Positions 1 to 31,912 of a stretch of DNA of 31,912 bases are shown piece after piece. Under the pieces are notes generated by a model. The model saw only the letters and a list, made by a program, of their open reading frames with translations. It did no database searches and was not told where the DNA came from. The position numbers were made by a program, and so were the translations under genes. Position 1 is the first letter of the stretch. Each line of letters begins with the position of its first letter. Origin of the DNA: a virus; the IMG/VR virus record IMGVR_UViG_3300044731_000044, positions 1 through 31,912 of that record. One strand, 5' to 3'.

Positions 1-308
1 GATGCGGTGGTGATATCCGCGCCGTTGACCGCAAGATCGCCGGTAACGACGGTGTTCGCGCCGTTGACCGCAAGATCGCCGGTAACGACCGTGTTCGCGT
101 TGTTGATCGTGGTCGTGCCGGTCGCCGCGCCGAGCGATACCGTCGTGGCTGCTCCGCCAATGTTCAATGTCGTGGCATTGGCGTTGAATACGGTTGCCGT
201 TCCGGTCGCGCTCGTGGTGATGTCAGCGCCGTTGACAGCAAGATCGCCAGGCAGAGTCACCGTGTTCAGGAACGTGATCTGGTCCGAGGTTGGTTTGGTC
301 ATTGCCAT
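1..308 (-). CDS. Tail fibre-like protein, 5' part only (runs off the window)
   Basis: An open frame of 102 codons from ATG at 308 continues past base 1, so only the N-terminal part is seen. It starts MAMTKPTSDQ and then carries cassettes with the motifs TGDLAVNGAD, NATTLNIGGAATTVSLGAATG and twice TVVTGDLAVNGA. The same cassette occurs at residues 372-425 of the tailspike just upstream, so the two are partial paralogues. Low-complexity Gly/Ala/Thr/Val repeats of this kind are common in phage fibre shafts. It begins 12 bases after the tailspike stop and is probably co-transcribed with it. There is no strong Shine-Dalgarno sequence; the second ATG at 302 is an alternative start. A role as a second fibre or receptor-binding subunit is inferred from position and repeats. 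Confidence 0.75.
   Translation of the reverse strand, partial: MAMTKPTSDQITFLNTVTLPGDLAVNGADITTSATGTATVFNANATTLNIGGAATTVSLGAATGTTTINNANTVVTGDLAVNGANTVVTGDLAVNGADITTA
21..98 (-). repeat. Two tandem 39-base repeats in the fibre gene
   Basis: Two adjacent 39-base units (21-59 and 60-98) differ at one base. Each encodes 13 residues of the TVVTGDLAVNGA type. The unit length is a multiple of three, so copy-number change would keep the frame and only lengthen or shorten the shaft. A degenerate further copy lies upstream in the same gene around 225-260. Confidence 0.85.
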
Positions 309-320
309 TTCAAGATCCGA

Positions 321-2174
321 TCAACGGAAGATTGCTACCGCCACTTGTGGAGTATCAACAAGGCTACCCGCCGAGTTTAAGGTTCCAATTGGGCACATTA
401 CAGTTGATTTGGCGGCATTCGTTGTGCCGATTGAGAAGGTGTCTAGTTGGTAGACAGAACCAGTACTTGTACCGCTCTGTCCGCCCGATGAACCAGTCAC
501 GCAATAGTTCGCGTCTGGCATCGCTGTGGCAAAATTGACAAAGTATTGGCCAGTTGGCGAAGCCGAATAGGAAACGCTATGTACGTTGGCCTTTTCGCGC
601 ATGGTCGCGTATCGCAATGTGCAATTTCCGCTTGTGGTCAGCGACGTACCAGCCGTATAGGTAAACGTGTTTGTGCCAACGCTTGCAATTACATAGTTGC
701 CATCCACACCCGTACCGCTTGTTATGTCAACCGATGCGACATGGCCCGCCAGATGGCCGTGAGCATTCAATGTCACGGTAACAGTCGTTCCAGACTGCGA
801 ATATGTTGCGCTGGTTGATATAAGTCCAGCAGCAACGCCGTGCGCGTTGACCCATGCCCTGCATCCATACACGGGCGCAATCGAACCATAGCCAGCGTTC
901 ATCGACAGGTTGCCGACGCTGACGGTTCCGGCTGATGCGCCAAGCGCAACAGCAGTCGCCGCTCCGCCGATGTTCACCGTTGTTGCGGTCGCGTTGACGA
1001 GAGTGGCTGTCGCGCTGGTGGTAGTGATGTCACCGCCGTTGACGGCTAAATCGCCCGTTACTGTTGCGTTGCCACTGATCGTTGCGTTGCCGCTGATCGT
1101 TGCGTTGCCGCTGATCGTTGCGTTGCCGCTGATCGTTGCGGTGCCTGCGTATTGCGAAATGCTGTTGACCGTACCGCCAACAATCGTCACAGAACCAAAC
1201 GACACGAACGATCCGGCCACCGTGCCAGTGATCGCATACGAACCTCCTGGCACGTACACCGGGTTCGGGTTGCTCGCAGTCCATGCGTTGTTGAACGCAG
1301 CAGTATCGTCGATGACACCGTTGCCAACGGCTCCGAAGTCCTTGACGCTGACCGTGTCACCGAACTTGCTCGCCGCACTGCGTGCGACTGCTCCTGTCCC
1401 GGTCGGCGTGTACACAACAAGATCGGCGCCTGTGCTTCCGATTGCATCCGTGAGGAAGTTCACGAACTCAATGTTGTCCGTGCCAGCTACTGGAGCCTGT
1501 GAGAACGTTAGCGTCGTTCCGCCAATGGTGTACGTGCTGCGCTGTTGGTAAATGCCACCGATGTAGACCTGGGCGCTGTTGCCCAGCGCGCCAGGGTCGC
1601 TCGCCAGCGTGAAAACCGTCTGCGAACCCGTGCCGCTAAACACCTGCCGAGTAATCGTCGCCGGAGCACCGCTTGAGCCGCCGGTAACGGCGGTTGGCTC
1701 GCCATTGGCATCGAACGCGAGGAACGCATTGGCACGCTGCGCTGCGGTTGGTAGCTGCATGTCAAGGCTACTGCCATCAGAAATCGGGATCTTCAGCGTT
1801 CGGTCACCGATGTCAGAAATCTGCTGAATCTGGATCGTGGACCTGTCAAATGAATCTGTAATGACCTCGGGATAAAACCCACCCTGATTGGTCAGGTCCG
1901 TTGGCTGGAGGTTTGCGATGTTGGAGGTAATCGTGACAGTGCTGGTTGCAGATGCCGCAACAACAACAGTCACAGTTCCACCAGGATTCGTGTTCTGATT
2001 GCCGTTCAGCGTGACCGTGTAATCAGAGTTCAGGACCAGCGTGCTTTCCACGCCAGTCGTGGTGTTCAGGCGGATTACCTGAAGATCCGCAGCAGCAAAC
2101 ACCTTGAACGTAAACGGCAACGCCGTTCCGCTCGTGAATGGTCCAGCGATTCGAGTCGTGCTGCTAATCGTCAT
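321..2174 (-). CDS. Tailspike/tail fibre with T7-fibre-like N-terminus and pectate-lyase-type segment
   Basis: This 617-residue protein should attach to the short tail and bind, possibly cleave, a surface glycan. Residues 1-165 (MTISSTTRIAGPF, then a beta-rich region ending TLKIP) resemble the T7 fibre N-terminal attachment domain. Residues 171-245 form a second beta domain with VYIGGIYQQ. Residues 275-340 contain SVKDFGAVGNGVIDDTAAF, the usual signature at the start of pectate-lyase-like tailspike beta-helices, but the helix is cut short. Four ISGNAT hexapeptides follow (346-371), then the GDLAVNG cassette (372-425). The C-terminus from 430 starts SIAPVYGCRAWVN, has an inserted Thr/Val-rich stretch, and ends with PDANYCV and VAIFR, as in other fibre tips. 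AGGAG lies 8 bases before the ATG. With so little beta-helix left, enzymatic activity is doubtful. Confidence 0.85.
   Translation of the reverse strand: MTISSTTRIAGPFTSGTALPFTFKVFAAADLQVIRLNTTTGVESTLVLNSDYTVTLNGNQNTNPGGTVTVVVAASATSTVTITSNIANLQPTDLTNQGGFYPEVITDSFDRSTIQIQQISDIGDRTLKIPISDGSSLDMQLPTAAQRANAFLAFDANGEPTAVTGGSSGAPATITRQVFSGTGSQTVFTLASDPGALGNSAQVYIGGIYQQRSTYTIGGTTLTFSQAPVAGTDNIEFVNFLTDAIGSTGADLVVYTPTGTGAVARSAASKFGDTVSVKDFGAVGNGVIDDTAAFNNAWTASNPNPVYVPGGSYAITGTVAGSFVSFGSVTIVGGTVNSISQYAGTATISGNATISGNATISGNATISGNATVTGDLAVNGGDITTTSATATLVNATATTVNIGGAATAVALGASAGTVSVGNLSMNAGYGSIAPVYGCRAWVNAHGVAAGLISTSATYSQSGTTVTVTLNAHGHLAGHVASVDITSGTGVDGNYVIASVGTNTFTYTAGTSLTTSGNCTLRYATMREKANVHSVSYSASPTGQYFVNFATAMPDANYCVTGSSGGQSGTSTGSVYQLDTFSIGTTNAAKSTVMCPIGTLNSAGSLVDTPQVAVAIFR
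1063..1149 (-). repeat. 18-base tandem repeat encoding ISGNAT hexapeptides
   Basis: Four nearly identical 18-base units (1063-1080, 1081-1098, 1099-1116, 1117-1134) and a diverged fifth (1135-1149) lie inside the tailspike gene. Each unit encodes the six residues ISGNAT. Hexapeptides of this sort can form a left-handed beta-helix or a flexible shaft. The near-identity at DNA level suggests recent expansion. Confidence 0.9.
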
Positions 2175-2213
2175 CCAATCGACTCCTAGAAGGCTTGAGG
2201 AAACCTAGAACCA

Positions 2214-2231
2214 GCCCGTTCTTGTACGGGC
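2214..2231 (-). other. Short intergenic hairpin before the tailspike gene
   Basis: A perfect 6-bp inverted repeat (2214-2219 with 2226-2231, GC-rich, 6-base loop) lies in the 61-base gap between the giant virion gene and the tailspike. On the minus strand no run of T follows it, so it is not a clear intrinsic terminator. Its upstream arm lies within the 10-base element that also follows two other stop codons in this window. Confidence 0.45.
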
Positions 2232-2234
2232 ACC
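2225..2234 (-). repeat. GGTGCCCGTA element, copy 3 (after the giant gene)
   Basis: The minus strand reads TGA-T-GGTGCCCGTA directly after the stop codon of the giant virion gene. Identical 10-mers follow the stop codons of the portal gene and of the large terminase gene. Function unknown. Confidence 0.7.
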
Positions 2235-2235
2235 A

Positions 2236-5200
2236 TCAACGCCGCACGCCTGTTGCGGGAGCAAGGACGTTCTCTGTCTCACCCTCGTATAGCGCATCCA
2301 ACCCATCCAGCGTGCGGTTGATCTGTGCCGATGGCAGGCCCGTGAACGCGCCGATGAGGTTGACGGCAGACTTTCGGAATGCCTTGTCAAATTCGCCCTG
2401 GCTTGCCTGCGTCGCAAAGTTGTATGTTTCGCCAACCGCTCGCAGGCCAGCAGGTCCGCCGTATCCCATGCGCGGTCCTTCGGCACCAGCAACGATCTTG
2501 CTGATCTCGCCAAACTCGCGGACGATGACCATCGTGCCCATCAAATAGGACAACTGCTCGGCAGCCAACTTGCGGGCAATGGCCTCGAGGTCTTCAGGTT
2601 CATCCTCTGTCTTCGGAACCATTGCCTTGCGGATCAACTGGCCCAGCACGACAGGCACCACGAACAGCATCGCATAGTCGGCAGCCAGCTTGCCCTTGTT
2701 CTTGGCAGTCATTGTCTGAACCGCAGCCATGTTGTAGACCGTGTTCATGTAACCGTAAAACACCGTGAACAACTTCAGGCCGGCACCGCCACGCTCAACT
2801 CGGCTCAAGTCCTTCAGCATGCCGCCGCCCTGCGAATCGATCACGGCCTGATCCGCCAGAGCAATGGATGTGTCCTCATCGCGGCCCTCGTACAGTGCCT
2901 TCTCGTAGGCACCGATCCAAGTCGGGACATCGACCATCCGCTGCATCCGCATCATCAGGAAATAGGTACCCATCTTGATGCGTCGCATGGCAACGCTATC
3001 GCCCTGCACCATGTTCCGCAGTTCGTTCAACTCGCGGAACTGCGTGCGAGAACGATTCGCCATGAAATCAGACTTCTCGTTGACCATCTTCATCGACAGC
3101 AACGGCGACTGTGCCACGGCTGCAATGCCACGACCGATCCACTTCACGCCGACCCTGACGATGGACTGGTTGAAACCAGTGATCTGCAATGCCGCGCTGA
3201 CCACGTTGAATCCGAGGCCGGCAGAACTGATGCCCTGCCGCAGGAAGTTCAATGCCATCTCTGCTTCGTTCTGCACGCCACGCTCGCCGGCAGCAACATC
3301 CTTGATCCACGTCTTCAACTGGCCGATGAACTCTGGTCCATACTTCTCACGCACGGCCTCATCAAACGCCTGCGACCGCATGAGCCGATTGGCCTGAATC
3401 AGCCATCGGTGCCACGACAGGTCATGGATGACCTCATTGACGCCGCCGTACATGCCAGCCAATGTGTAGAGCAGCGGTCGGCCCTTGACCTCCTTGACAC
3501 GCGACTTGGTGTAACTACGCCGCGTGGTCGCGCTGGTGAATGCACCAGCCAGGTCTCGCTTGGCAACCTCTGCGTCGGACATCGTTTCCGAACGCATGGA
3601 TGCTCGAGGGTCATACTTGATCGGGTAATAGCCACCGCGCAGCGTGACCGTCTTGCCATCCGCCGTCTGCACGATCATCGGCTTCGGCTCGACCCAATTC
3701 GGCTCCTTGCCGTACAGCTCGCGCTCCTTGGCAGCGATCTCCGGTCGGTATGTCTCGAAGTAGTCCCAGACCTGCTGGACGAGGTTCCATTCCTCCTCGG
3801 TCAGCGACTGGAGAATCGGCGTGATCTGCTCAATCGACCAGCCCTCGCCATCCAGTAGGCGTTGGATGTTGCCATCGTTGCCCATGTTCAGGGCAATGAC
3901 AAGCCTGGCCTCGCGGTTGAAACTGCGGTCCACGGTCGGGAAGTATTGGCCCTTGCCTCCCATCTTTCCGAGCTTGAAGATCGGAGCGAATATCGCCGTC
4001 AGGCGCTCGGTCGCCTGCGCCCGCATGGTCGTTTCCTTGTCGCCGGCATCGTTTGCCGAACGAATCAGGTAGTTCCACACTGGCCCGCCATCCTGTGCTC
4101 CGTCCAGGATCCGTGCGATGGATGCCGCCTTCAGGTGTGCGCCGACGAAACCCTTGAGCGTGGTGATGGCACGACCAATGTTCGTGGTCGCGGTACGAGC
4201 GTTCGCCTTGCGGTCGCCGGCATTGGCGATCACGCTTGTCACAATCTCGTCGCGGACCTTCTCGAAGTCGGCCTTCTCCGCAGCCAGCTTGATCTTCCGC
4301 TCGTTCTTGCTCATGAACTCGATCTGCTTCACGGCGTCCATGACCGCGTTAATTTCCGTGACGGTCAGGTTGCGCCACGGCCTGCGGTTCGATTCGGCCA
4401 GCACTTCAGGGTCGATGTCAGGCTCAAGCCCTTCGGCACGCTTGGCTTCGACCCACGCCGCTAGGTCGGCCCGGCGGGCCGCCTCGGCGCGGCTGATCGG
4501 TGCCAGTTCAAACCTGTCCAGAATGCCGGCGATCTGGTCGGCATAGTCCGCACCCATACGCTGGCGGTTGCTGTCACGCAGCACCCTGCGGAGGTATTTC
4601 AGTCCCTTCTGAATCGCGTCATCGGCTTTCTGCGCCTCGGTCGCCAGCGCGTTCTGGTAGAGCTGCTGGCGCTTGGCCTGGAGCATGATCTGCTCGCGAG
4701 TGGCGTCTGCACCGTACCGATCCCGCAGGCGCTTGGTATCGGCTCCTCGGGCCGCCTCAATGGCATCCCGTGACGCCCTAGCCTCCGCCGCCGCGTACTG
4801 GTCGGGCCGCAGGTCGCGGATAACTGTGTTTCCGACCGCGTCCACCGCAGCCTGCCTAGCGGCCTCCTGGATGACCCGGACGGGCTGGGTGGCCTTGGAC
4901 AGCCACCGGGCCTCAACGGCCACCAGACGGGCTCTGGCTTCGTTATGGATGGCCCTGTTGACCGCAGCCTCCTGCGCCTTCGGATCACCCATCTCGGAGT
5001 AGTCCCGGACCATGATTTCGTCTGTCCTAGCGTCCACCACCTCGCGCATGGGCTTGGCGTCGGCCAGCGCCTGTAGCAGGGCCGACCCGGCTGGGAAGCC
5101 AAACATCTCGGCCACGATGTCCGGGTGTAGCCCGTCCTCGGCCAGATAGCCGTACTTGCCACGGCCCATCTTTGCCATGTCCAGGCCCGGCACGAACTCG

Positions 5201-8200
5201 CGGGCCAGCGCCGTGTTGATCTTGTGGACGCCCTCAACCGTGGCCTCGCTGCCGTCCGGGCCGATCAGGGTGCCGCGCTTCAGGTATTCCATCGCCCGGT
5301 AGATCGGCTCCTGCCGTACCTCGGCCATCACCTGGTCGCGGATCTCCTTCCGCTGGGTGTCGTGTGCCTTCTGCAACTCCTTCAGCTTCTTGCTGCGGGC
5401 GTTGCTCATCCACTCGACCTGCTTCATCGTGTCTGCGGTCAGGGCCGCGATGGCCTCGTCGGTCGCCTCCTTCTGCATGGCCTGATACGCAGCCCATGTG
5501 GCATCATCCATGCCAGACTCGGCCTGGGTCTGGAACAGACCCTTCATGTTGTTCACCGCTTCGGCACGCTTGATCTGCTCCTCGCTCGCCAGCATCCGGT
5601 CGAACACGGCCCGGATCTCTGGCGTCAGGATCGGCAGGTCAGTGCCGAATTCGCGGCGGTAGATCGCGTTCAGGTCATCGCGCAGCGACTTGTAGACGCG
5701 CCGCATCCATGCCGCGATCCTGTCGAACACGCCGCGCATCTCGACGCTGGGAGCCTTGCCATCGAGCAGGTAGTCCTCGAAGTTGTAGGTGATCTTCTCT
5801 TCGAGCGGCCTGCGCTGCTCGAAGGTCAGCCCGTTGTACGTCGCCAGCCGTTCCTCGAAGGTTGCGCCGGCAACGCCCATGAACTTGAACAGTTCGTCCA
5901 GGTCAGCCTTGATCCTCGCCGGCGCGTCGGGCGCACTAGCAATGCGAAGATAAACTTCCACTTTGTAGTGGATGAGTTCATGGAACAGGGTGGTGACATC
6001 GGCACCCTTGTTGATGATCGTGGTCAGACGGCGCGGGTCGAATCCGCCTCGGGCTGGGCCTCGGGCTGCTTGCTCAAATCCGGCTCCTGCAAGCCGAGCA
6101 TCTTGGCGAAGAACGAGGTTTCCAATTCTTCGTTCTGCTCCTGCTGTGCGCTCTGCGGCGATGGTTGCGAGTTCTGCATCTACTTCCCCTATTGTAGCGT
6201 TGACAACATCCTGCGAAATGCCCTTCGCAAGGGCAAGTTTCGCTGCGGAGTTTGCGTAATCCGGAGCGGCATTGTCCTCGTATCCCGTCTGCCCTTCGTC
6301 GGCTGTCTTTGCGGCGTCGTACAGTCTCTTCTCCGGATACCAGAGAAGCGCCTGAAGATCGCTCATTGTCAGGCTTGGGAACTGCGTCTGAAGTTCAGCA
6401 AGTGCCTGTGCAAACACTTTGCGGATTCGCGCTCGCTCCGGAGGCCCGCTTGGTGCTTCCTTCTGACCATCAAGATACTTCGCGAGAGCGTTACCGAGTT
6501 TGCGGAACTCATCTCCATACGAAATCCGCTGCACTCCGCGTGTCGGCTCTCCGATGATTTTCGTGAACTTCGCTTGTGCCTTCTCGTCGGCGATTCCAAT
6601 CTTCGCCATTTCAAGTCGGTTTTCTTTCTTCGTGCTTGCCTTGTTGATAGCAGCGGCAAGCGAATCAAGATCATCCGTCGCCAACGACATCCCGACAATC
6701 GCCTCAAGTTGCTTCCGGTTCTTTGCCGGCATCGCCTTGATAATTCCGGCGAGTTGCTTTCTCTTTAGAACAATGTTTCGCTCATTGTCCTCGAGCAGCG
6801 TTCCAGTCCACCGGCCCCAGGTTCGCATCAGCCAACGATCCATAGTCAGCTGCTCGAAGTGGCCGTACAGATTCGCGAAGAAGCCGTTTCCGATCTTCGG
6901 GCCAAGTGCTGCCGCGCCATACACCTCGGTCGTAAGATTCTCTCCGCTGACGTTCTTGTTCGTGTACGCGATGACTTCCTTGACGGTCGTCTTGGAGGTC
7001 ATGAATTTTTCAACTTCGTCAATGCCATACTTATCGACAAGCTCGTTGAACAGTCCGAGACTTTCGTTGATGGCAATCTGCGCCGTACCAGCGCCGACGT
7101 TGGTCGGCATCTTTCCAGTTTGCTTGTATTCAGCGTAGGCGCGCTCCGCAAGTTCAAAGTTCTTGTCAACCTTGAGGCCGTTTGATGTAACCGCGAGCGC
7201 CCACGTGAATGCAAACTTTGCCCTCGGATCGATTGCGATCTCCGGATGAATCAATGACACAAGCCGAAGCGCCTTCGTGACCTTTTCGTTGTACCAGCCT
7301 ACCGCGTTCGGATTCGTTCGCAATGCGGTAATCGCGTCTGCTACTGCAACTCGAACGAGATACTGCTCGACATCTGGCGTGAACTGCGTCAGATCAATTC
7401 CAGCTTCTTTCGCGGCGGTATTTACCCGATCCTGAATCGCCTTCTTGAACTGCCTGTTGTTTCGGAATGTCTGTGTTCCAGCGAAATCAAATGAAGATTC
7501 GACATTCGATGCGGCATCAATCGTTGTAGGAACGCCAATCGCCGCCTGCTCAAAGATCCGTGGGCTGGTGATGTCGAAGCGGCGCGACAGCGGCACGATA
7601 TTGCCAGCCTCATCGCGGGTGACGGCGTCGGCGGATTTCACCTGTTCAGGTCGCGTGGCGACATAGAACGTAGAGAGGTATTGTTCCGTATTGCGGAGTG
7701 TGTCAATGTTCTGCTGCGAAATCGTTTCCAAATCGCCTTCGAGGATGCCCTCAATGCTCAACTCGCCTTCGCGCCATGTTGGATCGAACTGCGACTTCAC
7801 GTTCTCAATCTTGCCTGGATTCAGGTATAGATCCATGCGACGGCCATACCAACCTTCCGGCGAACTTGTCAGCCAGATGCCTGGTCCCGACTTGCCGCGC
7901 TCAATGTCGAACGATGTGAACGGCTGTTCCGATTCTGTGAAGTGATACACTGGAATCGTGTACCCACTTGCCCTCGCCGCTTCGTCCACCATGCGCTGCG
8001 CCGTCGCCATGTCGCCGCGCTCGACGGCAGCCATGTAGTCGGAGTCGATGCGGGCAGCCTGGTCGAACATCTCTGGTGCAATCGGAATCTGATCCAGCAC
8101 CTCAAGCACGTCCGTCTTCGTCAATGCGGCTTCGGTCTCCAGCCGAAGATCCTGATCGATGCCGGCATAACCAAGCTTCTTCGCCGCGATGACGATGTCA

Positions 8201-10449
8201 TCTACGGTCGCAAGATCGGTGCGAAGGGCTCGGCCCATCGACGCCGCAGTTCGGTCGTAGTCGGTCGAATCCTTGCTCTTGTTCAGCAGTACCTGGTTGA
8301 TGGCACCCAGCAGATAGTCAAACGCTTCTGGCGTTTTCAGATACTTGCGCGGCACATCGATGCCACCAAGAACCGTGCGCATGGCCTGACCAGCCGCAAC
8401 CTCGTCGCCATCGACTGGATGCGTAATAGGTCCGAAACCGCGCTCATCCAATACCCGTGACGTAGGCAGCAGTTCCACGACTCGCGCCGATGGTTCAGGG
8501 ACAGCCGCCTGCTCCATCGCCTGAACCGGCATTCCTGCGCCAACAATCGTCGGCTGGTACGTGCGGTTGTATTCCTCTGGCGTGATGCCCATCGCGGCGG
8601 CATCAACCACCACCATCGCCTGATGGATCTTCGCGTAGGTGCGGGCCTGCACGTCGGAGTAGCCGACCGCTTTCACCGCGTTGAAGATTGAGTCCTCGAC
8701 CGCCTGCGCCGACTGCACGAACGCAGCATCGACCGTCTGCTTCTCCTCCATCAGACGCTCGGCCTGGGCCACGATCTCGGCCCTTGAAGACTCCACGGCC
8801 TGCGCCTCGGTTGCACTGATCGCGTCCGGCGCGAGCCGCATATGTGGCAGCAATGCGTTGCCAAGATCCGTGCCAGCCAGCCTGGCCGCGTACTGCGCGG
8901 TCGGGATCGTCACATCGCTGCCCGTGGTAGCGGCATCGCGCACCTTCTGGGACAGCCCAGGCACCACGGCGTCAAGCTGCGAGTCGGTCACGGCGGCCTG
9001 CTCAAGGACGCCGCGCATGGTGGCTCCGTCCACGAACACGGTCTCGGCGTTGGTGCCAGCCGCCTGCGCTGCCACGAAACGTTCGTATGCGCCGGCATCG
9101 CGACCACGCACCTTGCTCTCGGTAGCGTTTTGCGTCAGGCTCTCAAAGAACTTGGTCTGCCTGCCAGCCCGCTGGGCACGCTTTAGGTCGATGGCGAGGT
9201 TCGCGCCTGGTCCGATGCCACCAATGATGGCCGCTCCCATCGCGCCCTGCACCGTCGCGTCGATGATTTGATCCACGGCCTGCCGCACGGTGGTTTCGTT
9301 GACCATACCGCTAGAAACCTTTGCAAGTACCTCGCCAGTAATACCAACGGTTTCCTGTAGACCTTCCTCTGCAGCTTCCGTTCCGACCTGCAAGACATAG
9401 GACTTGCCGGCCTGCGCCAACGCGGCCCGCATCGTGGGCTTCTTTACGGCCTCGGCGACCTGCTCGCGCAAAACCTTGGTCAACATACCCTTGAACGGCG
9501 CAAGCGCAATCTTTGCGCCAGCAATTTCGATTAGGCCGTTGATGAGTCCGACAGCAAGTGCGGCCGGCACTGCAATGTCATCTGGAATGCCTTCCTCGCG
9601 CATATCCAAATACCAGTTGCCCGCTTCAAGGCGCTCTGTTGTTGCAAGTATGGAAGTTCCTAATCCAATCGATCCTCCGATGCCGGCGCCAACTGGACCC
9701 AACCATGATCCTGCGGCAGTACCAACGAGCGTAGATGCCGCCATTTCACGTGCCGAAGATACTTGTTGCGCAACAACTTCCGCTGTTTTTCCTAACATGC
9801 CCGGCTCTCCGAGCGCCTGCAACTCCTCCTGCAACTGACGCGCTCGATCGTACTGACTGTCGTCAATCCCGCCGATTAGCGCAGCCATTCCAATCTCGCC
9901 TCGTTCAACAACTCGTTGGCCTCGCATATATCCACGCACCAACTCGCCGGGTATATACGTCGCAGGCATGCCAGCAGCCACGCGGCCCACATCCATGAAC
10001 ACGTTCTTCAGACCATCCAGCACGCCGACATCGTCGCTGGCCTGCTGCGAGAAGTTCCTGTCCATCAGGAACGATGCCAGCACCGGGTTCGTACGCGCGA
10101 TGTCACGGGCCTGCATGTCGGCCATGAACGCGCGCTGGCGCACCTCGTCCAAGTTCCGAAGTGCCACATCCTGCCCGACGCCGATACGCGCACCGAGTCG
10201 CGACGCCTCCGCAGCCTGGTCAGGGTTTACGCGGGACGCGCTCATCAGCGATGACATCAGCGGGATCTGGTCACGGTTCACGATGTCCAGCACATCAGGA
10301 TCGACCTGCTGGTTCATCGTCGGCTGGGCCGCCGCAGGCTCCTGCGCCGGCTGACCGAGTACCGCCAGCACGTCAGGATCGACGGGCCCGCCCGGATTCT
10401 GCGATGGTGCGAACTCGGCGCGGCGCTCGTCTGGCGTGAACGGAATCAT
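2236..10449 (-). CDS. Giant polyvalent internal virion protein (ART-like and zincin-like domains)
   Basis: This 2737-residue protein sits where T7 carries its large internal core protein gp16 and is probably ejected into the host with the DNA. I place the start at ATG 10449, overlapping the upstream stop as ATGA. Gly/Ala-rich hydrophobic segments lie near residues 235-270, 290-317 and 396-420, and one more near 2588-2610. Residues 834-960 (VYHF, GIWLTSS, GWYGRR, QVKSADA, then GNIVPLSRRF) match the ADP-ribosyltransferase-like domain of polyvalent proteins. HELIHY at 1490-1495 is an HExxH zinc-protease motif, followed by a NFEDYLLDGKAPS stretch that often accompanies it. A Lys/Glu-rich coiled-coil-like region covers about 1650-2050. 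The C-terminal third resembles large polyvalent protein-associated domains. DNA for residues of about 830-1450 is less GC-rich than its flanks. I see no lysozyme or transglycosylase motif I can name. Confidence 0.85.
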   Translation of the reverse strand: MIPFTPDERRAEFAPSQNPGGPVDPDVLAVLGQPAQEPAAAQPTMNQQVDPDVLDIVNRDQIPLMSSLMSASRVNPDQAAEASRLGARIGVGQDVALRNLDEVRQRAFMADMQARDIARTNPVLASFLMDRNFSQQASDDVGVLDGLKNVFMDVGRVAAGMPATYIPGELVRGYMRGQRVVERGEIGMAALIGGIDDSQYDRARQLQEELQALGEPGMLGKTAEVVAQQVSSAREMAASTLVGTAAGSWLGPVGAGIGGSIGLGTSILATTERLEAGNWYLDMREEGIPDDIAVPAALAVGLINGLIEIAGAKIALAPFKGMLTKVLREQVAEAVKKPTMRAALAQAGKSYVLQVGTEAAEEGLQETVGITGEVLAKVSSGMVNETTVRQAVDQIIDATVQGAMGAAIIGGIGPGANLAIDLKRAQRAGRQTKFFESLTQNATESKVRGRDAGAYERFVAAQAAGTNAETVFVDGATMRGVLEQAAVTDSQLDAVVPGLSQKVRDAATTGSDVTIPTAQYAARLAGTDLGNALLPHMRLAPDAISATEAQAVESSRAEIVAQAERLMEEKQTVDAAFVQSAQAVEDSIFNAVKAVGYSDVQARTYAKIHQAMVVVDAAAMGITPEEYNRTYQPTIVGAGMPVQAMEQAAVPEPSARVVELLPTSRVLDERGFGPITHPVDGDEVAAGQAMRTVLGGIDVPRKYLKTPEAFDYLLGAINQVLLNKSKDSTDYDRTAASMGRALRTDLATVDDIVIAAKKLGYAGIDQDLRLETEAALTKTDVLEVLDQIPIAPEMFDQAARIDSDYMAAVERGDMATAQRMVDEAARASGYTIPVYHFTESEQPFTSFDIERGKSGPGIWLTSSPEGWYGRRMDLYLNPGKIENVKSQFDPTWREGELSIEGILEGDLETISQQNIDTLRNTEQYLSTFYVATRPEQVKSADAVTRDEAGNIVPLSRRFDITSPRIFEQAAIGVPTTIDAASNVESSFDFAGTQTFRNNRQFKKAIQDRVNTAAKEAGIDLTQFTPDVEQYLVRVAVADAITALRTNPNAVGWYNEKVTKALRLVSLIHPEIAIDPRAKFAFTWALAVTSNGLKVDKNFELAERAYAEYKQTGKMPTNVGAGTAQIAINESLGLFNELVDKYGIDEVEKFMTSKTTVKEVIAYTNKNVSGENLTTEVYGAAALGPKIGNGFFANLYGHFEQLTMDRWLMRTWGRWTGTLLEDNERNIVLKRKQLAGIIKAMPAKNRKQLEAIVGMSLATDDLDSLAAAINKASTKKENRLEMAKIGIADEKAQAKFTKIIGEPTRGVQRISYGDEFRKLGNALAKYLDGQKEAPSGPPERARIRKVFAQALAELQTQFPSLTMSDLQALLWYPEKRLYDAAKTADEGQTGYEDNAAPDYANSAAKLALAKGISQDVVNATIGEVDAELATIAAERTAGAERRIGNLVLRQDARLAGAGFEQAARGPARGGFDPRRLTTIINKGADVTTLFHELIHYKVEVYLRIASAPDAPARIKADLDELFKFMGVAGATFEERLATYNGLTFEQRRPLEEKITYNFEDYLLDGKAPSVEMRGVFDRIAAWMRRVYKSLRDDLNAIYRREFGTDLPILTPEIRAVFDRMLASEEQIKRAEAVNNMKGLFQTQAESGMDDATWAAYQAMQKEATDEAIAALTADTMKQVEWMSNARSKKLKELQKAHDTQRKEIRDQVMAEVRQEPIYRAMEYLKRGTLIGPDGSEATVEGVHKINTALAREFVPGLDMAKMGRGKYGYLAEDGLHPDIVAEMFGFPAGSALLQALADAKPMREVVDARTDEIMVRDYSEMGDPKAQEAAVNRAIHNEARARLVAVEARWLSKATQPVRVIQEAARQAAVDAVGNTVIRDLRPDQYAAAEARASRDAIEAARGADTKRLRDRYGADATREQIMLQAKRQQLYQNALATEAQKADDAIQKGLKYLRRVLRDSNRQRMGADYADQIAGILDRFELAPISRAEAARRADLAAWVEAKRAEGLEPDIDPEVLAESNRRPWRNLTVTEINAVMDAVKQIEFMSKNERKIKLAAEKADFEKVRDEIVTSVIANAGDRKANARTATTNIGRAITTLKGFVGAHLKAASIARILDGAQDGGPVWNYLIRSANDAGDKETTMRAQATERLTAIFAPIFKLGKMGGKGQYFPTVDRSFNREARLVIALNMGNDGNIQRLLDGEGWSIEQITPILQSLTEEEWNLVQQVWDYFETYRPEIAAKERELYGKEPNWVEPKPMIVQTADGKTVTLRGGYYPIKYDPRASMRSETMSDAEVAKRDLAGAFTSATTRRSYTKSRVKEVKGRPLLYTLAGMYGGVNEVIHDLSWHRWLIQANRLMRSQAFDEAVREKYGPEFIGQLKTWIKDVAAGERGVQNEAEMALNFLRQGISSAGLGFNVVSAALQITGFNQSIVRVGVKWIGRGIAAVAQSPLLSMKMVNEKSDFMANRSRTQFRELNELRNMVQGDSVAMRRIKMGTYFLMMRMQRMVDVPTWIGAYEKALYEGRDEDTSIALADQAVIDSQGGGMLKDLSRVERGGAGLKLFTVFYGYMNTVYNMAAVQTMTAKNKGKLAADYAMLFVVPVVLGQLIRKAMVPKTEDEPEDLEAIARKLAAEQLSYLMGTMVIVREFGEISKIVAGAEGPRMGYGGPAGLRAVGETYNFATQASQGEFDKAFRKSAVNLIGAFTGLPSAQINRTLDGLDALYEGETENVLAPATGVRR

Positions 10450-12245
10450 CGCGACGGCCTGCCCTTCTTGATCCAATACTGCGCGATCTGCGAGAATGTC
10501 GGCGTTCTGTTGGTCTTGCCAAACTCACGGTTTGCCATGTCCATGAACGACGGCGGGATCTGTCCGATGTTGACCTGAATTTCCCTGTCGTTCTCGCGAA
10601 CCATGACATACATGGCATCGCGCTCTGCCTTGGTCAACTTCTCCATCGCCGCGATCTGCTGGCTTGGACGCATCTTTCCAAGTTCAATCACCCGATCCGG
10701 CAAGTACGACTTTTCGATATAGAGCGTTTCGCCGAACCGTAGGATTTCGTCGCGCATGATTGCAGCCTTCTCTTCGCGTGACAATTCGCGCTTGACGCGC
10801 TGCTGCGCAACATCAATCTGATCCTTCACCCGCGTTGTGAGCATGTCGGCCATTTCCAGATTCGTCTTGTCGCGACCGGGTTGCGCAATGTCCCGCATGC
10901 CGTTTGCGTTCAGGATGTCCTTGAACTGGTCCGCATCAACCGTCGCGGCGCGGATCTTGTCTGGCGCATTCAAGTCCTTGAGATATGCCAGATACGTTTC
11001 TGGAGTAAGAAGATGCCGACGTTCGTCCAAACTCTCTCGGGTCAGTTCTTGTGGATTCTGTGCGAAATAAACCCGTGTCGCGATGTCATCTTGGTCTCTT
11101 TGGGCCTTCAGGAACATTGCCTGATCCGCAGGTTCTAGGCGACCCCATACACCCGGTGGAATGTTTTCTGCCCTGTTGCCTGGAATAGCAAGGAATTGAG
11201 TAACCCGATCTTTTAGTTGGATTTTTTCCTGCCGGACTAATGCGTCTTCCTGTGCGTATTGCGTCCGAAGCGATGCAGAGACTCCAGCTTGGTATTCCTT
11301 TGGAACCTTGTCCACCAACTGCAAGGCTTCGCGCAGTGATGCCGGCGCGTCCTGTGGGTTGTTGGCCTCATCATCCGGCATACCGACCCGTCCATAGCCC
11401 TTGATCGTGGTCGCGTACTGGTCGATCATCCAACGGTCGCGGTTGGCGTCGATGCTGGACAGCAACGGCTGGGCAGCCTTCTCCTCGAGGTTGCCGGCCT
11501 TCAGTTCAGCCTTCACGAATTGGTATGCCTCGTCATAGTTGCTCTCGAGCATCATCCTGTTCACGACGCCGTCCGTGACCTGCGTGCGCAACTGCTTGAC
11601 AGCAGCCTGCATCTGGGCCGAATCATCCGTCCAGCCCAGCGCCCTGCCTGCGGTGCGGATCTCGTTCTCGGCGACGCCGAGGTTGATCGCATATTCCGAC
11701 ATCGGCACGGCCCTGTTCTTCCAGTCCTCAATCGCGAGCTGCCCGTACTGCTCGGCACGCGCACGCGACTCGTTGACCGTAAAGGTCTTCACTTCCTTGT
11801 CGCGGTGGTCAAGTATCTGCGCCTGGAACGTCATCATGTTCCGAGACATCGAGTTACGGACCATCGCACGCTGCGTGTCATTCCTCAGTCCGTCAAGCGT
11901 TCCCTGTCCCATCTGAGTCAGCGAATCGACAGTCTCCGCATACCGAGACTCGGCATCCCTGCCGGCGCTACGCAGATATCCGTTCTGGCCGCGCAAGATC
12001 GTGTTCGCCTGCTGAATGAACGCTGTATCCGCCGCCTTGGCCTCCGACTCGTCAATCGCGTCCTGAATCGCGCTCCCGATACGGAATGCAACGTCGCCGG
12101 CCTGCGTCATTGCACGGCCAAACTGCACCTGTTGCTGGGCCGCAAGGTTCTCGGTGACTGCCACCTGCGGTGCCTGCACCATTCCGATGTCGCCTGCGCC
12201 TCCCGGCGCGACCTGCGGTACGAACGTTGTAGGTACGGTCGGCAT
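10446..12245 (-). CDS. Internal virion protein (T7 gp15-like position)
   Basis: This 599-residue soluble protein is predicted to be mostly alpha-helical, rich in Gln, Ala, Arg and Glu, with no signal peptide or membrane segment. It starts MPTVPTTFVPQVAPGG and has long heptad-like stretches around residues 35-170. It lies between a gp14-like protein and the giant gp16-like protein, which is the position of the T7 internal core protein gp15. From that I infer a part of the ejection apparatus stored inside the capsid on the portal. GAGG lies about 9 bases before the ATG, and the stop overlaps the next start as ATGA, implying translational coupling with the giant protein. Family assignment rests on context and general appearance rather than on a motif. 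Confidence 0.7.
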   Translation of the reverse strand: MPTVPTTFVPQVAPGGAGDIGMVQAPQVAVTENLAAQQQVQFGRAMTQAGDVAFRIGSAIQDAIDESEAKAADTAFIQQANTILRGQNGYLRSAGRDAESRYAETVDSLTQMGQGTLDGLRNDTQRAMVRNSMSRNMMTFQAQILDHRDKEVKTFTVNESRARAEQYGQLAIEDWKNRAVPMSEYAINLGVAENEIRTAGRALGWTDDSAQMQAAVKQLRTQVTDGVVNRMMLESNYDEAYQFVKAELKAGNLEEKAAQPLLSSIDANRDRWMIDQYATTIKGYGRVGMPDDEANNPQDAPASLREALQLVDKVPKEYQAGVSASLRTQYAQEDALVRQEKIQLKDRVTQFLAIPGNRAENIPPGVWGRLEPADQAMFLKAQRDQDDIATRVYFAQNPQELTRESLDERRHLLTPETYLAYLKDLNAPDKIRAATVDADQFKDILNANGMRDIAQPGRDKTNLEMADMLTTRVKDQIDVAQQRVKRELSREEKAAIMRDEILRFGETLYIEKSYLPDRVIELGKMRPSQQIAAMEKLTKAERDAMYVMVRENDREIQVNIGQIPPSFMDMANREFGKTNRTPTFSQIAQYWIKKGRPSR

Positions 12246-12248
12246 GGA

Positions 12249-13007
12249 TTACGTCCTCTGCTGGCTCACGCCAGCCAACAGTTCCTCGATGCGGCGGTTG
12301 CGAGCCCACATACCGCCGATGTCAGCCGCGCTTCCAAGCAGGCTCGTACCAAGCGCAAGGCCCGGATAGATCGTGCCGGCAGTCGCCTGAAGGTTCTGGG
12401 CCGAGATGTCGGCCATCGTCGCGCCGACGCCGATGTTGAACGCTTGCAACTTGGCAGCCTCGGCTGCGCGCACCGTCTGCGCGTTCATGCTCAAGCGGTC
12501 AATCTCCTTGACGAGATCCATGCTGCCAAGCACCTCGGTCGGCGTGCCCTCGCCAAGCGAGATGCCTCGAGCAGCCATTGCCGCCTTCGCTCCGGCGCGT
12601 GCCTGGCCGGCCTGCATGGCGTACCTGCCGAACCGCTCCTGCCCTTCGCGGCTGATCTGACCCGCCGTGAACCGGGCCATGCCTTGATTGATGCGGGCCA
12701 TCTCGGCGGCGAACCGCTGATTCTGCGCCTGCATCTTGAGCTGGTTCTGCTGGCTTTGCGCCGAGTAGTACGAGCCGATGGCGCTGGTAGCAGACCCAAA
12801 GATCGCCATGATCGGGCCAGCCACGCTGAACGCACCGGCCAAGTCCGACGCGAATGACGAACCGCCTGCCGCCGGCGCATTGGCCGCAATGGCCTGATTC
12901 TGCATGCTCGTCAGGTACGGGTAGTTCTGCGCCTGGGTCAGCATGGTGTTGTCCATGCCTGGGAAACTGAAGCCCGGCGTATTCGGCGTGGTTGTCACGA
13001 ATCCCAT
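12249..13007 (-). CDS. Internal virion protein (T7 gp14-like position)
   Basis: This 252-residue protein has two Gly/Ala/Ser-rich hydrophobic stretches. One (about residues 52-80, FASDLAGAFSVAGPIMAIFG) could insert in a membrane; the other lies near 215-230 (GLALGTSLLGSAADIGG). Between them is a charged helical region rich in Gln, Arg and Met. This layout and its place right after the tail tubular B-like gene match T7 gp14, which forms a pore in the outer membrane during DNA ejection. That role is inferred. GGAGG precedes the ATG by 5 bases, and the start lies one base after the upstream TGA. The next gene follows after 3 bases. Confidence 0.7.
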   Translation of the reverse strand: MGFVTTTPNTPGFSFPGMDNTMLTQAQNYPYLTSMQNQAIAANAPAAGGSSFASDLAGAFSVAGPIMAIFGSATSAIGSYYSAQSQQNQLKMQAQNQRFAAEMARINQGMARFTAGQISREGQERFGRYAMQAGQARAGAKAAMAARGISLGEGTPTEVLGSMDLVKEIDRLSMNAQTVRAAEAAKLQAFNIGVGATMADISAQNLQATAGTIYPGLALGTSLLGSAADIGGMWARNRRIEELLAGVSQQRT

Positions 13008-13008
13008 G

Positions 13009-15708
13009 TCAGCCTCCGATGGCGACCTCGAGGGTCAGCCCGACGATAGTCAACGGCAGCGGGTCTGACTGCCGAATATAGATTTGTCCGTTCTGCTGCC
13101 ACGACGGCGTCAGTTTCACGCCGACCTCCTCGGTCTTCAGGTTCGGAGGCGATCCATACGGCTCTGTGGTTCGCTGCTTCGCCTCTACAAGACTGTTTGC
13201 GTTCGGCCCGATGAACAAACCGCTGGATCGGTACACGCGCACGAATGCCTCGTTGATGTTCTTGGCGCGGCCCTGACCGAACGCCTCAATCTGAAGCGTC
13301 AATGGCAGCGTTTCCAGATCGCTCTCGTATGGCAGCCCAACCGTGATGATCGTGCATGGCCGCTGAATAGTGACTGATCCACCCGTCACTACAACCTGCG
13401 GCATGACAGCGCCGTCACCCAGCACGCTCACGGTCTTGCCCTCAATGTGAGACAGGCCGCTGACCGTGTCGCGTGCCCAGGCCCAGACCGCCGTGGCAAC
13501 GCCTCGCAGGGCCACCGCCAGCGTCTTGTCCACACGCGCAGTCGCCACCGTCGTGCTGGTCGTGCCAAGGATCGTGAGCCGGTACTTGGTGCCGTCCGAG
13601 TCGGTCAGCACGATCACATCGCCGACATCAGTCGTGGCTGGGTTCTGGAAGATCGACGCGCTGGCCGTGATCGTCAGCACTTCCGCAGGGTCCCAAGCCG
13701 TTCCGCCAGTCACCGTCACCGTGGTGCTGGTCGTGTTCGTACCGTTGTACGTCAGGCCGCTATCGACATGGAAACAGTTCTCGAGCGTAGACACTGCCCG
13801 CGTTGCAAACCGCTCAACGTACCGCTTTGTGTTGCCGCCAATGGTCCGCTTCACGATGACGTAGAGCGAGTCCTCGGTTCCCTCGGCAACCGCCGTGCAG
13901 GACTCGAAGTCGCCGTCAGTTTCATGCTGATGCCATGCACCAATCTGCTGTTCAGGAATGTACGTCAGACCGAGCAGCGACCCACTGCTTGAAATGAACC
14001 ACAACATCGGCTGCGGAGCCTTGCTGTAGCACATGTCCACAATGTCCTTGCCATCGAACAAGTGCGTGGCGCGAAGCGACAGATCGCCAGTCACGAATCC
14101 GCTGGCCTGCCACGAGTAACCAAGTTCGCGAACATGGCCGTCGCGAGCAGAGCAGTAGACAACCGTGTTGTTCACGATCGACGGCTGCACGTTGTTGGCT
14201 CCGACATACGACTGTGGCCGCACAGAAATCGTGGTCGGAGTGATCGTGTCGCTGTTCACAGGACTTACACGCCACTCTGCCGCACTAGTCAGCGCGAGAA
14301 GCTGCGTCAGCGGGACAAGGTGCCTGATCGTGTTGGCCTCACGCGCAGCGACGCGGAACGCGATTCGATCCGTGTCGATTAATGGTATGTGGTACGAGAT
14401 GTCGCTTTCAGTACCAGTTCGCGTCATCCACATCGTCTGCGGCGCGTTCGTCGTGCCAGCAAACACGCGGCGCTGCTCGAAGTACGAGACCGCACCTGGA
14501 TAGTTTCCGCTTGACGCAAACACGGTGTCGATGATTGGCGGCGTGATGCCAAGATCCGGCGCGATGTTGTTGTCCGTAAACGTCGTTAGATCGGTCTGGC
14601 CGATCAGGCCATACAGGCCGTTCTGGCGCTTGTAGATGTTGTAACGAGCTGCGCCAGTAACAGCCGACCATGTGATCGTGTTGCTTGATCCCTGTGCGTT
14701 CAGGTTGTTGGTCGCGCTTACGGCAGAACTCGGCGCGCTCTCGTCAATGCCGTTTGGAGCCACCGTCGTGACCACGTAGTAACTGGTGAAGTCAAGCGCC
14801 TTGTCGCCGAACTGGACGTATCCGCCGCTTGACCATGTGCCATATGACGTTGTGTTGAGTTCGATTCCGCTGTTGTATGTGCGGACGCGGAACTTGTCTC
14901 CGGCACTTATGTGAGAAACGATGTAGTAGTCATCAGGGAACGGATTCGTCCACGTTCCGCCATCAAGGTAGACAGGATCGCCAACGGCCAGTCCATGATC
15001 CGCAGTCGTATGCGCGACACCCGGATTTGCACTCGTAAACCCAATGAGGTCAAGAGCCTCACCGCGATTCGCCGTCGCAGTCACACTCGTAGGCGACGTG
15101 ACAGTTGACGAGAATGAGATGGTTGTCAGCGTCCATGTGGTCGCACCAAGCCGGCGCAACTCGCGCGGCGCATAGTTTGGATGCACCAGTGTCAGAACGT
15201 CAGCCGACTGTACATAGTGAATGTCGAACAGATCAGCCTCGGCATACGGGCTCGGAATCTCATAGATGCCTGCCGGAAGCGCATACCAATACGTCGCGTT
15301 CGGTGGCGCATTGCCAGTCGTGGCCGCGATGCAGTAGTAATTCACACCGCCAGAGGACACCAATGCTCCGACCGCGTAGGCCGTCGCGCCGTTGTACGCC
15401 GCTGGCGTGCCTGGACCAAGGGTCGCGCCCTGCGTGTGGAACCGCACATAGTTCGGCCCAAACTCAAGCACCATCGTCTGCGTGGTGCTGAATGTGAACG
15501 GGATCAGCCGCGTCCGCTTCGTGCTGTCCTTGACCTCGCGCACGAACGCCGTGCCGGCCCGGTTCTCGGCTGGACCCTGCGGCGTCGCGATGAAGTTCCG
15601 CATCGTGGCTGCGCCAGTCTGGAACTTGATGTCATCAAGGCGACCCCACATCTCGGGCGACACCTCGCCGCCTGCGAAGGATCGGTTGTATGTGCGGGTT
15701 GCTGGCAT
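13009..15708 (-). CDS. Tail tubular protein B-like nozzle/stabilisation protein
   Basis: This 899-residue protein would form the distal tube (nozzle) of the short tail. Its N-terminus has the hallmark pattern of this family: NRSFAGGEVSPEMWGRLD (residues 8-25), then ATMRNFIATPQGPAENRAGT, then RLIPFTFS and MVLEFGPNYVRF. The body is beta-rich with many Thr, Val and Tyr residues, and contains AVSATNNLNAQGSSNTITW, probably an Ig-like or fibronectin-like insertion around residues 310-380. Length fits the family (T7 gp12 is about 794 residues). It lies directly after the tail tubular A-like gene with a 3-base gap and has only a weak Shine-Dalgarno sequence, so translation may depend on coupling to the upstream gene. 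Confidence 0.85.
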   Translation of the reverse strand: MPATRTYNRSFAGGEVSPEMWGRLDDIKFQTGAATMRNFIATPQGPAENRAGTAFVREVKDSTKRTRLIPFTFSTTQTMVLEFGPNYVRFHTQGATLGPGTPAAYNGATAYAVGALVSSGGVNYYCIAATTGNAPPNATYWYALPAGIYEIPSPYAEADLFDIHYVQSADVLTLVHPNYAPRELRRLGATTWTLTTISFSSTVTSPTSVTATANRGEALDLIGFTSANPGVAHTTADHGLAVGDPVYLDGGTWTNPFPDDYYIVSHISAGDKFRVRTYNSGIELNTTSYGTWSSGGYVQFGDKALDFTSYYVVTTVAPNGIDESAPSSAVSATNNLNAQGSSNTITWSAVTGAARYNIYKRQNGLYGLIGQTDLTTFTDNNIAPDLGITPPIIDTVFASSGNYPGAVSYFEQRRVFAGTTNAPQTMWMTRTGTESDISYHIPLIDTDRIAFRVAAREANTIRHLVPLTQLLALTSAAEWRVSPVNSDTITPTTISVRPQSYVGANNVQPSIVNNTVVYCSARDGHVRELGYSWQASGFVTGDLSLRATHLFDGKDIVDMCYSKAPQPMLWFISSSGSLLGLTYIPEQQIGAWHQHETDGDFESCTAVAEGTEDSLYVIVKRTIGGNTKRYVERFATRAVSTLENCFHVDSGLTYNGTNTTSTTVTVTGGTAWDPAEVLTITASASIFQNPATTDVGDVIVLTDSDGTKYRLTILGTTSTTVATARVDKTLAVALRGVATAVWAWARDTVSGLSHIEGKTVSVLGDGAVMPQVVVTGGSVTIQRPCTIITVGLPYESDLETLPLTLQIEAFGQGRAKNINEAFVRVYRSSGLFIGPNANSLVEAKQRTTEPYGSPPNLKTEEVGVKLTPSWQQNGQIYIRQSDPLPLTIVGLTLEVAIGG

Positions 15709-15711
15709 AGG

Positions 15712-16392
15712 TCAGCGTCCGCTCATCCAGCTCGTAATGTGTTCCGGCTTGACGTTGCGCTGGTTCGCGTCAGACATGCGGGCCTGCTGGAGGTAGGCCA
15801 TCATCATCTGCGTGCAACGCTTGGCCTCTGCCGCGCCCTGGTCGCCCTTGATGACCGGGCCAGCCAGCATCGACGCCAGATGCCATGACAGCGCCATGAC
15901 AAACAGCGGATCGAACTTGGTCGGGTCGGTGACGAGCGCCTGATAGCGCAACAGGGCACCTTCCTGATTCGTGTAGATGACCTTGTTGCCGTTGGTATCA
16001 GTCTCAATCTGATACTCCTGCGGCACGTATACGCCAGCGCCTACGAACGGCGTGTTGATCCAGCCCCAGCCATAGCGGTCAGCCGGGTACGGTCGGATCG
16101 TGTAGTCGTTCTCGACCTCTGGCGGGAGAACTGACACCGCCACCATCATGTCGCCCGGACAGGCGTATGCGTACTTCCACATCGTGTACGGCATCGTGAC
16201 GCCGGCGAGCGCCACGCGGCGCGACGCGAAGTTCCAACTGTGCATCTGAAGCAGGCTGTCGCGCGCAATCGGATAGAACCGAGCGCAATGCTCTGACTGC
16301 GCCGATCCCTCTGGCGGATCGATGCTGGCGACGGTTGCATCATCGCCGAGGTGCGCGAGTGCCAGGTTGCAGATTTCGACTTCCGATGCCAT
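15712..16392 (-). CDS. Tail tubular protein A-like adaptor (head-tail connector)
   Basis: This 226-residue protein should form the adaptor ring between portal and nozzle. The N-terminus has EICNLALAHLGDDATVASID, then SEHCARFYPIARDSLLQMHSW, which is the typical start of T7 gp11-like proteins. The length also fits (T7 gp11 is 196 residues). AGGAGG sits 5 bases before the ATG. It is the first gene after a long perfect hairpin at 16410-16439 and may therefore start a separate expression unit for tail genes. The next gene, tubular B-like, follows after 3 bases. Confidence 0.85.
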   Translation of the reverse strand: MASEVEICNLALAHLGDDATVASIDPPEGSAQSEHCARFYPIARDSLLQMHSWNFASRRVALAGVTMPYTMWKYAYACPGDMMVAVSVLPPEVENDYTIRPYPADRYGWGWINTPFVGAGVYVPQEYQIETDTNGNKVIYTNQEGALLRYQALVTDPTKFDPLFVMALSWHLASMLAGPVIKGDQGAAEAKRCTQMMMAYLQQARMSDANQRNVKPEHITSWMSGR

Positions 16393-16409
16393 GCCTGCCT
16401 CCTAGTGAT

Positions 16410-16439
16410 GGAGGGTGGCCGGTCGCCCGACCACCCTCC
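16410..16439 (-). promoter_or_regulatory. 13-bp hairpin with GCGA tetraloop between head and tail genes
   Basis: Arms 16410-16422 and 16427-16439 pair over 13 bp in the minus-strand transcript, with one G-U pair, closing a four-base GCGA loop of the GNRA type. It sits between the 68-residue gene and the tail tubular A-like gene, just before that gene's AGGAGG. No T run follows, so it is not a standard intrinsic terminator. T7 has its terminator T-phi at the equivalent point after the capsid gene, so partial termination, RNase processing or mRNA-end protection are possible roles. Confidence 0.6.
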
Positions 16440-16461
16440 TTGTCCACCAGTTCAGTAACCG

Positions 16462-16668
16462 TCAGTCCATGCGTTCAGTGATCGCCGTCTTGCGAGGCCG
16501 ACCGGGCCGGCGGAGCGCCGGTGCCGGATCATCCTGCTCGACAGGCTCGGGTTCGGACCCGACGCGCTCGAGGTTTGTGTTGTGCGGGCCGTTGTACTCG
16601 AACACATCGCCAACTTCCCGCAGTCCGTTGTCCACGAAGCACTTGACCTTTGCGCGATACTTGGGCAT
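16462..16668 (-). CDS. Small conserved phage protein with AT-hook-like C-terminus
   Basis: This 68-residue protein starts MPKYRAKVKCFVDNGLREVG and has a VFEYNGP stretch, a pattern I recognise from small proteins next to BPP-1-like capsid genes; no function is known to me. After an acidic segment (residues 38-50) it carries RRPGRPRK at 53-60, which resembles an AT-hook (PGRPRK core) and could touch DNA. AGGAGG lies 6 bases before the ATG. It sits between the capsid cement gene and the head-tail hairpin, so it is likely made with the head proteins. A role in the head or in packaged DNA is a guess. Confidence 0.75.
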   Translation of the reverse strand: MPKYRAKVKCFVDNGLREVGDVFEYNGPHNTNLERVGSEPEPVEQDDPAPALRRPGRPRKTAITERMD

Positions 16669-16680
16669 GGGTTCCTCCTA

Positions 16681-17199
16681 TCACGCCACCGTGAAGCCCG
16701 ACGCATAGATGCGGCGGCCATCCTGGATGTCCTCGACGATGTCGGCACTGATGACACCGGCAGTGTGCGTGCCGGTCGTGACAACCTGTGCGCCGAGATA
16801 GCGGAGGCCAGCAGCACCGATCTGCTGCGGGTTGATGCGGACAGCGACCTGGGCACCGAGGCCGAGGTTCGCGGTGGTGATAACGCCAGTCTCGCCGATC
16901 ACGATGTTGCCAGAGGCAAGCGTGGAGGACGATGAGGCGATCACCTGGAACGTCGCGTTCGTACCGCCAGCGAGCGCGGTCGTAACGGTAAACATGACGT
17001 ACAGGTCAGCGCCGGAACCGATGTCTCGGTTCTGGGTGCCCTGTCCAACGGTGTAGAGCGTGCCGCTGGCCGTAGCCGTGTATGCGGTGTTGCTCTGGAG
17101 ATCGACCACATCCGGCGTACCACTGGTGCCGGTGATGTAAGTCGCTGCGGAAGTGATCGCGCCGGTGTTGCCGAGGCGAAGGTTCTGGTCAAGAATCAT
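16681..17199 (-). CDS. Bbp16-like capsid cement protein
   Basis: This 172-residue beta-rich protein is rich in Thr, Gly and Ala and has no membrane segment. It starts MILDQNLRLGNTGAITS, and its sequence pattern and place directly downstream of the major capsid gene match the Bbp16 family of BPP-1, which binds the outside of the capsid and staples capsomers together. AGGA lies 6 bases before the ATG, and the gap to the capsid gene is 24 bases. Cement proteins of this type are made in amounts comparable to capsid protein, which fits the strong ribosome site. Assignment comes from memory of the family, not from a search. Confidence 0.8.
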   Translation of the reverse strand: MILDQNLRLGNTGAITSAATYITGTSGTPDVVDLQSNTAYTATASGTLYTVGQGTQNRDIGSGADLYVMFTVTTALAGGTNATFQVIASSSSTLASGNIVIGETGVITTANLGLGAQVAVRINPQQIGAAGLRYLGAQVVTTGTHTAGVISADIVEDIQDGRRIYASGFTVA

Positions 17200-17223
17200 T
17201 GTGTGTCCTTTCTGCCTTACCTA

Positions 17224-18246
17224 TCAGGTGAGGCGGGCTTCTGCGTTGATGAGGGCATCGACACGGCGGCACGGAACGCCGAGGAACGACAGCCACGAGT
17301 AGGGCGTACCGAACTGCGACAGACCTTGCTGCACGGACAGCACGTTCTGGGCGCGATCCATCGCCTGGATGGACAGACCGCCGTGGACGGTGCGGTTCAT
17401 GTAGAAAGCCGCACGGCCCATCGCCATGTTCGGGATTCGGTACAGGGCACGAGTCATCAGCTTGATGAGCTGCGTGGCCGCCGTGGAAGCCTGCGTGCCG
17501 CTCGCGTTGGACATGTCGCTCGCGTCGATGTTCGCAATGCGAACGACGTAGCGCCAGTCCTTCACGACCAGACCGTTCTTCCACTGGTAACGGGTCGCAA
17601 ACGCCTGCAGACGGTTGTTGCCGTCATACACGGTCTGCTCGCCGAGATCCTCATGCATGAGGCCAGCCGTGCTGCCCTTCGGGAACGGGCAGTAAACGGT
17701 ATTGTCGCCCCAGACCACGAGGTAGACCGAGGTGTTGTCGCTGCCGGTGCCGCCACCCTCAATGATGTTCTGGCCGATGCCGGAACCACCAGGAGTGGTG
17801 GAGTAACGAGCAGCCAGACCGAGGAACGACTTCGGCTCGATGGCAGGGTTGCCATAGAACAGGGTCGTGGCCTGGGTCTGGTTCATGGCCTCAAGGAAGG
17901 CCACGTCCTCGGACAGACGGAACTGCGCGGTGTTGCCGTTCAGCATCGCCAGATCCTTGTCCACCTCGCTGCGAGCCTCGAGGATTCCACAAGCCTCGTC
18001 CACCTGCGCGGTGGTCGAACGGCTGTTCGGAATGCCCTGGTTCAGCGCACGCCAGTAGACGGCGGGCAGACCAGTTCGGATCACGACGCGCTCGCCGGTG
18101 GGCAGGTTGCCCTCCTTGAACACGCAATCCTCGAGGATCTCATTGCTCTGGGACAGCAGTTCCGCGATGACCGGCACGCGGCCCTCGGGATCGGTTCGCT
18201 TGGCCCAATCGGCCAGCGTCAGGTTGTTGGAAGTAAGCACTGCCAT
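17224..18246 (-). CDS. Major capsid protein, GP7/Bbp17 type
   Basis: This 340-residue protein is expected to have the HK97 fold and build the icosahedral shell. It starts MAVLTSNNLTLADWAKR and continues with VPVIAELLSQSNEILEDC and RVVIRTGLPAVYWR, typical of the epsilon15 GP7/BPP-1 Bbp17 capsid family in both sequence and length. It follows the scaffold gene after 21 bases and precedes the cement gene, the order seen in that group. The ribosome site AAGGG lies 8 bases before the ATG inside a small hairpin (18251-18269), which might modulate translation. There is no sign of a protease gene nearby; members of this group assemble with a separate scaffold. Confidence 0.9.
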   Translation of the reverse strand: MAVLTSNNLTLADWAKRTDPEGRVPVIAELLSQSNEILEDCVFKEGNLPTGERVVIRTGLPAVYWRALNQGIPNSRSTTAQVDEACGILEARSEVDKDLAMLNGNTAQFRLSEDVAFLEAMNQTQATTLFYGNPAIEPKSFLGLAARYSTTPGGSGIGQNIIEGGGTGSDNTSVYLVVWGDNTVYCPFPKGSTAGLMHEDLGEQTVYDGNNRLQAFATRYQWKNGLVVKDWRYVVRIANIDASDMSNASGTQASTAATQLIKLMTRALYRIPNMAMGRAAFYMNRTVHGGLSIQAMDRAQNVLSVQQGLSQFGTPYSWLSFLGVPCRRVDALINAEARLT

Positions 18247-18250
18247 TGGA

Positions 18251-18269
18251 AATTCCCTTTCGTGGAATT
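18251..18269 (-). promoter_or_regulatory. Hairpin overlapping the capsid gene ribosome site
   Basis: A perfect 6-bp inverted repeat (18251-18256 with 18264-18269, loop of 7) spans the end of the scaffold gene and the Shine-Dalgarno sequence of the capsid gene. Part of the AAAGGG is in the loop and part in the stem. It is AT-rich and weak, so ribosomes finishing the scaffold could open it, which would couple the two genes. Confidence 0.35.
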
Positions 18270-18942
18270 AGGTGTTGGTTGAGTACAGAGCATCGGCCAA
18301 ATCACTAAAGGTCTTCGGGCCACTCTTGGCCTGTCCGACGCTTCCGGTGACGATCCGATCCTCACTGATTGCCTTGCCTGCGCGGTACATGAACCGGATC
18401 ACTTCCGGGTGATCGCCCAGGCCCGACGTGTTGAGCAGCGTGCGAAGTTCGGACGTGCCGAACGTGTCAAGAGCCTTCTTTGCGGTGGACAGGTTCTCGG
18501 CCAGCTTCTCGCCGCCGAACTCCTGGTCAGCCTTGGCTGACGCAACCCACTCGCCACGAATGGCCTTGACCTGCGATTCTTGACGGCTTGCCAGCGTTGG
18601 GCCCATCCGGTCGAGAATCTTCTGCGCGGCATCCTGCGTCAGGTTCAATTCGCGGGCAACCTCGGAGAAGTTCTTGACTACCTCCGAGTCGAACTCGCGG
18701 CCTTCTGGCGCCTTGAATTCGTACTTCTCTGGAGCCTGCGGCGCTTCGGCCTTGGGCTCCGTCTTGTTGTCCGCAGCCTTGTTCTCCGTGGCCGGCTCGG
18801 CGGCTGGAGAGTCCTTCGGCGCAGTTGCCTTCTGCCCATCACCATAAAGCGCCTCTGCCGTCGCAGTGGTGCTTTCCGGTGCCGAAGATGCTTGGGAGCC
18901 GTTAGTTGGAGTTGCGGCTTCCATCATCGTTGGTTCGTTCAT
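18268..18942 (-). CDS. Capsid scaffolding protein
   Basis: This 224-residue protein has the usual make-up of a scaffold: a disordered Ala/Pro/Glu/Lys-rich N-terminus (residues 1-75) and a helical C-terminal two thirds. The segment from 74 (YEFKAPEGREFDSEVV) through NFSEVARELNLTQDAAQKIL to NTSGLGDHPEVIRF is a pattern I recognise in scaffolding proteins of BPP-1-like and related podoviruses. It lies directly upstream of the major capsid gene and overlaps the Bbp19-like gene by 41 bases in another frame. The likely role is to guide procapsid assembly and then leave the head. Confidence 0.8.
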   Translation of the reverse strand: MNEPTMMEAATPTNGSQASSAPESTTATAEALYGDGQKATAPKDSPAAEPATENKAADNKTEPKAEAPQAPEKYEFKAPEGREFDSEVVKNFSEVARELNLTQDAAQKILDRMGPTLASRQESQVKAIRGEWVASAKADQEFGGEKLAENLSTAKKALDTFGTSELRTLLNTSGLGDHPEVIRFMYRAGKAISEDRIVTGSVGQAKSGPKTFSDLADALYSTNT

Positions 18943-19249
18943 CTGCTGTCTGCTCCTTCATCATGGTTGGATACAGTTCAGGGCACTGCGAATGGATCAG
19001 GGCCAGAATGCGGAGCCCGTAGTTCCTGTGACCTTCGGCGAATGACATGGTCATTGCGTTGGTGTTGAACGACGAACGGAACACTCCTGCCTGATCCAGA
19101 AGCCGCCAAATGACGCGGCGGCCTCGCTTGTTGCCCATGAGCCACTTGATGTCCGCCTCTTCATTCTCCCGAGCCAGCCGTTCGCGCAGTTCGCGGTCTG
19201 CTTTGCTGCGTTCATGGCTGCGCAGGTCAAGCGGGTCGTAGTTGCTCAC
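18902..19249 (-). CDS. Bbp19-like protein
   Basis: This 115-residue protein matches the Bbp19 family of Bordetella phage BPP-1: it starts MSNYDPLDLRSHERSKADR, then has KWLMGNKRGRRVIWRLLDQAGVFRSS and EGHRNYGLRILA. The family is small, charged and helical, and is regularly placed between portal and scaffold. Its biochemical role is not known to me; head assembly is likely from context. The start is GTG with no clear Shine-Dalgarno sequence, and the 41-base gap before it holds a perfect inverted repeat (19261-19281), so expression may depend on read-through or on structure. The C-terminus overlaps the scaffold start. Confidence 0.85.
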   Translation of the reverse strand: MSNYDPLDLRSHERSKADRELRERLARENEEADIKWLMGNKRGRRVIWRLLDQAGVFRSSFNTNAMTMSFAEGHRNYGLRILALIHSQCPELYPTMMKEQTADERTNDDGSRNSN

Positions 19250-19260
19250 GGGTGGGACAT

Positions 19261-19281
19261 TATGGAATTACACATTCCATA
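19261..19281 (-). promoter_or_regulatory. 8-bp inverted repeat between portal and Bbp19-like genes
   Basis: Arms 19261-19268 and 19274-19281 pair perfectly around a 5-base loop. The repeat fills most of the 41-base gap after the portal stop and precedes a GTG start that lacks a ribosome site. No T run follows. It directly adjoins the GGTGCCCGTA element at 19280-19289. Confidence 0.5.
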
Positions 19282-19289
19282 CGGGCACC
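19280..19289 (-). repeat. GGTGCCCGTA element, copy 2 (after the portal gene)
   Basis: The minus strand reads TGA-C-GGTGCCCGTA right after the portal stop codon. The same 10-mer follows the stops of the large terminase and giant virion genes. Confidence 0.7.
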
Positions 19290-19290
19290 G

Positions 19291-21006
19291 TCAAAGTTCA
19301 AGTGCGGACGGCGAACCGTATCCGCTGAACATGTTCATCACGTCAGTCAAGGCATTGGGCTCGCCGGCGGTCGGTGCCTGCGCCAGGTTCTTCGCAGTCT
19401 GCGACTGCTGCTGCAACACGGCGGCCTGCTCCTTGGCAGCCATCGCCTGATTGCGGGCCTGACGCACCATAGCCACGTCCTTGTCGGCCACGATCAGGGA
19501 CGGATCGACGCCAAGCATATCGGCGTAGATGTCGGCCCATTGATCGCTGTCGAACTTGTCCAAAATGTCCGGCTTCATCGTGGCAATCTGGCCGAGGTTG
19601 CCGACGAACCGATCCACGGCGTTCGTGCCGATTGCACGCTGGGCCTGCGCCAGCATGGACACGAACTCCACGTTCAGATCCATGCCCATTAGTTCCTGCG
19701 GCGGAGGTGGAACGGCACCACTCGAGATCATGCGATTGAACGTGATGTCAACCAGCGGGTCGAGCAGTTCGTTGTGCAGACGCTCGAGCACTGGGCCCAG
19801 CATCAAGAGTTTTTCCTCATGTCGCTCGGCGACCTCGGTTGCGGTCATGCGGGTGTAGGGTGCATTTGCAAGCATGAGGAACAGGTCTGCGTAGAACGAT
19901 CCACGGACGCGCTCACGCACGTCCTGGATATCGGCCAGCAGGTATTGCAGGTTCAGGTTCACCTCGAACGCGGTCTTGATGCCCATGCTGGCACCGTCCA
20001 CGAACGAGATGCCGCCGGGCAGCGTTTCCACGTCCCGGTTCTTCATGCTCGTCGGCACCTGAAGCGGTGGCTTGGTCTGGTAGTCGATGGCCTGCGCCTT
20101 GCGAAGCTGCTCGTGCTGGAGCTGCTTCACGTCGCCGAGCGCCTCCATGCCTGGGCTGTTACCGTAGATGTCGCCGCCGGCGGTGGCCCAACGCGGCACC
20201 AAGCATGGGAAATACTGGAATCCGCTCTCGCGCAGGAACACGCCATCCTCGCCGCCGACCTCGAAGTAGAACGAGCCGAACGGCATGTTCTTGCTGTCCT
20301 TCTTGGTCATGTCCCGGTCTGCTCGTGGTTCGATGGCATGGATGACAGGTACCCACTGGTCAAGCGTGCCGGTGTCGTACATGTTCTGCACGCTGGTCGA
20401 GCAGTTGTCGTAGCCGAACTCCTTGACCATCTGCGACACGGTCATCTCGAACTCTCGGTAGAGCGTGCAGACGCGGCCCTGCGCGTCAGTCGAAACGCAA
20501 TACTCGCCGCAGGTCAGCGGATAGTGATGGATGACCCGGTTGAAGTCCGGCATGATGATCGTGGCCGCCGTGCCGAACGCACCAAGTTCCTCGTAAATCT
20601 GGTGCAGCGAGCGGTAGGTGTTCGACTTCTGGAACACCAACTGCATGCGCCTGGTGACATCGTCAAGCCACAACTTCACCGGCTGGTACGAGTTCAGTTC
20701 AGGGTCTGGCGTCGCCAGCCGGAACCATTGCCGAGCCGGACTGGTCGCGCCGGCCATCATGCCAGCGCCGAGCGTGCGGAGCGACCGCGTGCCGGTGTTG
20801 TCGTAGATGTTGTTGTGGCGACGCCAGCCACGGTCGCGATCCTGTCGGAAGTAACGTCCGTTTCGCGGCAGCAGGTATGACGTGATCTCCTGCCAGTGCG
20901 CGAACCAAGATGCGCGCTCGGACTTGAGCTGGCCCCAGCGAGTGAACAGGCGCTCGCGCTGCGGAGCGTTCTTGTAACTGCGGTTGTCGCCGGGATATTC
21001 GCTCAT
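19291..21006 (-). CDS. Portal (head-to-tail connecting) protein
   Basis: This 571-residue protein should form the dodecameric portal through which DNA is packaged and ejected. The N-terminal half has the features of the podovirus head-to-tail connecting family: REITSYLLP-type (here QEITSYLLPRNGRYF), YDNTGTRSLRTLGAGMMAG, SPARQWFRL and EELGAFGTAATII. Length fits T7 gp8 (536 residues) and its relatives. The C-terminus is Gln/Ala-rich and helical (about residues 510-550), matching a barrel domain reaching into the head. It starts 3 bases after a small hydrophobic gene and lies in the packaging-to-head transition of the operon. Confidence 0.9.
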   Translation of the reverse strand: MSEYPGDNRSYKNAPQRERLFTRWGQLKSERASWFAHWQEITSYLLPRNGRYFRQDRDRGWRRHNNIYDNTGTRSLRTLGAGMMAGATSPARQWFRLATPDPELNSYQPVKLWLDDVTRRMQLVFQKSNTYRSLHQIYEELGAFGTAATIIMPDFNRVIHHYPLTCGEYCVSTDAQGRVCTLYREFEMTVSQMVKEFGYDNCSTSVQNMYDTGTLDQWVPVIHAIEPRADRDMTKKDSKNMPFGSFYFEVGGEDGVFLRESGFQYFPCLVPRWATAGGDIYGNSPGMEALGDVKQLQHEQLRKAQAIDYQTKPPLQVPTSMKNRDVETLPGGISFVDGASMGIKTAFEVNLNLQYLLADIQDVRERVRGSFYADLFLMLANAPYTRMTATEVAERHEEKLLMLGPVLERLHNELLDPLVDITFNRMISSGAVPPPPQELMGMDLNVEFVSMLAQAQRAIGTNAVDRFVGNLGQIATMKPDILDKFDSDQWADIYADMLGVDPSLIVADKDVAMVRQARNQAMAAKEQAAVLQQQSQTAKNLAQAPTAGEPNALTDVMNMFSGYGSPSALEL

Positions 21007-21009
21007 GTG

Positions 21010-21348
21010 TTAGCCGCCGAGAAGGGATGACCGACCAAGTTGCAGATCCTGCGGGTTGACGCCCATCGGCCCAGTCAGCATGGTGCTGGATGGACCGCCC
21101 TGCGCGCTTTCCTGCGCCGCCTGCATGATGCCGCCGACCGCAGGCTCAATTCGATTGGCTGCTGCCATCGCCTGACGCGACAATCGCGTTTGACTTTGCG
21201 CCTGCTTTGCGGCCTGCGCCTGAGCGGCCTGCTGTTGACGCATGGCCTCTTCCTGCTTTTTCTTACCTTGCTCTCCAGCATAAACGCCGTATGCCGTGCC
21301 TGCTGCTGCCACAGTCACCGCTGCAATTGCCAATGCGACTGCACTCAT
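21010..21348 (-). CDS. Small protein with N-terminal hydrophobic segment, between SET and portal genes
   Basis: This 112-residue protein has a hydrophobic Ala/Val-rich stretch at residues 3-24, then a Gln/Lys/Ala-rich helix (28-60) and a Gly/Ser/Pro-rich tail with TMLTGPMGVNPQDLQLGRSSLLGG-like end (split: TMLTGPMGV at about 89-97, LGRSSLLGG at the C-terminus). I recognise this tail from small proteins just upstream of podovirus portal genes, but know no function. Its ATG overlaps the upstream stop as ATGA, and the portal follows after 3 bases, so it is made with the head genes. A small internal virion or portal-associated protein is possible; a membrane role cannot be excluded. Confidence 0.75.
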   Translation of the reverse strand: MSAVALAIAAVTVAAAGTAYGVYAGEQGKKKQEEAMRQQQAAQAQAAKQAQSQTRLSRQAMAAANRIEPAVGGIMQAAQESAQGGPSSTMLTGPMGVNPQDLQLGRSSLLGG

Positions 21349-22193
21349 CGTGATTCCTCCAGTCTGTATGCAAGTTCCTTTGCCTGTCCGTAATCCACAG
21401 TAATTTCGTCGCCACTGCCGATCCTTTCAGTAGCAACCAATTCGATTTCGGCATCGCCAGTGCCAGCCATAAACATGGCGTTCGGCGTTGCAGAATGATT
21501 CGTCCATCGCCCTGCAATGCACCGCTTACCTCTACGTCGGCCTGGCGCAATGATGTCATGCGGATTGATATCTCGAGTAGCGAAGATGCCAATGCCGTGG
21601 ATTGCTGATTTGCCGCGCCTGCAATTCTGTTCACACAGTTCGGTCACAATGCAATCGCTTTCGTCCTTGACGATTGCATCCACCAACTCTTGCGACATGC
21701 CGAGCGCCTTTCGGAATTCCGAATATGACAACCGATCCAGGCTTGCCTTGTCGTAGGCAATGCCGGTGCGATTTGTCTGCAACCGCTTCGGCTCGCTGGT
21801 CAAGTCTGCCTCCGCCTGTTCGACCGTCGTGGCATTCGTCGGAATAATCGTGGTCCAGTTCGTTTCGGAGTGCGTTATGCCAGCTCGGCGTGCGCCCTTG
21901 GTGGCTGGCAGCACATTGAAGCCAGTCAACCGCTGCGGGCCTGCATCCGTGGTGACGGTGATATCGCCGTCCACGATGCAGATGTTGTCGCAGGATGTCA
22001 GGGTGCCTGTCAGCATCGTGTTTGCTGGTATCCGAATCGTCCGTGCGTACATGCCACCATGCAGTAGATGCGTCGTTTCGATGTGCACTTGTGGCATCGA
22101 AATGGCGACATCCTCGAATCGGCTCACCAATTCGTTCTGGTGCTGCCGTATTTCGCCGCTGACCGTATTGCCATCGTCGTTTACTACGGGCAC
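21345..22193 (-). CDS. Cupin-SET fusion protein, putative protein lysine methyltransferase
   Basis: This 282-residue protein joins two domains. Residues of about 30-125 look like a cupin-type beta-barrel (HLLHGGMYARTIRIPANTM, NICIVDGDITV, VLPATKGARRAG). Residues of about 190-275 are a compact SET domain: HGIGIFATRDI at 199, TNHSATPNA at 231-239 and IGSGDEITVDYGQ at 258-270, holding the NHS and DY motifs that bind S-adenosylmethionine and the target lysine. A linker helix lies between. I chose GTG 22193, two bases after the terminase TGA, because AGGAGG stands 6 bases before it; an ATG at 22217 inside the terminase gene lacks that support. DNA here looks less GC-rich than the terminase gene. 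SET proteins methylate lysines; the target could be a capsid, portal or host protein. The cupin metal ligands are not clear. Confidence 0.8.
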   Translation of the reverse strand: MPVVNDDGNTVSGEIRQHQNELVSRFEDVAISMPQVHIETTHLLHGGMYARTIRIPANTMLTGTLTSCDNICIVDGDITVTTDAGPQRLTGFNVLPATKGARRAGITHSETNWTTIIPTNATTVEQAEADLTSEPKRLQTNRTGIAYDKASLDRLSYSEFRKALGMSQELVDAIVKDESDCIVTELCEQNCRRGKSAIHGIGIFATRDINPHDIIAPGRRRGKRCIAGRWTNHSATPNAMFMAGTGDAEIELVATERIGSGDEITVDYGQAKELAYRLEESR

Positions 22194-22194
22194 C
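22185..22194 (-). repeat. GGTGCCCGTA element, copy 1 (after the large terminase gene)
   Basis: The minus strand reads TGA-GGTGCCCGTA immediately after the large terminase stop. Here the element also supplies the GTG start and first codons of the cupin-SET gene, unlike the two other copies, which are non-coding. Confidence 0.7.
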
Positions 22195-23520
22195 TCACAC
22201 CTCCTCGTATGGGTCATAGTCCTTCGGGCGTGGGTCGATCTTCTCGCGCACCTCGCGAGGCAGTTGCTTGGCTACCGGGTAGGCGAACGTCAGTGCCAGC
22301 GCGTCGGCGATGTCAGGGCTGCCGCCGCCCTGTAGCCGTTTCTTGATTTCGTCCTTGCTCTCGAGGACACGGCGACCGACCTGGTCGTACCAGAACGTCG
22401 GCGTGGACAGTTCTGCCTTGAGCGTGTTGTCATCCGGGATCGCGCCGCCGTTGTCGATCCATTCCTTGACCAGCCACCACATCTCTGCTCGCTTGTTCAG
22501 GAACAGGTTCGGCTGGGTCGCCTTGCCTCCGAACGGCACCTCGACGACGAAGTAGTCCAACTGCCGCAGGCGGTCGATGACGCCAGCGCCGGCACCGGAG
22601 TCGATGAACACGGCGTCCGGGTCACGGTCTTCGATGACATTGGCGACGGCTGCGGCCAGTTGCATGTTGTCCATGCCCTGGTAGATGATCGGCTCCTCCA
22701 TGCGCAGCCCTTGACGCAGCACGATCACGCTGCGGTCATCGCCGAACCGGGCCGGATCGACGCCGACCACCAGCGGGAACTCGAGTACGTCGCTGTCCGT
22801 GTATTCGCGGCCTGCCGCTGTCTCGGTGTCGGACAGGCTGATGAGCTGATCCGACCCGGCCGCGCTGAAGTCACACAAATACTCGCGAGCGAACGCGGCC
22901 TCCGGCATGTCGCGACGCAGGCGCTCGACCTCGTCGCGGTCCAGCGCGTCGGTGTCGTTGACCGTGTATCTGGCCGCGTACCAATCAGGCAGCGTCCCAG
23001 CCCGGTAGAACAACTCGCTGAACAGGTTGATCCCTGCCGGCGTGCCGATGAACATGGCCCAGCCCTTGCGGTCTGACAGCGCCGGCTGGATGATGTCGTT
23101 CCAAACCTCGGGCTTGATCTGGGCCACCTCGTCGATGACGCAGCCATCCAGGCGCACGCCACGCAGTGCGTCCGGGTTGTCGCCGCCGAACAGGCGGATC
23201 GTGGCACCATTGGATTTCAGCGTCACGGCCAGGTCAACCTCATTGATTTCGACGCCGCCGTACCGGCGCATGGGTTCGACCTTGCGCTTCAGGCGTGCCC
23301 AGGCGATGGTCTTGGCCTGCTTCAGGAACGGCGCGACGTACACGAAGAACGGCATCTGATCCCGGCACTTGATCGCGGCGTGCAGCAAACGCACCAGCGC
23401 CAGTTCGGTCTTGCCTGCGCGGCGGTGCAGTGCCAGCACGGTGAACCGCCTGCGGCGCTGATAACACTCGAGCTGCCACGGCCTCGGCGTGAATCCCAGC
23501 GGCACCGTGAAACTAGTCAT
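22195..23520 (-). CDS. terL: Terminase large subunit
   Basis: This 441-residue motor cuts concatemers and pumps DNA into the procapsid through the portal. The ATPase part shows the Walker A-like HRRAGKTE (32-39), Walker B VIDE (128-131) and the coupling motif IGTP (158-161). The nuclease part shows GVDPARFGDD with D255, FIDSGAG with D307 and SPDIADALAL with D403/D406, the acidic residues expected of an RNase H-fold nuclease. Length is that of a short terminase of the Sf6/BPP-1 kind. The ATG overlaps the small subunit stop by 8 bases. All key residues are present, so it should be active. Confidence 0.95.
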   Translation of the reverse strand: MTSFTVPLGFTPRPWQLECYQRRRRFTVLALHRRAGKTELALVRLLHAAIKCRDQMPFFVYVAPFLKQAKTIAWARLKRKVEPMRRYGGVEINEVDLAVTLKSNGATIRLFGGDNPDALRGVRLDGCVIDEVAQIKPEVWNDIIQPALSDRKGWAMFIGTPAGINLFSELFYRAGTLPDWYAARYTVNDTDALDRDEVERLRRDMPEAAFAREYLCDFSAAGSDQLISLSDTETAAGREYTDSDVLEFPLVVGVDPARFGDDRSVIVLRQGLRMEEPIIYQGMDNMQLAAAVANVIEDRDPDAVFIDSGAGAGVIDRLRQLDYFVVEVPFGGKATQPNLFLNKRAEMWWLVKEWIDNGGAIPDDNTLKAELSTPTFWYDQVGRRVLESKDEIKKRLQGGGSPDIADALALTFAYPVAKQLPREVREKIDPRPKDYDPYEEV

Positions 23521-24073
23521 CCGGCAGTCCCGTCACGACATTGATCGTGACCGATCCGCCGTGGTCGATCCCGACCTTGTCGCCGTACTTATTCGGACTC
23601 CACTTGGCGAGCAGTTTCAGGCGCGTGTCGATCTGAAGCCTGCGCCATTGCACCTCGACCTGGTCATGCGGAGGAGTGTCTGCAAGCGTGCGGCATTCCT
23701 CTGCTATGGCTTCGTATCCGTCCTCGCGCGCGCGCGCGAAGCGTAGGATAAGTGCTTCATTCGCATTGATCCAATCGTAAACCGTGGTGAAATGCGGATT
23801 GCCCGGCTGCCTGCACCATTCCCGCAGCGTCTTTCCCTCTGCAATCCAGCGCAGCAGACCCTCTAGGATGTCCCTAGATATGGGTTCTTTAGGCTTACCC
23901 GGTCGCCTTGCGCCTCCAGGAACGAGCGATTTGGGCTCGGCGCTCGTATCGGCAGATCTTGATGACGGTGTCTCGTCGGAGGTTGAACATTGCAGCGAGT
24001 CGCCGGTAGCCGATGCCCTCCTCTTCGTGGAGGTATCGGAGTCGCTGGACGGTTTCTTCCGGGATCGTGGCAT
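23513..24073 (-). CDS. terS: Terminase small subunit (Sf6-like), start uncertain
   Basis: The conserved part covers residues of about 55-165 of the 186 residues from ATG 24073: RRPGKPKEPISRDILEGLL, then AEGKTLREWCRQPG, TVYDWINANE, RLQIDTRLKLLAKWSPNKYG. This is the helix-turn-helix plus oligomerisation pattern of Sf6-type small terminases, which recognise the packaging site. The frame has no ATG, GTG or TTG near the start of the conserved part. The nearest usable start is ATG 24073, giving a Ser/Thr/Lys/Arg-rich disordered tail of about 54 residues that overlaps the upstream gene by 179 bases in the +1 frame. A frameshift from that gene, or a rare start codon, are alternatives. An alternating CG run at about 23725 lies inside the gene. 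Confidence 0.8.
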   Translation of the reverse strand: MPRSRKKPSSDSDTSTKRRASATGDSLQCSTSDETPSSRSADTSAEPKSLVPGGARRPGKPKEPISRDILEGLLRWIAEGKTLREWCRQPGNPHFTTVYDWINANEALILRFARAREDGYEAIAEECRTLADTPPHDQVEVQWRRLQIDTRLKLLAKWSPNKYGDKVGIDHGGSVTINVVTGLPDD

Positions 24074-24179
24074 TGTGGTGGGTCTCGCCGATGCGGTGCC
24101 CATGCTCATTGAGCGCGATTACTTGCGCTTCTTTGCGCGGGCTGGCAGGCTCTTGAAGCTGCTTGTCTTCTTTGCCCAT
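23895..24179 (-). CDS. Small helix-turn-helix protein
   Basis: This protein of up to 94 residues has the conserved part IALNEHGHRIGETHHNATIP (21-40), then VQRLRYLHEEEGIGYRRLAAMFNLRRDTVIKICRYERR-like helices (44-81), a clear helix-turn-helix. I recognise similar small DNA-binding proteins upstream of phage terminases. The first residues are uncertain: the frame has no normal start codon between ATG 24179 and the conserved part, and that ATG lies inside the 41-residue gene in another frame and lacks a good ribosome site. It may regulate late genes or assist packaging-site recognition; both are inference. Confidence 0.7.
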   Translation of the reverse strand: MGKEDKQLQEPASPRKEAQVIALNEHGHRIGETHHNATIPEETVQRLRYLHEEEGIGYRRLAAMFNLRRDTVIKICRYERRAQIARSWRRKATG

Positions 24180-24244
24180 TTCTTGGCGATCTTTGGGTGC
24201 TTGGCGTACATGAAACGCTGTTGTGCCTTGGACGTGAACGGCAT
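24119..24244 (-). CDS. Tiny basic conserved phage protein (MPFTSKAQQRF type)
   Basis: This 41-residue protein starts MPFTSKAQQRFMYAKHPKIA and ends KSLPARAKKRK. Small proteins with this start are widespread in phages near terminase genes, usually of unknown function. It is very basic, so nucleic-acid contact is likely. The ATG overlaps the upstream TGA (TGATG), so translation is coupled. Its last 61 bases overlap the helix-turn-helix frame. It is short, but the start motif makes it convincing. Confidence 0.8.
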   Translation of the reverse strand: MPFTSKAQQRFMYAKHPKIAKKWAKKTSSFKSLPARAKKRK

Positions 24245-24378
24245 CACTTCCATCCCTTCTTGAGTTGTGCATATGCCTTTGGGCTCACGGTGGACGTTGA
24301 CTTGGATCGGCTGGTGCCGGCCTTGCGCCTGCGGTTGATGTTCCCGACGAGGCTGTTCTTCTGCTTCTTCGCCATCAT
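24244..24378 (-). CDS. Tiny basic conserved phage protein (MAKKQKNSLVGNIN type)
   Basis: This 44-residue protein begins MMAKKQKNSLVGNINRRRKA, followed by GTSRSKSTSTVSP and AYAQLKKGWK. I recognise this type as a short conserved gene upstream of podovirus terminases. It is strongly basic. The first ATG (24378) overlaps the stop of the upstream gene, and the second ATG (24375) is equally possible. It runs into the next tiny gene through a TGATG overlap. Function unknown. Confidence 0.8.
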   Translation of the reverse strand: MMAKKQKNSLVGNINRRRKAGTSRSKSTSTVSPKAYAQLKKGWK

Positions 24379-24920
24379 TTCTCCCAATAGGTGGTTTCTC
24401 CTCGTCGGTAGTTCTTCAAGTCTTCACGCTTGCTCGGGTTGACGAGGTGCTTGTCCGAGTAGGTGACGTAGTTATTCGGCAGCAGGGCGAACTGGCCTGT
24501 GTCCATCTCGAGCAGGTTGAGCGGCTTGTGTTCCTGCGGGTAGCGAGAGAAGCCGTCTGTCCAATCGATCACGATTCCGGTGTGCCTTCCCTTCCATCCG
24601 TACTTGATCGTAACTACCTCGAGTCCTTCGAGATAGTGCAGATGGAGACATTCCAAATGTTCGCCCATTCCGCCCCACGGTTCCAGGTCATGTCGATCGT
24701 GCCAGAAGCCGCCATCGTCGGTCGCCAGCAGTCCGTGCATGGGTAGGCCACACCAATGTGCTCCGCTCTCGAGCAGGACATGCGTCATCAGCATTTGGCC
24801 TGGTCGTGAATAGACAGCGTGCCAAATGCCTCTGGTGGTGCCGGCAGGCATGCCAGGCCCGAGCAGGTGGTTCGGTACGGTGACGTACAGGTGAAACGGC
24901 AGGTTTGCGTGGCGCGGCAT
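24375..24920 (-). CDS. Unrecognised phage protein, 181 residues
   Basis: The protein starts MPRHANLPFHLYVTVPNHLL at ATG 24920, which overlaps the upstream stop as TGATG. An in-frame ATG 33 bases further upstream would overlap that gene more and is less likely. It is rich in His, Trp, Gly and Tyr, with LESGAHWCGLPMHGLL, DGGFWHDRHDLEPWGG and HLECLHLHYLEGLEVV stretches, but shows no HExxH, no membrane segment and no fold I can name. The many His and Asp residues could bind metal. It belongs to the run of small coupled genes before the terminase. Confidence 0.7.
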   Translation of the reverse strand: MPRHANLPFHLYVTVPNHLLGPGMPAGTTRGIWHAVYSRPGQMLMTHVLLESGAHWCGLPMHGLLATDDGGFWHDRHDLEPWGGMGEHLECLHLHYLEGLEVVTIKYGWKGRHTGIVIDWTDGFSRYPQEHKPLNLLEMDTGQFALLPNNYVTYSDKHLVNPSKREDLKNYRRGETTYWEK

Positions 24921-25183
24921 CAGCGTCTGCTGGTCTTGCCGCTGCACTTCCACTTGGCGCGCGAGAGCCGCAGCGGGCTATTTGGGTTCTTTGCTGCTGC
25001 CGGGCTGCGTTGCATTTGGCCCCAGCTACGGGCGCAGTAGGCGTCGCCCTTGGCGGTGCCTGGCTTGATCCGGTCGCCGCCGCCCTTGGCCTTGCCGGCC
25101 TGCCCGTAACTGACCCTGTTGGTGCGCCCGGTCTTCGGGTTCTTCACGACCTTGACGAATCGCTTGCCTTTGGCTGGCTTCAT
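24920..25183 (-). CDS. Small conserved basic phage protein (KGKRFVKVVKNPKTGR type)
   Basis: This 87-residue protein starts MKPAKGKRFVKVVKNPKTGR and has VSYGQAGKAKGGGDRIKPGT, then KGDAYCARSWG and SPLRLSRAKWKC near the end. The pattern is one I recognise in several phage groups, always short, basic and with two conserved Cys (about 53 and 81). No function is known to me. AAAGGA lies 7 bases before the ATG, and the start overlaps the upstream stop as ATGA; its own stop overlaps the next start as TGATG. A nucleic-acid-binding role is plausible from charge alone. Confidence 0.8.
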   Translation of the reverse strand: MKPAKGKRFVKVVKNPKTGRTNRVSYGQAGKAKGGGDRIKPGTAKGDAYCARSWGQMQRSPAAAKNPNSPLRLSRAKWKCSGKTSRR

Positions 25184-25494
25184 GGTTGTCCTTTCGTCGG
25201 AGGCTTGGATGTTCCGACTCGGCGGAACTGTAGCACAAACAATGCCCGGCCTATCGCATCTCCTGCGGCCTGGACCGTCGCTTCATCCAATGCCGGTACA
25301 GCGGCGTGAAGGACTTCGTGTGCGATGACGGATGCGAGTCGCTGCTGCGACAGGTTCCGTCGCACCCGGATGGTTGGGTGCGGTCCTGGTGGGTGGTCGC
25401 AGTCTCCAAGCCAGTCCTTCGGCAAGTCTTTTGACCGCACAAGCTTGATCCTCCAGCGCCTTCCGTTGATCGTGAGTCTGGCTTCATGTTGCAC
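25180..25494 (-). CDS. Small HExxH metallopeptidase-like protein
   Basis: This 104-residue protein has SVIAHEVLHAAVPALDEATV with HEVLH at 59-63, the zinc-binding HExxH motif in a helix, as in SprT-like and ImmA-like small metallopeptidases. An acidic residue shortly after (D70 or E71) might serve as third ligand. The N-terminus is beta-strand-like (ARLTINGRRWRIKLV). The start is GTG 25494 with GGAG 7 bases before it, overlapping the phosphoesterase gene by 11 bases. The target is unknown; a host repressor or a virion protein are both possible. It could also be a structural zinc protein without activity. Confidence 0.7.
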   Translation of the reverse strand: MQHEARLTINGRRWRIKLVRSKDLPKDWLGDCDHPPGPHPTIRVRRNLSQQRLASVIAHEVLHAAVPALDEATVQAAGDAIGRALFVLQFRRVGTSKPPTKGQP

Positions 25495-26467
25495 GGGTCA
25501 ACTCCGCTGCTAGGCGATAGTTCCCTTGTGTGCCGGCAATGTGCAGGCGCATCCAAACCGCACCAAGTGTCTTTGGTGGGAGACCCTTCTCGCATGCCCA
25601 TCCACCAAAGTGGTCGCCATGCTCATCTTTGTAAGTGCCAATCCTGCAATGTATTTGCTCATCAAGCACGATTTCAGCCTGGCCTAGAAATTGACGCAGG
25701 CGTTCTCGAGCCAATGGAACGATCCAGTGGTGGTGGCTATGCCCAGTGATTACAAGGTCTGCATCCGGGTACATCGACGCATGCCGGCGGGTGTCAAGTA
25801 CGCCGTGGCTGGCAATGGCTCCACCGCCGGAACCGTGGAAGGTCTTGACACGGAAAGAGAATGATCCACCAGACTGCGTAATCAGCCTGAACAGCACATA
25901 CCCGCCGTAGCCGCTGGAATACACAGGGCACTGCGACGCGGCGCTCAATCCTGCGCACAGGCGCTCCGTCAGATCGGTCTCGTGACGTTTGGTAATCGCT
26001 GTCTCGTGGTTGCCTCGTCCGATGCAGACGAAGCGATCCGCATATGGCGCGTAGAACTTTGTTGCCTCGCGGACAAGGGCATCAAGGTAATCGCCAGACT
26101 GATATTCCTCCCGCAATGCAGAGCGATCAGCTCTCAAATCCCAGCGCCCTTGCATGGCGCAAAAAAGATCACCACAGTCAATTGCTCCACCCTTGCGCTC
26201 GCGTAACTCATCTAGATGGTTGCGCTCCAGTTCCTGATTTGTGTGCGCATTGTCATGGTGCCGATCTGAAGCCAGCAACCCATGCCACTCGAATCGATGC
26301 GGCGTATCGGCAAGCATCGTGACCCGGTGGATGTTTCGAGAAAGTTTCTCGACTGTCCACTGCGTTCCGGGTGTTGATCCATCTCGCCAATAGTGATCCT
26401 TCAACTCATGTCTAATGCGATCACGGTCGCATTCGCGAGTTGAGGTTCCCGGCTTCTTACGCGCCAC
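25484..26467 (-). CDS. Calcineurin-like metallophosphoesterase
   Basis: This 327-residue protein has the metal-binding motifs of the calcineurin-like family in order: SDRHHDN (D68, H70), DCGDLF (D97, D100), GRGNHE (N153, H154), FHG (H211) and GHSHHH (H243, H245). These coordinate two metal ions and hydrolyse phosphate esters, often in DNA, RNA or nucleotides. The N-terminal 60 residues contain YWRDGSTPGTQWTVEKLSRN and have no function I can name. GGAGG lies 6 bases before the GTG start, which overlaps the RusA-like stop. Its neighbour is a Holliday-junction nuclease, so a DNA-processing or nucleotide-clearing job is plausible. Confidence 0.85.
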   Translation of the reverse strand: MARKKPGTSTRECDRDRIRHELKDHYWRDGSTPGTQWTVEKLSRNIHRVTMLADTPHRFEWHGLLASDRHHDNAHTNQELERNHLDELRERKGGAIDCGDLFCAMQGRWDLRADRSALREEYQSGDYLDALVREATKFYAPYADRFVCIGRGNHETAITKRHETDLTERLCAGLSAASQCPVYSSGYGGYVLFRLITQSGGSFSFRVKTFHGSGGGAIASHGVLDTRRHASMYPDADLVITGHSHHHWIVPLARERLRQFLGQAEIVLDEQIHCRIGTYKDEHGDHFGGWACEKGLPPKTLGAVWMRLHIAGTQGNYRLAAELTRAT

Positions 26468-26915
26468 CCTTGACCTCCCACCGCTTCAGGTGCAGTTCAA
26501 CTCGAGGGTTCTTGGCATCGACCATGATGACCATTGGCAGGTGCGTCAGTGCCGAGTCATCCTCCAGCAGGCCAGCATCAACGAGCCCATCGAACGTGGC
26601 CTTCAGAGCTGCCAGGCAGTTGTCTTTGTCGCGCTTGCGATTTGTGGAGGCGTACCAGTGGACAGCGCAAGTCGCCTCCTTCCACCCACCCTTTTCGTCT
26701 GCTTCGTGCATTGCGATCTGGGCCGCCGCCCACGATTCGACACGCGCTTTCTTCGTGGCCTTTGCGCGGATAGCCCAGTGAACCCTCGAGTTCGCATGAA
26801 GGCTGCGAGCCGGTATCCCAACAGTCACGGTGAGTACGTCGGGCATAAGCGCATCCTGCCACGCGCGGAGCATGACCGCAAGGGCAGAGGCCGTCCGTGG
26901 CCGCTCGCCCGTCAT
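26457..26915 (-). CDS. RusA-like Holliday junction resolvase
   Basis: The conserved part has SLHANSRVHWAIRAKATKKA, then TNRKRDKDNCLAALKATFDG with the D-x-D-N metal site (D96, D98, N99) and LVDAGLLEDDSALT with D119/D120. This is the RusA pattern: a dimeric endonuclease that cuts Holliday junctions and branched DNA and clears it before packaging. I give the longer form of 152 residues from ATG 26915. An ATG at 26846 (129 residues, MPDVLTVTVGIPARS) fits family length better; both have AGGA at a good distance. The stop overlaps the phosphoesterase start by 11 bases. Confidence 0.85.
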   Translation of the reverse strand: MTGERPRTASALAVMLRAWQDALMPDVLTVTVGIPARSLHANSRVHWAIRAKATKKARVESWAAAQIAMHEADEKGGWKEATCAVHWYASTNRKRDKDNCLAALKATFDGLVDAGLLEDDSALTHLPMVIMVDAKNPRVELHLKRWEVKGGA

Positions 26916-26927
26916 TGTGTGTGCATC

Positions 26928-27182
26928 CTACTCATCGTCGGAAGTTCTCGGTCGGCGAAGCCGGCGAGGAAGCGGTTCGACGGCAGCCCAGATTTGAGCA
27001 GCCAGCCGTAGTCCGTGTCTGGCCTCCTCCATGTCCAGCGAGGTTGGAAAGTGCTTCAGGCACCGCCTGGCTTCATCCCGAATTGCGGATGGCACGCCCG
27101 GCGTCCGCTTCGGATCGCATAGTGCGCCGAGGAAATGGCGTGTGCGCGAGATGGAATTGAACCGCTCGACTGGCAGCGTCAT
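26928..27182 (-). CDS. BPSL0761-like small protein
   Basis: This 84-residue protein starts MTLPVERFNSISRTRHFLGA, followed by LCDPKRTPGVPSAIRDEARR and CLKHFPTSLDM. The pattern (ERT..., a LCD/LCRD motif, IR.EA...L.H.P) resembles the BPSL0761 family found in Burkholderia genomes and phages. Function unknown. The C-terminus is basic (PRRLRRPRT). The start overlaps the upstream stop as ATGA with no strong ribosome site, so it is probably coupled. Confidence 0.75.
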   Translation of the reverse strand: MTLPVERFNSISRTRHFLGALCDPKRTPGVPSAIRDEARRCLKHFPTSLDMEEARHGLRLAAQIWAAVEPLPRRLRRPRTSDDE

Positions 27183-27658
27183 GCATTCAGCGTATCACCG
27201 GATTCCATCAATGCTAGTCCTCGCGACGCACTCAATGACCTGATTACAGCCTCGTCTTCTGCGGACAGCACTTTCTTGCGCAGCAGATACAGGTGCCTGA
27301 CGAACTCCTGTTCGGACATCAACGTGTTCGCCAGGCTTCCAAAGTACGTTTCTGCATGCTGGTTCAGAGGCTGCACGATGAACGTGGCCTCTTGTGAGCT
27401 GTACAGCGCGACGAATGCCGGCAACGGTCGATGCCTGTATCCATCGGCAAGCGCGATCAAGGCCCGGTAGGTCGCATGCTTCTTGTCAACTGGCTTCGCG
27501 TTGACGTGCTTGTACTCCACCAGAGCGACTGGCATGCCGTGGTTGTACTCGCACATGATGAAATCTAAATCGACGGCTGGGCAGTTCACGCCCCAGGCGC
27601 GATGCCTATTGCTGATCCACTCGTCGCGCCAACCGTTCCGTTCAGCTCTGACGATCAC
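27179..27658 (-). CDS. PD-(D/E)XK nuclease-like protein
   Basis: This 159-residue protein starts at GTG 27658: GGAGGA is 6 bases upstream and the GTG overlaps the previous stop as GTGA. A longer frame upstream has no support. Residues 30-51 read DLDFIMCEYNHGMPVALVEYKH, which has the D...ExK layout of a PD-(D/E)XK nuclease (D32, E48, K50) in a hairpin of beta strands. The rest is helical. It might process DNA ends, or act on host DNA; the fold assignment comes from this motif alone and needs a profile search. Confidence 0.6.
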   Translation of the reverse strand: MIVRAERNGWRDEWISNRHRAWGVNCPAVDLDFIMCEYNHGMPVALVEYKHVNAKPVDKKHATYRALIALADGYRHRPLPAFVALYSSQEATFIVQPLNQHAETYFGSLANTLMSEQEFVRHLYLLRKKVLSAEDEAVIRSLSASRGLALMESGDTLNA

Positions 27659-28047
27659 TTGGTTTCCTCCGCGAAGCAGTCCCAGCCGCGTAATTTGGCA
27701 TAGTCTTGCAATGCGCTGCCGGTTCTTCCGGTTTGCCAAACGCACACCTCCCGCCTCGCCTCATCGCGCTCGCGCCGCAGACTTTCGATCTCATCCGAAA
27801 TGCCTTTTAGTTGTTCATCACGCTTGAGCATGTGCCTCACGTCCTGCTCTGTCGTGTAAAGGCGACCACCGATACGTCGCGCCACAAGTCTTCCATTCAA
27901 CTGCCAGCGCCATATCGTTGCTCGGCTTGGCTTGAACCCTGTGATGGATTCAATAAGACCTACAACCTCGGTCATTCCAATCGCTCGCCTTGAAGTGACC
28001 TGTGATGTTTCGTCGGTCGCTGGGTCTAGCGGTTGATGATTTGTCAC
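27655..28047 (-). CDS. Helix-turn-helix protein with coiled coil, partial duplicate of the next gene upstream
   Basis: This 130-residue protein starts at GTG 28047 (MTNHQPLDPATDE), with GGAGG 7 bases upstream. Residues 26-75 (EVVGLIESITGF, SRATIWRWQLNGRLVARRIG, LYTTEQDVRHML) look like a MerR/excisionase-type helix-turn-helix. Residues of about 84-97 (IESLRRERDEARRE) are coiled coil, and the end is RGWDCFAEETK. The first 17 residues and the last 45 closely match the 84-residue protein encoded just upstream, so the two genes share ends and differ in the middle. A regulatory role is likely. Confidence 0.8.
   Translation of the reverse strand: MTNHQPLDPATDETSQVTSRRAIGMTEVVGLIESITGFKPSRATIWRWQLNGRLVARRIGGRLYTTEQDVRHMLKRDEQLKGISDEIESLRRERDEARREVCVWQTGRTGSALQDYAKLRGWDCFAEETK
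28001..28047 (-). repeat. 47-base direct repeat, copy 2 (see 28252-28298)
   Basis: These 47 bases match 28252-28298 at 44 positions. Both code for the N-terminus of a protein in the duplicated pair (MTNHQPxDPATDETS). A second shared block of 36 bases (27743-27778 and 28141-28176, two mismatches) codes for the RRERDEARREVC segment, and a third of 26 bases (27666-27691 and 28055-28080) for the C-terminal RGWDCF part. Confidence 0.85.
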
Positions 28048-28298
28048 TTGCCGTCCTCCGAGAAGCAGTCCCAGCCGCGTGACTCTGCAATTTCATGGCA
28101 TTCCTTCATGTCATGCGGGTATGAAGTGGAGTTGCACTTGCACACCTCTCGCCTCGCCTCGTCGCGCTCGCGCCGCGCTTCGCGCAAGGCCCGCCATAGC
28201 GCAGCCTCAACCGGATTCGCGCACTCGCTGCGCGTGGCCGGGATCGTGACGTGTGAGGTTTCGTCGGTCGCTGGGTCTGTCGGTTGATGATTTGTCAC
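28044..28298 (-). CDS. Small coiled-coil protein, partner of the duplicated pair
   Basis: This 84-residue protein starts at GTG 28298 (MTNHQPTDPATDETS), chosen because GGAG is 5 bases upstream and because the paralogue starts at the same codon. It has a charged helix (EARRERDEARREVC) and ends ESRGWDCFSEDGK. Compared with the downstream paralogue it lacks the helix-turn-helix segment, having a short Ala/Arg-rich stretch instead. Both proteins keep two conserved Cys. If the helices pair, this protein could form a heterodimer with the DNA-binding paralogue and modulate it; that is inference. Confidence 0.75.
   Translation of the reverse strand: MTNHQPTDPATDETSHVTIPATRSECANPVEAALWRALREARRERDEARREVCKCNSTSYPHDMKECHEIAESRGWDCFSEDGK
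28252..28298 (-). repeat. 47-base direct repeat, copy 1 (see 28001-28047)
   Basis: Matches 28001-28047 at 44 of 47 positions, in the same orientation and same reading frame. The 251-base spacing between copies equals the distance between the two gene starts, so this reflects gene duplication rather than an attachment site. Confidence 0.85.
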
Positions 28299-28309
28299 GT
28301 TCGCTCCGT

Positions 28310-28669
28310 TCAAAGTGGGAGATCGTCAGGTGGCGTTGGTTTTTTCGACTGCGGCACCATGTGATTCAAGTTCCTCACTTTCGATTCCAAACGATCGATA
28401 ATGATTCGCATATCTAGAAGATGCTTGGATAACAAAAGTTCGTACAGGTCTGCTCCTTCGTCTTTGTCAAGTGTGCGTGGCGTCAACTCCCAGTTACCTT
28501 TGCAAAAATCAAAACTCAGCACATGAATGTGCGCTTTCGGCCTATCTGGATGCCACAAAATCACTCGAAAGTTTTCAGCATCAAACTCCAATGCCCTATC
28601 CTGCGGATGCTCTTTGAACAAATCCGACAGGTTTGTTTCCTCATTCATTTCCAATTCAACTTTGTTCAC
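28310..28669 (-). CDS. Unrecognised small protein, 119 residues
   Basis: The protein starts at GTG 28669 (MNKVELEMNEETNLSDLFKE), which overlaps the upstream stop as GTGA and has AAGGA 8 bases before it. It is acidic, with FRVILWHPDRPKAHIHVL as the most structured-looking part, and a helix at about 75-97. It ends PPDDLPL, an acidic-hydrophobic tip that slightly recalls the DDIPF tail of SSB proteins. DNA here is AT-richer than the neighbours. No family recognised. Confidence 0.7.
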   Translation of the reverse strand: MNKVELEMNEETNLSDLFKEHPQDRALEFDAENFRVILWHPDRPKAHIHVLSFDFCKGNWELTPRTLDKDEGADLYELLLSKHLLDMRIIIDRLESKVRNLNHMVPQSKKPTPPDDLPL

Positions 28670-29331
28670 GCGAAGATTCCTTTCGTTTCCATTGCTGCCC
28701 AAACGATTCCGGTGGAGTACGCACTCCACTCCTCGACCTTGCCCGGTAGCGGCTCGCCACCGAGCGCACCGACCTGTCGTGCATATGAGACACCTACCGC
28801 GATCTCCTCGCGGGTAGCCAGCAGCAGGTCTTTCTTCATGCGCTGGCGGTCTTCCCACATCTGGCGGTCTACCCATTGCTCGGTGCCATCGTCCGCCTTG
28901 AGCAGCATTCGATCCGCATCATGCTTCGCGTATGGCCCGTAGATATTCGGGTGGTCTTGCGCGAGTTGCTGCACGTCGGCTTTCGTGAGCGGCGCAATGC
29001 CCTTGAGTTTGCGGTGCGCTGCCTGCATCGTGCGAACCTCGTGCGCGTAGTGGCGCAAGTTTGGGAACGCCTTGAAGATCGCCTCGTAGTCCTCGTCGGT
29101 GAGTTGCACGATGGCGTTCGCCAATCCCGCCCTTCGGACAGGCTTCTGCCAGTCTTCGATCTTCGTGCTCGGTACCTGCTTGCCTCGGAACTCCGCGAAC
29201 TTGTCCTCGAACTGCTCATCGGTCAGGCTGTCGATGATCTGCTGATTCGCCTTGCGACTCTTGTGCTTGGGATTTTTTGCCCACGCCGTTTCAGGAAATG
29301 CGTGTGCGATTCGTTCCATTCGGTCGCTCAT
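28666..29331 (-). CDS. Unrecognised protein, 221 residues, after the replication gene
   Basis: This mostly helical, charged protein starts MSDRMERIAHAFPETAWAKN. It has two similar short helices (LTDEQFEDKFAEFRG and LTDEDYEAIFKAFPN, residues of about 35-95), a segment LTKADVQQLAQDHPNIYGPY, and near the C-terminus SYARQVGALGGEPLP. No catalytic motif is visible. The ATG overlaps the replication protein stop as ATGA, and AGGAG is 8 bases upstream. By position it might assist replication, for example as a helicase-loading partner, but nothing in the sequence shows that. Confidence 0.7.
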   Translation of the reverse strand: MSDRMERIAHAFPETAWAKNPKHKSRKANQQIIDSLTDEQFEDKFAEFRGKQVPSTKIEDWQKPVRRAGLANAIVQLTDEDYEAIFKAFPNLRHYAHEVRTMQAAHRKLKGIAPLTKADVQQLAQDHPNIYGPYAKHDADRMLLKADDGTEQWVDRQMWEDRQRMKKDLLLATREEIAVGVSYARQVGALGGEPLPGKVEEWSAYSTGIVWAAMETKGIFA

Positions 29332-30140
29332 CGGAATTGCTCCTCTCGGATTCGTTCAAGCTCGTCTATGTACCGCCGTTGGTTCAGCCAGGTCACCGGG
29401 TGCGGCACGAACTTCGGTTCCAGCGCACGGGTATCCGCTCGGTTCGCGTAAGCCTCCACGGCTTGGATCATGTACCGAGCCGCCGCCTCCTCGACCAGTT
29501 CCATCTCATCGGCCAGAAGCGGCAACGCCTTGAAGAATGCCGCCCGTGCTGCGCCCTTGCCCACCCTGCGCGGGTAGATATCCCAGAATGCGTTGAAGTC
29601 TTCGTCGGTGCCGATCTTCGGTCTGGCTGGTGCCCTGCTTGGTTTCGGATCATTTACGGATGAATCAGGCTCGACGGCGGAGCCGTTGAGCGAGATTGGA
29701 TTCACGCTTTCGCTCTCGTTCCCGATCTCGCTATCGGTATCGCTTTCGTTATCGTTATCGTTATCGTTGGCATCGTTCTGCATTGCTTGAGCATTGCTCC
29801 CGCTATGCCACCGCATTGCCGCCGCATTGCGAGCCTGCTGCCGCTTCCGGTCGCCGGCCGCAAGGCTCCGGGATCGGATCTCCTCGCACCGGATGTTCCG
29901 TAGCAGGCCGTCCGGCCCATGCGTGAACTTGCGCTTGATGCGATCCCAATGCGCGACCGTGCCGGGAGCGATCTCCTCCAGCACTTGCGGATCAGGGTTC
30001 AAACCACCGTTGCTGTACTGCTCGCAGAGCAGGAACAGGTACGCCATCGCGGCATCGGCTGGCCAGCCTCGCGTAGACCACGCGAACCGCTGGTAGTAGA
30101 ACGGCATGAAGCCGAGCGCGCCTTCTGGTTGTAAACTCAT
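29328..30140 (-). CDS. DUF1376-type phage replication protein
   Basis: This 270-residue protein has three parts. Residues of about 12-95 (MPFYYQRFAWSTRGW, AYLFLLCEQYSNGGL, LEEIAPGTVAHWDRIKRKF, LLRNIRCEEI) form a winged-helix-like DUF1376 domain. Residues of about 118-165 are a disordered acidic linker with an Asn-Asp repeat. Residues 180-262 (DFNAFWDIYPRRVGKGAARA, then FVPHPVTWLNQRRYIDE) match the C-terminal domain of phage replication initiators and helicase loaders. The likely role is origin binding or loading of the host helicase. AGGAGG lies 5 bases before the ATG. A 72-base gap with a hairpin precedes it. Confidence 0.8.
   Translation of the reverse strand: MSLQPEGALGFMPFYYQRFAWSTRGWPADAAMAYLFLLCEQYSNGGLNPDPQVLEEIAPGTVAHWDRIKRKFTHGPDGLLRNIRCEEIRSRSLAAGDRKRQQARNAAAMRWHSGSNAQAMQNDANDNDNDNESDTDSEIGNESESVNPISLNGSAVEPDSSVNDPKPSRAPARPKIGTDEDFNAFWDIYPRRVGKGAARAAFFKALPLLADEMELVEEAAARYMIQAVEAYANRADTRALEPKFVPHPVTWLNQRRYIDELERIREEQFR
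29747..29769 (-). repeat. Hexanucleotide microsatellite coding for Asp-Asn repeats
   Basis: Tandem TTATCG-type hexamers (on the plus strand) encode alternating Asn and Asp in the linker of the replication protein. Degenerate copies extend to about 29700, coding for Ser/Glu/Asp. Copy-number change would keep the frame and alter only linker length. Confidence 0.7.
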
Positions 30141-30178
30141 CGAAGCCTCCTGCGCTCTTATCAGCGCGGTTACGGTTA

Positions 30179-30210
30179 GAAGCGGCTCGCCGTCGGAGGC
30201 GGGCCGTTTC
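30179..30210 (-). promoter_or_regulatory. GC-rich hairpin before the replication gene
   Basis: Arms 30179-30191 and 30198-30210 pair over 13 positions, with one mismatch and one G-U, around a 6-base loop. It lies in the 72-base gap between a small coiled-coil gene and the replication gene. On the minus strand only CTTCT follows, so termination would be partial; it may instead be an attenuator or an mRNA-processing site. Confidence 0.5.
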
Positions 30211-30212
30211 GC

Positions 30213-30422
30213 TTATTGTCCCGACTTCAGCCTGGATTGCAAGTCTGCCACGCGAGCGCGCAAATTTTCGATCTCCCGAGCTGCCTCGCGGAACAGCGCC
30301 GATTCGTAGTGCGCCAGCGTGTACTCGGCCATTGCCCGCTGCCGGCGCTGGATGGAATCTTCTGCCATCGTCGCATGCAACAGCAGGCGGTCATGGATAT
30401 CACGGCGCGGCTCGCTGGTCAT
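30213..30422 (-). CDS. Small coiled-coil protein, 69 residues
   Basis: This 69-residue protein starts MTSEPRRDIHDRLLLHATMA and ends in a helix with heptad spacing (AAREIENLRARVADLQSRL, residues 47-65). It has no membrane segment and no Cys. The start lies 9 bases after the upstream stop with a weak ribosome site; an internal ATG at 30368 is an alternative. Small coiled-coil proteins are frequent among early phage genes. Function unknown. Confidence 0.65.
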   Translation of the reverse strand: MTSEPRRDIHDRLLLHATMAEDSIQRRQRAMAEYTLAHYESALFREAAREIENLRARVADLQSRLKSGQ

Positions 30423-30431
30423 GGCTCGATT

Positions 30432-30743
30432 CTACTCGGTCGTTTGACTGCTCAACTCCTCCACGATCGCATCACGCGCCTCCTGAATCCACGCAGCTCG
30501 GTCGCTCTGGTTTCGATAGCACCGCTCCACTCGTCCGAGCATGTTCTTCGTGTTGCTCGGTGCGCTCGAGACCAGCACGGCAATGCGACTCGCCGATAGC
30601 CCGGTCAGGTTGTGCAGCGCGTCGAACGCCATCAACCTTGCAATGACCGAATCCTTGTCCTTGACTCCCTTCGCCGGCCAGGCAAACCCACGCCCGGCCA
30701 GCGCCCGCTTCACGCCCTCAAGTGCTGGAGTATGGTGATACAT
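30432..30743 (-). CDS. Unrecognised small protein, 103 residues, possible helix-turn-helix
   Basis: This protein starts MYHHTPALEGVKRALAGRGF and contains FDALHNLTGLSASRIAVLVS followed by SSAPSNTKNMLGRVERCYRN, which has the spacing of a helix-turn-helix (residues of about 43-75). That would make it a small DNA-binding or regulatory protein, but the match is by eye only. The ATG overlaps the Gp157-like stop as TGATG, indicating coupling. Confidence 0.7.
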   Translation of the reverse strand: MYHHTPALEGVKRALAGRGFAWPAKGVKDKDSVIARLMAFDALHNLTGLSASRIAVLVSSAPSNTKNMLGRVERCYRNQSDRAAWIQEARDAIVEELSSQTTE

Positions 30744-31267
30744 CAGGAAATCCTCAATGTGGGCTGCTTCTCGACCAACCGCGCGAACGGCAGCGTTGCG
30801 CCGCCCTCGAGCGCCTCGCGGATCTTTGCCGTGTCGGTCTCAACTGTGGTCATTTCAAACTTGTAATCGTCCGGCACGTCGCCGACGATCTCCAGCGCAC
30901 GCTTACCGCCTGGCATCGCGAGCGTCACGCGCCAGCGCGAAGTTTCAAGTTTCTTGAACCCTTCTGCCTGCATGACGCGCAGCACGTGCGACCGGAACCA
31001 ATCTGCTACCGCCTGGTCGCGCTTGGCCCGCTGTCGCATCCGGTCAGCCTCTGCCTTGCGTGCCTCGGCTCGCGCCTCGATGTCGCGCACCAGCGACAGC
31101 ACATCGTCGATGGCCGCCGGCAGCGAGTCCGCCTGCCGTGCCAGAATGTCGAAATGCCCGTCGAATTCGGTGATGTCTCCGCCAGATTCCGCGCTGGCCT
31201 GGATCATCTCCTCCAGTTCCTGCGCCGCAGCAGTCGCTTCGTACAGTCGTGTGATTGAGTTGCTCAT
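30743..31267 (-). CDS. Siphovirus Gp157-family protein
   Basis: This 174-residue protein has the layout of the Gp157 family: an N-terminal helix (SITRLYEATAAAQELEEMIQ), a long charged coiled coil (about 45-100, IEARAEARKAEADRMRQRAK), then the conserved C-terminal part GFKKLETSRWRVTLAMPGG and VPDDYKF, ending GGATLPFARLVEKQPTLRI. The family was first linked to phage resistance when expressed in Streptococcus; in phage genomes it usually sits beside single-strand annealing or SSB genes. Here an SSB-like end lies 550 bases upstream, which fits. AAGGAG precedes the ATG. The start overlaps the upstream stop as ATGA. Confidence 0.85.
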   Translation of the reverse strand: MSNSITRLYEATAAAQELEEMIQASAESGGDITEFDGHFDILARQADSLPAAIDDVLSLVRDIEARAEARKAEADRMRQRAKRDQAVADWFRSHVLRVMQAEGFKKLETSRWRVTLAMPGGKRALEIVGDVPDDYKFEMTTVETDTAKIREALEGGATLPFARLVEKQPTLRIS

Positions 31268-31746
31268 GGTGTCTCCTTTTTGAAAATTAGACCGTGTTCG
31301 ATGCCAGCATCATCTGTGTAAGAGTGTTGGATATCGCATTTGGCACGCATTATCCCACCGTCATCTCTGTAAAAACGTGCGCGAACGGAATCAGTTGAAA
31401 CTTCAGGCAATGCTCTGAATACAACTTTTGCACCTATCGCTTCACGCACGATTCGACGCTCTGCATCAATACACCTTCGCCTCAACTCTCTGCCCACCGA
31501 CTCGGTCTCCAGCCATGTCTTGAAGGCATCCATTGCATCCATGTCACAAATGATCATTGCGGCAAGCAACCCGACCATCGCCCTATATGTCGCACCCTTT
31601 CGCGCGGCAGTCCAACGCTCAATGACGTTGAAATGCAAGTGTCCATCCGGCCCTAGAACAAATTGAATTGGCACCACCAGCGACATTTCCAGTTCGCAGT
31701 CGTTTTTACTGACATCGTCAATGAATTGATCTACTTGATCTTTCAT
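31264..31746 (-). CDS. Unrecognised protein, 160 residues
   Basis: This protein starts MKDQVDQFIDDVSKNDCELE, with a short strand (LVVPIQFVLGPDGHLHF), a hydrophobic helix (YRAMVGLLAAMIICDMDAMD, residues of about 54-73) that could be buried or membrane-associated, and a charged helix (GRELRRRCIDAERRIVREAI). It ends YTDDAGIEHGLIFKKETP. No family recognised. It is the first gene after an intrinsic terminator, with AAGGA 7 bases before the ATG, so it must be reached by read-through or by a promoter I cannot identify. Base composition is AT-richer than the genes around it. Confidence 0.7.
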   Translation of the reverse strand: MKDQVDQFIDDVSKNDCELEMSLVVPIQFVLGPDGHLHFNVIERWTAARKGATYRAMVGLLAAMIICDMDAMDAFKTWLETESVGRELRRRCIDAERRIVREAIGAKVVFRALPEVSTDSVRARFYRDDGGIMRAKCDIQHSYTDDAGIEHGLIFKKETP

Positions 31747-31769
31747 TGTTATGTCCTTTCGTGTATATG

Positions 31770-31804
31770 AAAAGCCCGAGCGGGAATCGCTTCACCGCCC
31801 GGGC
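31770..31804 (-). terminator. Intrinsic terminator after the SSB-like gene
   Basis: In the minus-strand transcript, arms 31795-31804 and 31774-31783 form a 10-bp GC-rich stem with one G-U pair and an 11-base loop, followed directly by TTTT and an AT-rich stretch. It lies 12 bases past the stop codon of the partial upstream gene. This is the only textbook intrinsic terminator seen in the window. Confidence 0.85.
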
Positions 31805-31816
31805 CTTCCGGGTGCG

Positions 31817-31912
31817 TCAGAATGGGATCTCATCCTCGGCAGGCACCGTCGCCGCCGCTGGCTGCTCGGATTGTACCGCGACGCGGATGCCGTACAGGGT
31901 GAGCCCGTACTG
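31817..31912 (-). CDS. Protein with SSB-like acidic tail, C-terminal end only
   Basis: Only the last 31 residues are in the window: QYGLTLYGIRVAVQSEQ, an Ala-rich linker, then AEDEIPF at the very end. An acidic tip finishing in D/E-x-I-P-F is typical of bacterial and phage single-stranded DNA-binding proteins and recruits repair and replication partners. The preceding strand-like GLTLYGIRVAVQ resembles the last strand of a phage OB-fold binding protein. It lies upstream of the Gp157-like gene and is followed by a terminator. The body of the protein is off the window, so the assignment is tentative. Confidence 0.55.
   Translation of the reverse strand, partial: QYGLTLYGIRVAVQSEQPAAATVPAEDEIPF

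Follow-up and report, generated by a model that had tools for sequence, protein, structure and literature searches.

A cupin-SET fusion gene coupled to a putative ejection-protein gene in a BPP-1-like podovirus is exchanged for GNAT genes at the same site

Results

The fusion gene within the structural operon

The window, by which we mean the whole stretch of DNA analyzed here (31,912 nucleotides), is a viral contig of 31.9 kb that belongs to a BPP-1-like podovirus, and its structural genes all lie on the minus strand. Pfam and PHROG matches placed an Sf6-like terminase small subunit (terS, 23513..24109) and the terminase large subunit (terL, 22195..23520) on one flank of the gene under study and the portal or head-tail connector protein (PF12236, 19291..21006) on the other, followed by a protease/scaffold-type gene (18268-18942) and the major capsid protein (17224-18246). 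The gene itself encodes a 282-residue cupin-SET fusion, cupin::SET (21345..22193, minus strand), and the frame, for which the first-pass annotation had named no strand, proved to be real. It begins with a GTG at 22193, one base past the terL stop at 22195, and is preceded within the end of terL by an AGGAGG ribosome-binding site (22200..22205, 6 nt 5′ of the GTG), both as initially described; an alternative in-frame ATG at 22217 would give a protein of 290 residues. The stop of cupin::SET and the start of the next gene overlap as ATGA. This next gene encodes a Bbp22-like putative virion/ejection protein of 112 residues (21010..21348, minus strand). The fusion gene does lie between terminase and portal, as had been stated, but the portal gene is not adjacent because the 112-residue gene intervenes. 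Homology of the Bbp22-like protein to P22 gp7 or T7 gp14 was not established; the T7_gp14 Pfam profile gave E = 0.11 for one relative.

Two further genes on the minus strand of the window deserve mention. A frame of 2746 residues (2236-10476; phrog_9880, function unassigned) fills one quarter of the contig's length, 3′ of the tail genes, and is probably a giant internal/ejection protein. Additionally, a Mu Gam-like end-protection protein (phrog_253) is encoded at 30743-31267.

A SET domain with conserved motifs joined to a cupin barrel

The SET half of the protein (residues 189-271; 21381..21629, minus strand) scored 41.5 bits with Pfam SET (PF00856), for which the cut-off is 22.4 bits (E = 1.9e-10). 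From sequence alone, the family profile reached the MLL1 SET domain in the PDB at E = 1e-10 and vSET (1n3j) at E = 1e-7. An AlphaFold2 model, for which the input was an alignment with 60 relatives, had a pLDDT of 88 overall and above 90 across most of the SET half, and Foldseek matched this half to the SET domains of MLL1/MLL4 and to vSET (3kma) at E about 5e-5. The NHS (residues 232-234) and ITVDY (residues 264-268) motifs noted at first pass are both present, and the half carries a GxG at 200/202, NH at 232-233, E263 and, at the place of the catalytic tyrosine, Tyr 268. Across 64 non-redundant relatives (<90% identity), G202, N232, H233, E263 and Y268 were found in 64/64 fusions and G200 in 63/64. 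The idea of a SET-type methyltransferase with intact GxG, NH and E..T.DY motifs inside a structural operon is thus supported by Pfam, by the AlphaFold2/Foldseek comparison and by the 64 relatives.

In known SET enzymes, the SET-I insert contributes to the site that holds substrate and cofactor. The insert is almost absent from the window protein, with ~10 profile positions between the two matched blocks compared with ~45 residues in MLL1; SET-I is not needed for the Pfam match, yet its reduction is a genuine difference from known SET enzymes. A compact viral SET is also represented by PBCV-1 vSET (A612L), a stand-alone enzyme of a eukaryotic virus that acts on host histone H3K27, whereas the window encodes a shorter SET, attached to a cupin, within a podovirus structural operon. 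Overall, judging from sequence and the predicted model, the window gene codes for a cupin barrel followed by a SET-type protein-lysine methyltransferase that appears intact, and we infer that it is catalytic.

The cupin half (residues 20-134; 21792..22136, minus strand) belongs to a family that also occurs as stand-alone proteins (Bbp23, PHA00672, phrog_12032 and phrog_24280). It had rightly been called cupin-like: the AlphaFold2 model matches the RmlC-type double-stranded beta barrel, and the top Foldseek matches were the RmlC-like cupins 3fjs, 3d82, 2ozj and 2fqp. A metal-binding His/Glu motif was sought in this half of the window protein, and neither an HxH nor a metal triad was found; position 70 is His in 57/64 relatives and Asn in the window protein. 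The label 'short tail fibre' or 'tail fibre adhesin' comes solely from PHROG and GenBank names (Bbp23, PHA00672) and lacks structural support here, since the model shows one cupin barrel in place of a fibre fold. Kinship of the N-terminal half with P22 gp14 was rejected, as HMMER gave 0.1 bits and hhalign a probability of 0.2%, and the PADLOC anti-phage defense families gave no match to the window protein.

Two operon contexts and one constant neighbor

PHROG 34170 matches the window protein over its full length (E = 5.8e-47) and represents the same cupin::SET family, as an automatic family only; one member is a gene of a Manatee Spring phage that bears the annotation 'pbcV-1 histone H3-lys 27 methyltransferase structure'. 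A search of mainly open-access literature on phage SET proteins and PHROG 34170 found nothing relevant. Full-length relatives are present in the named phages PH1, Rhodoferax P26218 and zth2-2 and in many viral contigs, and a viral contig scan returned hundreds of relatives on 524 stretches, 80 of which, mostly holding complete fusions, were retained.

The fusions occur in two contexts. The window and its near relatives have the order terL, fusion, small gene and portal. Most fusions, however, reside in operons of the P22 kind, flanked on one side by the head-closure gene gp10 and on the other by a gp7-like ejection gene (phrog_598), and the constant linkage to terL and portal that a neighborhood survey had been proposed to reveal was not found, as most fusions lie away from both genes. 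The invariant partner in both contexts is instead the next gene, small and of a leader-bearing virion/ejection type, which is Bbp22-like in the window and P22 gp7-like in the P22-type operons. It overlaps the fusion or starts within 5 nt of it in 63 of 65 distinct downstream genes.

Variant arrangements were also seen. Paraburkholderia ferrariae carries a split version, a cupin gene followed by an overlapping SET gene (L225:4210-5657), and in a Comamonadaceae contig the SET gene lacks a full cupin and lies one short open reading frame upstream of an ejection-type gene (L226:4734-5300).

SET and GNAT alleles replace one another

We sampled 71 informative relatives through the portal gene rather than through the enzyme. 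The site between terL and portal held a gene for a GNAT acetyltransferase in 65 of them and cupin::SET in the remaining 6; none had both, and none had neither. The exchange can be followed at the nucleotide level in two close relatives of the window. The first, L473, which covers both junctions, has a portal protein 98.9% identical to that of the window and carries a GNAT (Pfam Acetyltransf_1, above cut-off). Its nucleotide sequence is 96.6% identical to the window in terL; the match ends 12 nt beyond the stop of terL, is missing over the enzyme gene and returns at codon ~24 of the Bbp22-like gene, at 95.8%. In this alignment, the exchanged block of the window spans 21277..22182 (minus strand), replaced in L473 by a GNAT gene and a different leader. 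The second, L471, also carries a GNAT and shows the same replacement at the inner junction, and its portal protein is 100% identical to that of the window (99.1% at the nucleotide level over 1986 bases). Near-identical backbones swap SET and GNAT alleles at one position.

These recombinants bear on the substrate first suggested, namely, the capsid or portal. A capsid, portal or terminase target would suit the terL-portal location that the window shares with its near relatives. However, the gene is found away from terL and portal in most fusions, and a swap of enzyme class leaves both proteins almost unchanged. Because the swaps leave portal and terL the same while the leader of the next protein changes, there is no specific support for a capsid or portal substrate, and the constant partner is an ejection-type gene; we regard such a target as very unlikely.

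Other phages fill the terL-portal position differently. In BPP-1 itself, two separate genes, for a GNAT (Bbp24) and a cupin (Bbp23), lie where the window has the fusion, after terL and ahead of bbp22-portal; the cupin half of the window protein shares 40% identity with Bbp23 over residues 23-144, and BPP-1 has no SET. An Asp/Asn-hydroxylase-like enzyme (aspartyl/asparaginyl beta-hydroxylase, PF05118) accompanies a GNAT at this position in Limnohabitans phage DC33 and 28 contigs (L021:4082-5154; L110-L138). Mixed arrangements occur at the BPP-1-type position as well, with a GNAT plus cupin::SET (L072) or cupin::SET followed by a GNAT (L013), and in many phages the cupin alone takes the place of the fusion. 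The DC33 record (PQ492659.1) is filed under Inoviridae, although the phage has the gene set of a BPP-1-like podovirus.

In P22-like phages, we rejected the proposition that a modifying enzyme always lies upstream of gp7, as 22 of 45 gp10-anchored loci had no enzyme recognized by profiles. Some of the genes at these loci are weakly GNAT-like (L420, Pfam Acetyltransf_4 at E = 0.0013, below cut-off). An uncharacterized family, phrog_21390, lies directly upstream of gp7 in three P22-like contigs (L414:7015-7482, L435 and L468). In an unbiased sampling of one bacterial class, gp7-like genes were found in 5/369 genomes, too few for statistics; directly upstream of the gp7-like gene, one of the five carries a hydroxylase-like gene (L387) and another a gp14-like gene (L389).

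Trees were built for each half of the fusion. In the cupin tree, the window's clade falls among BPP-1-type cupins, and a single clade of all fusions, window-type and P22-type, was rejected (AU p 0.016), as expected if SET joined cupins here more than once. In the SET tree, which is weakly resolved, the window's clade is nested among other SETs. The trees fit a scenario in which a resident cupin acquired a SET domain.

The downstream leader changes with the enzyme

The segment of the Bbp22-like gene that is exchanged along with the enzyme encodes a hydrophobic N-terminal leader (codons 1-24; 21277..21348, minus strand). It reads MSAVALAIAAVTVAAAGTAYGVYA in the window and MGVAEVIAGIAASIAAAGTGYAISS in L471 and L473, and the rest of the protein is nearly identical. 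Short hydrophobic leaders rich in glycine and alanine begin the next genes in both operon contexts. Counted over cases that are not independent, with starts assigned by rule, the protein encoded next has Ser at residue 2 in 60 of 64 distinct cases when cupin::SET precedes it, in 49/74 after a cupin alone and in 0/29 after a GNAT alone, where Ala, Pro or Gly is found instead; residue 2 is Gly or Val after a hydroxylase plus GNAT, and Leu in 48/54 after P22 gp14-type genes. The start-codon rule favored hydrophobic leaders, and a recount by the nearest ATG left the residue-2 pattern unchanged. On the portal-gene tree, the presence of the cupin changes 8 times; among 7 independent pairs, Ser2 follows the cupin in 5-6 and the reverse occurs in 0, a borderline result (p 0.03-0.06). 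These patterns are suggestive of a leader that follows the enzyme. The joint exchange could also reflect passive linkage to a conserved recombination point.

Directly after the leader, residues 25-31 of the window's Bbp22-like protein read GEQGKKK, and these lysines are partly kept in both the SET and the GNAT alleles of the window's clade. Among gp7-like proteins, no SET-specific lysine was found: one common lysine column has K in 21/56 SET-linked and 18/33 non-SET proteins, and some SET-linked gp7-like proteins contain one lysine in all, which argues against a simple rule of one target lysine. The lack of a SET-specific target lysine is what a non-enzymatic chaperone or adaptor might leave, in which the cupin and SET halves would hold the leader of the ejection protein and the SET fold would serve for binding only. 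The reduced SET-I and the occurrence of the cupin alone at this position in many phages point the same way. However, catalytic and cofactor residues that are invariant in 64 diverse relatives would be needless for pure binding, and the alternative occupants of the site are enzyme folds too. We therefore consider a purely binding role improbable.

Discussion

Modifying enzymes next to small virion-protein genes have been described in other phages. In LUZ19, the gene of Rac (gp28) overlaps that of a small virion protein ahead of the portal gene, much as in the window (PMC7552054); in the LUZ19 sequence examined here (L548:4535-5249), the overlapped gene is gp29, annotated 'phage particle protein', and the portal gene comes next. 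Rac leads to cleavage of the alpha subunit of host RNA polymerase, an effect that needs its acetyl-CoA pocket (PMC7552054). It differs from cupin::SET in having a GNAT fold, a host target and no cupin. Comparable gene overlaps have been recorded in YA3, between a 'DUF2833 putative acetyltransferase' and 'internal virion B' (PMC7326022), and in JC1, between an acetyltransferase and a virion-associated protein (PMC9144972). The window protein does not belong to the Rac-like host-takeover acetyltransferases, as its fold is that of a SET domain and not of a GNAT.

Rac nevertheless supplies the main rival to a virion target, which the first-pass annotation had preferred over a host one. A host-directed modifier would methylate a host protein, for example in the transcription or proteolysis machinery, and the late operon would be a convenient slot for host takeover. 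Rac, a GNAT at the same position in LUZ19, acts on the host, and the enzyme type varies at the slot, as host-takeover genes do. Yet the GNAT in the corresponding place in LKA1 leaves RNA polymerase alpha intact (PMC7552054), and a host target would explain neither why the gene is so closely coupled to a single virion-type gene across two operon types nor why leader and enzyme change jointly. A virion-type partner therefore appears likelier to us, and we think a host target rather unlikely.

P22 itself offers a further parallel. Its gene 14 (L099:8911-9366), annotated as DUF2824 and a 'virion stability factor' or head morphogenesis protein, lies immediately 5′ of ejection gene 7, the place that the fusions take elsewhere. 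The AlphaFold2 model of gp14 (pLDDT 85, pTM 0.80) has a GNAT fold, with a TM-score of 0.78 to the N-acetyltransferase 5ix3. Sequence profiles detected no relation of P22 gp14 or T7 gp13 to Bbp24-type GNATs, so the GNAT assignment of gp14 rests on the predicted fold. This putative acetyltransferase has another enzyme fold than the window protein and no sequence similarity to it.

After weighing these data, we propose a putative mechanism in which the ejection-type protein is both the partner and the substrate of an exchangeable protein-modifying enzyme, and we give this reading a probability of roughly 0.5. cupin::SET would be synthesized immediately ahead of a small virion/ejection-type protein that bears a hydrophobic leader, and the two would be coupled in translation. 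The metal-free cupin barrel would probably act as a binding or docking module and the SET half as the writer, with the fusion binding the coupled ejection-type protein through its leader region. During head assembly, one or more lysines on this protein or on a partner would then be methylated. In this phage, Lys29-31, directly past the leader, are candidate sites, and the lysines of GEQGKKK might be modifiable by either a SET or a GNAT enzyme. The identity of the substrate and contact of the enzyme, not merely of the cupin, with the leader are both what we infer.

To exit the capsid, ejection proteins have to pass the narrow portal, and they form a channel through the cell envelope. We speculate, tentatively, that podoviruses may possess a modification cassette, in which an interchangeable writer (SET, GNAT or Asp/Asn hydroxylase, accompanied or not by a cupin adaptor) would be passed on as one unit with the matching leader of the first ejection protein, and in which recombination would switch between methylation, acetylation and hydroxylation. 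If so, P22 gp14, and perhaps T7 gp13, would be classical members.

The protein family was already present in databases, where it had no function, and GNATs had been noted singly, as the JC1 moron gene and LUZ19 Rac. In a search of mainly open-access papers, we found no prior account of the function of the SET fusion, of allelic exchange between SET and GNAT or of the pairing of enzyme and leader, and none that assigns P22 gp14 to the GNATs. The cupin fold casts doubt on the 'short tail fibre' label across the Bbp23 family. A SET that alternates with acetyltransferases and comes with a matching leader makes the modification of ejection proteins directly testable, and the predicted GNAT fold would give the long unexplained 'morphogenesis' gene 14 of P22 a concrete, testable role.
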